Assembly (NCBI GenBank): GCA_903923395.1
Contig: CAIXXM010000124.1
Coordinates: 1-64,000, forward strand
Source: an uncultured Acidobacteriia bacterium
GTDB taxonomy: Bacteria > Acidobacteriota > Terriglobia > Bryobacterales > Bryobacteraceae
Length of the DNA stretch: 64,000 nt
Direction of reading: 5' to 3'
Every line of letters begins with the position of its first letter. The first letter of the stretch is position 1. The translations under genes were made by a program, and so were the position numbers. Below are positions 1-64,000 of this stretch, in pieces. Below the pieces are notes generated by a model. That model was not told the origin of the DNA, did no database searches, and was given only the letters and a program-made list of their open reading frames with translations.

Positions 1-341
1 CGAAGGCTCTGGTCGTCTTTCCCGGCGGCTTCGGGACCATGGACGAACTCTTCGAGATCCTGACCCTGGTGCAGACCCAGAAGTTGAAAAAGCACATCGA
101 GATCATCCTCTACGGCAGAAGTTTCTGGGAGGAGATCCTGAACTTCAAGGCTTTTGTGAAACACGGGATGATCGCGGAGAAGGACCTCGAGTTATTCCAC
201 TTCGCCGATACCCCGGCCGAAGCTCTCGGAATCTTGCAGGGCCGGCTCTCGCACGATACTGCAACGGGCGGCGCGGAGGCTCCGGCAATCTCTCAGACCT
301 TCACTCCGGGCGAAAATACTCCCGCTGATCGTTTACCCTGA
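1..341 (+). CDS. LOG-family protein (lysine decarboxylase-like Rossmann fold), C-terminal part
   Basis: The open frame already runs at base 3, so the gene starts before the window. The visible part opens with VVFPGGFGTMDELFE, which is the PGGxGTxxE signature of LOG proteins (cytokinin riboside 5'-monophosphate phosphoribohydrolase family, TIGR00730). This motif binds the nucleotide phosphate and carries the catalytic glutamate. About 110 residues are visible and the last 30 look like a disordered tail. The exact substrate cannot be told from this part, since bacterial LOG proteins are often annotated only by fold. The next gene follows after one base, so the two may be cotranscribed. Confidence 0.85.
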   Translation, partial: KALVVFPGGFGTMDELFEILTLVQTQKLKKHIEIILYGRSFWEEILNFKAFVKHGMIAEKDLELFHFADTPAEALGILQGRLSHDTATGGAEAPAISQTFTPGENTPADRLP

Positions 342-342
342 A

Positions 343-2280
343 GTGTTGAAACAAGTGCTCGCAAACCTGAAATCGAAGCTGTCGCTGGGCTACGTATTCG
401 CTGCGCTGCTCGTGTTGGATCTGGTGCTGCAACTGACCCCGGCAGGCAAAGCCACGGGGCTTCTCAGCCTTGCTGTAATTGTGATCGGGATGGTGCTTGG
501 CTTCCGCGCCATCCGGTATGCCCTGCGCCAGACCATTTGGAGGCTGCGCAACCGGCTCTACGTCACCTATATCTTCATCGGCGTCGTGCCTGTGGTGCTG
601 GTCGCCCTGCTGGCGCTCGCGGCGACTTACATGCTGGTGGGCCAGGTCGCTGTCTACCTGGTGAGTTCGGAACTGGAGCGCAGTGCCCAACTGCTGAGCA
701 ACCCGGTGGAAGTCATCTCGCAAAGTGACCCCGAGCAACTCGAAGATACCGTCAACCAGATTGCGCCGGTGGTGCAGTCCCGCGTATCGAAGTTCGAAGT
801 GCTGGTGCGCGGCAAGAAGACCTTCCGTTTTCCCGCCGACAGTACACTCGAAGATCATCCGGGCCTCGATAACTACACCGGCTTTGTCCGCTCGAACAAG
901 CAAATCTATTTGTGGTGCAGCCGCACGACTCCCAAAGGCACGCGCATCGTCCTGGCTGCGCCACTGACCATGCGGTTGCTGGAGCGTCTGGTGCCTGCCG
1001 TCGGCACGGTCATGCTCACTGACACCGAAGGACAGTCCGACAGCAAGGGCTTCGCCAAAACAAAGAAGAGTGGACCAGTTGCGATGAAGGTCCAGGGAGA
1101 GGATGTCGAATTCCGCCCGCATCCCATTGGCAAGTTACCCGAGCCTTACAATCCGCTCGATCTACAGGTGACATGGTTCAATCCCCTCTCCGTCAAGCCC
1201 GAGAGCGGCGTGGCGGGGTTAATTGTGGACACCCGTCCTTCCGCCGTCCTGAGCGCGGTGTTCGGTGTTCACTTTGACACCGAGCAGATTGCCTTCCTGA
1301 TCTTTATCGTGATCGCCTCCATGTTGTTAATGACGGAAATTTTCTCGCTGGTGATCGGGATCTCCCTGACGCGTACCATTACCGGAGCCGTTCATGAACT
1401 TTACGAAGGCACGCAGAAGGTCGCCAAAGGGGACTTCAGTTACCGCATTCCCGTCAAGGGCAAAGATCAGTTGGCGGAGTTGAACACGTCGTTCAACAAC
1501 ATGAGCGCGCAGATTGAGCAACTGGTGGTCATCGCCAAAGAGAAGGAGCGGATGGAATCGGAACTGGCGATTGCTCGGGAAGTCCAGAACCAGCTCTTTC
1601 CCCGCTCTGCCCCGGTCATGAAGGCCGTCCGGTTGACAGGCGTTTGTCACCCCGCCCGTTCCGTCTCGGGGGATTATTATGACTATCTCAAGCTGCCGGA
1701 AGGAAATCTGGCCTTCGCCATTGGAGACGTCGCGGGAAAAGGAATATCGGCAGCGCTGTTGATGGCCTCCATCCAGTCCATCATGCGGACACAACTGGCC
1801 TCGGGTGACGGCCATTCCACCTGCAAAGTGGTCGCACAGTTAAACAAGCAGCTATACGCGAACACGTCGGCGGAGAAGTATGCGACATTCTTCTTTGGCA
1901 TTTTCGATGAGAGCGGCCGGAAACTCACGTATACCAATGCCGGGCATCTTCCACCGCTGCTGCTGCATGCCGGAGAAGTTACTCCCCTGGAAGTTACGGG
2001 CACCGTAGTCGGTGCCTTCCCCATGCTGACTTATGGAGAGCAAACCGTCGAGTTATTACCGGGTGACTTACTGGTCAGTTATACGGATGGCATCACGGAG
2101 CCGGAAAATGCATACGGCGAAGAATTCGGTGAACAACGCCTGGCAGAAACGATCTTGAAACACCAGGACCTGGAAGCAAAGGAGATCGCGGAGAAGATTA
2201 TCGAGGCCGTGATGCAGTGGAGCAACGCCCCGGAGTTACCGGATGATATGACCATCGTGATCGCGCAGGGGCTGGCATGA
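343..2280 (+). CDS. Membrane-bound SpoIIE/RsbU-type PP2C serine phosphatase with HAMP domain
   Basis: This is a 645-residue protein with a GTG start one base after the upstream stop. Two hydrophobic stretches lie in the first 105 residues, followed by an extracytoplasmic sensor-like region, another membrane segment near 310-335, a HAMP linker near 340-395 and a coiled region. The C-terminal PP2C domain has the metal-binding motifs GDVAGKG (461-467), TDG (about 581-583) and DD (634-635), all intact. Members of this family dephosphorylate anti-sigma-factor antagonists in partner-switching pathways. No antagonist or anti-sigma gene is next to it, so the partner is unknown. The stop overlaps the nnrDE start in an ATGA. 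Confidence 0.9.
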   Translation: MLKQVLANLKSKLSLGYVFAALLVLDLVLQLTPAGKATGLLSLAVIVIGMVLGFRAIRYALRQTIWRLRNRLYVTYIFIGVVPVVLVALLALAATYMLVGQVAVYLVSSELERSAQLLSNPVEVISQSDPEQLEDTVNQIAPVVQSRVSKFEVLVRGKKTFRFPADSTLEDHPGLDNYTGFVRSNKQIYLWCSRTTPKGTRIVLAAPLTMRLLERLVPAVGTVMLTDTEGQSDSKGFAKTKKSGPVAMKVQGEDVEFRPHPIGKLPEPYNPLDLQVTWFNPLSVKPESGVAGLIVDTRPSAVLSAVFGVHFDTEQIAFLIFIVIASMLLMTEIFSLVIGISLTRTITGAVHELYEGTQKVAKGDFSYRIPVKGKDQLAELNTSFNNMSAQIEQLVVIAKEKERMESELAIAREVQNQLFPRSAPVMKAVRLTGVCHPARSVSGDYYDYLKLPEGNLAFAIGDVAGKGISAALLMASIQSIMRTQLASGDGHSTCKVVAQLNKQLYANTSAEKYATFFFGIFDESGRKLTYTNAGHLPPLLLHAGEVTPLEVTGTVVGAFPMLTYGEQTVELLPGDLLVSYTDGITEPENAYGEEFGEQRLAETILKHQDLEAKEIAEKIIEAVMQWSNAPELPDDMTIVIAQGLA

Positions 2281-3818
2281 TACTGCCCCGCAAAGTACTC
2301 ACGCCAGAGCAGATGCGGAAAGTGGATGCCGCCACGGTGGAGGCAGGCATTCCCGGCATCATCCTGATGGAGAACGCCGCCCACCGGGCACTCGAGTATC
2401 TGGAGGAATGTTTCGGCCCTTTGCATCGTCATCGGATCGCGGTCATTTGCGGGAAAGGAAACAACGGGGGAGATGGCCTTGCCCTGGCACGGCTGTTACA
2501 TGTGCTGCACCAGCCACTGAGCCTGCGCACGGCATTGATCGCCCCGCCTTCGGGCGACGCAGCCCTCGCGCTGGCAATGTTCCATGCGGCAGGTCTGTCG
2601 CACACGGATTCCGTGGAAGAAGCTTTGGCCGGCGCAACTCTGATTGTGGACGCCATCTTAGGCACCGGGCTTCGCGGTCCGGCGGAAGGTGCCGCACTGG
2701 CCGCAATTGAAGCCGTGAACCGCGCGGAAGCCAAAGTATTCTCCATCGATATTCCCTCCGGACTCTCCGGCAGTTCCGGGAATATCCCCGGAGCTTTGAT
2801 TCGCGCCGATGCAACGGTCACCTTTACCGCCCCCAAGGTTTGCCACGTGATTGCTCCCGCCTGCGACAACATGGGAGCACTGCGAATCTCGCCCATCGGT
2901 TCGCCGGAAGCACTCTATGACGACGCACTGCTGGGGTTGGTGACTCCCGAATGCATTGCCACGCTCTTCGCCCCCCGCCAGAAGGAATCAAACAAAGGCC
3001 GGTACGGACACGTTCTGGTGGTCGCTGGTGCGCGTGGCAAGAGCGGTGCTGCTGCTATGGCCGGCATGGCAGCACTCCGTGCGGGCGCGGGATTGGTCAC
3101 CGTGGCCTGCCCGGCCTCCGCCCTCGATGCCATTGCAGCCTTCGCGCCGGAGTTGATGACCGAACCGCTGCCGGAGACCCCGGATGGCGTTCTCTCTGAC
3201 GCCGCTTTCGCCCGCATTGAGGAACTGGCCTTCATCCGCAGCCTCATTGCCATCGGACCCGGACTCGGTACCGGCGACGGGGCACGCAAGACCGTAGCGC
3301 AGCTCTTTGCCTCCGTCCGGAAACCGATGGTTCTGGATGCGGACGCCCTCAATTGCCTGGCGATGTCGGAATGGCCCGGCAAAGTGCGTTATCCCCGGAT
3401 CCTGACGCCGCATCCTGGCGAAATGAGCCGCCTGACGGGGTTATCTGTTGCGGAAATCCAAGCGGATCGCCTGAATACAGCCCAGGAATTCGCCCGCAAA
3501 CGGAACGTCACCCTGGTGTTGAAAGGCCACCGAACCCTCACCGCGTTTCCCGACGGGCGGCTTTGGGTGAATCCCTCCGGCTCGCCCGCGATGTCGACGG
3601 CTGGAACCGGTGACATTCTCACCGGACTCACCGCCGGCCTGTTGGCCCAGTTCCCGGAGCAAACTGATCTCGCGGTGGCCGCGGCAGTCTACTGGCACGG
3701 CCTGGCTGGCGAACTGGCGGCAAACAAGCTTTCCGAACAAACCGTCATTGCGACCGATTTATTGCATTCACTGAGCGAGGCATCCCGTGTCATCACGAAC
3801 GTTTCATACCGCGGATGA
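2277..3818 (+). CDS. nnrDE: Bifunctional NAD(P)HX epimerase / ADP-dependent NAD(P)HX dehydratase
   Basis: The 513-residue length and order fit the fused NAD(P)H-hydrate repair enzyme. The N-terminal YjeF_N epimerase domain (about 1-215) has the GKGNNGGDGLALAR nucleotide-binding motif. The C-terminal ribokinase-like dehydratase domain (about 230-505) has HPGEMSRLTG and the GTGDILTGLTAG motif. The enzyme repairs damaged, hydrated NADH and NADPH in the cytoplasm. The ATG start overlaps the previous stop by four bases, and the end overlaps tsaE by 32 bases. The nnrDE-tsaE order is common in bacteria, which supports both calls. Confidence 0.95.
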   Translation: MILPRKVLTPEQMRKVDAATVEAGIPGIILMENAAHRALEYLEECFGPLHRHRIAVICGKGNNGGDGLALARLLHVLHQPLSLRTALIAPPSGDAALALAMFHAAGLSHTDSVEEALAGATLIVDAILGTGLRGPAEGAALAAIEAVNRAEAKVFSIDIPSGLSGSSGNIPGALIRADATVTFTAPKVCHVIAPACDNMGALRISPIGSPEALYDDALLGLVTPECIATLFAPRQKESNKGRYGHVLVVAGARGKSGAAAMAGMAALRAGAGLVTVACPASALDAIAAFAPELMTEPLPETPDGVLSDAAFARIEELAFIRSLIAIGPGLGTGDGARKTVAQLFASVRKPMVLDADALNCLAMSEWPGKVRYPRILTPHPGEMSRLTGLSVAEIQADRLNTAQEFARKRNVTLVLKGHRTLTAFPDGRLWVNPSGSPAMSTAGTGDILTGLTAGLLAQFPEQTDLAVAAAVYWHGLAGELAANKLSEQTVIATDLLHSLSEASRVITNVSYRG

Positions 3819-4218
3819 AGAAGCCACCATCGCTCTGGGGCGCGAACTGAGCCGTGAACTGCAGGGTGCCGTGCTGCTGATTGGCGACCTCGGCGCAGGA
3901 AAGACCACGCTGACCAAGGGCATTGTCGAAGGCCGGGGTGCCGCCACCATGCATGAGGTCTCCAGCCCCACGTTTACGCTGGTTCACCAATACGGGGACA
4001 AAGACCCGGTCTTCCACATCGATCTCTACAGATTGGACGAAGAACACGAAGTCGAAACCCTGGGACTCGATGATCTATTCGCGGGCAAATCACTGGTGTT
4101 GCTGGAATGGGCAGAACGCTTCCCCGCCCTTTTACCAGCGCGTCGGACAGAGATTCGCATCGAACCAAACGAAGACGAATCACGCACCATCACCCTCACC
4201 AACATCGAACCGCGATAA
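3787..4218 (+). CDS. tsaE: tRNA threonylcarbamoyladenosine biosynthesis ATPase TsaE
   Basis: This 143-residue protein has the usual length of TsaE. The Walker A motif GDLGAGKTT sits at 33-41, followed by SSPTFTLVHQY and HIDLYRL, which are typical TsaE stretches, and by LLEWAERFP. TsaE is the ATPase that drives the TsaB-TsaD complex in making t6A at position 37 of ANN-decoding tRNAs. The start is GTG, placed inside the end of nnrDE, so translation is probably coupled. The tsaB and tsaD genes are not in this window. Confidence 0.95.
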   Translation: MSSRTFHTADEEATIALGRELSRELQGAVLLIGDLGAGKTTLTKGIVEGRGAATMHEVSSPTFTLVHQYGDKDPVFHIDLYRLDEEHEVETLGLDDLFAGKSLVLLEWAERFPALLPARRTEIRIEPNEDESRTITLTNIEPR

Positions 4219-4228
4219 TCGTGAATGC

Positions 4229-4723
4229 ATGGCGAAAGTTGAACTGCAACACCCCGCGATTCACCACTTGATGATCACCCCGGACATTGTTCAGGACCTG
4301 CTCGAAGGTCTGGAGGACAAGGACGCCTATCTGAAGCCGGAGCCGGGCGAAGCCTCGCTGGCGGAATTTCTGGAATATCTGTCCCATGTGGAAGAACACC
4401 AGTTCCGGCAATGGATCGACGCGATCATGGCCGGAAACAATCCGCAACTGCCCGCCTATGACCGGGATGGCTTTTTCGCGGCAGGAACGTATTCCGGCAG
4501 AGACGCCGAAGAATCCATGGCGCACTGGACGGAACGCCGTGATGACAATGTCGAGTTTCTTGAGAATCTGAGCCAACCGGATCTTGCCAGGACGGCAGTG
4601 CACCCCGCACACGGCCCGGTCACTCTCGACCACATCCTCCGCGAATGGGCAGCGCATGATCTGGCTTCCATTCAGCGGATCGCAGGCTATGCGTCCGATT
4701 ACCTGTACGCGCAACCGGAATAA
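4229..4723 (+). CDS. DinB-family cytoplasmic protein
   Basis: The 164-residue protein has the pattern of a DinB four-helix bundle: a histidine in the early helix (LSHVEEHQFRQW) and a second pair near the end (LDHILREWAAHDL), which in this family bind a divalent metal. It has no signal peptide. DinB relatives include mycothiol- or bacillithiol-dependent transferases, but the substrate here is unknown. I chose the ATG eleven bases after the tsaE stop; a longer frame to the left only shadows tsaE. It is followed ten bases later by a second DinB-fold gene, so the two form a tandem pair. Confidence 0.8.
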   Translation: MAKVELQHPAIHHLMITPDIVQDLLEGLEDKDAYLKPEPGEASLAEFLEYLSHVEEHQFRQWIDAIMAGNNPQLPAYDRDGFFAAGTYSGRDAEESMAHWTERRDDNVEFLENLSQPDLARTAVHPAHGPVTLDHILREWAAHDLASIQRIAGYASDYLYAQPE

Positions 4724-4733
4724 GATAGAGGCA

Positions 4734-5342
4734 ATGAAGACCACTGTTCTGCTTCTGACAGCCGCCCTGTTGACCGCGGCTCCCATCGCCCAGGGTGACC
4801 GCGACCGTATTCTGAGTGAACTGCACGCCTCCCGCAAGATGTTCCTCGATTCCATTGCAGGCGTTTCACCGGCGCAGTGGGTCTACAAAGCTGCGCCGGA
4901 TCGCTGGTCGATTCAGGAGACAGCCGAACACATTGCGGCAGCGGAGCCCTTTCTGCGCGGTTTGATCACCGAACAGATCATGAAGAGCCCCGCAAATCCA
5001 GACCTGGCCGCCCAACGCAAACCCGGCAATGCGGCAGGCAATGAAGCCGTCCTCAAGGCACTGTTGGACCGCAGCAAGAAAGCCACCGCACCGGAGCCGA
5101 TTCAGCCGAAGAAGGTGTACAACACCACAGCGGACGCTGCAGGTGCTTTCAACAAAGAGCGCGACAAGACCCTCGACTACATCCGCACCACGCAGGATGA
5201 TCTCCGTGTGCACTTCTTCAAAGGACCTACCGGCGACGATCTCGATGCTGTCCAGTGGATGATGCTGCTGGCCGGACACACCGAACGGCACACCCTGCAA
5301 ATTCTTGAGGTCAAGCAAAGCCCCGGTTATCCAGCGAGGTAA
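4734..5342 (+). CDS. Secreted DinB-superfamily protein
   Basis: The 202-residue product begins with a short cationic and hydrophobic signal peptide ending near Ala-Gln-Gly at about residue 21. The rest matches the DinB_2 type of helical bundle: DRWSIQETAEHIAAAE holds the first metal-ligand histidine, and LAGHTERHTLQI holds the second pair. Exported DinB-like proteins are frequent in Acidobacteriota and have no firmly known function. The neighbouring cytoplasmic DinB-family gene suggests an old duplication, although the two sequences are now far apart. The start is the ATG with AGAGG shortly upstream. Confidence 0.8.
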   Translation: MKTTVLLLTAALLTAAPIAQGDRDRILSELHASRKMFLDSIAGVSPAQWVYKAAPDRWSIQETAEHIAAAEPFLRGLITEQIMKSPANPDLAAQRKPGNAAGNEAVLKALLDRSKKATAPEPIQPKKVYNTTADAAGAFNKERDKTLDYIRTTQDDLRVHFFKGPTGDDLDAVQWMMLLAGHTERHTLQILEVKQSPGYPAR

Positions 5343-7061
5343 TCACTTCCTGGTCACCACCAAGGTAGTCCAGGCACTGGCACCGGTCGAATCAGTCGCA
5401 CGCACAACGAAGGTATTGGTGCCCGTATAGAGTGGCAAGCTCGGCGCTGACCAGGCATTCGAACCGGAAGCCACGCCCGAGAGTCCAATCGACGATTGCC
5501 AGTTCACAGCAAGATTGCCGCTGCCACCCGAAGCTATGCCTGCGAGAGATATCGTCGAAGCAGACGTCGAGATCGTATTGCCAGCCGGTGACTGTATCTT
5601 GACGGATATGGGTGCGGCAGTTGGTGGCGGCACCGTTGGTTGTTGCACTGGTGCAGGGACCTGATAGACCGCCGGAATAGAAACCGTAGCGGAGTTGTGC
5701 GCAGCATCCATGGCATTCACGGTAATCGTATTGGTTCCGGCGACCAGCGGGATTCCTGTGACGGTCCATTGCCCTGCGACAGCGCCGGGCATAGCCCCGG
5801 AATTCCCATGGTCCGTTTGCCAGGAAAGACTCACGGGCATCTGCCCACCTGAAATAGCGCCAGAAAGGGTAGTAGCCGGCTTCGCCGTCGTCGCGGGAAG
5901 CGGGTTCAGTGACAGAGTAAGCGGCTCGATTGAAAGAACGGGCACCGGGGGCGTCCCCGTGACAGCAACCGGGGAACCATACAGTTGCTGCACGGCACCG
6001 ATATCGTTGGTACTCAATTGTGCGCCACTTCGGTAATACGGATACATGACGTCGCCCGGGTTATCAGAATGGCCCAGCCCCAGTGCATGCCCGGCTTCAT
6101 GCAGGGCCACCGAGTAGATATCGATATCTCCCCCGATATGCCAGTTCTCCGCCGCATCAAAATGCATGTCCCCGGCAACCGGCTCTGGATTTACCGGCAC
6201 CGGGTAGAACGTATGCGCCAGAACACCGCCCGGGCCGTCGAACGCAAAGGGATCACCATGCGCCCCCGCAGCGAAGAGGATCGTGATCGTGTGCGTCTGG
6301 GCAGCACTCGCGGCCTGCTGAAAAGTAATGTTGGTGTGCTTGGCCCACTCATTCAGCGCCCGCAGAATCTCACTCTGAACCTGCAACGCTGGAACCTTCA
6401 GCGTGAGATCTGCCCAAAAGTAGTTCAAGTGAGCGATCTGATCACTGCCCAGATCCCAGCCATGCACAATATTCGAATACTGCGCCACTGCTCCAGCCTG
6501 TGTGAGCATTCCCACGCAGGGGCGCATCGTCGCATCTGAAAGCAAGTTCATGTCCGCCGGGAAAACATAAGCCACCTCATCGTGAGCGGCCAGTGCAGTT
6601 AGTTCTTGATACGTCCCGAACGCCAGCACATGTGAGGCCTTCAACCGCGCCAGTCGCAGGAAAGCGAAACCCTCCGCCGCGCCAACAGAATCCTGCACAG
6701 CAGCACTCACATCGTCGTGGAACTCCACCACGGCCCCATTCCAAGCTTCCAAAGACAACCCGGCACTGATCTTCTGCGCCACCGGCATCACACCGGATGC
6801 CTGCACGCCAGCAGGAACTATAAACCCATCCGGAGCCAGAATCATGACGCTGTTATCGGGAACCGCTGCAACCACCCGCCCTCCGCCCTGCGTGATCGCA
6901 GCCAAATCCTGCGGATTCAGCGGATGATCAAACTGGAGCAACAGGTGCTGCCGTCCGGACGGAGCCGCCACCATCTTCCCCGGCACCTTCAGATGCAGTT
7001 CCTGGGCGAACACTCCGGTCACAAGGAAGATGAAAAAGCACCACAGGCGCAATACAGTCAC
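5343..7061 (-). CDS. Secreted matrixin-family metalloprotease with C-terminal Ig-like repeats
   Basis: The 572-residue protein has a signal peptide (cleavage near residue 20), a propeptide-like region, and a catalytic domain with HEAGHALGLGH at 321-331, the metzincin zinc site, followed by the Met-turn Met339 in DVMYP. Behind it are about two serine/threonine-rich immunoglobulin-like repeats starting near 400 and 490, each with a NTITVNAMDAA or NTFVVRATDS strand, which may anchor or bind polymers. Just before the catalytic domain is RPCVG (Cys182), where matrix metalloproteases carry their cysteine switch; whether it works as one is open. The start is GTG with no clear ribosome site. The gene is convergent with the DinB pair. 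Confidence 0.85.
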   Translation of the reverse strand: MTVLRLWCFFIFLVTGVFAQELHLKVPGKMVAAPSGRQHLLLQFDHPLNPQDLAAITQGGGRVVAAVPDNSVMILAPDGFIVPAGVQASGVMPVAQKISAGLSLEAWNGAVVEFHDDVSAAVQDSVGAAEGFAFLRLARLKASHVLAFGTYQELTALAAHDEVAYVFPADMNLLSDATMRPCVGMLTQAGAVAQYSNIVHGWDLGSDQIAHLNYFWADLTLKVPALQVQSEILRALNEWAKHTNITFQQAASAAQTHTITILFAAGAHGDPFAFDGPGGVLAHTFYPVPVNPEPVAGDMHFDAAENWHIGGDIDIYSVALHEAGHALGLGHSDNPGDVMYPYYRSGAQLSTNDIGAVQQLYGSPVAVTGTPPVPVLSIEPLTLSLNPLPATTAKPATTLSGAISGGQMPVSLSWQTDHGNSGAMPGAVAGQWTVTGIPLVAGTNTITVNAMDAAHNSATVSIPAVYQVPAPVQQPTVPPPTAAPISVKIQSPAGNTISTSASTISLAGIASGGSGNLAVNWQSSIGLSGVASGSNAWSAPSLPLYTGTNTFVVRATDSTGASAWTTLVVTRK

Positions 7062-7122
7062 GAATATCTATCGGCAGGGACAGCTTCCACCTTTAGCCCC
7101 GGTGCCATCATCAAAGAGTTAA

Positions 7123-7920
7123 ATGATCCAATCTTCCCAACCTGGCCGTGCCTGCGCGTTGACGATTGCAGGCTCAGATCCCTCCGGCGGCGCGGGCATG
7201 CAAGCCGATTTGAAGACCTTCCACCAGTTCGGCGTCTACGGCATGGCCGCCGTCACCCTGCTGACCGTACAAAATACGCAACGGGTCTCGCGCGTGGAGA
7301 TCCTCTCCCCCGAACTCATCACCGGGCAGATCGCTGCCGTACTCGAAGACATTCCGCCCCACGCGGTCAAGACCGGCGCGCTCGGAAACAGCGCCGTCAT
7401 TGAGGCCGTGGCGCAGTTCCACTTCCCCTGCCCTCTGGTGGTCGATCCCGTCATGATCAGTAAACATGGCGCGCCGCTCATCGGCACCGAAGCGCGCAGC
7501 GCATTGATCACCCACCTGCTGCCGAAGACTGCACTCCTCACGCCCAATCTGCATGAAGCCGAAGTGTTGGCTGGCATCGAAGTCACCAACCTCCCCCAGA
7601 TGCAGGAGGCCGCACTCCGCATTGCTGATCTCGGTGCCGCGTCCGTGCTGATCAAGGGTGGGCACCTCGAAGGGGATGCACTCGATCTGCTTTACCACCA
7701 GGGCGGCTTCCACTGCTTCACCGCCCCGCGCCACAACACGGCCCACACCCACGGCACCGGCTGTACCTATTCGGCGGCAATCACGGCGCTGCTCGCGTCA
7801 GGTGAGCAACTCACCGACGCGATAAGTGTGGCCAAGGCCTTTATTTCCAACGCGATCGAATCCAATCCTGGCCTCGGGCACGGGCATGGGCCAGTGAATC
7901 ACTGGGCCAATCCGGTATAA
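7123..7920 (+). CDS. thiD: Hydroxymethylpyrimidine / phosphomethylpyrimidine kinase
   Basis: The 265-residue protein shows the full ThiD pattern: AGSDPSGGAGMQADLKTF at the N-terminus for substrate binding, GALG near 85, VVDPVMISKHG, the TPNLHEAEVL stretch, and the anion-hole motif HGTGCTYSAAI near 210-220 with its catalytic cysteine. It phosphorylates 4-amino-5-hydroxymethyl-2-methylpyrimidine twice to the diphosphate in thiamine synthesis. No other thiamine gene is nearby and I see no TPP riboswitch in the 60 bases upstream. The small gene behind it starts eight bases after its stop and is probably cotranscribed. Confidence 0.95.
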   Translation: MIQSSQPGRACALTIAGSDPSGGAGMQADLKTFHQFGVYGMAAVTLLTVQNTQRVSRVEILSPELITGQIAAVLEDIPPHAVKTGALGNSAVIEAVAQFHFPCPLVVDPVMISKHGAPLIGTEARSALITHLLPKTALLTPNLHEAEVLAGIEVTNLPQMQEAALRIADLGAASVLIKGGHLEGDALDLLYHQGGFHCFTAPRHNTAHTHGTGCTYSAAITALLASGEQLTDAISVAKAFISNAIESNPGLGHGHGPVNHWANPV

Positions 7921-7927
7921 TCCCGGC

Positions 7928-8146
7928 ATGACCAAAGTGCAGCGGACTTTCCATCTTCAGCAGCAACCCGATGATGCAGTTCTTACACGCCTCGCGGCGG
8001 CCAACTCGACCTATGGCATCGAAAAAATCCGTTTGACCGCAGAGGGCCTGCTAGTGGAATTCGACGCCACCCGGTTGCGCGTTGCCGACGTGGAAGCCGT
8101 CCTGCAGCGTGCCGGTGTCGCGGTACTCGACCCAGCCGCGGTGTAA
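7928..8146 (+). CDS. Small HMA-like protein without a metal site, unknown function
   Basis: The 72-residue product has the beta-alpha-beta spacing of heavy-metal-associated (ferredoxin-like) domains: an FHLQ strand, a helix with VLTRLAA, GIEKIRL, then GLLVEFD and a DVEAVLQRAGV helix. The CxxC metal-binding pair of true HMA domains is missing, so metal transport is unlikely. It could be a regulatory or binding module. It sits directly behind thiD and ahead of a convergent gene. The coding call rests on frame quality and position; the fold call is an inference from pattern alone. Confidence 0.6.
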   Translation: MTKVQRTFHLQQQPDDAVLTRLAAANSTYGIEKIRLTAEGLLVEFDATRLRVADVEAVLQRAGVAVLDPAAV

Positions 8147-8150
8147 CCAG

Positions 8151-8178
8151 CGGACGGCGAGTCCGTTGTGCGCGGACT
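8151..8178. terminator. Hairpin between convergent genes, possible bidirectional terminator
   Basis: Three copies of CGGAC or its complement lie here. AGTCCG pairs with CGGACT across a seven-base loop, and CGGAC pairs with GTCCG across a five-base loop as the alternative fold. It lies between the ends of two convergent genes. There is no good T-run on either side, so intrinsic termination is uncertain. Confidence 0.35.
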
Positions 8179-8953
8179 AAAAAGCCAGCCCGATCCCTGC
8201 CAGCGCACCAACAATCAGCGCCCAGTCCAACAGACACCGGACCGCATTCCGGCTCATCCAGACTCCGGCGGCGTCCACCACCAGCATGAGTCCGCAGCCC
8301 AGCGCGGCACCCGTGCCGAACCGGGATAGCCTGACCGCAGACACCAGGGAGATACAGAAAAGCAGTAACCGAAGCGCTGAACCGGGCCGTTGTCCTGCTT
8401 CCCACGCGTCAATCATTCGCGTATTTCCCCAAACCGTGAGCACTGTCATCACGAAAGCCGGCCAGTTCCAGAACGGCAGCACAATCCCCGCCGCACAAAG
8501 CAGGCTCATAGCTGCGCCCTTGGGGTACTCACTGCGGGTCCGTACAACCAACAGGTAAATTCCGCAAGCGGCAGCCATGGCGAAACCGCGCAGAATGATC
8601 AGGTATGGCAGCCTGGGCAGCAGCGTGACCCCGCCAAGAATCAAGCCCGCCACCACCGCGACCAGCAACTGCTTCCGGTAGCGTGCGGCAAACAGATGGC
8701 GGGGCGTCATGGCGGACGCGCCATCCAGCACCCGGTCCAGCACATAAACAGCCCAGACACAAAGCGCCAGCGCCAGTGGAACGGCGGGAGGCAATTTCGC
8801 GTGCAGCGTACGCGCCAGCATCCATTGCCACGTGACAGCAAACGCAGGCGCATCCAGACTCAGCAGGTTTGGCCACAGCCAAGCAGGCGTTGTTGGCCCT
8901 TCTGATCGCGCCGCGGCCGGAGAAGAGGTCACCTCGGACCACCCATGCGCCAT
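8177..8953 (-). CDS. UbiA-like polytopic membrane protein
   Basis: The 258-residue protein has about seven or eight hydrophobic segments. Near residue 70-80 it carries YVLDRVLDG, resembling the first aspartate-rich motif of UbiA prenyltransferases, and further on NTRMIDAWEAG could stand in for the second. Both are weaker than in true UbiA enzymes, so the catalytic role is not established; members of this kind are usually annotated only as UbiA-like. Its start overlaps the end of the upstream MFS gene by 25 bases, suggesting coupled translation and perhaps a shared substrate. Confidence 0.6.
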   Translation of the reverse strand: MAHGWSEVTSSPAAARSEGPTTPAWLWPNLLSLDAPAFAVTWQWMLARTLHAKLPPAVPLALALCVWAVYVLDRVLDGASAMTPRHLFAARYRKQLLVAVVAGLILGGVTLLPRLPYLIILRGFAMAAACGIYLLVVRTRSEYPKGAAMSLLCAAGIVLPFWNWPAFVMTVLTVWGNTRMIDAWEAGQRPGSALRLLLFCISLVSAVRLSRFGTGAALGCGLMLVVDAAGVWMSRNAVRCLLDWALIVGALAGIGLAF

Positions 8954-10059
8954 CGCACCACTCCCGCCAGCAGCAGTTGCACAATGCCAGCGGCACAGAC
9001 GCCAAGCCAGCCAGCCTGCTGCCAGCCGTAAGCACCCAAGGCGGACCCAATCGCGCCGCCGACGAAGTACGAAACCATATACACCGTATTCAAGCGGCTG
9101 CGCGCCTCAGGCACCAGTCCGTAAATGCGGGTTTGATTCGCCACATGACCAGCCTGAACGCCCAGATCCATCAGGATCACACCTGCAATCAAGCCCCAGA
9201 GATGGTCCCCGCCCGCCGCGAAAACCAAATAGGAGGCGATGGACACGCTGATCGAAACAGACACCGTGAAACCGGCACCCTTCCGGTCCGAAAGATGACC
9301 CGCGCGGGGAGCAAAGGCCGCACCGGCTGCCCCCACAAGTCCGAACAGTCCGGCCACCTTGCCCCCGTAGTGGTAGGGCGCGCCCGCCAGATGAAACACC
9401 AGCGTCGACCAGAAGGCACTGAACGCACCGAACAACATCGCACCTTCGAGCGAGGCCTCACGCAGTACGGGTTGAGTCCGGACCAGATCGAGGATCGACC
9501 GGAGCATTTCGCTGTACCGGATTCTTCGGTCGGGAAGGTCCTCCGGCAGGTTCACCCGCACCAAGGCCGCGAGAATCACCATCAGCACTGCGGCGCCAAA
9601 ATACACCGCGCGCCAGCCAAACCAATCCCCGGCGAAACCACTTACCACGCGCGCCAAAAGAATTCCCGTAAGCAAGCCACCCAGCACGGTCCCCACGATC
9701 TGACCCCTTCGCCGGTCCGGGGCAAGCTTCGCGGCAAAAGGAAGAACCAGATGCGGAACAATCGTGGTGATTCCGGTCAGAAATCCTGCGAAATAAAGCC
9801 ACTGGAGGGACGGTGCCAACGCAGTCAGCAATACCGCCAAGGCTATGGCCAGAGAGAGCAGGATAATCAATCGCCGCCGGGGAAACATATCACCCAGCGG
9901 AACGAAAAGAAACATGCCCGCTGCAACCCCAGCCTGTGTGAAACCCGGAAGATAGCCGATGGCATGCCCGCTCACCTGCAATGAAGCCGCCATTTGGGGC
10001 AGCAAGGGCTGGTTGTAATAGATATTCGCCACACTCACGGCGCAGGCTACAGACATCAC
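8929..10059 (-). CDS. Major facilitator superfamily exporter
   Basis: The 376-residue protein has about twelve membrane segments. The N-terminal VSVANIYYNQPLLPQMA resembles the YgaY-type group of MFS exporters, and the loop between segments two and three has the variant FVPLGDMFPRRR of the MFS G-x-x-x-D-R/K-x-G-R-R motif. A second such loop, GHLSDRKGA, begins the C-terminal half. The substrate is not visible. The protein is slightly short for the superfamily, so an earlier non-ATG start cannot be ruled out. It overlaps the downstream UbiA-like gene. Confidence 0.85.
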   Translation of the reverse strand: MMSVACAVSVANIYYNQPLLPQMAASLQVSGHAIGYLPGFTQAGVAAGMFLFVPLGDMFPRRRLIILLSLAIALAVLLTALAPSLQWLYFAGFLTGITTIVPHLVLPFAAKLAPDRRRGQIVGTVLGGLLTGILLARVVSGFAGDWFGWRAVYFGAAVLMVILAALVRVNLPEDLPDRRIRYSEMLRSILDLVRTQPVLREASLEGAMLFGAFSAFWSTLVFHLAGAPYHYGGKVAGLFGLVGAAGAAFAPRAGHLSDRKGAGFTVSVSISVSIASYLVFAAGGDHLWGLIAGVILMDLGVQAGHVANQTRIYGLVPEARSRLNTVYMVSYFVGGAIGSALGAYGWQQAGWLGVCAAGIVQLLLAGVVRWRMGGPR

Positions 10060-10270
10060 CCAAACGGTTCGCGGGGAAATTTCAGTCTCTGCAATTGTGG
10101 CTGTCCGGATACTTAAATTCTACGATGCGCCCCACCCACACTTCGTCGCATCCGGCGTTCTGTGCTGTTCCTCACCGTGAGCCATATACGTGCTTAGAAA
10201 AAGATGAGAAATTAGGGGAAGTACAGTCACTATAAGACTGCCAGCTCCATGGCGGTAAGGAAATCAGGCT

Positions 10271-10639
10271 ATGGCAAAAGTAGTTTTATGCGGACTCGAT
10301 GCAGGTGCCATCCTGCAAGCCAGCCGCGTCATTGATTCCAATCAACACCAGATTGTTCCTCTGCCGGGGACTGCCCCCGTCCACGCCTGCCTCGACGCTG
10401 ATATTGTCTTTGCCTGCGCAGACCGCAACGCCTATGTCCCTTTATTACGTGCCATTCGCAAAGCCCGCCAGGAGATGGCCTTCATCGTAGTTTCCAGGCT
10501 GCCGGAAACCGCTGAGTGGCTGGATGCCCTGGAAGCCGGAGCCACGGACTATTGCGCCTTGCCCTTGGACCGTCAACAAGTTTGCGCGCTTCTGGAAGCT
10601 GCCGCCCCCCGCCTCAGGGCTGCTGCCGCTGCCGCCTGA
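10271..10639 (+). CDS. Degenerate response-regulator receiver (pseudo-receiver)
   Basis: The 122-residue protein follows the receiver fold: a VVLCGLD first strand, DADIVFACA as the third strand, VVSRLPETAEWLDALEAGATDY as the usual strand four-helix four region. The phospho-acceptor aspartate position after strand three is a cysteine, and the conserved lysine of the K-P pair is replaced in CALPLD. The first acidic pair is also missing. It therefore probably does not take part in normal phosphotransfer and may work as a docking or regulatory domain. GTAAGGAAAT before the ATG gives a usable ribosome site. It ends in an alanine-rich tail and lies 30 bases before an M14 peptidase gene. Confidence 0.65.
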   Translation: MAKVVLCGLDAGAILQASRVIDSNQHQIVPLPGTAPVHACLDADIVFACADRNAYVPLLRAIRKARQEMAFIVVSRLPETAEWLDALEAGATDYCALPLDRQQVCALLEAAAPRLRAAAAAA

Positions 10640-10669
10640 CATGCCTTCCGTCTATAATCGTCCCTAATC

Positions 10670-13018
10670 ATGTTGAAACGATTGTTGACGTGCACCGCAG
10701 CAGCCTTGCTGCTGTCGCTTTCCAGTCCAGCCGCGGTTCCAACCCCGGAATCCCACTTCGGTCACAAGATCGGCGAAGACCGCCAACTCCTCGATTGGGC
10801 GAAAGTAGTAAGCTACTTCGAACTGCTGGCAAAATCGAGCGATAAGATTCGCGTGGAGGAATATGGCCGTTCCGCCGAAGGCCGTCCCCTGATCGTCGCG
10901 ACCATCGCAGCACCCGAAGTACTCAAGAATCTCGAAAAATATAAAGAGATCCAGCGGCGTCTTTCCGACCCCCGCCGCACCACGGCAAAGGAAGCCGAAG
11001 CGCTCTATCCCCAGGCGAAGAACATCATCCTCATGACGTGTTCCATCCACGCCACTGAGGTCGCCTCCACACACAGTGCCGTCGAGTTCGCTTACCGCCT
11101 GATCACGGAAGACAACCCGCACTTCAAGGCGATCCTGCAGAACAATATTCTGTTGCTGGCACCCTCCATCAATCCCGATGGCGTGGATATCGTCACCCAG
11201 TGGTACCGCAAAACGCTTGGGACGAAGGCCGAAGGCTCCAGCCCGCCCGAGCTATACCAGAAGTACGTTGGCCACGATAATAACCGCGACTGGTATATCT
11301 TTTCCCAGCCTGAGACCCGTGCCACCGTTTCGAAGCTCCACAATGTCTGGCATCCGGAAATCGTCTACGACGTTCACCAGCAGGGTTCCGGCGGCAGCCG
11401 TATCTTCATTCCGCCATGGCTCGATCCCATTGAGCCAAACATCGACCCAATCTTGTCCCAGGAAATGAACTGGCTTGGCTCGGCCATGGCCTCTGATCTC
11501 ACCGCGCAGGGCAAGACCGGTGTTGCCATTCATGCGGCTTATGATTTCTGGTCACCGTCCCGCCACTACCAGAGCTTCCACGGCGGCATGCGCATTCTGA
11601 CGGAGTCCGCCAGCGTGCGCCTGGCAACACCCATCACTCTCGGCCCGGATGATATCGATGAAACTTCGCTCGGCTACAACCCGCGCGAGAGGAGTTGGAA
11701 TTATCTGCAGCCGTGGCTGGGGGGAACCTGGCGCATCAGGGACATTATTGACTATCAGGAATCAGCGTTCGAATCATTGCTGTATAACGCCGCAATCAAG
11801 CGCGAAGATATTCTCCGGGCGTTCTACACCGTCAATGTTCACCAGATCCAGCGCACCAGTCCCTGGGGCATTGTAATTCCCAAGGACCAGCGTGACCCCG
11901 GCGCTACACGCAAGTTACTGGAGACCCTCGCGTTTGGAGATGTGGAAGTAAGTCAGGATTCGCAGGGGAATTATGTAATTCCAATGGCGCAACCGTATTC
12001 GGGCTGGGCGAAGTCGCTCTTGGAGCGCCAGCAATATCCGACCGATCTGTTATATCCTGGTGGTCCGCCGAAACGGCCATATGATACGACCGCCCATACC
12101 CTGCCCCTCTTATTCGGCGTCGATGTTAGCTTCATCGAAAAAGCGCCTCCGGGCAGTCTGAAAAAGGCGGACTTTGGGAAATTCGAGTCAAAGTCCACTT
12201 ACAAGGCCTCTGATACCGATGGCTGGAAGGCCGTCAACGCCGCATGGACCAAAGGCACAGCCGTCTATCGCAGCGCAACCGGTGACTTCGCGGTCGGCAC
12301 TCCCGCTGCGGGCTTCCAACCAATCAAACAACCCCGCGTTGGACTGTATAAGAGCTTCGCCGCCAACATGGACGAAGGCTGGACCCGCTGGCTGCTCGAA
12401 GAATTCGGCTTCGCTTACACGAGTCTGCGGAACGCGGATATCCAGGCAGGGAACCTGCGGGCGAAGTTCGACAGCATCGTCTTGCCGGACGAAATGTCCG
12501 CTGTCATTCAAAACGGAGCCCGTGGCAATCTTCCGGATGAATACAAGGGTGGACTCGGCGAGAAAGGCGCGGCGGCACTCAAAGATTTTGTCAACGCGGG
12601 CGGGACGGTTGTTTGCCTGAATAAGTCCTCTTCCTGGGCCATTGAACACCTTGGAGTGAAAGCGAAGAACGTGCTGGCCGGCGTTGCCAATAAGGACTTC
12701 TATTCCCCCGGCTCCCTGCTGAACGTGAAGCTGGATACTTCCAGTCCGCTGGCTGCCGGTTTGCCTTCGGATATCACCATCTGGTCAGAAGGCAGCCCCG
12801 CTTTCACTACGGAAGAGCAATCTGTCGCCAAGTATACGGAGACAAACCCGCTGGCTTCCGGCTGGCTGCTGGGAGAAAAGTTGATTGAAGGCAAGACGGC
12901 GCTGGTCGATGCGAAGATCGGAGCCGGTCATGTGATTCTCTTCGGGATGCGTCCGCAATACCGCGCGCAGAGTTATCTGACATTCAAGCTCTTCTTCAAT
13001 TCTCTGGTGGCAAGATGA
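10670..13018 (+). CDS. Secreted M14 zinc carboxypeptidase with C-terminal GATase-like domain
   Basis: The 782-residue protein has a signal peptide (about 1-21) and an M14 domain to about residue 340. The zinc ligands are visible: His127 and Glu130 in CSIHATEVAS and His236 in YDVHQQGS. Glu312 in ILTESASVRLA is the likely catalytic base, and NPDG and NNRDW are the usual binding turns. The part after about 540 resembles a class-I amidotransferase-like or ThuA-like Rossmann domain, in a common acidobacterial arrangement. It probably trims extracellular peptides. Its stop overlaps the start of a nucleoside hydrolase by four bases. Confidence 0.85.
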   Translation: MLKRLLTCTAAALLLSLSSPAAVPTPESHFGHKIGEDRQLLDWAKVVSYFELLAKSSDKIRVEEYGRSAEGRPLIVATIAAPEVLKNLEKYKEIQRRLSDPRRTTAKEAEALYPQAKNIILMTCSIHATEVASTHSAVEFAYRLITEDNPHFKAILQNNILLLAPSINPDGVDIVTQWYRKTLGTKAEGSSPPELYQKYVGHDNNRDWYIFSQPETRATVSKLHNVWHPEIVYDVHQQGSGGSRIFIPPWLDPIEPNIDPILSQEMNWLGSAMASDLTAQGKTGVAIHAAYDFWSPSRHYQSFHGGMRILTESASVRLATPITLGPDDIDETSLGYNPRERSWNYLQPWLGGTWRIRDIIDYQESAFESLLYNAAIKREDILRAFYTVNVHQIQRTSPWGIVIPKDQRDPGATRKLLETLAFGDVEVSQDSQGNYVIPMAQPYSGWAKSLLERQQYPTDLLYPGGPPKRPYDTTAHTLPLLFGVDVSFIEKAPPGSLKKADFGKFESKSTYKASDTDGWKAVNAAWTKGTAVYRSATGDFAVGTPAAGFQPIKQPRVGLYKSFAANMDEGWTRWLLEEFGFAYTSLRNADIQAGNLRAKFDSIVLPDEMSAVIQNGARGNLPDEYKGGLGEKGAAALKDFVNAGGTVVCLNKSSSWAIEHLGVKAKNVLAGVANKDFYSPGSLLNVKLDTSSPLAAGLPSDITIWSEGSPAFTTEEQSVAKYTETNPLASGWLLGEKLIEGKTALVDAKIGAGHVILFGMRPQYRAQSYLTFKLFFNSLVAR

Positions 13019-13974
13019 AGCGGGCATTGCTCTTATTGTTCGCCTGCGGGCTTCTGGCGATGGCCCAAAAGCCGGTGCCGGTCATCCTCGATACGGATAT
13101 CGGCGATGACATCGATGATGCGCTCGCCCTGGGGCTGGCGCTGCAGTCGCCCGAACTCGACATCAAACTCATCACAACCGTGGTCGATGATGTGGAGAAC
13201 CGCACACGCCTGGTCTGGAAGGAACTCGGACTCTACGGCAGGCAGGATATTCCCATCGCCACCGGTGCGGCGCATCCGTTGCTGGACCCGCAGGTATCAA
13301 ACCGCATGCCTCAATTTGAGGTCTTGACCGGGGCTGACCAGGCCCCCTCTTCGGCGAAGGCCCGGGCGGCGGACAGGATCGTGGAGGTCTTGATGTCGTC
13401 GCCTGAAAAGATCACGCTGCTGCCCATTGGTCCACTAACCAATATTGCGCTGGCTCTACGCCTGGAGCCGCGCATCAAGGATCACATTGAACGCATCATC
13501 CTCATGGGTGGTGCGTATTATCCGGCCCGGCGGGAGTACAACATTTACCGAGACCGGATCGCCGCGGCGATTGTCTTCGAATCCGGCATTCCCATTACTG
13601 GTGTGGGACTGGATGTGACGGAACCCTGTAAGTTGCTGGGCTCCGACCTTGAACGACTTCGCACCGCTGCGAACCCGGCGTCGCAATTCCTTTACCACCT
13701 GATTGAGCTTTGGCAGGGCGGAAAGAAGGACCGTTATCCGGTGCTCTATGATCCGCTCGCCATCGCCGTCGCGGTGCGTTCGGGATTGATTGGTACAGAG
13801 ACAGGCAGCGTGCAGGTGGAAACCATGAGCAAGATGCTCTATGGGACGACGGTCTTCACTGCGGGCAAAGGGAACACGCAGGCTGCGAAGACGGTACAGC
13901 AGCGGGCATTTCTTGATCTGTTTATAGAGCGGCTGTCGGCTGCGCCGCGTAAGGTGACGGTAACAGCAAAGTAA
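13015..13974 (+). CDS. Exported nucleoside hydrolase (IUNH family)
   Basis: The 319-residue protein has a signal peptide ending near MAQ at 17-19, then DTDIGDDIDDALALG (26-40), the aspartate cluster that binds calcium and the ribose in inosine-uridine-preferring nucleoside hydrolases. Further family stretches are LLPIGPLTNIALAL, ILMGGAY and the late YDPLAIAVAV with its active-site aspartate. The enzyme would split nucleosides to base and ribose outside the cytoplasm, in line with scavenging. It is translationally coupled to the M14 peptidase through an ATGA overlap. Confidence 0.85.
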   Translation: MKRALLLLFACGLLAMAQKPVPVILDTDIGDDIDDALALGLALQSPELDIKLITTVVDDVENRTRLVWKELGLYGRQDIPIATGAAHPLLDPQVSNRMPQFEVLTGADQAPSSAKARAADRIVEVLMSSPEKITLLPIGPLTNIALALRLEPRIKDHIERIILMGGAYYPARREYNIYRDRIAAAIVFESGIPITGVGLDVTEPCKLLGSDLERLRTAANPASQFLYHLIELWQGGKKDRYPVLYDPLAIAVAVRSGLIGTETGSVQVETMSKMLYGTTVFTAGKGNTQAAKTVQQRAFLDLFIERLSAAPRKVTVTAK

Positions 13975-14124
13975 GTGGATCGGGCGGAAAACCCCGAAAT
14001 ATCGCCACGAGAGAAAGCGGCACCTACCCGCGTCCAGCCATCGCAGCCAATAACTTCCCGACCCGGCACGCGGAGCAGCGATCGCCCAGTGCTGTACCCA
14101 ACGAACGCGCAAATCCACTCCCGC

Positions 14125-18790
<4,666 letters not shown>

Positions 18791-18822
18791 ACCGGGTACA
18801 ATCGGACGAACTCCAGACGAAC

Positions 18823-20025
18823 ATGACGATCCTCTGCCTTGCGAGCTACTTCAAAGGTGTTGACTTTCTCCGGGCCGCGAAACGGGAAGGTGCCCGTGTG
18901 CTGCTCCTCACATCTCTCAGCCTGAAGGCGAAAGAAGATTGGCCGGCAGATATCGCCGACGAGATCTTCTACATGCCCGATGACAAAGAAGGCATGTGGA
19001 ATCCCGAACACACCCGGAACGCCGTGAGCTATTTTGCGAGGACAGAAAAGATCGACCGCATCGTTCCATTGGACGACTTCGACCTCGAACTTGCCGCCTC
19101 CCTCCGCGAGCATTTCCGCATTCCCGGCCTGGGCGAATCCGCCACGCGATACTTCCGCGACAAACTCGCCATGCGAAAGCGGGCTCAGGAAGCAGGCCTT
19201 CGCGTCCCCGCATTTTCTCCGCTCTTTCATGACGCGGATGTGAACGCTTTCCTGCAAAATGTGCCCGGACCCTGGATGTTCAAACCGCGCTCCATGGCAG
19301 GGGCAATCGGCATCAAAAAAGTCCACACGCCAGAGGAAGTTTGGGAAGCGATCCACGCCGTGGGAGATCTGCGATCCCACTACCTCCTCGAAGCCTTCGT
19401 ACCCGGGGATGTCTTCCACGTGGACACCCTGAATGCCTCTGGAAAAGTGGTCTTCGAGATCGCCTCTGCCTATGGCCGCCCGCCCATGGAAGTCGCTCAT
19501 GGCGGAGGCGTCTTCACCACCAGAGTCGTCCCGCACGGCGGGGATCTCGAACATTCGCTGTTTCAGGCCAACCGCGCCCTGCTATCCGCCTTTGAGCTCG
19601 AACGCGGTGCCTCCCACAGCGAATTCATCAAAGCCCACGCGGACCAGGAAATCTACTTCCTGGAAACCTCCGCAAGAGTGGGCGGTGCCAATATTGCGGA
19701 TATGGTCTCAGCCGCCAGCGGGATCAATCTCTGGGCCGAATGGGCAAGACTGGAACTGACCGGAGACACAGCTACATACGAACTGCCCCCGGTCAGCAAC
19801 AACTATGCCGCCTTGTTAGTTTCACTTGCCAAAGATCCATGGCCCGACACGTCTCATTTCGGAATCCCCGAAATCGTATGGCGGATGTCGAAACTCCACC
19901 ACGTCGGCCTCGTTATTCAATCGCCGAGTTACGAACGAACCTCGGAACTGCTCCAAACCCTCACTCACCGGGTACTGAACGAATTCACTGCAACCTTGCC
20001 CGCACGCGGACGCGCACTCGACTGA
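18823..20025 (+). CDS. ATP-grasp enzyme
   Basis: The 400-residue protein has the ATP-grasp layout. The N-terminal half is Rossmann-like. The middle has RDKLAMRKRAQEAGLRVP, which is the usual entry into the ATP-grasp fold, and WMFKPRSMAGAIGIKKV with the ATP-binding lysine and the glycine loop. YFLETSARVGGANIADMV supplies the metal-binding glutamate and the arginine of the active site. Such enzymes join a carboxylate to an amine or thiol. The substrates are unknown and no biosynthetic partner is adjacent. Its stop lies three bases from the convergent cheW stop. Confidence 0.85.
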   Translation: MTILCLASYFKGVDFLRAAKREGARVLLLTSLSLKAKEDWPADIADEIFYMPDDKEGMWNPEHTRNAVSYFARTEKIDRIVPLDDFDLELAASLREHFRIPGLGESATRYFRDKLAMRKRAQEAGLRVPAFSPLFHDADVNAFLQNVPGPWMFKPRSMAGAIGIKKVHTPEEVWEAIHAVGDLRSHYLLEAFVPGDVFHVDTLNASGKVVFEIASAYGRPPMEVAHGGGVFTTRVVPHGGDLEHSLFQANRALLSAFELERGASHSEFIKAHADQEIYFLETSARVGGANIADMVSAASGINLWAEWARLELTGDTATYELPPVSNNYAALLVSLAKDPWPDTSHFGIPEIVWRMSKLHHVGLVIQSPSYERTSELLQTLTHRVLNEFTATLPARGRALD

Positions 20026-20028
20026 CCA

Positions 20029-20547
20029 TCAGTGCGCCAGCGCAACAATGCCGCGCAGTTCCTGCAACGTCAATACATCTTCGATTTTCAGCAGGATCTT
20101 GACCGCACCCTTAACCTTGGCAATACCCAGGACAAACGGTGTTTCCACGCCCTGGCCAAAATCCGGTGCGTCCTCAATATCAGCCGGATTCAAATTCAGA
20201 ACCTCGCTGACACCATCCACAATCAAGCCGATCATGGCGCTCTCACCTTCCTGAATCACCTGCACAACGACGATACAAGTCGTCTGTGTAAATGGCGCTT
20301 CCGGGAAGGCAAATTTCAAGCGCAAATCCACCACAGGGATAATCTTCCCGCGCAGATTCAACACGCCCTTCAGGTGAGGAGGTGTACCGGGAACGCTGGT
20401 AATATCCTGCACCCCCATAATCTCTTTCACCTTCAGCACCTGGATGCCAAATTCTTCTTTTCCGAGCTGAAAGGTCAAATACTTGCCTGCCCGGGGATCG
20501 ACGCTGGGCGCCGCTGCTTGAGTACGTTCTAGAGTCGCTGCCGCCAT
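20029..20547 (-). CDS. cheW: CheW-family coupling protein
   Basis: The 172-residue protein is a single CheW domain: KYLTFQLGKEEFGIQVLKVKEI, then GTPPHLKGVLNLRGKIIPVVDLR, the standard CheW core, then MIGLIVDGVSEVLNL. CheW links chemoreceptors to the CheA kinase. No cheA, receptor or methylation gene is visible here. I chose the inner ATG because the longer GTG start would run back into the end of lpxD and adds an unconserved basic stretch. It follows lpxD at a distance of 34 bases on the same strand, an unusual gene neighbour for a chemotaxis protein. Confidence 0.9.
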   Translation of the reverse strand: MAAATLERTQAAAPSVDPRAGKYLTFQLGKEEFGIQVLKVKEIMGVQDITSVPGTPPHLKGVLNLRGKIIPVVDLRLKFAFPEAPFTQTTCIVVVQVIQEGESAMIGLIVDGVSEVLNLNPADIEDAPDFGQGVETPFVLGIAKVKGAVKILLKIEDVLTLQELRGIVALAH

Positions 20548-20581
20548 ACAAATACTAGATCGGCATTCCTCCCGAAAACCT

Positions 20582-21583
20582 TTAGCCCTTTTCCCCACCT
20601 TGTTTGCGATTCCGCGCCAACCGGGAAACTTCGGCCAGTTGCGCCAAATACTGCCGCAGAGGCCTTGCCGGCGTCCCCCAAACCGGCTCGCCAGCCCGCA
20701 CGATCTTCGAAGTCAAAATCCCGGCCCCGGAACCAATCACCGCCTTCGATTCGATCCGTGCCTTATCCCCCACTCCGACCTGCCCGCCCACCACGGCATA
20801 ATCGCCAACGGTCACGCCTCCAGCCAGTCCCGTCTGCGCCGCAATCACCACATGCCGCCCCAACACGCAGTTGTGCGCAATGTGCACCATATTGTCGAGC
20901 TTCGTGCCATCCCCAATGACCGTCACCCCCAGTGCCGCCCGGTCAATACACGTATTGGCACCGATCTCGACATCGTCACCCACCGCAACAGTCCCCACCT
21001 GCGGAACCTTTTGAAACCGCCCGCCTTGCATCTCGAAACCGAAGCCATCAGCCCCGATCACAGCGCCCGCATGAACAATACAGCGTTTCCCCAGCGTGAC
21101 CCGTGGATACACCGTCACCCGGTGATGCAGCACCGTCTCCCCGCCAATGACTGAGCCTGCCCCCACAAAGCAACCCGCGCCCACCACCACTCCAGCACCA
21201 ATCACCGTACCTGCTTCAACCACCGCACCGGGCCCGATCTCCGCCGAAACATCCACCACCGCCGCAGGGTCGACCAGCGCTGCCGGATGAATTCCCGGTG
21301 CGGCCCGCCGCGCCGGAAACAGAATGCCCAGCGTCTTCCCGAAGTCCGCCCTTGGATTGGAAGAGACCAGAACCGTCTGTCCACCGGCCACCTCATACTG
21401 CTGGGGCGCGAGCAAACATCCCGCCCGCGAGGCCGCGGCTGCCGCGAACAGCTTCGGCGTGCCAACGAACGCCACATCGGAATCCCCGGCAGACTCGAGC
21501 GGCGCAGCCCCCCGAATCCACGTATCGGCCTTGCCCACTACCTCCAACCCCAGGCGGGCCGCGAGTTCGCCGGCCTGAATCAC
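20582..21583 (-). CDS. lpxD: UDP-3-O-(3-hydroxyacyl)glucosamine N-acyltransferase LpxD
   Basis: The 333-residue protein has the LpxD order: an N-terminal uridine-binding domain, then a left-handed beta-helix from about residue 98 made of hexapeptide repeats such as IGPGAV, VGAGCF and IGDGTK, and MVHIAHNCVLG near 232-242 with the catalytic histidine His237. It adds the second acyl chain in lipid A synthesis, so the organism makes lipid A. The GTG start overlaps the upstream stop in a GTGA, suggesting coupling to the Spy-like gene. The other lpx genes are not in this window. Confidence 0.95.
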   Translation of the reverse strand: MIQAGELAARLGLEVVGKADTWIRGAAPLESAGDSDVAFVGTPKLFAAAAASRAGCLLAPQQYEVAGGQTVLVSSNPRADFGKTLGILFPARRAAPGIHPAALVDPAAVVDVSAEIGPGAVVEAGTVIGAGVVVGAGCFVGAGSVIGGETVLHHRVTVYPRVTLGKRCIVHAGAVIGADGFGFEMQGGRFQKVPQVGTVAVGDDVEIGANTCIDRAALGVTVIGDGTKLDNMVHIAHNCVLGRHVVIAAQTGLAGGVTVGDYAVVGGQVGVGDKARIESKAVIGSGAGILTSKIVRAGEPVWGTPARPLRQYLAQLAEVSRLARNRKQGGEKG

Positions 21584-22104
21584 TTCGACTCTTTTCTGGC
21601 CGGCCCCAGCGCCACAGGTACGGGCTTCGGAGGCACCGGCGCGGCATATTGCAGCAACCCCACTTGATTGGCCTCACTAACAGCCCGCTGCAATTGCATC
21701 GCTTCCTGCAACTTCTCGAGCTGTTTCTTTTGTGCCGGATTCAACACATTCAACAACTCCTCGCGGCTCGAAACCTGCTTGGAAACCTGCGCCCGCAGCG
21801 CATTGATCTCAATCTCCAGCTTCCCGATCGCCGTTGCATCCGGACTGCCCGCAGCCAGCAGGTTATTCACCTCATTCTGCTTGGCTGAGATCTGCACATA
21901 AACGGACTGGCTGGCCGCCGTGTGCGCCTGCTGAATTTCGCGCATCTTCTTGATCTGTTCATCCGTCAGACCCACGGCTTCCTTCAAGGCTTCGAAATTC
22001 TGCTGGAACGGCATGATCCCGGCCGGCATCGGCATCCCCTGAATCACCGGCCCCTGCGCATACAGGCCCACAGCAAACACACCGAAACAAAGAACAGAAC
22101 GCAT
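21580..22104 (-). CDS. Spy/CpxP-like periplasmic helical protein
   Basis: The 174-residue protein has a signal peptide ending near AQG at about 18, then a helical, charged region with two LTxxQ-like motifs, LTDEQIKKM and LNPAQKKQLEKL. These mark the Spy/CpxP group of periplasmic chaperones that bind unfolded protein during envelope stress. The C-terminal tail is proline-rich. I chose the inner ATG because a longer frame would overlap the upstream M16 gene and delay the signal peptide. It lies four bases behind the M16 stop and is coupled to lpxD. Confidence 0.75.
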   Translation of the reverse strand: MRSVLCFGVFAVGLYAQGPVIQGMPMPAGIMPFQQNFEALKEAVGLTDEQIKKMREIQQAHTAASQSVYVQISAKQNEVNNLLAAGSPDATAIGKLEIEINALRAQVSKQVSSREELLNVLNPAQKKQLEKLQEAMQLQRAVSEANQVGLLQYAAPVPPKPVPVALGPARKESK

Positions 22105-22108
22105 CACA

Positions 22109-24826
22109 CTATTTCCCCGCACTCTTTGCAAAATCTCCTGCCATGACCATGGATATCTTCTTCGGATCCACCAGCTTCTTAAACGCGGCATTCACCTGTT
22201 CCACAGTCAAGGCCATCACTTTCGCTTCATAAGCCTCATCCCACGCCAGTGTGCGGCCGTTATAACTTCTCGCGGCCAGGATTCCGGCTAACTGCGGATC
22301 TTCTGAACGCCGACCCTGTTGGTTCTGAATCCAGCCACTCTTGGCTGCCTCCAACTCCTTCGCGGTAAATCCCTCCGCAACGGCTTTTTGCACCTCATCG
22401 AGGAACGCCGCCTGCACCTTGATCATATTTTGCGGCGCGGCAATCGCATTGGCCCCAAACTGCGCATTCTTATCCAGCGAAGATGCACTGAACTGCGAAC
22501 CCACACCGTAGCTCAAGCCCTCCTTCTGCCGGATACGCACCGCGAGCCGCGAATTCAGAAAGCCGCCACCCATAAGATAGTTCGCCATTACCATCGCCGG
22601 ATAATCCGGATCCTCATCCGTCATCTCGATCGGCAGCGCAGCCAGGAAGATTGCATTTGCCTTATCCGGCGTTTCGATCTTCTCATTTACTGCCGGGTTC
22701 TTCTGCAAAGGGTTCGCCACGCGGACATACTTCGCCGGAGTCTTCCAATTTCCGAAAGCTTCCTCAACCGCCTTCCGCGCTTCCGCCCCGTCGAAATCAC
22801 CTACAATCGCGACTTCCCCATAACTTGCCCCATAGAACTTCTTATAGAAATCCCGGACCTGCGCCACGGTCGCAGCCTTGATCTCATCGAGCTCTTCATC
22901 AATAGTCTGCACATGCCGCAAGTCGCCCTTCGGATACTTCGAAAGCGCACTGTTCAAGCGGATCGATGCCAGTACATTCGGCTCACTCTTCGCCGCCTCT
23001 GTCCCGGTAATCTCAACCTTCTTCAACTGCTCAAACTCCGACTCAGGAAATACCGGATCACGGATAATCTCACCCGCCAGACGAATCGACGCCGCAAGGT
23101 TCTCCCGCGTCGATTCAATCGAAATAGAAGCACCCGTGGCGCTGCCGAAGATATTCACCCTGGACTTCAACTTATCGATCGCATCCTGCACCTGTTGCCG
23201 GTTCATCTTCGAGGTGCCACGCATTGGTAACTGACCAGTAATGCCAGCTACGGTCTCCAGTCCCTGCAGACTCTTCTCGTCGCCGAAATGCAGCTGCATC
23301 GTAAACCGGACTGAATTCCCCCGGGTCTTCTTTTCCAGCAGCGCGAGCTTCAGACCGCCCGCAAGCGCGGTGCGCTTGACCCGCGATTCAATGTTCTTCG
23401 GCGAGGGATCAAACGCTTCGCCCTGCGCCATCGCCGCATCGCCCTTGTAACCCTCCAAAGCCTTCGCAAGATCGGACTTCGGCCCGATCTCCACTCGATC
23501 CGGCTTGGCATCGGGAATAAACTCACCCAGTGTTCTGTTGGAAGCCTTCAGATAAGCCGTCGCCACGCGCTGCACATCTTCCGGAGTCACGGTACGAAGC
23601 CGGTCACGGTTTAGAAAGATCGAGCGCCAGTCCCCAAGAGCAGCATACTCGCTCAGGTTCAAACCAATCTGTTCGGAGTTGCGAAGAAATAACTCGATAT
23701 TCTTGAGCTGCCGGTTCTTGGCACGCTCCACTTCCTCCTTCGTGGGCGGTTCAGTCAGTACTCCCTGAATCGTAGCCAGCATGGTATCCCGCGCCGCATC
23801 CAAAGAGTCACTCTTATTCACCACTGCGCCCGTCATGAAGAGCCCCGGCTCATTCATCGACATAGCCGAGGCGAACACCTGCGCTGCCTTCTTGCCATCC
23901 ACCATGGCCTTATACATGCGCCCCGAGGGATTGTCTGCCAGAATCTGCCCCAACAGTGACAACGCCGGGATATCCGGATCGCCGCCATCAGGAATGTGAT
24001 ACACCGCCAGCAGCGCCCGATAGTCACCCACCCGGCGGACAATGGTAAGTCGCTCGCCGTCCTGCGTCGGTTCCTGCGTATAAGTGGGAGTCAGCACGCG
24101 CGAAGGCTTCGGAATCCCGGCAAAATAGTCATTCACCATCGCCACAATCTTCGGCTCATCAATCTTGCCGGAGACCGTCAGGATCGCGTTGTCCGGCTGA
24201 TAGAACTTCTTATAGAAAGCCTGCAAACGGTCGATCGGCACCTTCTCGATGTCAGACTTATTCCCGATCACGCTGCGCCCGTAACTGTGCCACAGATAAG
24301 CAGCCGCCATGGTGCTCTTCTGCAGGGCAGCGAACGGATTGTTCTCACCGCGCTCAAACTCGTTCCGCACCACCGTGAACTCGCTTTGCAAATCCGAGTT
24401 CTTGATAAACGAATTCACCATGCGGTCACTTTCCAGATCGAGCGCCCACTTCAGATTTTCTTCCGATGCCTGGAACGTCTCGAAGTAATTCGTCCGGTCA
24501 TACGACGTGGTTCCGTTCGGCCGCGCACCGTGTTCAGTCAATTCCTGGGGAATATTGGTGTGCTTCGTGCTGCCCTTGAACACCATGTGTTCCAGCAGGT
24601 GGGCCATGCCCGCTTCACCAGCACCCTCATGCCGCGAACCCACCAGATACGTGATGTTGACCGTGGCCGTCGCCTTCGAAGGGTCTGGAAACACCAGCAG
24701 CCGGAGCCCATTCTGATACCTGTACTCCGTGATGCCTTCCACCGAAGTCACCTTCGTCACACCATTGGGCAGCGGCTGCGCGAACATGGCCGCGCATGCC
24801 CATAAAAATACGAAAATCTTTCTCAT
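22109..24826 (-). CDS. M16 (pitrilysin-family) zinc peptidase, fused two-domain form
   Basis: The 905-residue protein has a signal peptide ending near MFAQ at 14-17. The N-terminal half holds the inverted zinc motif HLLEH (His76, Glu79, His80), and a downstream NEFERGENNP supplies the third ligand. The C-terminal half, from about 470, is a second M16 domain without the zinc motif, ending with the RxxY-like region LAVRIRQKEGLSYGVGS. This makes a complete clamshell in one chain. It probably degrades peptides in the periplasm. I chose the ATG at the signal peptide; the longer frame runs into the divergent gene's coding part. It heads the M16, Spy-like, lpxD, cheW run. Confidence 0.9.
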   Translation of the reverse strand: MRKIFVFLWACAAMFAQPLPNGVTKVTSVEGITEYRYQNGLRLLVFPDPSKATATVNITYLVGSRHEGAGEAGMAHLLEHMVFKGSTKHTNIPQELTEHGARPNGTTSYDRTNYFETFQASEENLKWALDLESDRMVNSFIKNSDLQSEFTVVRNEFERGENNPFAALQKSTMAAAYLWHSYGRSVIGNKSDIEKVPIDRLQAFYKKFYQPDNAILTVSGKIDEPKIVAMVNDYFAGIPKPSRVLTPTYTQEPTQDGERLTIVRRVGDYRALLAVYHIPDGGDPDIPALSLLGQILADNPSGRMYKAMVDGKKAAQVFASAMSMNEPGLFMTGAVVNKSDSLDAARDTMLATIQGVLTEPPTKEEVERAKNRQLKNIELFLRNSEQIGLNLSEYAALGDWRSIFLNRDRLRTVTPEDVQRVATAYLKASNRTLGEFIPDAKPDRVEIGPKSDLAKALEGYKGDAAMAQGEAFDPSPKNIESRVKRTALAGGLKLALLEKKTRGNSVRFTMQLHFGDEKSLQGLETVAGITGQLPMRGTSKMNRQQVQDAIDKLKSRVNIFGSATGASISIESTRENLAASIRLAGEIIRDPVFPESEFEQLKKVEITGTEAAKSEPNVLASIRLNSALSKYPKGDLRHVQTIDEELDEIKAATVAQVRDFYKKFYGASYGEVAIVGDFDGAEARKAVEEAFGNWKTPAKYVRVANPLQKNPAVNEKIETPDKANAIFLAALPIEMTDEDPDYPAMVMANYLMGGGFLNSRLAVRIRQKEGLSYGVGSQFSASSLDKNAQFGANAIAAPQNMIKVQAAFLDEVQKAVAEGFTAKELEAAKSGWIQNQQGRRSEDPQLAGILAARSYNGRTLAWDEAYEAKVMALTVEQVNAAFKKLVDPKKISMVMAGDFAKSAGK

Positions 24827-24893
24827 GAAATCTATCCTGTCGAAACCGCAATTGTACCGCGTTGCAGGAACGGCGATATAGTATCTCCCAGCC

Positions 24894-26378
24894 ATGCGCC
24901 GCACGCTCATCCTTTTCCTGACCGCCACAGCACTCCCCGCCCAGCCACCCCGCTTCGGTTTATTTGACGCACACAGTGACATCGGCGTCACGCCAAAAGC
25001 CGGCACAGCCACACTGGAAAGTGGAACCTACAAGGTGACCGGGGGCGGTGCCAATGTCTGGGCAACCGCCGACGCCTTCCAATTCACCTACCGCCGCCTC
25101 TATGGCGACTTCACCCTGACCGCGGACGTTGCCTTCGAAGGCAAGGGCACCGTGCTCCACCGCAAGGCCATGCTAATGGCCCGGACCCAACTCACGCCAG
25201 ATTCCCCCTACGCCGATATCGCACTCCACGGCGACGGACTCACCTCACTCCAATACCGCCCGGCCCCCGGCGGCACCACCATCGAATCCCGCGGCACAAT
25301 CGCCGCACCCGCGCGCCTCCGCCTCGTCAAAAAGGGCGATCTCTTCACCGCCTGGGCCGCCCCCGCGCTCACCGCTCCGTTTGAAAAGGTGGCTGAGGTA
25401 ACCGTAGCCATGGACGGCACTCTCTATGTCGGCCTCGGCGTCTGCTCCCACGACGCCAATATTCTCGAAACCGCAATGTTTTCGAACGTCACTCTCACCC
25501 GCCCGCCGGTCCGGTACCGCAGCCATATCTCGATCTTCGATCTCAAAACCCGCACCACCAGCGAAGTCTTCGCAGCCGACGAAGTCTGGGAAGCGCCAAA
25601 CTGGTCCCGCGACGGCAAGTATCTTCTCGCGAACTCCGGCGGCAAACTCTACAAAGTCTCACTCGATGGCACCAAGCGGGAAGCCCTGCCGCTCGATCCC
25701 GCCCTGCGCTGCAACAACGATCATGACTTCTCCTTCGATGGCAAGCGCATCGCCATGTCCTGCTCCACCGCCGAATCTAAAGGCTCGCAGGTCTATGTGG
25801 CCAATGCCGATGGCACGGGTGTCAAACGCATCGTCGACGCAGTCCCCAGCTATTTCCATGGCTGGTCGCCCGATGGCAAATGGCTCAGCTTTATCTCCCA
25901 GCGCAACGGCAATTTCGACCTGTTCCGCATCAAGCCCGATGGTTCCGGCGAAGAGCGACTCACCTCCAGCCCCGGCTATGACGATGGCCCCGATTATTCC
26001 CCTGACGGCAAGTGGATCTACTTCAACTCCGACCGCTCCGGCAGTTGGAACGCCTGGCGCATGCCCGCCACGGGTGCCGGTCCCGACGATGCCAAAGCCC
26101 AGCGCGTCACCGGTGACGACGGCGAAGACTGGTTCCCGCACCCCTCGCCCGACGGAAAGAAGATCGTCTTCCTCTCCTTCCCGCACAACTCCATGAGCCA
26201 CGGCGACCGCATGCCCGGCCTGCAACTCCGCATGATCCCCACGCCAGGCGCCAAGCCGGAACTCGTCAAACCCGAAGTGCTCAACACCTTTTTCGGCGGC
26301 CAGGGCACCATCAACGTGAATTCCTGGTCCCCTGATTCGACCAAGTTCGCCTACGTCATCTTCGAATTGATTCAATAG
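24894..26378 (+). CDS. Secreted TolB-like beta-propeller protein with N-terminal lectin-like domain
   Basis: The 494-residue protein has a signal peptide ending near PAQ at 15-17. Residues about 25-200 look like a concanavalin-like (DUF1349-type) beta-sandwich. From about 215 on there are PD40/WD40-like blades of the TolB type: [47 protein letters not shown] and [12 protein letters not shown]. These propellers act as binding scaffolds in the cell envelope. It is divergent from the M16 operon with 67 bases between, and its neighbour starts four bases after its stop. Confidence 0.85.
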
Positions 26379-26382
26379 AACC

Positions 26383-26808
26383 ATGCGCACACAGCACATC
26401 ATTGACTACGCCGAGGCCAGGCGGCTGATCGACTTCCTGCTCGCCGAGGCGGGCAAAGTCTCCAACAAAGCCGTCCTTGCCGTGGCAGATCCGGCCGGCG
26501 AACTCATTGCCTTCGCCAGGATGGATGACGCACCCCTCCCCAGCATCCAAATCGCCATCAACAAGGCAGTGACGGCGGCCAGGAATCAGAAGCCCAGCCG
26601 CGAAATCGGCGAACGGTCACGCAATCCAGAAACTGCGTTCGATATTGCTTACTTCGGGGATAACAGAGTAGTGGGCTGGGGAGGCGGGCTGCCTGTCATC
26701 AAAGACGGGCAGTGTATTGGAGCAGTTGCCGTGAGCGGCCTGCCGCAAGTCGAAGATATGCGGCTGGCCGCTCTGGCCGTGGAGAAGTTTCTGGCTGGCG
26801 AAATCTGA
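26383..26808 (+). CDS. GlcG/HbpS-family protein
   Basis: The 141-residue protein matches the GlcG/HbpS fold: the stretch EARRLIDFLLAEAGKVSNKAV, then VADPAGELIAFARMDDAPLPS, GGGLPVIKDGQCIGAVAVSG. Members bind haem or related ligands or have unknown metabolic roles. It has no signal peptide, unlike HbpS of Streptomyces. It starts four bases behind the propeller gene and is probably cotranscribed. The cellular role cannot be given from sequence. Confidence 0.85.
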   Translation: MRTQHIIDYAEARRLIDFLLAEAGKVSNKAVLAVADPAGELIAFARMDDAPLPSIQIAINKAVTAARNQKPSREIGERSRNPETAFDIAYFGDNRVVGWGGGLPVIKDGQCIGAVAVSGLPQVEDMRLAALAVEKFLAGEI

Positions 26809-26814
26809 GCCTTC

Positions 26815-26832
26815 CGGCCGCCAAAGAGGCCG
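26815..26832. terminator. Short GC hairpin between convergent genes
   Basis: CGGCC pairs with GGCCG over an eight-base loop in the 43-base gap between two convergent genes. There is no T-run, so this is a weak terminator candidate only. Confidence 0.25.
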
Positions 26833-26851
26833 TCGAGCCCACGCGGCTAAC

Positions 26852-27295
26852 TTACCGCTCGCCGAAGCGGTGCCACCGTCCGTCACCCACGAAACGGTGC
26901 GCACCGCCCACCACTACGACTCCGCCGCTCACCACAGGCCGCGGAGCGACGTAGACCGAAACCGGCGGGGCATAGTAGCCATAATACGGAGCCGCATCGT
27001 AGCCGTAGTAATACGGATCAAACGCATAACCGCCGTAGTAATAGCCGGGGTAGAAGCCCACGCCGAAGTAACCGCGATAGCCGCCATAGTAGCCACCGTA
27101 GTAACCACCCCTGTAGCCACCCCGATAACCCCCGCCAACATAACCCCCGCCAACATAACCACCGCGGTAACCGCCCCCGGTGTATCCAGAGACATGCCCG
27201 CCGCCGGAAACCACCCCATGACCACCGCCGCCGCGCTGGGCGAAGGTGGGCATGGAGACCGCAAGAAATGCCAGGACAAGAATCAGCTGTCGCAT
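26852..27295 (-). CDS. Secreted glycine/tyrosine-rich repeat protein
   Basis: The 147-residue product has a clear signal peptide ending near TFAQ at about 19, then a long run of GGY and GYYGG units between about 35 and 100. It ends with an unrelated short tail containing SVYVAPRPVV and GRWHRFGER. Proteins of this type are exported and sticky, and are annotated only as low-complexity or YXWGXW-like secreted proteins. No enzyme motif is present. It is 20 bases behind another secreted protein on the same strand whose C-terminal end is also rich in tyrosine, proline and glycine, so the two may act together at the cell surface. Confidence 0.7.
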   Translation of the reverse strand: MRQLILVLAFLAVSMPTFAQRGGGGHGVVSGGGHVSGYTGGGYRGGYVGGGYVGGGYRGGYRGGYYGGYYGGYRGYFGVGFYPGYYYGGYAFDPYYYGYDAAPYYGYYAPPVSVYVAPRPVVSGGVVVVGGAHRFVGDGRWHRFGER

Positions 27296-27315
27296 AAGTT
27301 CACCTCAAATCTGAC

Positions 27316-28356
27316 TTACCACCGGCGGTAATGATACCGGGGTCCAACATAGAGCCCCACCGTCGGACCGTAGTAATATCCGGGGCCGTAGTAAGGATAC
27401 GGGCCATACGCCGGACGCACCGGAACAACCGGCCGTGACGTCTGCAGCGTGTGCTGGAAATCCGCCTCGGTCGCATAACGGAAGGCCTGCGGCGCCCGCT
27501 CCGTGGAGATGGTCACCGGTGCCGTAATCCGGAACGTCAACAGCGTCTCCGGCCCAACAATCGTGGGCTGGCCACGTGTCAGCAAGACACCAATCAGACT
27601 GGCGGCAGCACCCGCACCGGCTCCGATTCCCGCTCCGCGTCCACCATCTGCCGCCGCACCAATGGCAGCGCCGATACCGGTCGTGGCACCCACCGTCGCA
27701 ACGTCATTGCCAACCGTGGTCCTGCCATTGCGGGTCATGAGATCAGACTGTATGGCGACCTGCGTGCCATCGGCCAGCGTCAAATCCGTCAACTGCAGAC
27801 CCAGCTTGGACGTTCCAGAGATCCGTCCGGCCTTCTGCGCGTCACTGACGCGTCCGGCAAGCGTCTCACCGGTCCGCGCCACCACCACGCCATCCACAAT
27901 AATCGGCTTGGCCAGCGTGGCAGAGAAAGCGTCGCCCTGCTGGTTCCGGTCAGAAGACAACGGATTGTTGAGCCGGACCGTGATGAACGTCCCGGGCTTC
28001 AACGTCAGTTGTGCAGGCACCGGAGCCGCCGCCATCTGGTTCTGCTGCGGATAAGGATACTGCTGTTGCTGCGGAGCACCCTGCGCACCACCCTGCGGGA
28101 ACGACGTCGGATAGACCGGTCCCTGCGGATACGCGTTGCCCTGCGCGGTCTGGTCGCCTTCGATAACCGCAGCCTGCGGCGCACCAGCGGGTACCGTCTC
28201 ATCCGGCCCGCTCTGCGTCTGCGCCACCGGAGCAGGAGGCGGATCCGTTACCTTCCGCCAGCCCGTGTTCTGCGCTGAAGCTGCTCCTGTTACAGCGGCC
28301 AACCCCATGGCCGCCAAAATCACCCGTTTTGTAATCGTAGAAGTTGTTTTGATCAT
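27316..28356 (-). CDS. Secreted protein with glycine-zipper segment, unknown function
   Basis: The 346-residue protein has a signal peptide ending near ASAQ at 27-30 and a Gln/Pro-rich linker to about 115. A beta-rich domain follows with GTFITVRLNNPLSSDRNQQG, a pattern widely found in acidobacterial secreted proteins. Next comes a glycine-zipper segment near 220-265 that could insert in a membrane, and a Tyr/Pro/Gly-rich tail. I chose the ATG with GGAAGGAAG upstream; a longer frame to the right is unlikely to be translated. It probably forms part of the envelope. The function is unknown. Confidence 0.75.
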   Translation of the reverse strand: MIKTTSTITKRVILAAMGLAAVTGAASAQNTGWRKVTDPPPAPVAQTQSGPDETVPAGAPQAAVIEGDQTAQGNAYPQGPVYPTSFPQGGAQGAPQQQQYPYPQQNQMAAAPVPAQLTLKPGTFITVRLNNPLSSDRNQQGDAFSATLAKPIIVDGVVVARTGETLAGRVSDAQKAGRISGTSKLGLQLTDLTLADGTQVAIQSDLMTRNGRTTVGNDVATVGATTGIGAAIGAAADGGRGAGIGAGAGAAASLIGVLLTRGQPTIVGPETLLTFRITAPVTISTERAPQAFRYATEADFQHTLQTSRPVVPVRPAYGPYPYYGPGYYYGPTVGLYVGPRYHYRRW

Positions 28357-28461
28357 GTTCTTGATCTTCCTTCCCCTCTTCGCCACACCACTATGCACGA
28401 ACCATGCCAAACGTAAGTGATTGATTCTATTCGCCCGCAATTCGACCGACAGCAGCCACAC

Positions 28462-28481
28462 ACCACCAGCCTGGTGGTTTT
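28462..28481 (+). terminator. Intrinsic terminator-like hairpin facing right, with no gene upstream
   Basis: ACCACCA and TGGTGGT form a perfect seven-base stem over a three-base loop, followed by TTTT on the plus strand. It lies in the leader region of the minus-strand secreted protein, where no plus-strand gene ends. It may stop antisense transcription, or be a chance hairpin. Confidence 0.4.
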
Positions 28482-28537
28482 CGGCCAACCAGCGGACGCA
28501 AATTACCGCCCGCAAAACACTTCCCCGCCCCGTTGAT

Positions 28538-28619
28538 TTATGCACAGTCCATCCACAGGAAAGGAACAGCACACCTCCCCTAAGTGCTTGAAATCAAGGG
28601 ATAAAAAACCTGTGGAAAC
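28538..28619. other. Cluster of DnaA-box-like motifs
   Basis: TTATGCACA at 28538 fits the DnaA-box consensus TTWTNCACA in full. CCATCCACA at 28549 has two mismatches. On the other strand GTTTCCACA (28611-28619) has one mismatch. The last two also form an inverted repeat, CCACAGG with CCTGTGG, about 50 bases apart, with an A-rich stretch between. No dnaA, dnaN or gyrB gene is present, so this is not a typical origin neighbourhood. Confidence 0.35.
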
Positions 28620-28644
28620 CGGCACGCAAGACCACGTTTTTCGT

Positions 28645-28673
28645 TTGACTGAAATTCACAAAAACGTCATGAT
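28645..28673 (+). promoter_or_regulatory. Sigma-70-like promoter of the candidate structured RNA
   Basis: TTGACT (28645-28650) and CATGAT (28668-28673) match the -35 and -10 boxes at five and four of six positions and are exactly 17 bases apart. The expected start, about seven bases on, falls at 28680-28682, directly at the left arm of the 19-base inverted repeat. Confidence 0.5.
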
Positions 28674-28680
28674 CAGGGTG

Positions 28681-29100
28681 TTCCAAGGGTCACGGAACGA
28701 TAGCCAAAGGGGATGACAAGCGGGCCGGGCTGATCCAGCACGACGCGTGAAATCAAAACTGAAGGCGGGCGAAACCGGAGTCACACAGGTTGCCGCTTTG
28801 ATCCGAACGGTCGCAAGGCCGGGCGGGGAGTGAAACCAGAAGGCGACGGGAACGGCACGCAAGCGAAAGCCAGCGTCGCCGGGAAAAAGCGCTTCGCGGG
28901 AAGCACGGGTGGAGGGCGAAAGCCGGAAACACGGGTCAGCGCGGAACGCCGGAGTACCGCCCCGGGGAGGTCAGTCCGAACCAAGCGGGCGCAAGGGCGA
29001 AAGCCAGGGCGCAGCGCAGATCAGAGAGCGGCCAAACCGAAGGAAGACAACCCCGCAAAGGGCTGCCTCCGATCGTACCGTGACCCTTGGGCATTTTTGT
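28681..29100 (+). ncRNA. Candidate large structured RNA closed by a 19-base inverted repeat
   Basis: The arms at 28683-28701 and 29072-29090 are reverse complements over 19 bases with one mismatch. The right arm is followed by GCATTTTTGTTT, as in an intrinsic terminator. The inside is strongly purine-biased on the plus strand and holds several hairpins with GNRA loops: CGGTC-GCAA-GGCCG at 28808-28821; ACGC-AA-GC-GAAA-GC-CA-GCGT at 28857-28876; GGC-GAAA-GCC at 28915-28924; and GCGC-AAG-GGC-GAAA-GCC-AGG-GCGC at 28989-29012. No frame gives a plausible protein. It lacks the conserved cores of RNase P RNA and tmRNA. A non-autonomous mobile element is the main alternative, but I see no flanking target duplication. 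Confidence 0.5.
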
Positions 29101-29111
29101 TTCCAGCCCCG

Positions 29112-29654
29112 CTACTTCTTGTCCGGCAAAGCCCGGAAATCTGCCTGCGAAATCTCCTTGCCGATGTAAGCCACCTTCCGGAATGGCCACTTTTCACTCA
29201 GGAACTTCCTCGCCGCTGCCAGCAACTCATCTTCAAACCCTTTATCGAACTGTTCCTTGGTGACCCAGATGGTGACCGTCGCATCGTAGCCCTCTTTGCG
29301 GCTCGGGCGGATGTAAACACAGCCGTACTCTTTGGATCCATCCGGGCTGATCGCGGCATAAGTAAACGACTTCCGGTCTTTGAACCGCGCCGCTTCCCCC
29401 TCGGTATCCTTCCGCGCATCGGCCAGAGTGATGTCTTTCGTCGGCCATCTTCCGCCCCCGAAAGTCTTCTGCAGGTGCTCAATGCTGCTCATGTACGCTT
29501 CGTAGTCCTGCTTCGTCAGATCCGGACCCAGCGGCAACAGCTGAAAGTCTTTTGCCTGGTAGGACGCCGGCACCGGAAAATCAGGAGCGACGAAAGGTGT
29601 CTGCGCGAACAGAGAAGTGCTGAAGAGTAGAGCAGCAAGGAATCGCAAAGTCAT
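29112..29654 (-). CDS. GNAT-like acetyltransferase-fold protein with signal peptide
   Basis: The 180-residue product starts with a signal peptide ending near LFAQ at 15-18. The rest resembles a group of GNAT N-acetyltransferases: LTKQDYEAYMSSIEHLQKTFGGGRWP, then ADARKDTEGEAARFKDRKSFTYAAISPDG (beta strand pair), EYGCVYIRPS, and ATVTIWVTKEQF. GNAT enzymes need acetyl-CoA, which is not expected outside the cytoplasm, so an exported member is odd and may have lost catalysis. It is the last gene of the minus-strand M28, aminotransferase, zinc-ribbon set. Residue similarity was judged by eye. Confidence 0.6.
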   Translation of the reverse strand: MTLRFLAALLFSTSLFAQTPFVAPDFPVPASYQAKDFQLLPLGPDLTKQDYEAYMSSIEHLQKTFGGGRWPTKDITLADARKDTEGEAARFKDRKSFTYAAISPDGSKEYGCVYIRPSRKEGYDATVTIWVTKEQFDKGFEDELLAAARKFLSEKWPFRKVAYIGKEISQADFRALPDKK

Positions 29655-29674
29655 CTGCGACAGTATAGCCCGCG

Positions 29675-30049
29675 CTACTTAATCGTCGGGTCATTGAGCT
29701 TCTGCCACCGGCGGAAACTGAAGACCTCCAGCCGCCTGCGGAAACTCGCGAAGTTCAAACGGCAATATTCACAGCGCCAGAGATGCGCCCCCATCTTCAT
29801 CTTGACGCCCGAAAACCAGCTCGCCTCGAAGTTTTCCTTCGACCACGAATTCAAATCCATCCGCAGACAATTCGGGCACCGCGCGTACTTGATGTCGGAC
29901 CAGATCAGCGTATTCGCCGTAAAACGCGTCTTGCAGTCGCCACAGCGCAGGGGCAGGATGAACCGCAGCTTGTTCAACTGCTCCTTCCAGGTTCGCGGAC
30001 GCGACATCTTCAGAAAACGGCTGTTACATTTCGGGCAGGATACAGGCAT
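29675..30049 (-). CDS. Zinc-ribbon protein of unknown function
   Basis: The 124-residue protein has four CxxC pairs: CPKC at the N-terminus, CGDC, CPNC and CEYC. These would form two zinc ribbons. The C-terminal third is basic and aromatic (FRRRLEVFSFRRWQKL), which may contact nucleic acid or membrane. There is no signal peptide. It begins six bases after the aminotransferase stop, so it is in the same operon. I do not recognise the family. Confidence 0.65.
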   Translation of the reverse strand: MPVSCPKCNSRFLKMSRPRTWKEQLNKLRFILPLRCGDCKTRFTANTLIWSDIKYARCPNCLRMDLNSWSKENFEASWFSGVKMKMGAHLWRCEYCRLNFASFRRRLEVFSFRRWQKLNDPTIK

Positions 30050-30054
30050 CGCGG

Positions 30055-30918
30055 CTAAGAGACCAGTACGGAGTGCTTCCGCATCTGGATGTCCTCCTGC
30101 AGAAATGTCGCGAACTTGCCGGCAAGCTTCTCCCGCACTCCACTGCCCGCCCCAATGCTGACACCTTCCACTTCCCGCACCGGCAGCAGATCCCGCGTCG
30201 TCGAGGTAATAAACACCTCATCCGCCTTCTGGATCTCCTCCACCGTCAACGTGCCTTCTTCCACATTGCCACCGATTTCGAGCAGCACTTCCCGCGTAAT
30301 TCCCGGCAGACACCCCTCGGCCAGCGCCGGCGTAATCACCCGGTCCCCATACATGGCAAAAACATTCGCCGACGTACACTCCGCCACGCGCCCGTGCTCA
30401 TTCAGCAACAGGACCTCGTCGAACCCCTTCTCCTGCGCCCGCTCCACCCATGTCAGGTTCTGCGACCACGAAAGAATCTTCGCCCGCGTAAAGTCACTGG
30501 CGGCGTAGCGCGCATGCGGCTGCACACTCAAGCGCACACTCTCGCCCCAGTTCTTGAAGTCAGCCGTCAACGCCACCACATCACAGGCGTGACCAGTCGG
30601 CGGACCCTGCCACATGCCACCCGCATTCCGCACAATCACCAGCCGCAGCGTGCAATTCGGCGCACTGTTGGCCGCGGCCAGTTCCATCAGGTCCGCTTCC
30701 ACACGCCCGGAATCAGCCGGCATCGGAATATTCATCAACTGGGCATCGCGCATCATCCGCGCCCAATGCCGCTCCCACGCGAAAAGGTGACCGTCCACCA
30801 CACGCAACGTGCTGAAGACACCCCACCCCGACAGCAACCCCAACTGGCCCGGCGAAAGCAAGGCCTCCGAACTGCCATGTATGCTGCCGTTATGCAAGAC
30901 AAAGGGGTGGATCGCCAT
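30055..30918 (-). CDS. Class IV pyridoxal-phosphate aminotransferase (IlvE / D-amino acid transaminase / PabC fold)
   Basis: The 287-residue protein follows the fold-type IV pattern: HNGSIHGSSEALLSPGQLGLLSGWGVFSTLRV at the start, AKILSWSQNLTWVERAQEKGFDEVLLLNEHG with the PLP lysine, VAECTSANVFAMYGDRVITPALAEGCLPGITR for phosphate binding. Branched-chain aminotransferases, D-amino acid transaminases and aminodeoxychorismate lyases share this layout, and the substrate cannot be fixed here. The length favours an aminodeoxychorismate lyase or D-alanine type over IlvE. It is 14 bases behind the M28 peptidase. Confidence 0.85.
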   Translation of the reverse strand: MAIHPFVLHNGSIHGSSEALLSPGQLGLLSGWGVFSTLRVVDGHLFAWERHWARMMRDAQLMNIPMPADSGRVEADLMELAAANSAPNCTLRLVIVRNAGGMWQGPPTGHACDVVALTADFKNWGESVRLSVQPHARYAASDFTRAKILSWSQNLTWVERAQEKGFDEVLLLNEHGRVAECTSANVFAMYGDRVITPALAEGCLPGITREVLLEIGGNVEEGTLTVEEIQKADEVFITSTTRDLLPVREVEGVSIGAGSGVREKLAGKFATFLQEDIQMRKHSVLVS

Positions 30919-30932
30919 ATTCGTGCTTAATA

Positions 30933-32594
30933 TTATTTCATCATTTGGTCGCGCTTCGCTTTAAATTCAGTACCAGTCTTCCACTGCGGGTAAGTAGTAC
31001 TCTGAGACACCTTGTACCCCACCTCGAAAAGCACACGCAGATCGTCCACTGCACCGCCCAGGTCCCAGAACGGCTTCACCTCATCGCTGACTTTGTGGTA
31101 ATCCTGCGCATCGAACTCATCTTTCATCTTCTGGCCATACCCGGCCGGCTTCCCGATGATGTCCACCCCGGCATTTGGATCCAGCGCCGGTACGCCCTGC
31201 TTGGCGAACTCGAAGTGGTCTGAGCGGTAGTAGAAACCCTTTTGCGGTTCCGTATCTCCGGTCACCACACGTCCCTGCGATTTCAGAACTTCCACCGTCA
31301 CATCATCCAGCGTGGAATTCCCCAGCCCGATAATCTGCATATCCCGCGATTTTCCAACCGTATTCAGCTCATCCATGTTGATATCCGCCAGCGTCTTGTT
31401 CAGCGGATAAAGCGGATTCTCCCCGTAATACTTCGCCCCCAGCAACCCGCGCTCCTCCCCCGTCACGGAAAGAAACAGAATCGACCGCTTCGGTGCCGGA
31501 CTCAGCTTGGTATAAGCCTTCGCAATTTCCAGCAAGCCCGCCGTCCCGGAGGCATTATCCGCCGCGCCATTGAAAATCTTGTCTCCCGGCAGCGAATCAT
31601 CTTTTCCAAGGTGATCCCAATGCGCGGTATAGATGATGTACTCCCCATTGCTGCCCGCATCGGAACCTTCGAGCTTCGCAATTACGTTCTGCGAATCCGT
31701 CTTCCGCAGCGTATTTTCCAGATGGAACTGAGCCTTCGCCCCGGCCAGCGTGACCGGCCGGAAATTCTTCTGCAAGGCCGCTTTCTTCAGCGCGGCAAGA
31801 TCCAGCCCGGCCATCTTGCAAAGCTCCGCCGCTTTGTCGAACGTGATCCAACTCTGCACCGCCACGCGGCCCATGTTGTTGTCGGGACGCTGTATATCGA
31901 AGTTCTCCCGTCCCCAGCTCCCTGAAACGACCTCGAACGGATAGCCCGCGGTCGGGGTCTCATGGATGATCACAGCGGCAGCAGCGCCCTTTTCTGCGGC
32001 AATCTCGTATTTGTAGGTCCAGCGGCCGTAGTAGGTCATCGCGTTGCCGCGGAACATCTTGTCATCCAGCTTGCCGGGGTCCGCCGGATCTGGAATTTGC
32101 GGGTCGTTGACCAGCATCAGGATCGTCTTGCCCTTCACATCCAGACCCTTGTAGTCGTCCCAGCCATACTCCGGCGCAACGACGCCATAGCCCACAAAGA
32201 CGATCTCAGAATCCTTCACATCCACCACGGGGGAATAGCGCACCGTGGCCGCCACGAAATCCTTCAGGTTGGTCAGCGCAAGCTTCCTGCCCTTCACCGT
32301 CACATCCACCTGCGGCTTCGACGTAATTCCCGCTAGAGGGACTTTCTGGATGTACGTCCCGTCCGGATTCCCCGGCTTCAACCCCAGAGCCTTGAACTGC
32401 TCCGTCAGGTAAGCCACCGTCTTGGTCTCCCCTTCGGTTCCGGGCGAACGGCCTTCGAAGGCGTCGGACGACAGAACTTTGATCCCTTCCAACAAGGACT
32501 GCGCCGTAATCACCTCCCCGGCAGCTTTCGGATCCACGGCACGGGGTCCACACGCACAGCACAAGGCCAGAGGGAGCAACAAAAGTCTCTTCAT
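30933..32594 (-). CDS. Exported M28 zinc aminopeptidase with PA-like insert
   Basis: The 553-residue protein has a hydrophobic leader with LCCACG, possibly a lipoprotein site. The M28 zinc site is complete: AHWDHLG (His and Asp), [14 protein letters not shown] (bridging Asp), [13 protein letters not shown] (catalytic Glu pair), INMDELN (Asp) and [12 protein letters not shown] (last His). Between about 130 and 260 is a protease-associated domain insert, as in many M28 peptidases. It would release amino acids from peptides in the periplasm. It heads the minus-strand four-gene set. Confidence 0.9.
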
Positions 32595-32649
32595 GGGTTT
32601 GGATACAGCTTAACGAATCCCGAGGGGCCGTGCCGCGCCCTTGCGCCAC

Positions 32650-32850
32650 CCATCCAGGCTCGCTCCTCATCCATCCCCCACGTTCGTGCACCATCCTGGA
32701 GCGCGCCCCCGACCAAGACTTCCCAATCCACCCACGTTCGCGCGTCATTCTGGCGCGCGTGTTCAAACCTTTCACCGACCAGCTGGGGCCGCTCTCAACC
32801 CGCCTTCCGTTCACTCGCCATCCAGGCCCGCCCCCAACCATCCCGGACTT
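32650..32850. repeat. Degenerate direct repeats in a non-coding gap
   Basis: The stretch between the M28 gene and the relic gene holds two imperfect direct repeats. CCCACGTTCG-type copies of 30 bases lie at 32677-32706 and 32731-32760 (24 of 30 identical). CCATCCAGGC starts at 32650 and 32818 with similar bases following. Open frames here look like low-complexity shadows. I see no gene in the gap. Confidence 0.45.
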
Positions 32851-32939
32851 TTCACGTCACTTCCACTCAATCGAATCAAACACTTACACCTCCAACCCAA
32901 AATTCATCCTCTACAATCCTTAGCCGAAAAGCCAATCCT

Positions 32940-33300
32940 GTGCCCGAAACGCCCCGCATAAACAAACGCCGCACCCCCTCTGACAAACAAATCGCCGCCT
33001 CCCAGGCAAACGGAGCCAATCCAAAGGCCCTGTCACGGACACCGGCAAGCGCAACGCCACCGCCAACCTCGTCCAGAACTCCCGCCTTCTCTCCCGCCAA
33101 CTCGCCGCCACCCTGGTAAGACCGGCCGAGGAACAAGCCCACTTTCTTTCGGTCGCCAACACCATCTCGGAACACTTTCTGCCAGCCAATCCCCTCCAAG
33201 AACTCCTCGTCGGCCGACTCATCGCTGCCCATTGGCGCCAACTCCGCTACTGGCCGGACGAACTTTCCCCGGCTACACCACAACTGCGCCCACCCAAAAG
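32940..33300 (+). pseudogene. Frameshifted relic of a small acidobacterial conserved protein
   Basis: From a GTG start the frame reads INKRRTPSDKQIAASQANGA and then breaks. One base is missing at about 33018-33020, and the other frame continues as SKGPVTDTGKRNATANLV, then SRLLSRQLAATLVRPAEEQA, FLPANPLQELLVGRLIAAHW. Joined together, this matches a small protein family (ASxANGAxSxGPVTxxGKxxS pattern) that I know as multicopy in Solibacter-type genomes, with no known function. The second frame stays open into the next gene, up to 33502, but family likeness ends near 33250. The break may also be a sequencing error. Confidence 0.65.
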
Positions 33301-33356
33301 ATTTTTGTGCGAACTTTTCCCTCCCATTCCCACATTCATTGCGAGGCATTCCCAAA

Positions 33357-34526
33357 ATGAGACTTCTTCACGTCATCAACTCCCTCCATCCCTCCAATGG
33401 CGGACCCGTGGAAGGTATCCGGGAAATGTCTTTGGAGCAAATCCGGCAAGGACATTCCGCGCACGTCCTCACACTCGATGCACCAAACAGCCCGGGGCAT
33501 GACCGCTTCCATGCCCAAATCATCGCCCTAGGTCCCTCCGGTCCACAACCCTTCTGCCTGAATTTCCGCCTGATACCCTGGCTGTCCCAGCAAAGGGACA
33601 ACTACGATGCCGTACTGGTCCACGGCATCTGGGACTACTCCACAATCGGTGCCTGGCTGGCCCTGCGCGGCAGCCAGACACCATTTTTCGTTTACGCCCA
33701 CGGCATGCTTGACCCCTGGTTTCGTACAAATCTCACCGGCTATTGCAAGAAATCCATCTATTGGCTGCTTTTGGGCCGCCACATTTTCCGCGAAGCCCAC
33801 GGCATCCTTTACCTCACGGAGGCCGAACGCCACCTCGCCCGTTACAGCTTCTCCCCCTATCTCTGCCGCGAATTGCTTGCACCGCACGGCACACAGCGCC
33901 CCGGTCTCACCGATACCGCCCGCGAGGCATTCCTGCGGCACTTCCCGCAAGTCCGGGGCCGCAAAGTCCTCCTGTTTCTCGGCCGCATTCACCCCAAGAA
34001 AGGCGTGCAAGTCCTCCTCGATGCCTTCGCCGAAGCTTCCGTCCACGCCCCTTCCCTCCATCTGGTGATCGCCGGCACAGGTGACCCGCAGTATCTGCAA
34101 CTCCTCCAAGCCGATACCGCCGAAGCCGACCTCCAACACCGCATCACCTGGACCGGCTACCTCACCGATCACCTGCGCGCCGGAGCCTTCGCCGTTGCCG
34201 ATGCCTTCATCCTCCCGTCCCACGGCGAAAACTTCGCCCTCAGCGCCGTAGAAGCCCTCGCCCGCGGCGTTCCCGTGCTGCTCTCCAAACGGGTCAACAT
34301 CGTCGAAACCGTCGTTCAGGAAAATGCCGGATTCTCTGCCGCGGACAACGTCGAGGCCACACGCGCCATGATCCACAAATGGAGTCAACTCTCCCCGGAA
34401 ACACAACTGGATCTCCGCCGCCGCGCCCGCATGTGCTTTGAAAAACATTGGGAAATCAGCCGCGCCTGCCGGGCCCTCATGAGAGTCCTGGGGCTGCAGG
34501 CCAACGCGGGAGCAAAGGCCGCATGA
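33357..34526 (+). CDS. GT4-family glycosyltransferase
   Basis: The 389-residue protein has the GT-B fold of group 1 glycosyltransferases. The N-terminus MRLLHVINSLHPSNGGP is the usual acceptor-side glycine turn, and the C-terminal domain has LFLGRIHPKKGVQVLLDAF, VIAGTGDP and PSHGENFALSAVEALA with the E-x7-E motif that binds the sugar nucleotide. I chose the ATG at the conserved strand rather than the TTG six codons earlier. It starts the surface-glycan operon; the next gene overlaps in an ATGA. Given the heptose genes behind it, it may transfer a heptose or another sugar of the same glycan. Confidence 0.9.
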   Translation: MRLLHVINSLHPSNGGPVEGIREMSLEQIRQGHSAHVLTLDAPNSPGHDRFHAQIIALGPSGPQPFCLNFRLIPWLSQQRDNYDAVLVHGIWDYSTIGAWLALRGSQTPFFVYAHGMLDPWFRTNLTGYCKKSIYWLLLGRHIFREAHGILYLTEAERHLARYSFSPYLCRELLAPHGTQRPGLTDTAREAFLRHFPQVRGRKVLLFLGRIHPKKGVQVLLDAFAEASVHAPSLHLVIAGTGDPQYLQLLQADTAEADLQHRITWTGYLTDHLRAGAFAVADAFILPSHGENFALSAVEALARGVPVLLSKRVNIVETVVQENAGFSAADNVEATRAMIHKWSQLSPETQLDLRRRARMCFEKHWEISRACRALMRVLGLQANAGAKAA

Positions 34527-35323
34527 ACACCCTCGGCGTCGTCACCATCTCCTTCAACCAGGCCCGCTTCCTGCAACAGGCCGTGGATTCCGTCCAATGC
34601 GCGTCACCCTCGCGCCTCGCCTATGTCGCGGTCGACCCCGGTTCCACAGACGGCTCCCGCGAAATCCTCGCCCTCCACCAGAACCGGTTCTCGAAACTCA
34701 TCTTCGAACCCGATGCCGGCCCGGCGGATGGTCTCAACAAAGGCTTCTCGAAAGTCGGCGGCTCCATCCTCGGCTACCTCAATTCCGATGACCGCTTTCT
34801 CCCCGGCGCCCTCGATTACGTTCTGGACTACTTCGATGCCCACCCGCAAACCGATGTCCTGCTCGGCGGCATTCGCTTGATCGATGAACATGACCGCGTG
34901 GAATTCCGCAAACGCACGCCAGATCACTTTCACCTCAGCCGCTTTCTCCACAAAAGCTGCTACTTCTGGCAGCAGGCAACGTTCTTCCGGCGTTCCCTCT
35001 TCGAAGCAGTGGGCGGCTTCAACCCGGAAAACCGCGCCTCCTGGGACGGCGAACTCGTCCTCGACTTTCACCTCCACGGCGCAGAGTTCGCCTACACCAA
35101 TTCCCTACTCGGGGATTTCCGGCTCCATGCCCAGTCCCTCACCGGGTCCAGACGCCTCCACGTAGCCAATGCCCGCGAGATGGAACGCATGCGCAGGAAA
35201 GCGAAGGTCCACGGTTACCGCCCCCTGCCAGGACCGGTGGAAACCGCTCTCCGTCTCGCCTACAAGCTCAATCCCGTTCGCCACCTGAAATACATCTTCC
35301 ACGGAGGACTCCCCGCCCTATGA
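34523..35323 (+). CDS. GT2-family glycosyltransferase
   Basis: The 266-residue protein is a family 2 (GT-A) glycosyltransferase: VVTISFNQARFLQQAVDSV at the N-terminus, VDPGSTDGSREIL for the nucleotide-binding turn, and GYLNSDDRF with the metal-binding acidic pair. AVGGFNPENRASWDGELVLDF is the later acceptor-side motif. There are no membrane segments. It is bracketed by four-base overlaps with the GT4 gene before it and the heptose kinase after it, so all are translated together. Confidence 0.9.
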   Translation: MNTLGVVTISFNQARFLQQAVDSVQCASPSRLAYVAVDPGSTDGSREILALHQNRFSKLIFEPDAGPADGLNKGFSKVGGSILGYLNSDDRFLPGALDYVLDYFDAHPQTDVLLGGIRLIDEHDRVEFRKRTPDHFHLSRFLHKSCYFWQQATFFRRSLFEAVGGFNPENRASWDGELVLDFHLHGAEFAYTNSLLGDFRLHAQSLTGSRRLHVANAREMERMRRKAKVHGYRPLPGPVETALRLAYKLNPVRHLKYIFHGGLPAL

Positions 35324-36297
35324 TCATCACCAGATCACCCCTCCGCATAACCCTCGGTGGCGGCGGCACGGACCTGCCTTCCTACTACGAAAAACACGGC
35401 GGCTTTCTCATCGCCGGGGCCATAGACAAATACGTCTACACCACCATCCACAAGACCTTCACACCAGAACTGATCTTGAAATATTCCCGGATGGAACGCT
35501 GTTCAGACGTTGCAGAAGTCCATCACCCCATCCTGCGCGAAGCCTTGCGGCTCACGGGCATCCACACCGGTCTCGAAATCTGCTCCATGGCGGACGTTCC
35601 CGCCGGCACCGGCCTCGGCTCCTCTGGCAGCTTCACCACCGCCCTGCTCAAAGGCCTCCACACCGTGCGCAAAGAGATGGCCCACCCGGAACGCATTGCC
35701 TCGGAGGCCTGCCAGATCGAACTCGATATTCTCCGCGAACCCATCGGCAAACAGGATCAATACATCGCGGCCTATGGCGGACTCACCTGTTTCGAGTTCT
35801 GCCCCAAAGGCAAAGTCAAGGCCTGGCCGCTGCGCATCCCAGAAGAAACGCGGCATCAGCTGGAAGACAATCTGCTGCTCTTCTATACGGGCCGCTCGCG
35901 CGCTGCGTCCTCCATTCTGCGTGACCAGGACACGAGAACCCGCGCCAATGAAGCCGATATCACCGACCAGTTGCACTTCACCAAAGATCTGGCCCACCGC
36001 AGCTGCGAAGCTCTGGAATCTGGAGATCTTCCCGGCTTCGGCCGCCTGCTTCACGAACACTGGCAGCGCAAGCGCTCCCGCTCTGCTGGCATGACCTCCC
36101 CGGATATCGATGACTGGTATCAGCTAGCCATGGAGAACGGCGCAACCGGCGGCAAACTGATCGGTGCTGGCGGTGGCGGCTTCTTAATGTTCTACAGCGA
36201 ACAGAAACCGGCCTTGCGTGCTGCCATGCGCCGCGTCGGCCTGCCGGAAATCCGCTTCCAGTTTGACTTTGAAGGGACCAAAGTGGTTTGCCAATGA
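35320..36297 (+). CDS. hddA: D-glycero-alpha-D-manno-heptose 7-phosphate 1-kinase (GHMP kinase)
   Basis: The 325-residue protein is a GHMP kinase: RSPLRITLGGGGTDLPSYYEKHGG at the N-terminus is the HddA-type first motif, DVPAGTGLGSSGSFTTALL is the phosphate-binding loop, and GATGGKLIGAGGGGFLMFY is the third motif. HddA phosphorylates C1 of D-glycero-alpha-D-manno-heptose 7-phosphate. The companion isomerase, phosphatase and guanylyltransferase genes follow, which supports this over other sugar kinases of the fold. It overlaps both neighbours in ATGA. Confidence 0.9.
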   Translation: MIITRSPLRITLGGGGTDLPSYYEKHGGFLIAGAIDKYVYTTIHKTFTPELILKYSRMERCSDVAEVHHPILREALRLTGIHTGLEICSMADVPAGTGLGSSGSFTTALLKGLHTVRKEMAHPERIASEACQIELDILREPIGKQDQYIAAYGGLTCFEFCPKGKVKAWPLRIPEETRHQLEDNLLLFYTGRSRAASSILRDQDTRTRANEADITDQLHFTKDLAHRSCEALESGDLPGFGRLLHEHWQRKRSRSAGMTSPDIDDWYQLAMENGATGGKLIGAGGGGFLMFYSEQKPALRAAMRRVGLPEIRFQFDFEGTKVVCQ

Positions 36298-37025
36298 CAC
36301 CGCAAGTATCCGAAATTCCCGTTGCAATCCTGGCCGGTGGCCTGGGTACCCGAATGTGGCCCGTCACGCGCCACGTCCCGAAAGCCATGTTGCCGGTCGC
36401 AGGCAAACCGTTTCTGGAACACCAGATCGAGTTGCTGAAGACACAAGGCGTCCGGCAGATCGTGATTTGCGCCGGCCTCATGGGAGAACAGATCGAGCGC
36501 TGCTTCGGCAGGGGGGAATCCTGGGACGTCGACCTTTACTATTCCTATGACGGCCTGCAACAACTCGGCACCGCCGGTGCTCTTAAGAAGGCCCTGCCAC
36601 TGCTCGGCAAACGGTTCTTTGTCCTCTACGGCGATTCCTATCTGCCGACGGACCTCCAACCCATCCTCGACGCAGCCCTTCGCTCCGCCGCCCCGGGCCT
36701 GATGACGGTCTTCCGCAACTCCAACCGCTGGGTCCCGAGTAACGTGGATTTTCTCGATGGAACGATCCGCCGGTATGACAAAGAGAATCCCCGCAACTTC
36801 CACTACGTCGATTACGGCCTCAGCCTTCTGACCCCCGAAGCCCTGCGGGACGTTCCCCATGGCGTGACTTATGACCTCGGCATGGTGTTCCGCAATCTGA
36901 TCCATGCCAGATCCCTCGCCGGTTATGAGGCCGCGGAGCGTTTCTTCGAAATTGGCTCGCCACAAGGCCTGCAGGAACTCGAAGTCATTCTGAACACCAT
37001 GGTGGGAGTCCATCACGCCGCATGA
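36294..37025 (+). CDS. hddC: D-glycero-alpha-D-manno-heptose 1-phosphate guanylyltransferase-like nucleotidyltransferase
   Basis: The 243-residue protein has the sugar-nucleotide transferase signature AILAGGLGTRMWPVTRHVPKAM, then VAGKPFLEHQIELL and FFVLYGDSYLPTD with a metal aspartate. In this cluster it would make GDP-D-glycero-alpha-D-manno-heptose. The start is the ATG in the ATGA overlap; a TTG two codons upstream is possible. The GDP choice is an inference from the HddA neighbour, since ADP- or CDP-specific relatives share the fold. Confidence 0.85.
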   Translation: MTPQVSEIPVAILAGGLGTRMWPVTRHVPKAMLPVAGKPFLEHQIELLKTQGVRQIVICAGLMGEQIERCFGRGESWDVDLYYSYDGLQQLGTAGALKKALPLLGKRFFVLYGDSYLPTDLQPILDAALRSAAPGLMTVFRNSNRWVPSNVDFLDGTIRRYDKENPRNFHYVDYGLSLLTPEALRDVPHGVTYDLGMVFRNLIHARSLAGYEAAERFFEIGSPQGLQELEVILNTMVGVHHAA

Positions 37026-37618
37026 CCTTCACCGAACAATATCTCGGCGAAGTCGTCCGCATCGCCCAAGCCATCCCCGCTGCGAAGGTCGAGGCAGCGG
37101 CGGAACTGCTGGCCGCGGTCCGCGCCCGTGGCGGACGCCTCTTCATCCTCGGCGTCGGGGGCAGCGCCGCCAATGCCAGCCACGCCGTCAATGATTTCCG
37201 CAAACTGGCTGGCCTGGAAGCCTACGCACCCTCAGACAATGTCGCGGAATTGACCGCCCGCACCAACGATGAGGGCTGGGCCACCGTCTTCTCGGAATGG
37301 CTCCGTGTGAGCCGCCTCACAATGGCTGACGGATTGCTCATTCTCAGCGTGGGAGGCGGAAATTTGGAGCACAATATCAGCCCGAATCTGGTGACGGCAC
37401 TGCAATATGCCAAACAGCAGGCCGCAGCGGTCATTGGAATTGTAGGCCGTGACGGCGGCTATACGGCAAAAGTCGCGGACGTTGCCCTGGTCATCCCGGA
37501 AGCATCGCCCGACCGCATCACGCCGCATGCCGAAGAATTCCAGGGCATCCTCTGGCACCTCCTTCTTTCCCACCCATTGCTCAAACAATCCACGGCGAAA
37601 TGGGAGTCCACCGCATGA
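37022..37618 (+). CDS. gmhA: Sedoheptulose 7-phosphate isomerase (SIS domain)
   Basis: The 198-residue protein has a SIS fold with FILGVGGSAANASHAVNDFRK, the sugar-phosphate-binding loop of GmhA, and later ILSVGGGNLEHNISPNLVTALQYAK. GmhA turns sedoheptulose 7-phosphate into D-glycero-D-manno-heptose 7-phosphate. The gene overlaps hddC and gmhB in ATGA on both sides. Length and neighbours agree with the role. Confidence 0.9.
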   Translation: MTFTEQYLGEVVRIAQAIPAAKVEAAAELLAAVRARGGRLFILGVGGSAANASHAVNDFRKLAGLEAYAPSDNVAELTARTNDEGWATVFSEWLRVSRLTMADGLLILSVGGGNLEHNISPNLVTALQYAKQQAAAVIGIVGRDGGYTAKVADVALVIPEASPDRITPHAEEFQGILWHLLLSHPLLKQSTAKWESTA

Positions 37619-38199
37619 GTCTGTCGAGAGCAATCTTTCTGGATCGCGACGGCGTCGTCAACCGTCTTGTCGATCGCGCCGGCAAACCCGTATCCCCAAG
37701 AACCCTGGCCGAACTTGAAATCGTGCCAGGCGTTCGCCGCGCCTGCTCGCTCTTCACCATGGAGGGCTATCTGCTCGTCGTCGCAACCAACCAACCCGAT
37801 GTCGGCCGCGGCCTCATGGACCGCTCGATCGTCGACTCCATGCATGCCGAACTCACCCGAACCCTTCCCATCCGCCGGATCGAAGTCAGTTTCGACCCCG
37901 AGGATTCCCCCGCCGCCCGCCGTCGCAAACCAGCCCCCGGCATGCTGCTCGATTCCGCCGTCTCCCTCGGCATCGATCTCTCCCAAAGCTGGATGATCGG
38001 CGATAGTTGGCGGGATATCGAATGCGGCCGCCGCGCGGGATGCAAGACACTCCGCATCCGCAGTGGCGTGGAACAACCCTTCCGGATTCACCCCGATCTC
38101 GAAGCAGAGACCCTCCAGGAAGCAGCCGAAGCCATCCTTCACCCGCGTCACCATCCAGCAGGAATAAAACGATCATGGCAGCCAGTGTTGTCGAAATAA
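37615..38199 (+). CDS. gmhB: GmhB-like D-glycero-D-manno-heptose 1,7-bisphosphate 7-phosphatase, lacking the zinc loop
   Basis: The 194-residue HAD phosphatase begins with AIFLDRDGVVN (nucleophile Asp10), has VVATNQPDVGRG as motif II, RRRKPAPGMLL with the motif III lysine, and WMIGDSWRDIECGRRAG as motif IV. It would remove the 7-phosphate between the HddA and HddC steps. Known GmhB proteins have a Cys/His zinc loop just before the RKP motif; here the stretch FDPEDSPAA holds no cysteine or histidine, so the loop has been lost or replaced. Its end overlaps the transaldolase start by 25 bases. Confidence 0.85.
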   Translation: MSLSRAIFLDRDGVVNRLVDRAGKPVSPRTLAELEIVPGVRRACSLFTMEGYLLVVATNQPDVGRGLMDRSIVDSMHAELTRTLPIRRIEVSFDPEDSPAARRRKPAPGMLLDSAVSLGIDLSQSWMIGDSWRDIECGRRAGCKTLRIRSGVEQPFRIHPDLEAETLQEAAEAILHPRHHPAGIKRSWQPVLSK

Positions 38200-38936
38200 C
38201 CTATGCACACACGAAAAACCGGTCGTTGAACCGGCTCAACGTGAAACTCTTCGCCGACGGTGCTGACCGTACGGGAATTCTGGCACTCGCGGAGAACCCG
38301 CTCATCCAGGGCATCACCACCAACCCCAGTCTCCTCCGCAAAGCCGGCGTCACGGATTATGAGTCCTTCGCCCGTGACATGATGCGGCGCGTTAAAACCA
38401 AACCCGTCTCCTGGGAGGTCTGTGCCGATGACTTTCAGGGTATGGTCCGGCAGGCGCGGAAAATCGCCTCTTGGGGCAAGAACGTCTACGTCAAGATTCC
38501 CGTCACCACCACGGAGGGCGTCGGCACGTATCCCGTCATCCAGGAACTTTCGCACGCTGGCATTAAAGTCAATGTCACGGCAATCCTGACCACCGATCAG
38601 GTTCGCCGCACAGCGAAATGCCTCGATCCAAATATCCCGGCGGTGATCTCCGTCTTCGCGGGCCGCATTGCGGACGCGGGACTCGATCCGAAACCCGTCA
38701 TGCATGCAGCGAAACAGGCACTCCGCGAGCTACCGCACGCGGAACTGCTCTGGGCCAGTGTCCGCGAAGTCTGGAATCTCTTCGAAGCCGAAGCCAGCGG
38801 CTGCCATATCGTCACAGTGCCGCACGAAATACTGCACAAGGCACTTCGGACCGTGGGTGCCGATTTGAATGATGTCTCACTCGACACCGTGCGTATGTTC
38901 GCGAGGGATGCAGCGATGGCAGGTTATGCCTTGTAA
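38175..38936 (+). CDS. Short transaldolase / fructose-6-phosphate aldolase-like enzyme
   Basis: The 253-residue protein has the class I aldolase barrel of the small transaldolase group: LFADGADRTGI, GITTNPSLLRKAGVTDYESF, VYVKIPVT with the Schiff-base Lys107, and then KVNVTAILTTDQV and SVFAGRIADAG. The length lies between fructose-6-phosphate aldolase and TalB. Its place at the end of a heptose operon suggests that it makes or adjusts sedoheptulose 7-phosphate, the GmhA substrate; this is an inference. The ATG is within the end of gmhB. The stop lies two bases before the convergent MBL gene. Confidence 0.85.
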   Translation: MAASVVEITYAHTKNRSLNRLNVKLFADGADRTGILALAENPLIQGITTNPSLLRKAGVTDYESFARDMMRRVKTKPVSWEVCADDFQGMVRQARKIASWGKNVYVKIPVTTTEGVGTYPVIQELSHAGIKVNVTAILTTDQVRRTAKCLDPNIPAVISVFAGRIADAGLDPKPVMHAAKQALRELPHAELLWASVREVWNLFEAEASGCHIVTVPHEILHKALRTVGADLNDVSLDTVRMFARDAAMAGYAL

Positions 38937-38938
38937 CT

Positions 38939-39898
38939 CTACTTCGGGGCGCGCGGTTCCCGCGGCCATAACGTCCAGTCCCGGGCTGCATAGCGTTTTA
39001 GATTGGCACCCATGGACCGAAGTGCGTCATTTAGCTCAACCAGATGGGCACGCGAGAGCGCCAAACCATGCTCTTCCGGTTGATACTTCGTGCCGACGGG
39101 ATAGTCCTTGAACGGCGTGCTCGATTGCTCGATGTGGCAGCCGAGAATGTGAGCCACCGGTTTGTCCCTGGTGAAGTCCACCAGCCGCTGTATGCTTTTG
39201 GCGTACAGTGCGAATTCGGTCACATAGAGCCGCCCCGGATACACAGTATCCCCCGTCAGCAAAATACCCGTCTTCCGGTCATAAAAAGCCAAACTCAAAG
39301 GCTGGTGGCCCGGAATCGCGAGAACATCCAGAACTCGGTCCCCCAGATCAATCGACCCCTTGCCCTCCGGCCAGTTCGTCATATTGAAGGCCTTCATCGT
39401 ATCTTCCTGTTTCAAAGGGATGAAGGTCACATTCGGCTTGCCCTGAAACTGCTTGTCTCCGGATACGTGATCGCCGTGAGCGTGGGAGTGGGTCACAATC
39501 AACGGAATCGATTCCCTGCCATTGCGCTGGCACCAACTGGCAATGGTCTTTGAAACGATGGCGTAAACATCGGTCTCGCCCGCGCCCGTATCCTGCAGCA
39601 GGGCTTTATCTTTGCCGAAGAACAGGTAGAGGAAAGGCTTCTCGTAGTTCGTGCAGCCGGACTCCCGAATAATATAGACATCCGCATTGTAGGCGTGAAC
39701 CTGCCATTTCGGGGATGTCTCATTACATACCGGGCCACCGGTGATCCAGCGGTCCGGGATGGTGCCTTCTTCGAGTCCCGCACCATTCGGTTCCGGGGCC
39801 TGCGCCCAGCAAACAGCGGCGAGGAGGCCGCCCAGAAGCAGGCGGCTAACCCGCGAATTCAGCCATTTCGAGTTCAAGTTTTCCACCGAGTGCTGCAT
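38939..39898 (-). CDS. Exported MBL-fold metallohydrolase
   Basis: The 319-residue protein has VTHSHAHGDHVSG, the HxHxDH metal motif of the metallo-beta-lactamase fold, and later IPGHQPLSLAF and ILGCHIEQS with further metal histidines. A hydrophobic signal near residues 17-32 ends in CWAQA, so it is exported. The substrate is unknown; lactonases, hydrolases of small esters and beta-lactamases share the fold. The first ATG overlaps the end of the ABC ATPase gene by 53 bases; a GTG four codons later or a TTG seven codons later are alternatives. It follows the transporter on the same strand. Confidence 0.8.
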   Translation of the reverse strand: MQHSVENLNSKWLNSRVSRLLLGGLLAAVCWAQAPEPNGAGLEEGTIPDRWITGGPVCNETSPKWQVHAYNADVYIIRESGCTNYEKPFLYLFFGKDKALLQDTGAGETDVYAIVSKTIASWCQRNGRESIPLIVTHSHAHGDHVSGDKQFQGKPNVTFIPLKQEDTMKAFNMTNWPEGKGSIDLGDRVLDVLAIPGHQPLSLAFYDRKTGILLTGDTVYPGRLYVTEFALYAKSIQRLVDFTRDKPVAHILGCHIEQSSTPFKDYPVGTKYQPEEHGLALSRAHLVELNDALRSMGANLKRYAARDWTLWPREPRAPK

Positions 39899-40676
39899 CC
39901 TCCACTTGCTTCATCATGCGTTCGAGATCTTCCCGCCGCGGATATCCCGTCTCCGTCCGGCAGTCTTCGGGCACCGCAAGATCCAATGTGACACGGGCCG
40001 GAGTTTCGGGCGATTCCTTGCCCAGCACCACCACCCGCGTGCCGAGATAGATCGCTTCGGCGATATTATGCGTCACGAATAGCACCGTCGTTCCGGTCTC
40101 GCGCCACAGGTTGCGAACCAGTTTCTGCATCTCGGACCGCGTCCCGGGGTCGAGAGCGGAAAATGCTTCGTCCATCAGCAGAATCTTTGGCCGCATGATC
40201 AAGGCCTGCGCGATGGCAACCCGCTGCTGCATGCCGCCAGAGAGTTGATCGGGATATTTCTCCGCATCGGCTTGTTGCAGCCCCATCTGTTGCAACAGAC
40301 GCCGGGCCTCCGCGCGGAACTCTTCGCGGCGCTTGAAAAACTTCGGAGTCAACCGGCCCAGCAAGCCGAACTCTTCGGTTTCGGGGCCAAAGGTGATGTT
40401 TTCCAGAACGGTTTTGTCGGGAAACAGCGAATACTTCTGCGGCACGTAACCGCGGTTCCGGTCCGGACGCGGCAACTGTACACCGTCGATCAACACTTTG
40501 CCGGCCGCAGGCTGCTCGGAACCCAGAATCAAACGCAGCATTGTCGACTTGCCGCAGCCGGTCTGGCCGCAAACCGTGACAAACTCGCCGGGCGCCACGG
40601 TCAAATCCAAACCGTCCAAAACGACTTTTTGGGAATACACAACGCGAAGGCTTTCGAGGCGAATCAATTCTGCCAT
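39846..40676 (-). CDS. ABC transporter ATPase, NitT/TauT type
   Basis: The 276-residue protein has Walker A GQTGCGKST, the Q-loop in YVPQKYSLFP, the signature LSGGMQQRVAIAQAL, Walker B ILLMDEAFSALDP and the switch FVTHNIAEAIYL. It is of the nitrate/taurine-type family. It works with the permease and binding protein on the same strand. Transporters of this subgroup sit next to urea/guanidine carboxylase genes in many bacteria, so guanidine or urea is the likely cargo. It begins three bases behind the permease. Confidence 0.9.
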   Translation of the reverse strand: MAELIRLESLRVVYSQKVVLDGLDLTVAPGEFVTVCGQTGCGKSTMLRLILGSEQPAAGKVLIDGVQLPRPDRNRGYVPQKYSLFPDKTVLENITFGPETEEFGLLGRLTPKFFKRREEFRAEARRLLQQMGLQQADAEKYPDQLSGGMQQRVAIAQALIMRPKILLMDEAFSALDPGTRSEMQKLVRNLWRETGTTVLFVTHNIAEAIYLGTRVVVLGKESPETPARVTLDLAVPEDCRTETGYPRREDLERMMKQVEDAALGGKLELEMAEFAG

Positions 40677-40679
40677 AAC

Positions 40680-41534
40680 TTAAGCCTCCCGGAACCAGGG
40701 ATGGAGTTTCTTGTTGGCGACGCGCATGGTGAAGTCGACCAGAAACAGAAGGAGAGCAACCCAAAGAACATAGGGGATGATCGTGTTCATCCCCATGTGG
40801 CGGCGCAACAGTGCGATGCGAAACGCGAGCCCGTCCTGGGAAGCGATCATTTCGCCGGCGAAGAGAAACAGCATCACAGCTTTCAAGTTCAGGCGGACGC
40901 TGTTCAACACGCGGGGCATGATCTGCTTGAGCACAATGCGGTAGGCAATCGTGAAATCCTTCGCGCCGAGGGTGAAACCTTTCACGATCTGCTCCTGCGG
41001 GACGGACTTCGAGAGATTGAAGGTATCGAGGATGATCGTCGGGGTCACGCCGATCACGATCAGCATGATCTTTGACAATTCATCGATGCCGAAGGCGATA
41101 AACAGAATCGGCAGCACGGAAAGAGCGATGATCTTGTCAAAGAACAGGATAAAGCGCAGAAAGAACTCGCCGATCACCGGAAACATGCCCATGTGCAGAC
41201 CCAGCAGCACGGCGGGGATCAACAAGAGCATGGCGATGAGGAAGCGCTTGGCCGAAGCCACAGTATCCTTCCAAAGCATGCTGTTCCGGATCTTGAGCAT
41301 CACGGATTGCGTCGCCGCATCGGCCTGGACTTCATCGTCTTCCGCGGGCTTGAGCACGGCATCGGTCCAGCCCTGCGCCATCTGCGCAAGATTGGGAACC
41401 ACCTTGTCTTCGGGGTTTTCCAAGTGCCGTGTGTGCGAGGTCCAAAAGTAGCCTGAGATGCCCGCGATGAAGAGGAACCAGGAGAGAGTCCAAGCCAGTG
41501 CGCGGCCCGGTTTCGCGTCAACCCGGAAGAGCAT
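40680..41534 (-). CDS. ABC transporter permease, NitT/TauT type
   Basis: The 284-residue protein has an N-terminal membrane segment, a soluble stretch of about 60 residues, and then five or so further membrane segments of the binding-protein-dependent permease fold. The coupling region is QEQIVKGFTLGAKDFTIAYRIVLKQIMPRVLNS, an EAA-type loop that meets the ATPase. The ATG shares one base with the stop of the binding-protein gene (TAATG), so translation is coupled. Confidence 0.88.
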   Translation of the reverse strand: MLFRVDAKPGRALAWTLSWFLFIAGISGYFWTSHTRHLENPEDKVVPNLAQMAQGWTDAVLKPAEDDEVQADAATQSVMLKIRNSMLWKDTVASAKRFLIAMLLLIPAVLLGLHMGMFPVIGEFFLRFILFFDKIIALSVLPILFIAFGIDELSKIMLIVIGVTPTIILDTFNLSKSVPQEQIVKGFTLGAKDFTIAYRIVLKQIMPRVLNSVRLNLKAVMLFLFAGEMIASQDGLAFRIALLRRHMGMNTIIPYVLWVALLLFLVDFTMRVANKKLHPWFREA

Positions 41535-42610
41535 TAGAGCTTGCCCTGCTCCGCCATTTTCATGTAAGTCGCATCGAAGCGCAGGCGGATGCGGTCCTTC
41601 TTGCCCTGCACGGTGCCGTCGGGATATGCGATCGCGACGTCATCCACCGACTTTGTCTTGTCGCCCAGCAGATTGTGGGTAAAGCAGAACTGGCGAACCA
41701 GGTTCATCTTGTTCTGAAAGTCCTTGCTCAAGGTAAAGGCGGAAGCCGATGCCGGCGTATAGAAGAGGTTCGTGGTGCTGAGCTGTTCTTTGTAGCTTTC
41801 GAGCGAATCCTGCGAGCCTTCAGCAATGCCCTTGAGAACCTTGTCGGTTTCCGGTCCCTTGCCGGACATGAGCTTGGCCGTCTCATACCAGGCGGCGGTG
41901 AGGGCCTGGGCGAAGCGCTTCCCGGAACCATCCGGGCGATTGAGGATTTCCGTCCGCACCACCATTAAGTCGACGATTTCGCCGGGGATCTTGGAGGAAT
42001 CGAACAGCTTCGTCACGCCGGGCTGCTTGGCGATCTGTGACACCATCGGCTTCCAGGTCACGACGGCGTCCTGGTCCTTGCCGGTGATGAAGGCGGTCGC
42101 GATATCGGCATCCGAGGTGTTGATCATTTTGATCTGCTTAATCTGGCTTTCCATCCCGTTCATGGCCAGAGCGCGTTCGAAGAGGTACTGCGAAACGGTC
42201 TTCTCGACCAGCAATACGCGCTTGCCGGGGAGTTGTTTGAACTGTAGTCCGCGGCGGACCAGCAGGGCATCATTGCCGTTCGAATAGTCGCCGGTGATGA
42301 TGGCTGTGGTGTCTATTCCCGCGGCGGCAGGCATGTCGAGTGCTTCCATGTTGGTCATGGCGCAGGCGTCAATGTTCTTGGCAACGAAGGCATCGAGCGA
42401 TGGCGCGTAGTCGAAGCGCTGCACCTTGATGTTGACGTTGTATTTGTCAGCCCACTTCTTCAGGATGCCTGTCTTGGCCATGTAGTAGTACGGGTTCCAG
42501 CCGACATAAACGGACCAGCCAACGGTAAACGTGGGCTTGTCGGCCGCGAAGCCAAGTGTGGCGATGGAGAGAAGAGTGCAGAGGGAAAGAAAGCGTTTGA
42601 TCAAGACCAT
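41534..42610 (-). CDS. ABC transporter substrate-binding protein of the urea/guanidine carboxylase region
   Basis: The 358-residue protein has a signal peptide ending near GFAA at about 23. It reads on as FTVGWSVYVGWNPYYYMAK, then DACAMTNMEALDMPAAAGID, as in the NitT/TauT-like binding proteins known from urea carboxylase loci (the TIGR03427 type). The ligand is probably guanidine, urea or a related small nitrogen compound. I chose the ATG before the signal peptide; a longer frame upstream holds no signal and is unlikely to be used. It is divergent from the catabolic operon, with 353 bases between. Confidence 0.85.
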   Translation of the reverse strand: MVLIKRFLSLCTLLSIATLGFAADKPTFTVGWSVYVGWNPYYYMAKTGILKKWADKYNVNIKVQRFDYAPSLDAFVAKNIDACAMTNMEALDMPAAAGIDTTAIITGDYSNGNDALLVRRGLQFKQLPGKRVLLVEKTVSQYLFERALAMNGMESQIKQIKMINTSDADIATAFITGKDQDAVVTWKPMVSQIAKQPGVTKLFDSSKIPGEIVDLMVVRTEILNRPDGSGKRFAQALTAAWYETAKLMSGKGPETDKVLKGIAEGSQDSLESYKEQLSTTNLFYTPASASAFTLSKDFQNKMNLVRQFCFTHNLLGDKTKSVDDVAIAYPDGTVQGKKDRIRLRFDATYMKMAEQGKL

Positions 42611-42775
42611 GCTCCAGGAATCTCTAAGGACACTGGCGCACGGGGCCAACGGACTGCCAACGGGGAAAACCGATTGTATCGCAAACGAAAACAAAACATC
42701 CAGCGCGGTTAGCGATTCCTCTTGCCGCCAGGCGAAGGCGTCTGAGATCATACCCATATGCCGAAGGGACGAGCG

Positions 42776-42874
42776 ATGCGGAGCGACCGGAAGATTGCGA
42801 TCCACACACTGCTGCGCCTGACCCGTATGGATGTCTGCTGCGGCCCGCCCACGTCTGGCTTTATCCTCTTCTAG
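42776..42874 (+). CDS. Possible 32-residue leader peptide with a Cys-Cys pair
   Basis: An ATG at 42776 has AAGGGA six bases upstream, the best ribosome site in this gap, and opens a 32-codon frame that ends in TAG. The peptide is basic at first (MRSDRKIAIHTLLRLTR) and then reads MDVCCGPPTSGFILF. Seven bases after the stop a 9-base perfect inverted repeat begins. The order of short ORF, paired special codons and hairpin fits an attenuator, but the hairpin has no T-run. The paired cysteine codons recall the sulphur-responsive leader peptides of mycobacteria; no homology is claimed. Confidence 0.4.
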   Translation: MRSDRKIAIHTLLRLTRMDVCCGPPTSGFILF

Positions 42875-42880
42875 GTATTC

Positions 42881-42911
42881 GCCGGCAAAACGGACTCCGG
42901 CCTTTGCCGGC
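42881..42911 (+). promoter_or_regulatory. 9-base perfect inverted repeat in the catabolic operon leader
   Basis: GCCGGCAAA (42881-42889) and TTTGCCGGC (42903-42911) enclose a 13-base loop that begins with ACGG. The surrounding bases, CTAGGTATTCG before the stem and CTGTTCCGG after it, resemble the 5' half of the ykkC guanidine-I riboswitch (CTAGGGTTCCG, CTGGTCCGA). The conserved 3' half of that riboswitch is not visible before the start codon. It could be a diverged riboswitch, an attenuator hairpin, or an operator. The rest of the 353-base gap, apart from the leader ORF, shows nothing clear. Confidence 0.35.
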
Positions 42912-42963
42912 TAGCTGTTCCGGTCTCCAAAACACATCAAAAGAATTTTCAAGGAGTAACTGC

Positions 42964-43689
42964 ATGTCTCTGTCTCCGGCGGCAACACCGCTATGGGAAG
43001 ACGTGGTACACGGCGGCACAAGCTGGGCGCTCGTTTTGCGCCGGGGCAATCTGCTGCGCCTGACCGACGTCGAAGGTGGCGCAAATCTCGCCGTCATGAT
43101 TTACAACTTTGAGTGCCTAACCGAGCGCTACAACATGCCGGATACGCTCAAAGGCCAGCACATTGCACACTTAACCACCGGGCATTGTCTGTATTCCGAC
43201 ATGGGCCGGGTCATGGCATCCATTCCAGCCGATACTGTTGGCTGGCATGATCCTTTAACCGGCTACAACAATGCCGCGGCTGTGGAGGCGAAATATGGAC
43301 CATCCACTTACCAGGAGAAGCGGAACAGCTGGTACAGGAATCCAGCCGACAACTTGCTGACGGAAGCCCAGCGCTACGGCATGGGTCTCAGGGACTTGGG
43401 TCCGGTGGTGAATTTTTTCAGCAAAGTGGTGGTGCAGGAAGGCGGCGCGATGGAGTACGTGCCGGCTCATTCGAAGGCAGGCGACAGCGTGACGCTGCGG
43501 GCAGAGATGAATCTGCTGCTGCTCATGGATGCCGGGCAACACGCGCTTGACCCCAACCCCGTTTACGCGCCCAAGCCGGTGAAGATAGAAGTCCTGAAGG
43601 CAGAACCTGCGGGGCCGAATGACCCCTGCCGCTTGTCCCGCCCGGAAAACGCACGCGCCTTCATCAACACGGAAAGGTACTTCGCATGA
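42964..43689 (+). CDS. cgdA: DUF1989 protein, probable carboxyguanidine deiminase subunit (urea carboxylase-associated protein 1)
   Basis: The 241-residue protein belongs to DUF1989: [42 protein letters not shown], then [22 protein letters not shown] and [20 protein letters not shown]1989 pairs beside a urea-carboxylase-like gene form carboxyguanidine deiminase (CgdAB) in organisms that use guanidine; the deiminase turns carboxyguanidine into allophanate and ammonia. The start has a strong AAGGAG seven bases before the ATG. Which of the two subunits is A or B is assigned by order only. Confidence 0.8.
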
Positions 43690-44327
43690 GCACCTATAAC
43701 ATTGCGGCTCCTGAGACCGCTGTTTACAACCACACCATACTGGCCGGTGAGGGCTGGGCACATGAGATCAAGGCGGGGCAGATCTTCCGCATTGTGGATC
43801 TGGAAGGCAACCAGGCCGTGGACACGCTGTTCTACAGCCTTGCCGATACGGCCGAACGTTACTCGGCTGCTGACACCATCACAGCGCAGAGGAATATCTA
43901 TCTAACGGCGGGCACCGTTTTGATGTCGAATCTGCGGCGGCCCATGCTGACGATTCTGGAAGATAACTGCGGCCGCCACGATACGCTGGGCGGTGCCTGC
44001 GCGCAGGAAAGCAACCAGGTCCGGTATGCGATTGAGAAGCGTCATATGCATGCCTGCCGGAATAGTTTTCTGCTGGCGGTGCGTGACCCGAAGTGGAATA
44101 TCGGCAAGCGCGATATCACGGCCAATATTAACTTCTTCATGAACGTTCCGGTAACACCGGAGGGTAAGCTGACCTTTGAAGACGGTATCTCAGATGCCAG
44201 TAAGTTCGTGGAGATGCGCGCGGAAATGGATGTTATCTGCGTGATCAGTAACTGCCCGCAATTGAACAACCCCTGCAACGCCTACAATCCAACGCCGGTG
44301 CAGGTCTTAATCTGGGACGCCCAATAG
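43686..44327 (+). CDS. cgdB: DUF1989 protein, probable carboxyguanidine deiminase subunit (urea carboxylase-associated protein 2)
   Basis: The 213-residue protein is the second DUF1989 member: [40 protein letters not shown], then [26 protein letters not shown], which holds Cys and His residues that may bind metal, and [10 protein letters not shown]. It overlaps cgdA in ATGA and is followed by the carboxylase after one base. The two subunits together would form the deiminase, as expected of a heteromer. Confidence 0.8.
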
Positions 44328-44328
44328 A

Positions 44329-47300
44329 GTGATCGACAAAGTACTGATTGCCAACCGCGGTGCGATTGCGTGCCGCGTGATCCGGACGCTGAAGAAGATG
44401 GGAATCGCCTCCGTGGCGGTTTACTCCGAGGCGGACCGGCATTCGCTGCACGTGGAGCAGGCGGATGAAGCCGTGCTCCTGGGGCCTGCCCCGGCAGCGC
44501 AGAGTTACCTGGATTCGGGGAAAGTCCTGGCGGCGGCTAAAGCGACCGGCGCACAGGCTATCCATCCGGGCTACGGCTTTTTGAGTGAGAACCCCGGCTT
44601 CGCGGAGGCCTGCGAGGCCGCGGGGATTGCCTTCATTGGCCCCACTGCAGACCAGATGCGGGCCTTTGGCTTGAAGCATACGGCAAGGGAGTTAGCCAAA
44701 GCGAACAGCGTCCCGCTTCTGCCTGGCACTGGCTTGCTGGGCAGTGCGGCGGAGGCCAGAAGCGAAGCGCTGCGGATCGGACTGCCGGTCATGCTGAAGA
44801 GCACGGCTGGCGGCGGTGGCATCGGCATGCGGCTGTGCCGGCAGATCGAAGAAGTGGAAGAAGCGTTTGCCTCGGTGGAACGCACCAGCAAGGCGAGCTT
44901 CAAAGATGGCGGCATCTATCTGGAAAAGTTCGTGGATCATGCCCGCCACATTGAAGTGCAGATCTTTGGTGATGGCGAGGGTGAAGTGATCCATCTGGGG
45001 GAACGCGACTGTTCGGTACAGAGACGCAACCAGAAAGTTATCGAAGAAACCCCGGCACCGGCTCTCTCCCCGGCGCTGCGGCAGGAGTTATGGGAATCCG
45101 CTGTCCGTCTGGGAAAAGCAGTCAGTTACCGCAACGCCGGCACGGTTGAGTTTGTCTATGACGCCGATGCGAAGCAGTTCTATTTCCTCGAAGTAAACAC
45201 TCGCCTCCAAGTCGAGCACGGAGTTACCGAGGAAGTTACTGGCGTGGATCTGGTGGAGTGGATGGTCCGGCTGGCGGCTGGCACGCTGCCGCCCCTTGCC
45301 AGTTTGCAACCGGTGACGAGCGGTGCTTCGATTCAGGTGCGTGTCTATGCCGAAGATCCAGGGAAGAACTTCCAACCCTGTGCCGGCTTATTGACCGCAG
45401 TAGATTTCCCTGCGACCGCACGTATCGAAACGTGGGTGGATGCGGGCTCTGAAGTTACTCCCTTTTACGACCCGCTGCTGGCGAAGATTATCGTTCGGGC
45501 CGGTACGCGTGCTACTGCTCTGCAGTCTTTGCGGGATGCGCTGGAACATACGCGCATCGCGGGCATCGAGACAAATCTTGGCTATTTACGGCAGATCGCC
45601 GCCACACCTGAGTTCGAAGCAGGCGGGGTCATTACCAAGTTCCTGAATTCCCTGCCCTGCCGGACGGATAGTGTGGAGGTGCTGGACGGCGGCACCATGA
45701 CGACGGTGCAGGATTATCCGGGCCGCCTGGGATATTGGAATGTTGGCGTGCCGCCTTCGGGACCATTCGATTCGCTGGCATTTCGTGCCGGCAACCGGCT
45801 GCTGGGCAATCCCGACGGTGCACCGGGTCTGGAATGTACCGTTACCGGGCCAGTGTTGAAGTTTCAGACAGAAACGGTTATCGCACTTACTGGCGCGGAT
45901 TTTGCAGCGCGATTGAATGGCCAGCCCGTCGCCCAGTGGATGCCCGTCGCGGTGAAGAGCGGCGATACTCTGGAACTGGCGGAATGCGGCACAACGGGTG
46001 CCCGGGCTTACATCCTGTTTGCGGGCGGGTTGGATCTTCCCCTGTATCTGGGTTCGGCCTCCACGTTCACGCTGGGTAAGTTCGGCGGCCACGCGGGAAG
46101 ACAGCTGCGTTCCGGTGATGTATTGCATCTGGGCACCGAAACGGGCCAGGCACAGAGCGTTAGTCCGGTCGTTTACGGTAATCATTGGCAGATCGGCGTA
46201 TTATATGGCCCGCATGGTGCGCCTGATTTCTTTACGAACGAAGATATCTCGACGTTCTTTGCCACGAACTGGAAGATACACTACAACTCCAGCAGGACGG
46301 GTGTTCGGCTGATTGGTCCGAAGCCAAAATGGGCGCGCAAAGATGGTGGCGAAGCAGGTTTGCATCCTTCGAATCTGCATGACAACGCCTATGCGATTGG
46401 TGCTGTAGATTTCACCGGCGATATGCCAGTGATTCTGGGGCCTGACGGGCCTTCTCTCGGTGGTTTTGTTTGCCCCGTTGTGATTGTTGAGGCTGAGCTT
46501 TGGAAAATGGGACAACTTAGGGCGGGAGATACCGTTCGCTTTGTTCCACTGACTCTGGAGGAAGCAAACGCTGCCGCGGCCTATGTGCAGGAGACTCTGG
46601 CTCCGGCTGTGTTGCCGGAACGCGGGATTGCTCCCGAACCTGCCGTAATCCACAAGCTCACGAACCGGGATATCGTTTTCCGGACAGCGGGAGACCGCTA
46701 CCTACTGATTGAATACGGCGACGCGATTCTCGAATTACAGTTGCGCTTCCGTGTGCAGGCGATCCTGAACTGGTTTGAGATACAGAAGCCGGATGGAATC
46801 ATCGACCTGACTCCTGGGATCAGAACCCTGCAAATCCATTACGATACAGGTAAGGTCTCACGTTCGCGGCTGCTCGAAATGGTGGAGCGGGCGGAAGCCG
46901 AGTTACCAACTGCGGGCGGCTTGAAGATTCCCAGCCGGATTGTGCATCTGCCTTTGTCGTGGGATGACCCGGCAACGCAATTGGCCATTGACAAGTACAT
47001 GAAGTCAGTGCGGCCGGATGCGCCGTGGTGTCCTTCGAATATCGAGTTTATCCGCCGCATCAACGGGCTGCAATCGACAGAAGACGTCAAGAAGATTGTT
47101 TTCGATGCCAGCTATCTGGTTTTGGGTCTGGGTGATGTCTATCTGGGGGCGCCAGTTGCAACACCGGTGGATCCGCGGCACAGGCTGGTGACAACGAAAT
47201 ACAACCCCGCCCGCACCTGGACGGCGGAAAACTCGGTCGGCATCGGCGGTGCTTATATGTGCGTGTACGGCATGGAGGGACCGGGAGGTTACCAGTTTGT

Positions 47301-47883
47301 CGGGCGCACCATACAAATGTGGAACACTTACCGGACCACGAAGGAATTCACTCCGGGTCAACCCTGGCTGCTGCGATTCTTCGACCAGATCCGGTTCTAT
47401 CCAGTAAGTGCGGATGACCTGCTTGCGATGCGGGATGCATTCCCGCACGGCAAGTTCCACGTGCAGATGGAGGAAACCGAGTTCGAACTGGGCGCGTACC
47501 AAGCCTTTCTGGAAAGTATCCGGCCAGAGGCTGCGGCATTCAAGAAGACACAACAGCAAGCGTTTGAAGCAGAGCGCGAGAGATGGCACCAAGCGGGACT
47601 GGACCGTGAGGTGGAAGCGCCCGAGGAAGCCGTCAGCACAGTGGAAGTAGTTGTTCCACCGGGTTGCAAGGCGCTGAAATCCCCCGCGCACGGCAGTATC
47701 TGGATGTTAAATGCGCAACCGGGCGACAAAGTTAGTGCGGGGCAGAGATTGATTATCGTAGAATCCATGAAAATGGAGATCGCCGTGGCGACCCCCTTCG
47801 CGGGGGACGTTGTGGAAGTACTGGTACAACCGGGGACTCAGGTATCCGCAGGACAGACATTGGCCTTTGTACGACCGGAGTAA
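44329..47883 (+). CDS. Biotin-dependent carboxylase of the urea/guanidine carboxylase family
   Basis: The 1184-residue protein has an N-terminal biotin carboxylase part (about 1-445) with [36 protein letters not shown], the glycine-rich [11 protein letters not shown] and [17 protein letters not shown]. The middle is the carboxyltransferase part made of AHS2-like (about 450-770) and AHS1-like (about 775-990) regions. The C-terminal biotinyl domain has ESMKME with the biotin lysine Lys1148. It joins bicarbonate to guanidine or urea using ATP. The DUF1989 pair beside it favours guanidine; the substrate must be tested. The start is GTG, one base after the cgdB stop. Confidence 0.92.
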
Positions 47884-47885
47884 AC

Positions 47886-49625
47886 ATGGATTTTTCTATA
47901 CGGGAATTGACAGCAGCCTACAAGGCGGGAACTTTGACGCCGGCGGATGTGATCACGGAAGCCTACCGGCGTATTGCGGCGCGCTCCAAAGATCCTGTCT
48001 GGATTACTTTAGCGGCGGAAGAAGTATCACTGGCCAAAGCGGTGGCACTGGGCTCCTATGACCCGAAGTTACCGCTGTATGGCATTCCTTTTGCGGTGAA
48101 AGATAACATTGACGTTGCTGGAATGCCCACAACGGCAGGTTGTCCGGCGTTCCAGTATGAGCCGGCAGACTCAGCCTTTGTGATCGAGAGACTGATCGCG
48201 GCGGGGGCCATCCCCATTGGCAAGACGAACATGGACCAGTTCGCGACGGGCTTGGTGGGAACACGGTCGCCTTACGGAGCCTGTTCGAGCGAGTTCGGTG
48301 AGGACTATATTTCCGGCGGTTCCAGTTCGGGTAGTGCCGTGGCTGTGGCTGCGGAGTTCGTTTCCTTCTCATTGGGCACGGATACAGCAGGCTCAGGCCG
48401 TGTACCTGCGGCGTTCAACAATCTTGTCGGTTTGAAACCAACCCGTGGAGTGTTCTCCGGCAGCGGTCTGGTGCCTGCCTGCCGGACGCTCGATTGTATC
48501 TCCGTATTTACTAACACGGCGGAAGATGCAAGGCGGGTGTTCGAGGTGATGCGCGGTTATGACCCTGCCGATGCCTACTCGCGTCAACCGGGGCAAGCGG
48601 TTGCCTGGCCGAAGAGATTCCGCTTTGGAGTGCCGTCCAAAGATATGCTTCAGTTCTTTGGAGACACCGGTGCCGGGGAACTCTACTGGGCTGCGGTGAG
48701 TAAGTTACAAGAAGCCGGGCATGAATGCGTGGAGGTGGATTACGCGATCTTCCGCGATGCGGCGAACCTGCTTTATTCCGGACCCTGGGTGGCGGAAAGA
48801 TATGCCGCGATTGAGAGCTTTCTGGAGCAGCATGAAGCGGATCTTTATCCCGTCACCGCGAAGATCATTACCGGTGCGCGGAAGATCAGTGCCGCGGACA
48901 CGTTCTCCGCTGTCTATAAACTGGCAGCGCTGGCACGGCGGGCCGAAGCGGAGTGGCAGAAGATGGACGTCCTGCTGTTGCCGACCACAGGCACGATATA
49001 CACCCACGAGCAAGTGGCTGCCGAGCCGGTAGCGCTCAACACCAATCTTGGTTATTACACGAACTTTGTCAATCTGCTGGATTTGGCAGCCATTGCGGTT
49101 CCCGCGGGTTTCCGTGCGAACGGATTGCCCTTTGGGGTGACTTTCATTGCACCGGCGTGGAGTGATGAAGCGCTGCTCGACACAGCACAAAGCTTTCTTG
49201 CTGAAGCCGTGGATACTTACTGTCCTCCCGGTTATGTACCCCTCGCTGTCTGCGGTGCGCATCTCAGCGGCATGCCCTTGAACTGGCAACTGACACAGGC
49301 GGGAGCTTACTTGATTGAAGCGACTGCCACACCGCCCAACTACAAACTCTATGCGCTGGCGGGAACCGTTCCGCCGAAGCCCGGTTTGTTCCGCGCAGAC
49401 GAAGGCGGCGCTGCAATTGAAGTAGAAGTGTGGGCTGTTCCCGAGAGTACTTTCGGACGGTTTGTGGCGAATGTTCCTCCACCGCTGGCGATTGGTTCGT
49501 GCACGCTGCAAAGCGGTCGGACAGTGAAATCATTCGTCTGTGAACCAGCAGGCTTGGCGGGAGCGGAAGATATCACTGCGCTGGGCGGATGGCGGGCTTA
49601 TATCAAGCGAGGCCCTCGTCAATAA
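47886..49625 (+). CDS. atzF: Allophanate hydrolase
   Basis: The 579-residue protein has an amidase-signature domain to about 440 with the catalytic lysine in IPFAVKDNIDVAGMPTTAG and the serine pair in ISGGSSSGSAVAV and DTAGSGRVPAAFNNLVGLKP. The C-terminal domain (about 460-579) is the AtzF-specific extension that completes allophanate breakdown to ammonia and carbon dioxide. It starts two bases after the carboxylase stop, so it is the last step of the same operon. The end overlaps a convergent regulator gene by 23 bases. Confidence 0.92.
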   Translation: MDFSIRELTAAYKAGTLTPADVITEAYRRIAARSKDPVWITLAAEEVSLAKAVALGSYDPKLPLYGIPFAVKDNIDVAGMPTTAGCPAFQYEPADSAFVIERLIAAGAIPIGKTNMDQFATGLVGTRSPYGACSSEFGEDYISGGSSSGSAVAVAAEFVSFSLGTDTAGSGRVPAAFNNLVGLKPTRGVFSGSGLVPACRTLDCISVFTNTAEDARRVFEVMRGYDPADAYSRQPGQAVAWPKRFRFGVPSKDMLQFFGDTGAGELYWAAVSKLQEAGHECVEVDYAIFRDAANLLYSGPWVAERYAAIESFLEQHEADLYPVTAKIITGARKISAADTFSAVYKLAALARRAEAEWQKMDVLLLPTTGTIYTHEQVAAEPVALNTNLGYYTNFVNLLDLAAIAVPAGFRANGLPFGVTFIAPAWSDEALLDTAQSFLAEAVDTYCPPGYVPLAVCGAHLSGMPLNWQLTQAGAYLIEATATPPNYKLYALAGTVPPKPGLFRADEGGAAIEVEVWAVPESTFGRFVANVPPPLAIGSCTLQSGRTVKSFVCEPAGLAGAEDITALGGWRAYIKRGPRQ

Positions 49626-50307
49626 GACGGCGGGTCATCTCGCTGATATTATCGAGCCGTAACTTGCGGCGCAGGTTGATGCGGTGTGTTTCCACGGTCC
49701 GGATGCTCAGGTTTAGCGCCGCTGCGACCTCTTTGTTGAGCTTGCCACTGGCCAGTAAGCGTGCCACCTGCAATTCTCTGGGTGTCAGCTTCAAGGTCAG
49801 GGCCGCATGTTCGTCGGCGCCCCGCGAGAAATAGGTCCTGCCGGCGCTCACTGCCTTCAGAGCCTCCAGCAATAACTCCACGGGTTCGCTTTTCACCACA
49901 CAGGCCGATGCGCCCGAGCTATCGAGTGTACGGCGCCGCAAAAGGTTGAGCGGGCCATCGGTGTAGACCAGCAGCTTGCAGCCGGGGGCAATTAGTTTCT
50001 GCCAGATCACATGGCCGCCCGGGGCCTTGGGCCAAAGATCCAGAATAACGATGGACGAAGACGGCAGTGTCATGCCGGTAAGATGGAAGGCGTCTTCCAC
50101 GCAGGCTGCGACGTCACAGTTTGCACCCTCCAGCAATGCGCGGAGTCCCAGACGGACGAATTCATGCGGATTGGCAATGGCGACGCTGGCGAACGGACTG
50201 CTGGATGGGGCTAAGGTTCTGGCCGTTCCGCCGCCGCAGCCATCCAGATAGGCCGCTGCGAAGCCGGCAAGAAAAATATCTGAATTTTGAAGTTGAAGAG
50301 ACATCAT
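49603..50307 (-). CDS. NarL/FixJ-type response regulator with altered receiver
   Basis: The 234-residue protein has a receiver (about 40-155) and a LuxR-type HTH from about 168: LTPRELQVARLLASGKLNKEVAAALNLSIRTVETHRINLRRKL. The receiver keeps the phospho-acceptor aspartate in VILDLWPK and the lysine in VVKSEP. The first acidic pair, normally DD in VLIADDH, reads VAIANPHEF here, so magnesium binding should be weak. It may act without phosphorylation or only in part. It is convergent with atzF and overlaps its end. The 189 bases before it contain nothing I recognise. Confidence 0.85.
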   Translation of the reverse strand: MMSLQLQNSDIFLAGFAAAYLDGCGGGTARTLAPSSSPFASVAIANPHEFVRLGLRALLEGANCDVAACVEDAFHLTGMTLPSSSIVILDLWPKAPGGHVIWQKLIAPGCKLLVYTDGPLNLLRRRTLDSSGASACVVKSEPVELLLEALKAVSAGRTYFSRGADEHAALTLKLTPRELQVARLLASGKLNKEVAAALNLSIRTVETHRINLRRKLRLDNISEMTRRLIDEGLA

Positions 50308-50496
50308 CTACGCGGGGCCGAAGGCATGATGCATGCCGGACCTTCTTCAAGTTAGAAAAGTTTGCACTGGATATCGATAGGCTCAAGAAGTCAATCGCTG
50401 TCAGACTTTCAGCGCACGGCGCGATGTCCGGGGGACAGAGGTGTCAGAGAGGAACCTACGTGCTCCTCTGAAGTGGATTGCCGCAGCGCCAGACTA

Positions 50497-50883
50497 CTAC
50501 TGTGATAAAAGACCCAAAGTGTAGGTAAAGAACTCGTCGAACTGCGTGGACTTATCGAAGAATGCATTAGCACCGGCGAGCAGGGTCCGGTTGCGGGTCA
50601 CATCGTAGGAATGATTGGTGAGAACTACAAACGGCGTCGCTCCATCGCAGGCACGGCATTCACGCAGCACGTCAATGCCGGAACCGGCAGCCAGATGGAG
50701 ATCAAGAATCACCAAATCGGGCTGTAGATTGGGAATTTCACGGGATGCTGTGGGTGCGTCGGGTGCCCAGCCGACGACTGCGACGCCTGGAATGGAAGAT
50801 AACTCGCTGATCAGGCGCGCCCGTATTCCCGCGGAATCCTCAACGCAATAGACACGCTTCGGATTGTTGGGGACAGGGGTCAC
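50497..50883 (-). CDS. Single-domain response regulator (receiver only)
   Basis: The 128-residue protein is a complete receiver: YCVEDSAGIRARLISEL with the acidic pair, LVILDLHLAAGSG with the phospho-acceptor, VVLTNHS and FFDKSTQFDEF with the conserved lysine. There is no output domain. Such proteins pass phosphate on or regulate by binding. The start is GTG. It sits between two NarL-type regulators on the same strand and may serve the same kinase, although it is separated by about 100 bases. Confidence 0.88.
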   Translation of the reverse strand: MTPVPNNPKRVYCVEDSAGIRARLISELSSIPGVAVVGWAPDAPTASREIPNLQPDLVILDLHLAAGSGIDVLRECRACDGATPFVVLTNHSYDVTRNRTLLAGANAFFDKSTQFDEFFTYTLGLLSQ

Positions 50884-50987
50884 AAATCACCCTGAGTATA
50901 GGAAAAGCGGGCTTGCAACCAACAGCCCGATCTGTCTCATTTTCGGGTAGGAAGTTGTGCGGAGGCTATCGGGTTCCCTCCTACAAC

Positions 50988-51620
50988 TCAGGTATCGACG
51001 AGTCCGTTGCGGACGGCATACACCATGAGTTCAGCGTTATTGCGGAGCTTCATCTTTTCGAGGATGCGGGTCCGGTAAGTGCTGACGGTCTTGACGCTGA
51101 TGCCGGCGAGGTCTGCAATTTCCGTCACGGTCTTGCCCGCGGCGATGAAACACATGACCTGGTATTCGCGGCTGGAAAGTGAGGCATGGGGAGGTTCCGA
51201 GCCCTTTTCGAGGGATTCGGCGAGAAGTTCCGCGACGGCAGGGCTGATGTATTTCCGGCCACCGGCGACGTGACGGATCGCGCCGATCAATTCCTCCGGA
51301 GCAAGTTCCTTGTTGAGAAACCCGGCGCCACCGGCCCGCAGGACGCGCACAGCCAGTTCATTCTCCGCGAGGCCGCTTAACATGAGGACCGGCAGTTTCG
51401 GGTACTGCGCCTTCACCTGCGTGAGGACTTCCAACCCGCCGAGCACGGGCATGGTGACATCCAGCAGGATTACGTCAAAGGCTTGCGTGCCGATCAGGCG
51501 GAGTGCTTCCTGGCCGTTGGCGGCTTCGGCGGCGACTACGATATCTGGCGATTCGGTGAGAATCTGGCGGAGTCCGTTCCTGACGATGGGGTGGTCGTCC
51601 GCAATGAGAACACGGATCAT
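50988..51620 (-). CDS. NarL-family response regulator
   Basis: The 210-residue protein is a standard NarL-type regulator: RVLIADDHPIVRNGLRQIL with the acidic pair, VILLDVTMPVLGGLEVL with the phospho-acceptor, GFLNKELAPEEL with the lysine, and a C-terminal HTH with LSSREYQVMCFIAAGKTVTEIADLAGISVKTVSTYRTRILEKM. It overlaps the end of the histidine kinase gene in ATGA, so the two form a cognate pair. Its target genes are not shown by the sequence. Confidence 0.93.
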   Translation of the reverse strand: MIRVLIADDHPIVRNGLRQILTESPDIVVAAEAANGQEALRLIGTQAFDVILLDVTMPVLGGLEVLTQVKAQYPKLPVLMLSGLAENELAVRVLRAGGAGFLNKELAPEELIGAIRHVAGGRKYISPAVAELLAESLEKGSEPPHASLSSREYQVMCFIAAGKTVTEIADLAGISVKTVSTYRTRILEKMKLRNNAELMVYAVRNGLVDT

Positions 51621-53914
51621 CCAGCGACGGCTCCCCGCGCGGCCAGGCCTGTGGGAAGTAACGCTGAAACCGTGACGCCGCCCAGGCGGCCGTTCCCTAT
51701 CTCCATCATTCCATTCACCATTCTTGCGCGTTCCTGCATACCGAGGACACCGAGTGACTGCACCGCCGGCAGAACTCCCTCCCGCACTCCGGTCCCATTG
51801 TCGCTGATTTCGATGGCCACACCGCTCTTCCGGACAGAAATATCTATCTCGACGAGCGTGGCTTTGGAGTGCCTGGCAACATTCGTCAAAGATTCCTGGC
51901 AGATGCGGAAGAGTGCTGTTGCCACGTCGCGCGAGACATCAATCTGTTCCGGACTGCGGACAATACAAGGGATGCCGGTCCGTTTCTGGAATTGGTCTGT
52001 CAACCACTGTATGGCGGCGACGGGGCCGAAAGTATCGAGCACGCCGGGACGGAGTTCACTGGCAATGCGGCGGACATCCTGAATGGAAACATCGAGAGCG
52101 GAGCGGAGGGAATCCACACGCTGGAGCAAGGGGTCGGGGTCAGGAAGCCGCAGGATGGCTTTGCGGAGGGCGGCGGCGTCGAAACGCATGATGGTCAACT
52201 GCTGGCCGAGTTCATCATGGATTTCGCGGGCAATTTCGCTGCGTTCCTCTTCGCGAATGGTCTGGAGTCTTGCGGTGAGTTGCCGCAGGACTTCCACCAT
52301 CTGCTCATTTTTTCGTGCCGCCTCATTCCGTTCGGAGATGCTTTGGAGGAGATCGCGCTCGGCGTGGAGGCGCTGGATTTCCCCGGCGGCGCGCGACGCA
52401 AAGATCGAGAGCGTGGAATCGGCATCGAAGATTGTTTCTGACATGGGTTCGGTGTGGAAGACTGCCAGCAGACCGACCGGCGTGCCGTATTCATCGCAAA
52501 GCGGGGTGCCGAGGCAGCTTTCGATTTGGAAATCCTGCAGCAACTGGTCCTGGGGAAAGAGTCCGCGAACGCCAACGCGGTAGTGACAGACTGTGGCGGG
52601 GGTGCGAAGCGAGGCGAAGGGGGTGCCGGAAATTTCAAAAACGAAATTCGGGGAGGGTTTGGCCTTATGGCAAACGGCCAGCGTCTGCACGGCATTGCGG
52701 GCAGGCAGGAATTCGCCTACCAGGGCGAGATCTGCTTCGAGCGCCGCCGAGAGACTGAGGACGAGTGACTGAAAGAACTCTTCGCCGGTCTTGTTCGACG
52801 TGCCCTGGAGGATGGACTGGAGCACGGCGGACGCGCTTTCGCTATGTTGTCTGGCGAGTTGGAGCGCTTCTGCCATTTCATCGAATGAACGGGCGAGGAC
52901 ACCGATTTCGCCCGAGTAAACGAGTCCGGAGCGCGCACCGGAATCCCCTTCGCCGATTCTGCGGGCGGCCTGTTTGAGGCGGTTGATTGGTTGCGCGAGA
53001 AAGCGTCCGCTGCCGAACCAAACCAGCACGACACCGAACAGGGCGACGGTAGTGAGTGCGATGAGGTAGAGACGGAACTTGCGCCTTGATTCAAAGAAGA
53101 TGACCCGGGATGGCATGGTGAAAATGACGGAGATGCCATCTTCCGCATTCACGGGAGCGCTGTAGAAGAACTGCTGCACGCCATCGGTGCCGTTGCGCTG
53201 GCCTTCGAAGGGAATGGCGCGGGCGAGTTCCCGGTAGAACGCAGAAACGGGCGTCGCGAGTTCTCCGACTGAGACCGGCGGATTGCGGCCGAGAAGGTGG
53301 CCATCGCGGTCAAAGGCGAGCAGCGTTGTACCGTCCGTGATGGGAATTGCCGCGATGCGTTCCTGGAGCCAGGCAACATCCATGGAAGCGGCGATGAATT
53401 CCGTGATTTCCCCGTCGGACCGCAAGACAGGGCCGACAAAAGGGAGGGTCACGCGGCCTCTGGTGGGGCCCATGCGGGCAATGACCGGGCGGCGGGTGGC
53501 CTTGACCCTGGCGATGATGGCGTCGTGATCGCCCGCGGTGGTGACGGGAGCGAAGCGTTTGTTGGGTTCAGAAGAGCAGAGCCGCAACCCGGCCTCATCA
53601 GAAACGCCAATGCCGAGCAGGTGGGGATAAGCGGGCCGGATCGCGGCGATCAATTCCGAACAGAAGGGGGTGGATTCGCGCAGAGAGGGGTTCCGGCCGA
53701 GTCCGTCGAGCAGATCCCGGGTGGCGGAAAACGCGTAGTTCAGGTTGGTTCTGGCGGTGTCCATGGTGGCTTGCGCGTCATCACGGGCGTCGGCTTCAGC
53801 CTGGCGGCTCTCGTCATAAGACAAATGGAGCGTCAGTGCCCCGAGGGGGAGCAAGCTCAGGCCCAGCAGGGCGAGAACCTGGTTGCGCAGCGAATTCAGG
53901 AAGGTCAGCGTCAT
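51617..53914 (-). CDS. NarX-like histidine kinase with dCache sensor, HAMP and GAF domains
   Basis: The 765-residue kinase has a first membrane segment (about 12-32), a large extracytoplasmic region of the dCache type to about 275, a second membrane segment, a HAMP domain, and a GAF domain (about 375-530). The HisKA_3 dimerisation part has EIAREIHDELGQQ with the phospho-acceptor His566, and the ATPase domain has QESLTNVARHSKAT and EISDNGTGV. This is the LuxR-regulator-coupled class of kinases. The signal is unknown; a small ligand such as an amino acid is common for dCache. It is divergent from a secreted retropepsin-like gene. Confidence 0.92.
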   Translation of the reverse strand: MTLTFLNSLRNQVLALLGLSLLPLGALTLHLSYDESRQAEADARDDAQATMDTARTNLNYAFSATRDLLDGLGRNPSLRESTPFCSELIAAIRPAYPHLLGIGVSDEAGLRLCSSEPNKRFAPVTTAGDHDAIIARVKATRRPVIARMGPTRGRVTLPFVGPVLRSDGEITEFIAASMDVAWLQERIAAIPITDGTTLLAFDRDGHLLGRNPPVSVGELATPVSAFYRELARAIPFEGQRNGTDGVQQFFYSAPVNAEDGISVIFTMPSRVIFFESRRKFRLYLIALTTVALFGVVLVWFGSGRFLAQPINRLKQAARRIGEGDSGARSGLVYSGEIGVLARSFDEMAEALQLARQHSESASAVLQSILQGTSNKTGEEFFQSLVLSLSAALEADLALVGEFLPARNAVQTLAVCHKAKPSPNFVFEISGTPFASLRTPATVCHYRVGVRGLFPQDQLLQDFQIESCLGTPLCDEYGTPVGLLAVFHTEPMSETIFDADSTLSIFASRAAGEIQRLHAERDLLQSISERNEAARKNEQMVEVLRQLTARLQTIREEERSEIAREIHDELGQQLTIMRFDAAALRKAILRLPDPDPLLQRVDSLRSALDVSIQDVRRIASELRPGVLDTFGPVAAIQWLTDQFQKRTGIPCIVRSPEQIDVSRDVATALFRICQESLTNVARHSKATLVEIDISVRKSGVAIEISDNGTGVREGVLPAVQSLGVLGMQERARMVNGMMEIGNGRLGGVTVSALLPTGLAARGAVAG

Positions 53915-53954
53915 CGCTCAGGCAGCGCGGTAGCGTTAGTTTCGCTTAATCATC

Positions 53955-53964
53955 GCAACGTTGC
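53955..53964. promoter_or_regulatory. 10-base palindrome between divergent genes
   Basis: GCAACGTTGC is a perfect palindrome in the 67-base gap between the histidine kinase and the retropepsin-like gene. It could be an operator for one or both. It overlaps a possible TTG start of the downstream frame, which is one reason for choosing the later ATG. Confidence 0.3.
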
Positions 53965-53981
53965 AATATTGGTGTAACGAG

Positions 53982-55154
53982 ATGCTCATATCCGCGCTCA
54001 GATTCTTAACTTTCCTGCTGCTGGCAGCGGAACCTTCGGGGCACGACTGGTTCGGGCTGCGTGATCTGCCTGTAGAGGATACGCGCGCAGGGATTCTGGC
54101 GGATGCTTTCCGCGACCCCGGAGCCGCCGAACAACTGGAGATTCTCGCTGCCAAGGGCGATCAGGAGGCGCATTCCCGGCTGGTTTACCTCTACACGCGT
54201 GAGGGGAGCTACCGGCAGGCGCTGCGGCACATGCAGGTGCTGGCGTCCAGGGGCGGTGCGAACCGGAGCACGATTGCGGGGCGCGACTTCCTGCGGGTGG
54301 TGGGTTCGGCGGCCGACCAAAGTGTGGTCGAGCGCAAGGCGTTTTCCATGCGATACCAGATGCGCCGGGGCAATCCGTTTCTTCCGGTGACCGTCAATCG
54401 CAGAACAGCGCTCTATATGGCGGATACGAATGCCAGTTTCTCGCTGATTTGCGAATCGGAGGCGCGGCGGTTGGGAATGCTGATCCGCGAGGTGCCGGGG
54501 AGTGCTTCTGGTCTGATTGGGATTACTGGCGCGGAAATTCCCGTGCAGGTGGCAACCGCGGCGGAATTGACGCTGGGCGGACTGACGCTACGGAATGTAA
54601 CGTTCCTGGTGCTGCGCGATAACCAGGAACCCTTTCTCAACCTGGCGTCAAATGAGCGCGGCATTTTGGGGATCAGTGTGTGGAATGCGCTGGAAACCAT
54701 GCGCTGGACGCAGAGTGGTACTTTCGAGGGCGGGTTTGCGGGGGTTCCATCGAAACCTGGCAGTGCGAATATCTGTTTTGATGGAACGGCGCTCGTGGTG
54801 CAGGGCAAGGTGCGCGAGCGGAATATCCGGCTGATTTTGGATACGGGCAGTGAGGCGACTACCTTGTGGCAACCTTTTGCGGCAGAGTTTCCTGCGGCGT
54901 TACAGGCGGCAGGTAGGACGAGTTTTACGGAAATCAACGGGATTGGCGACGCAAGAGAGGTCGAGTCAACGACGCTGCCGGAACTGCCCTTGCGAATTGC
55001 GGGATTTGAATTGCTGCTGCGGCCGGTAGTGGTCCTGCGGGAAAAGACCACACCGGAGAGCGAATTTCATCACGGAAGGCTGGGGTTTGACCTGCTGCAC
55101 CAGGCACGGCGGGTCACTTTGGATCTACGGGCGATGTTGCTGACGCTCGATTAG
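53982..55154 (+). CDS. Exported retropepsin-like aspartic protease with two domains, first active site altered
   Basis: The 390-residue protein has a hydrophobic leader (LISALRFLTFLLLAAEP), a short helical TPR-like stretch (about 55-95), and two aspartyl protease-like domains. The first has LYMADTNASFSLI in the active-site place, a DTN instead of DTG. The second has RLILDTGSEATTLW, an intact DTG. Both have the later GILGISV or GRLGFDL turn of the fold. Retropepsins act as dimers of one lobe, or as two lobes in one chain. Its substrate is unknown. The stop overlaps the convergent receiver gene by four bases. Confidence 0.75.
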   Translation: MLISALRFLTFLLLAAEPSGHDWFGLRDLPVEDTRAGILADAFRDPGAAEQLEILAAKGDQEAHSRLVYLYTREGSYRQALRHMQVLASRGGANRSTIAGRDFLRVVGSAADQSVVERKAFSMRYQMRRGNPFLPVTVNRRTALYMADTNASFSLICESEARRLGMLIREVPGSASGLIGITGAEIPVQVATAAELTLGGLTLRNVTFLVLRDNQEPFLNLASNERGILGISVWNALETMRWTQSGTFEGGFAGVPSKPGSANICFDGTALVVQGKVRERNIRLILDTGSEATTLWQPFAAEFPAALQAAGRTSFTEINGIGDAREVESTTLPELPLRIAGFELLLRPVVVLREKTTPESEFHHGRLGFDLLHQARRVTLDLRAMLLTLD

Positions 55155-55618
55155 CAAACGGCTGCCATGGCCATGCGGCGCATGCGGCGGGAGGCGCGGT
55201 CACTGATCAATTCGGCCACATTTCCGAGCAGATCGGACACGTCCTCATCGCTGATATGCACGCGGCTGTGTGGCGTTTCGGCCCCATCCAAACGTGCGGT
55301 TTCATACAACTCGGAGTTAATTAATGCCGTGGCGGGGCGGTAATTTTTCTGTCGGGCGTAGGCCAGGACGCGGGCACCGGCGTCTTCGGATTCCCGGCGA
55401 AGGTCGGCTAGCACCAACTGGTATTCGTTGTCATCAAGCCGAAGGAGGGCTTCGGTGGAAGAGATGGCGCCATCAACCGCGTAACCCGCTGTAACCAACA
55501 GAGTTTTCAAAGACAAGCGGGATGCAGGATCGGCATCGGCCAACAGCACCTTGGCCACGGGTGCGCGGCGCGGGCGGGAGGAATGACGTTCCAAAGCGGA
55601 TTCAAACGGAGAGATCAT
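55151..55618 (-). CDS. Response-regulator receiver protein
   Basis: The 155-residue protein has a receiver core: KVLLADADPASRLSLKTLL, then LVLADLRRESED with a phospho-acceptor aspartate, and TALINSELYET. The lysine of the usual K-P pair is not clear and the C-terminal part (about 115-155) is an Arg-rich helix. It has no DNA-binding domain, so it may act on a partner protein. It is convergent with the retropepsin-like gene. The 196 bases upstream, before the next gene, hold no clear feature beyond an AAGGAG near the right end. Confidence 0.7.
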   Translation of the reverse strand: MISPFESALERHSSRPRRAPVAKVLLADADPASRLSLKTLLVTAGYAVDGAISSTEALLRLDDNEYQLVLADLRRESEDAGARVLAYARQKNYRPATALINSELYETARLDGAETPHSRVHISDEDVSDLLGNVAELISDRASRRMRRMAMAAVC

Positions 55619-55814
55619 CGGGGGCCTTATATTTCACACTGTAAAGGAAGTATTTCGAAATCAAAAGGTTCAATTTGTGTTCTGGTACTCGTAGGACGGA
55701 TGGAAGCTAACGGAATTTAGAAGTGCTGGAATGAAGCAGGAATTCCATCTCTCCTGCGGCTGCTGTTAAACTAGCCTGATTCACAGCTTCCGCTTTGAAG
55801 GAGAAACGCAAACC

Positions 55815-58800
55815 TTGATCCTCCCCCGCATTCGCACCCGCCTGCTTGCTGGACTGGCCCTGCTCCTGCCCGGCCTGCTGCCAGCCCAAGCCATTGATTC
55901 GAAACTATATTCTGAGATGCACTGGCGCCAGATCGGGCCGCCGCGCGCCGGACGCGCGCGTGCTCTCGCCGGTGTGCCCAGCCAGCCGAACGTCTTCTAT
56001 ATTGGCTTCGACAATGGCGGCGTTTGGCGCTCGACGGACTTCGGTTCCACCTGGACGCCGCTGTTTGACAACCAGCCCACGGGCTCCATCGGGGCGATCG
56101 CCGTGGCACCGTCTGACCCCAAGACCATCTACGTTGGCACGGGAGCAGGCATCATCCGGCCCGATCTTGCGACGGGCGATGGCGTTTACAAATCGACCGA
56201 TGCGGGTAAGACATGGACGCATCTCGGGCTGCGGGATTCGCAGATGATCGCCAACATTGAGGTCGATCCCAAGAATCCGAACAAGGTGTTCGTCGCGGCG
56301 CTGGGTCATCCCTATGGACCCAATACGGAACGCGGTATCTTCCGTTCGCTCGACGGCGGCCTGAATTTCCAGAAGGTTCTTTACACCGACGAGTATACGA
56401 GCGCGAATGACGTTCGCATCGACCCGAACAACCCCAACATTATCTATGCGGCCATGTGGCAGCAGCAACAGGGCTTCTATGAGAACGGTGCCTTCGGCGG
56501 TACGGACGGCGGCATCTACAAATCGAGCGACGGCGGCGCGACCTGGAAGAAGCTGGGCGGCGGCCTGCCTCCGATTATCGAAGCGAACCTCGCCATCGCC
56601 CCGAGCAATTCGAAAGTGATCTATGCGACGGTGGCGGCGGGTGGTCCGGAGCCGCCGGCTCCCAGTGGTCCGGCAGCAGCGGCAGGACGTGCGCCAAGAG
56701 GCGGACGGGGCGGCAACATCAGCTTCTATAAATCCATCGACGCCGGAGAGCATTGGATTCTGGCGACTGACGACACACGTGTGTTCGAAACGGGATCCGC
56801 TGGACGCAAACCGCAGCAGGATACGCGCCCGATGGGCCGCATCGGTGGTGGCGATCTTCCAACGATCACGGTCGATCCGAAAGATGAAAAGGTGGTCTAC
56901 AGCTGTTCGACGGTCTTCTGGCGTACCGAAGATGGCGGCTTGAACTGGACGGCTGTGCGTGGTGCCCCCGGTGGGGACGATTATCAGAAGAGCTGGGTGA
57001 ATCCGGCGAACTCCAACATTATTCTGCTGGTGAGTGATCAGGGCGGCGTGGTTTCCGCGAACCGCGGGGAATCCTGGAGCAATTGGTATAACCAACCCAC
57101 GGCGGCGATGTATCACGTGACCGCTGACAATGCGTTTCCGTACCGGCTTTGCGGTGGGCAGCAGGATTCCGGTTCTGCTTGTGTGGACAGCCGTGGCATG
57201 GATGGGGAAATCACTTTTCATGACTGGCATCCGGCGGGGATTGAGGAGTATGGGTATGCTGCACCGGATCCCAAGAATCCGGATTTGGTGTATGGCGGCA
57301 AGGTAACTGTATGGGATCGCCGTACTGCCCAAAAGGCGAATGTGGGACCGCCTTCCGCTACTGAACCCCCAGCCCGTACAGTGCGGACGCAGCCCCTCGT
57401 CTGGTCGCCGAAGGATCCGAACCTGCTCTTCTACGCCACTGCCGGCGTCTGGAAAACCAATGATGGCGGACACAGCTGGAAGGCGATCTCTGGAGATTTG
57501 ACCCGCAGCACCTGGCCCGTTCCGTCGAATGCCGGCAAATATGGGTCAACGGTCACACCGTCGGCCATGGGATCGGTAACGTCTCTGGCACCTTCGCCGC
57601 TCGATACCAACGTTCTTTGGGCGGGTACCGGGGATGGACTGGTGCAGGTCACGTTTGACGGCGGCAAGACCTGGAGCAATGTCACGCCGCCGCAGGTCAA
57701 GCCCTGGAGCCGCGTGTTCAACCTGGATGCGGGTCACTTCGATACGAAGACGGCTTACATTGCGGTCAACACTCTCCGGCTGGATGATATGAATCCGCAC
57801 CTGTGGCGCACGCATGATGGCGGCAAGACGTGGACGCAGATCAACAAGGGAATTGACGGCGGTGCTGTCACGAACTCGATCCGGGAGGATCCGCGCAAGA
57901 AGGGGCTGCTGTATGCCTCGACCGATACGCAGATTTGGTTCTCGGTGGATGACGGGGATAACTGGAATTCGCTGCGTCTCGATATGCCCGCGATCTCGGT
58001 CCGGGATATTCAGGTGAAGGATGACGAATCCTGCATCTGTTCCGATCTGGTTGCGGGGACGCATGGCCGTGGCTTCTGGATTCTGGACGATGTGACGCCG
58101 CTGCGCCAGCTTGCGGAAGCACGTTCGACGCAGGCTTATCTCTTCAAACCGGCGCCGGCGGTGCGCGTCCGGTTTGCGACCAATGACCCGACGCCGTGGC
58201 CGCCGGAGCTTCCCGCGGGAGAGAATCCGCCGGCTGGAGCGATTATCGACTATCACCTCAATAACAATGCGAAGGAAGTGAAGCTGGAAATCCTGAATGC
58301 GGCCAAGCAGGTGATTCGGACGTATTCGAGCACGGACCCGGTGCGGGAGATCGACCCGGCAACGAACCCTGCGGCTTACAACAAGATCTGCCAGGCGACG
58401 CCGAATGCACCCGATTGCGCGTTGCCGCTCTACTGGCCCGCACCGCAGCAAATCCTGAAGACCACTTCCGGCATGCATCGTTTTCTGTGGGACATGCACT
58501 ATGACGTGATTGCGGCAGGTGGCGGCGGACGCGGCGGCGGGGGCGGTGGTGCGAACGGAGCGGTGCCGCACCGGACTTATCCGTCGATCAACTCGCCTTG
58601 GGTGGCACCGGGAACTTATACGGTCCGGCTCACTGCGGACGGCAAGAGCATGACGCAGGAGATCACGGTCAAGATGGACCCCCGCGTCAAGATCACGCCG
58701 GAAGTGAAGAGCATTTTCACCCTCACCGAAACGCTGACAAGCGATGCGATGAAGGCCAAGGCGGCTCTGCTCGAAGCGCGTGCTGCGCTGGCCAAGGCGA

Positions 58801-59102
58801 AGTCGGCGGGTAATGAGGCACTTGCGAAGAAGCTGGAGGAACTGGCTCCGGGCGATCTGCCTACGGGCGGCGGAGGTGGCGGTTTCGGCGGGGGTGGGTT
58901 TGGTGGCTTTGGCGGCGGGGATGCGACTCCCGCGCCGGCAACCCTGACCACGATTCCTGGTTCCCTGATGGGTGCGGTGATGCCCATGCAGGCGGCTGAA
59001 ATGCCTCCCACGGCAACGCAGTTGGAGAACTGCAAGAAGCAGGAAGCGGCTTACACGGCACTGATGGCCAAGTGGACCGCCCTGAAGGCAACCATTAAGT
59101 AG
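55815..59102 (+). CDS. Secreted Asp-box (VPS10/sortilin-like) propeller protein with glycine-rich linkers
   Basis: The 1095-residue protein has a signal peptide ending near PAQA at about 27. Many blades carry Asp-box-like turns: GVWRSTDFGSTWTPL, GVYKSTDAGKTWTHL, GIYKSSDGGATWKKL, LWRTHDGGKTWTQI and IWFSVDDGDNWNSL. These are the repeats of sialidase and sortilin propellers. The last 350 residues form a different beta-rich and helical part with two glycine runs (near 900 and 1020). Families of this type are large in Acidobacteriota and their role is unknown. The start is TTG with AAGGAG some twelve bases before. Confidence 0.85.
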   Translation: MILPRIRTRLLAGLALLLPGLLPAQAIDSKLYSEMHWRQIGPPRAGRARALAGVPSQPNVFYIGFDNGGVWRSTDFGSTWTPLFDNQPTGSIGAIAVAPSDPKTIYVGTGAGIIRPDLATGDGVYKSTDAGKTWTHLGLRDSQMIANIEVDPKNPNKVFVAALGHPYGPNTERGIFRSLDGGLNFQKVLYTDEYTSANDVRIDPNNPNIIYAAMWQQQQGFYENGAFGGTDGGIYKSSDGGATWKKLGGGLPPIIEANLAIAPSNSKVIYATVAAGGPEPPAPSGPAAAAGRAPRGGRGGNISFYKSIDAGEHWILATDDTRVFETGSAGRKPQQDTRPMGRIGGGDLPTITVDPKDEKVVYSCSTVFWRTEDGGLNWTAVRGAPGGDDYQKSWVNPANSNIILLVSDQGGVVSANRGESWSNWYNQPTAAMYHVTADNAFPYRLCGGQQDSGSACVDSRGMDGEITFHDWHPAGIEEYGYAAPDPKNPDLVYGGKVTVWDRRTAQKANVGPPSATEPPARTVRTQPLVWSPKDPNLLFYATAGVWKTNDGGHSWKAISGDLTRSTWPVPSNAGKYGSTVTPSAMGSVTSLAPSPLDTNVLWAGTGDGLVQVTFDGGKTWSNVTPPQVKPWSRVFNLDAGHFDTKTAYIAVNTLRLDDMNPHLWRTHDGGKTWTQINKGIDGGAVTNSIREDPRKKGLLYASTDTQIWFSVDDGDNWNSLRLDMPAISVRDIQVKDDESCICSDLVAGTHGRGFWILDDVTPLRQLAEARSTQAYLFKPAPAVRVRFATNDPTPWPPELPAGENPPAGAIIDYHLNNNAKEVKLEILNAAKQVIRTYSSTDPVREIDPATNPAAYNKICQATPNAPDCALPLYWPAPQQILKTTSGMHRFLWDMHYDVIAAGGGGRGGGGGGANGAVPHRTYPSINSPWVAPGTYTVRLTADGKSMTQEITVKMDPRVKITPEVKSIFTLTETLTSDAMKAKAALLEARAALAKAKSAGNEALAKKLEELAPGDLPTGGGGGGFGGGGFGGFGGGDATPAPATLTTIPGSLMGAVMPMQAAEMPPTATQLENCKKQEAAYTALMAKWTALKATIK

Positions 59103-59108
59103 ACAACC

Positions 59109-59696
59109 ATGATCCCGATCCTGCTCGCAACCTATGGTGCTGTTTTCGTCGCGGAGATCGTCGGCGATAAGTTGCTCTACACCACTGGTGTACTGGCGAC
59201 ACGCTACCGCAGCGTGCCGATCATGATCGGGATGGTTTTTGCGTTTATGGCGAAGATGGCGGTAGCGGTGGCGGTGGGCAGTGCTATTGGCAAGCTGCCC
59301 CCGCTGCTCGTGGCCGCAGTTACTGCCGCAAGTTTCATTGGTGTTGCGATTACGGTGTGGAGGAAACCAGAGGAACGGTCGTCCTTTGAAAGAGACGACC
59401 GTGCCTCCCGGGCCGCCATGATCAGCTTCGCGGCAATTTTCTTCTCGGAATGGGGCGATGTGGGCCAGATCACGGCGGCGACCATGACGGCGCGCTATGG
59501 AGCGCCATTGCTGGTCTGGTTCGGTGCGGTCGCGGCCATGGCGACCAAAGGTGCGCTGGCGGCTTCTATCGGTGCGGGAGTCCGGCAGTGGATTGCAGCG
59601 CGGGTATCTCCAAAAATCGTAAGATATGCGGGCGTCAGCATGTTATTGGTATTGGGTCTTCTATCCGTTCTCGAAACGCTGGAAGGCGGAAGTTAG
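59109..59696 (+). CDS. GDT1/TMEM165 (UPF0016)-like membrane protein
   Basis: The 195-residue protein has about six membrane segments in two halves, each with one acidic motif: VAEIVGDKLLYTT in the first and FFSEWGDVGQITA in the second. Known GDT1/MneA-type manganese or calcium transporters carry ExGD(K/R)(T/S) in both. Here the first has an added residue and the second lacks the basic and hydroxyl residues, so ion choice may differ. A charged loop (KPEERSSFERDDR) separates the halves. It lies six bases behind the propeller gene. The 135 bases after it include a T-rich stretch but no clear stem. Confidence 0.8.
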   Translation: MIPILLATYGAVFVAEIVGDKLLYTTGVLATRYRSVPIMIGMVFAFMAKMAVAVAVGSAIGKLPPLLVAAVTAASFIGVAITVWRKPEERSSFERDDRASRAAMISFAAIFFSEWGDVGQITAATMTARYGAPLLVWFGAVAAMATKGALAASIGAGVRQWIAARVSPKIVRYAGVSMLLVLGLLSVLETLEGGS

Positions 59697-59831
59697 CTGT
59701 TTTTTATTTTGTATTTGAGTTTCCCCTCCCCTTGCGCTATCCTCAGTGAACCGCAGTCCCAGCGTTGAGACTGCATCCCGCCCAGACCCGCGAATCCCCC
59801 ACAATCTATTGCATCCGGAAAGGTACGTCTT

Positions 59832-62800
59832 ATGCGCACGCTCCGACTCGCTATGTCTCTTGCGGCCCTCATGACTGTTACACAGGGCTACGTATTTCCT
59901 CAACAGGGTGCCAATGGCTCTATCTCCGGCACGGTAACTGATGCCAGTGGAGCCGTGGTGGGCGGTGCCAAGGTCACCGCGCTCAATACTCTCACCGGCG
60001 TTTCCAGTTCGGCCATCAGCAACCCCGCCGGAGCTTATGCCTTTCAGGCTGTTCAGCCGGGTAAGTACCAGCTCACTGCCGAGGCCCAAGGCTTCCGTCG
60101 CGAGGTGGTCAAAGGTGTGGATCTCGACGTCAGTGGACGGATCGGTATCGATTTCAAGCTGCAAGTTGGTGGTGTCGCGGAGAGTGTGGAGGTTTCGGCG
60201 CAATCGTCTCAGATTGATTCCGTGACGTCTTCAGTTGGTAACGTCGTTGACCAGAAAAAGATTGATGAACTGCCGCTGATTGGACGCGAGGCCACGTCCT
60301 TCCAGCAGTTGCAGGCAGGTGTTTTGGGAGATAACATCAACGGCCTGCATGTTGCTTCCCGACAGGTCACTCTCGACGGCACCAACGTGCAGGAGACGCG
60401 TTATAACGGCGCGGGGCAGACGAATACGGCCAATACGATTGACAAGATTGCGGAGTTCCGGGTTGTAACCGCGCCCGCTGATGCTGAATTCTCGGGTGGT
60501 ACGTCGCAGGTGCAGCTGATTGCGCGTTCCGGCACGAATGAGTATCACGGCAGCGTCTGGGATTACAACCGCGTGAGTGCTCTGGCGGCGAACACATGGT
60601 TTAACAACCAGAAGGGTCTGAAGTCTGATGGCACGCCCGTTGCGCCGCGCAACCTGCTGGTCCGCAATGACTATGGCGGCAGGCTTGGCGGACCCATCCG
60701 CAAGAATAAGACGTTCTTCTTCGTGATCTATGATGCCTACCGCCAGACCACGCGCTCCACGAATAACTACACGGTCTACACGGACTTGGCGAAACAGGGC
60801 ACCTTCCGCTTTTATCCTGGTGTGCGAAATGCGAATGCGACGGCAGCCGTTCCAACGGTGGATCTGCAGGGTAACCCGGTCACTCCCGCGGGTGCTACGG
60901 GAACGCTCCAATCGGTTTCTGTCTTTGGAAAAGACCCCAATCGTCTTACATCCGATTCGACCGGACAAATTGCGAAATATCTCGCGCTGTTTCCGAGTCC
61001 GAATAACTACCAGTTGGGCGACGGCCTGAATACCGCAGGCTATTTGTGGCAGAGCCGCGCGACGGATGACCGTGACGTCGGCACGATACGACTGGATCAC
61101 CAGATCAATGACGCCGAACGGTTTTCGTTCACTTATGACAAGTTATCCCGGCGGCTGGGCGGCGGCGCAACACTGCCGCAAACCGGTGCCGCACCCAGTG
61201 CGAGCGCGAATGCCTATTACTCTTTGAATCTCACGTCTGTATTGCGACCGAATCTGGTCAATGAAGCCCGTGGCGGCATTGTCCGGTACAGCAATTTCTT
61301 TGACCCGGTCTGGGGACCGGATGGCGCGCTCTTGCCCAGTGCGAATAACACCAAGTTCTTCCTTACGCTCACGAATATTTCGAATCCATACGGCACCGGC
61401 AGTGCGCCGCAGGGCCGCAACTCGCCATTCTATGAGTTGAATGACACCATCGGCTGGACGCACGGCAAACATAACGTCCGGGCCGGTGTGGATGGGCGCA
61501 TCGGCATCAGCAATGGCTATAACGCTTTCTATGTGAAGCCGAACGTGGTGATTGGAGCGGGTAACGTCGCTGTGCAGGGAATCTCCACCATCAACGGCAT
61601 TGGCACGAACGCAACCACTGCGCAGAACATGCTGCTGGATCTCTCGGGATCGATTGCCAGCTGGACGCAGGAGTTTGAATCTCCAGGCGGTAAGAATCCG
61701 CAGTATGTTCCAGGGGAAACCAACCAGCGCACATGGCGGCAGAGGGACGGCAGCTTCTTTATCAAGGACGACTGGCGCGTGAGCCGTGACTTGACTCTGA
61801 ATATTGGGGGCCGCTATGAGCTTTATGGTGTCCCGGTGGAGGAGAACGGAAAGATGGTTCTGCCAGTCAACGGGTCAGCGGGTGCGTTCGGTCTTTCGGG
61901 ATCGGGATTCGCGGATATGTACCAGCCCGGTCATCTTACGGGCTCTCTGACGCAGATGACGCTTGCTGGTCCGGGAACGAATAATCCGAACCGGCAGGCT
62001 TATAACAAGGATTATACGGATTTCGGTCCTGCGATTGGTCTGTCTTATGCCCTGCCCTGGTTCAAGAGCCAGCCGACGGTCTTCCGTGCGGGTTATGGGA
62101 TTTACTACGACCGCACACAGTTACGCAACTTTGACGTGATCGTGGGTCAGACCGCTGGCGGATTGAACCAGACGATCACGACACAGTTCACAAACTTCAC
62201 GAGCTTCGCGAATGTGCCCGTAGTGACACCGACTAACAAGCCGCTGGATCCTGTCTCGCTCCTGGACCGGACACAGACCTTTACCGGCTTTGATACGGGC
62301 CTGAAGACGCCGCGATCTCAGAGTTGGAATGCGTCATTACAGAGGGCGATCGGCAATCTAGGCGTATTTTCCGTGCGCTATGTAGGCACGAAGGGCGACC
62401 GCCTGTTACGCGGAGGCGACATCAATGAGGTCAATATCTTCGAGAATGGATTCCTGCAGGCGTTCCAGACGGTGCAGGCCGGAGGAACGTCGGCGTTGAT
62501 GGACAAGCTCTTCGCCAATATCACACCCGGCTTGAGTGGATCGAACTATGCGCGCTCCAACTCAACGCTTGTTGGATATCTGGCAACGAATAACGTGGGC
62601 GGCTTTGCGAACTATGTGAACACCACGACGCTCGGCACAGGCCAGGCCGGGGGACTTCTGCGCGCCGCCGGACTGCCCGAGAACTTCTTCGTGGCCAACC
62701 CGCAGTTTTTGCACTCCTATCTGATCACTAACTCGTCCTGGTCGACTTATCACAGCATGATCATGGAATATGAGAAACGCTTCTCCAAGGGCTGGACGGT

Positions 62801-63566
62801 GCAGGCGAACTGGACGTGGGGCAAGGCGCTGGGTGACTATGGCGCGGACAGCCAGCAGAACTATTCCGCTTACCGGACGCAGCGTAACTGGGCCTTTGAC
62901 AAGCAGATCCTGCCGTATAACCGCGAACAGGTCTTCAAGGCCAATGGGATTTGGGCGCTGCCGTTCGGCCGTGGCCACAGGTTCGGTTCCCACGTGAACC
63001 GGGTGGTGGATGCGGCGTTCGGTGGCTGGACGGTCAGTGCGATCCTGACCTTGGAATCCGGCCTGCCCTTCAATTTAACTTCGCCGCAGAATACTTATAA
63101 CAACGCGGGCGGGAATAACACGCCGGATGTTGTGGGCAGTTTCCCGAAGAGTGTGGGATCGCTGAGCTTTGATGGCAATGGGCCGTTGTATTTTGCGGGC
63201 TACACCACGGTGGCAGATCCGCAGCGCGCACTGATGCCTTCGGCGATCGCAGCACAAAGCACGCTCTACGCGGTACAGAATGCGGCCGGGAATATTGTCT
63301 TACAATCTCCCAAGCCAGGGACATTGGGTAATCTGGCCTTGAACTATCTCACGGGGCCCAGTTTGTGCAATCTGGATGCGTCACTCAACAAGCAGTTCGC
63401 GGTGACGGAACGGATCAAGTTCCAACTCGGCGCCCAGGCGCAGAGCCTGACGAATACACCCCAGTTCGGCACACCAACTGCGAACATCACCTCTTCCACC
63501 TTCGGGCGGATTACGAGTGCGGGCGGCAGTAGAGTGATGATTCTCACGGGGAGAATCACGTTCTAA
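59832..63566 (+). CDS. TonB-dependent receptor-like outer membrane protein with carboxypeptidase-regulatory domain
   Basis: The 1244-residue protein has a signal peptide (about 1-24), a CarboxypepD_reg domain with NGSISGTVTDASGAVVGGAKV and SNPAGAYAFQAVQPGKYQLTAEAQGF, a plug domain (about 115-240) with VSARQVTLDGTNVQETRYNG-like sequence, and a large beta-barrel ending in the aromatic GRITF. It is the Oar-type receptor that is numerous in Acidobacteriota and imports large or complex substrates, probably carbohydrates or peptides. GGAAAGG precedes the ATG. No susD-like gene is next to it, as usual outside Bacteroidota. Confidence 0.9.
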   Translation: MRTLRLAMSLAALMTVTQGYVFPQQGANGSISGTVTDASGAVVGGAKVTALNTLTGVSSSAISNPAGAYAFQAVQPGKYQLTAEAQGFRREVVKGVDLDVSGRIGIDFKLQVGGVAESVEVSAQSSQIDSVTSSVGNVVDQKKIDELPLIGREATSFQQLQAGVLGDNINGLHVASRQVTLDGTNVQETRYNGAGQTNTANTIDKIAEFRVVTAPADAEFSGGTSQVQLIARSGTNEYHGSVWDYNRVSALAANTWFNNQKGLKSDGTPVAPRNLLVRNDYGGRLGGPIRKNKTFFFVIYDAYRQTTRSTNNYTVYTDLAKQGTFRFYPGVRNANATAAVPTVDLQGNPVTPAGATGTLQSVSVFGKDPNRLTSDSTGQIAKYLALFPSPNNYQLGDGLNTAGYLWQSRATDDRDVGTIRLDHQINDAERFSFTYDKLSRRLGGGATLPQTGAAPSASANAYYSLNLTSVLRPNLVNEARGGIVRYSNFFDPVWGPDGALLPSANNTKFFLTLTNISNPYGTGSAPQGRNSPFYELNDTIGWTHGKHNVRAGVDGRIGISNGYNAFYVKPNVVIGAGNVAVQGISTINGIGTNATTAQNMLLDLSGSIASWTQEFESPGGKNPQYVPGETNQRTWRQRDGSFFIKDDWRVSRDLTLNIGGRYELYGVPVEENGKMVLPVNGSAGAFGLSGSGFADMYQPGHLTGSLTQMTLAGPGTNNPNRQAYNKDYTDFGPAIGLSYALPWFKSQPTVFRAGYGIYYDRTQLRNFDVIVGQTAGGLNQTITTQFTNFTSFANVPVVTPTNKPLDPVSLLDRTQTFTGFDTGLKTPRSQSWNASLQRAIGNLGVFSVRYVGTKGDRLLRGGDINEVNIFENGFLQAFQTVQAGGTSALMDKLFANITPGLSGSNYARSNSTLVGYLATNNVGGFANYVNTTTLGTGQAGGLLRAAGLPENFFVANPQFLHSYLITNSSWSTYHSMIMEYEKRFSKGWTVQANWTWGKALGDYGADSQQNYSAYRTQRNWAFDKQILPYNREQVFKANGIWALPFGRGHRFGSHVNRVVDAAFGGWTVSAILTLESGLPFNLTSPQNTYNNAGGNNTPDVVGSFPKSVGSLSFDGNGPLYFAGYTTVADPQRALMPSAIAAQSTLYAVQNAAGNIVLQSPKPGTLGNLALNYLTGPSLCNLDASLNKQFAVTERIKFQLGAQAQSLTNTPQFGTPTANITSSTFGRITSAGGSRVMILTGRITF

Positions 63567-63607
63567 GCTTGTGCGAAACACCGCTTACTTGCGTGCGCGG
63601 CCCGGAA

Positions 63608-64000
63608 TCAGTCACTTGGTGAAGGTTGCAAAGATGCAGTCCCCTTCACCACGAACCAGTAAAGGGGAATCACGGAGACCAGAATCACGACGGCGGCGAT
63701 AAATGCGGGCGTGTAAGAGCCGGTGCTCTCGATAATCATTCCAGTTATGATGGGGGCTGCCACGCCGGATAAGTTCCCGGCCAGATTCAGGACACCGATG
63801 GAGAAGCCGACACCTCCGCCGGCGGGAGTAATCCGTTGTACGAGGGCGAAGATATTCGCGGTGGAGAGTCCCACGAGTGAAGCTGCGCCCAAGAGCAGGA
63901 TCATCGACATCTTCGTTTCGGCGAAGGCTGCGGGAATGAGCAGGATGCTGGTTATGTAAGCGATGGTGATGATCAGCTTCCGGCTCACCATTTCATCCCA
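63608..64000 (-). CDS. MFS transporter, C-terminal part (ACS-type)
   Basis: The frame runs off the right end of the window, so at least 130 residues of the C-terminus are visible. They include about four membrane segments: IITIAYITSILLIPAAF, ILLLGAASLVGLSTANIFAL, GVGFSIGVLNLAGNLSGVAAPIITGMII and FIAAVVILVSVIPLYWFVV. The stretch with PAGGGVGFSIGVLNLAGNLSGVAAPI is typical of anion:cation symporter-type MFS proteins, such as hexuronate or galactarate carriers. It is convergent with the TonB-dependent receptor. Confidence 0.8.
   Translation of the reverse strand, partial: WDEMVSRKLIITIAYITSILLIPAAFAETKMSMILLLGAASLVGLSTANIFALVQRITPAGGGVGFSIGVLNLAGNLSGVAAPIITGMIIESTGSYTPAFIAAVVILVSVIPLYWFVVKGTASLQPSPSD

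Follow-up and report, generated by a model that had tools for sequence, protein, structure and literature searches.

Positions 28680-29099 of the window, i.e. of the whole stretch of 64,000 nucleotides analysed here, are very probably a gene for a large folded RNA from which no protein is made. Judged by sequence comparison, it seems rather likely that this is an autonomous non-coding RNA gene and a shortened, divergent member of an order-level family of ornate RNAs, mostly of about 600 nucleotides, whose full-size members would dimerize by a kissing loop. That the family constitutes a new class of RNAs forming RNA-only homodimers or higher assemblies, at home in the Bryobacteraceae and a sister family and with part of the window's genus lacking the docking hairpin, is a more tentative proposal, to which we give slightly less than even credence.

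Gene structure and predicted fold of the window RNA

The locus comprises the following features:

28611-28618, plus strand: conserved upstream element TGTGGAAA, starting 34 bases before the -35 box; relatives often have TGAGGAAA
28645-28650, plus strand: -35 box TTGACT; TTGAC in 83 of 83 promoter-bearing relatives
28668-28673, plus strand: -10 box CATGAT, 17 bases 3' of the -35 box
28680-29099, plus strand: structured RNA without a match in Rfam, its start predicted from the promoter and its end from the T-run
28683-28701, plus strand: left arm of the closing stem P1, pairing with 29072-29090
28788-28841, plus strand: core hairpin GGUU..CGCUUUGAUCCG-stem-GGGGAGUG..AACC, common to the 16 genus members examined and the family of about 600 nt
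28864-28869, plus strand: GAAA tetraloop with its closing pair, from the MFE fold
28909-28932, plus strand: hairpin GUG-GAG-GGC-GAAA-GCC-..-CAC, from the sequence, its loop in the MFE fold
28989-29012, plus strand: hairpin GCGC-AAG-GGC-GAAA-GCC-AGG-GCGC, of the same plan as 28909-28932, its loop in the MFE fold
29072-29090, plus strand: right arm of P1, 19 nt with one mismatch against the left arm
29094-29098, plus strand: T-run, read from the sequence, with which P1 would make up an intrinsic terminator

The signs on which the original prediction had been built, i.e. TTGACT and CATGAT boxes with a 17-base spacing, a 19-base inverted repeat with one mismatch and a purine-rich interior (purine content of the RNA 0.62), are all found at these positions; the T-run that it had placed straight after the right arm exists as well, though three bases further on and not directly adjoining. 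The claim of at least four GNRA hairpins agrees with the plus-strand MFE fold, which has four such loops (GCAA at 28813-28816; GAAA at 28865-28868, 28918-28921 and 28999-29002), and the two hairpins said to share a plan, with an outer stem, a purine loop and a GAAA-capped inner stem, are those at 28909-28932 and 28989-29012. When 28670-29105 is folded, the plus strand reaches z = -4.09 and is more stable than all 100 shuffles, and the minus strand reaches a weaker z = -3.04, with one of 100 shuffles equally stable. Several open reading frames of at least 60 amino acids overlap the stretch; that it is non-coding, as had been proposed, is argued by its covarying stems and by the lengths of its homologues, which range from 341 to 623 nt among 14 full-length genus members (measured with two bases ahead of TTCCA and 14 past P1).

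Distribution and conservation of the gene

A search for homologues in related genomes had been proposed, and such homologues were found in the genus and in the wider family. BLAST over relatives gave short matches to the two ends of the RNA, and a second query gave fuller ones; covariance models were built for the core (R1), for the 3' module (R2) and for the 5' end of 73 full-length relatives (R3). Within the window's genus, the RNA is present in 17 of 19 genomes, in 14 with both ends located, in G004 and G005 recognized from their start, core and module, and in G014 by R1 and by eye. The raw tally of 16 became 17 when a BLAST match in G013, which by eye resembled protein-coding sequence, was dropped and G014 and G018 were added; no RNA was found in G013 and G017, both of them fragmented assemblies. 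Some members of the genus are a quarter or more shorter than the relatives of about 600 nt.

P1 pairs at 18 of its 19 positions in at least 13 of the 14 genus members, with exchanges including G-C/A-U and C-G/U-A, and position 14 has an A.A or A.G mismatch throughout; these members had been picked by a P1 pattern allowing three mismatches per arm, which somewhat favours pairing, and the count omits G004, G005 and G014. The core hairpin occurs in all 16 genus members examined (a set without G014, which was read later) and, in alignment A2, shows double changes at six of its 16 pairs.

Among 150 genomes of the taxonomic family, which is apparently the Bryobacteraceae, R1 matches 90 at E<=0.5, many of them in other genera at 1e-9 to 1e-14, and R3 matches 106 at E<=0.001, with nothing at this threshold in the other 44. 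When 200 genomes of the order were searched with R1, 79 matched at E<=0.01, every one in the window's family; among 396 genomes of the phylum, R1 found only the window's genome and one doubtful match, and R3 a single match, from the window's family. Both genomes of the sister family (f2) match R3, and at E<=0.001 none of 18 genomes of family f3 and none of four from other families of the class does so. All searches over more than 40 genomes used stricter filters, which lose weak matches. An R1 match of 27.7 bits in a genome of another family (G541) was treated as chance because R3 has no match there, and so was an R3 match in G060 (E 0.08). Of 70 pattern hits, 14 score above 50 bits with R1.

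R3 does not find the window's own copy when the window's genome is searched, which means that this copy has strongly diverged. What links it to the family is the R1 match of its core hairpin (53.3 bits, with R1 trained partly on this very sequence), the R3 matches of G002 and G010 from the same genus, and the promoter and downstream genes that it has in common with the others. R2 misses the window RNA; the strongest hit that it gives in the window, at 47920-47979 and thus outside the RNA, is weak (19.2 bits, E 0.01) and probably due to chance. Elsewhere, a single contig (G094:C66:38406-40191) has two pairs of R1 matches separated by about 1.3 kb; in the stretch inspected, the second pair had no family 5' end ahead of it and is perhaps a partial tandem copy.

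The relatives follow a common plan: they begin with GGUUCCAAGAGGUU and, about 600 nt further on, end with ...UCACUUGGAACC, mostly together with a T-run. In 77 of 100 loci examined, a 5' end could be placed, a promoter being required for it, and in 73 of these a 3' end as well; most of these 73 full-length relatives measure 598-622 nt, including ten bases past P1, at a mean pairwise identity of 0.59. When starts were taken without requiring a promoter, TTGA[CT]-16..18-NANNNY was found at the expected place in 83 of 85 relatives of about 600 nt, as against 0.3% of random 48-mers, with a box spacing of 17 in 71 and of 18 in 12 of the 83; one of the two misses, in L239, is no RNA start, the pattern having matched a second time at another place of that locus. 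The promoter of most genes is of the sigma-70 type. The transcripts of these relatives would start at or just 5' of GGUUCCAAG. The upstream pattern TG[AT][GT]GA[AT]A lies within 80 bases before the -35 box in 66 of 98 regions, compared with 1.7% of random 80-mers, although it was picked by eye from the very sequences in which it was counted; of its 69 listed occurrences, 55 begin at a distance of 33 or 34 bases from -35. This suggests that TGAGGAAA/TGTGGAAA is a shared activator site or UP-like site. At the other end, 66 of the 73 extracted sequences, which end ten bases after the P1 arm, have at least four T in their last 12 bases. Predicted promoter and terminator are thus conserved alongside the RNA, as would be expected of an autonomous gene, and homologues with a promoter and terminator of their own support the initial reading as a complete non-coding RNA gene. 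That reading had been of an undescribed RNA of about 410 bases: its autonomy is supported and no Rfam match was found, and its size is to be revised in that it appears to be the shortened form of a family of about 600 bases.

Consensus structure and covariation

The compensatory changes that had been proposed as a check are abundant, according to a covariation test of our own that is modelled on R-scape and is not R-scape itself. In 70 of the 73 full-length rows (three below 560 nt were dropped beforehand), significant covariation is seen at 47 of 184 consensus pairs when they are tested against a null of 60 simulations, in which alignments with independent columns were generated on the tree. 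As the consensus structure had been predicted from the same alignment, it is the controls that carry weight: in six of them, with the pairs slid by -3 to +3 columns, none of 180-184 pairs was significant, and in a structure-blind test of all column pairs seven passed, all seven within the structure. An earlier run with 12 null alignments had given five significant pairs over all column pairs, again all in the structure. The consensus has 30 helices of at least three pairs, and nothing convincing emerged when pseudoknots were sought among non-nested covarying pairs. At several hundred nucleotides and with such extensive covarying structure, the relatives of about 600 nt have the features by which large ornate RNAs are recognized.

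A palindromic loop and possible dimerization

The loop of the 3'-proximal hairpin is a strict 6-nt palindrome in 63 of the 73 relatives, always in the same columns. GCAUGC accounts for 57 rows, UCAUGA and GCUAGC for two each, and GUAUAC and GCGCGC for one each; a further four rows become self-complementary once G.U is allowed, which leaves six without self-complementarity. The next best palindrome position in the RNA reaches 27%. Both f2 members have, by eye, GCUAGC at this position, and ten of 14 genus members have a GCAUGC loop; because the heuristic choice of hairpin erred in several family rows, the family count was anchored on alignment columns, with only the genus count being heuristic. 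The following tests were made after the palindrome had already caught the eye: in a simulation with independent columns, the observed four alternative kinds were reached in none of 5000 runs, by row count the same simulation gave P=0.026, and 19.6% of shuffled loops hold a self-complementary 6-mer (G.U allowed).

Since a 6-nt loop palindrome cannot pair with itself within one molecule and since the palindromes are swapped as a whole, these data point to pairing between two copies, and full-size members may thus dock as two copies by a symmetric kissing loop. The family therefore carries the evolutionary sign of intermolecular self-pairing that is looked for in large ornate homo-oligomeric RNAs. 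The window's own RNA has no such self-pairing loop, i.e. it and three other short members (G009, G011 and G018) are without a palindromic hairpin near the 3' end, and no palindromic loop appears in its MFE fold.

One alternative, unlikely in our view yet deserving serious attention, is that the RNA is a protein-bound scaffold or a ribozyme, with recurrent modules binding copies of one protein and a palindrome that is incidental or binds a partner RNA. It would fit the core hairpin, with its 17 invariant columns in 16 sequences, as well as the recurrence of a UGAUCC-stem-GGGGAG module, as 59 of 73 relatives have GGGGAG at least three times together with several TGATCC-like words. Five kinds of palindrome at one place, however, argue for self-pairing and not for a fixed partner, and no protein gene is constant beside the RNA in 87 loci, the commonest neighbour cluster adjoining 32 of them (flanks are short in many). 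The latter makes a dedicated partner in the same operon less likely, while a partner encoded at another place in the genome would be compatible with it. It is very unlikely that the palindrome is instead a DNA recognition site unrelated to RNA dimers: GCATGC is indeed an ordinary DNA palindrome, but it is found in a hairpin loop above a stem that varies while staying paired, and four other palindromes take its place in relatives, a range of sites that one sequence-specific protein could scarcely accept.

Neighbouring genes and inheritance

The five neighbours in the window are a Zn-ribbon-like gene (below the Pfam cut-off), an aminotransferase gene, a peptidase gene and two genes without a match; no HNH-nuclease gene is among them, and two scanned fragments of relatives' neighbours gave no match. 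For the aminotransferase gene (30055-30918, Pfam Aminotran_4), 31 of 86 other loci have a homologue next to the RNA, eight of these loci in the window's genus, and in 30 of the 31 this homologue lies downstream and convergent, as in the window; with longer flanks, five of 14 genus loci had no such aminotransferase. The Zn-ribbon-like gene belongs to a cluster covering 25 loci. These counts are lower bounds, as many loci hold only about 1 kb downstream. Upstream, neighbour clusters recur on the same strand in 29 loci and on the minus strand in 16, which may mark two ancient loci; some of the clusters obtained in this comparison of neighbours are, however, antisense frames of one gene.

Comparison of the loci indicates that the RNA gene is vertically inherited. 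We regard it as highly improbable that the RNA is a repeated or mobile element, or that it serves phages or a mobile system of the HEARO or omegaRNA kind as an accessory RNA. Such a reading could account for the two or three matches seen in 26 of the 106 R3-positive family genomes; part of these matches may be modules inside one RNA or duplicates made in assembly. Instead of the many dispersed copies that the original prediction had named as a sign against it, the window's genome holds a single copy (in a search of this genome, all remaining matches were 17 and 20 nt only), and downstream neighbours are common to many loci. The Rfam scans gave no match to HEARO. Viral contigs had no exact match to one form of the RNA's 5' end, and phages none to the relative L070. 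A plasmid origin was rejected as well: L070 shares no more than a 35-nt stretch (E 4e-3) with two plasmid records, both from one species, and this stretch adjoins a Tn3 transposase gene in one case and falls within an integrase gene in the second. Family genomes such as G019, G062, G101 and G108 have two RNA copies on different contigs.

The least probable of the readings weighed here, in which an adjacent gene would have the stretch as its cis-regulatory leader or as a long 3' element, would suit an RNA located between genes, but both flanking genes in the window (27316-28572 and 29112-29654) are on the minus strand while the RNA's promoter and P1 terminator read plus, and the commonest downstream cluster is convergent with the RNA in 31 of its 32 proteins.

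Proposed assembly and its significance

In the reading that we prefer, the RNA would act as a folded RNA object and not as a guide, messenger or riboswitch. The kissing loop of the 3'-proximal hairpin would join two RNA copies, perhaps as part of a larger assembly, with GNRA loops and purine internal loops making packing contacts; the window copy, lacking the palindromic hairpin, would stay monomeric or dock otherwise. Its cellular role can be guessed at, as a scaffold or as a means of sequestering or storage, regulated via the upstream element. If this is true, short species without the docking hairpin would constitute a natural loss-of-assembly series. Large ornate bacterial RNAs are few, and the present family would add a class that is widespread in one bacterial family, offering strong covariation, a defined promoter and a testable idea of self-assembly, along with natural variants that keep the docking loop, change it or are without it.

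Comparison with known RNAs

Rfam 15, which we take to include OLE, GOLLD, ROOL, HEARO, raiA, tmRNA, SRP RNA and introns, gave no match at the gathering cut-off in the window or in 16 genus loci (the RNA being present in 15 of them); at relaxed thresholds, there was nothing within the window RNA (to E 5) and nothing in the loci of ten relatives. The cmscan comparison proposed at the outset thus matched no known family to the window RNA. RNase P RNA and 6S RNA are widespread autonomous bacterial RNAs, and the genome's only reported match to each lies elsewhere, for RNase P RNA (RF00010) on contig C153 with 274.5 bits and for 6S RNA (RF00013) on contig C159 with 32.4 bits, below the cut-off. A stretch of the latter contig (G000:C159:4966-5159, L245), over which the whole model is covered, is possibly the 6S RNA of the window's genome.

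Acido-1, Acido-Lenti-1 and 'Solibacter-1' are given as candidate RNAs of Acidobacteria in the part of Weinberg 2010 (PMC2864571) used here. Acido-1 and Acido-Lenti-1 have Rfam accessions, and the present RNA did not match them. 'Solibacter-1', which the same part of that paper (PMC2864571) gives without an Rfam entry, marks '?' as an RNA and lists for Solibacter usitatus only, was compared by description only and could be identical with the present family. Among the matches listed for literature on RNAs of Acidobacteria, Bryobacteraceae and Solibacter and on GOLLD and ROOL, no paper seemed, from its accessible portions, to describe the family. With 'Solibacter-1' compared in this way, the family would appear to be categorically new as a sequence family.

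As described in the portions of PMC12286853 consulted, OLE, ROOL and GOLLD are large ornate bacterial RNAs that form RNA-only homo-oligomers and whose functions remain poorly understood, raiA was found to be monomeric, and the raiA motif and HEARO are discussed as structured bacterial RNAs. Unlike all of these, the present RNA has no match to an Rfam covariance model. It differs from OLE, ROOL and GOLLD also in that, among the genomes searched, convincing matches are confined to the window's family and a sister family, and in having chromosomal neighbours common to many loci, with no phage match found. Whereas raiA is a monomer according to that portion of the source (PMC12286853), most members of the present family have a self-complementary loop. 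In the same portions (PMC12286853), Kretsch and colleagues argue for intermolecular kissing loops in OLE and GOLLD from palindromes in loops that are exchanged in their entirety, and the present family resembles these two in having loop palindromes that swap as a whole. With OLE, ROOL and GOLLD, as far as they are covered there, it has in common a large ornate structure with extensive covariation, its dimer being predicted from sequence; as a kind of object, it would thus take its place beside the large ornate RNAs.
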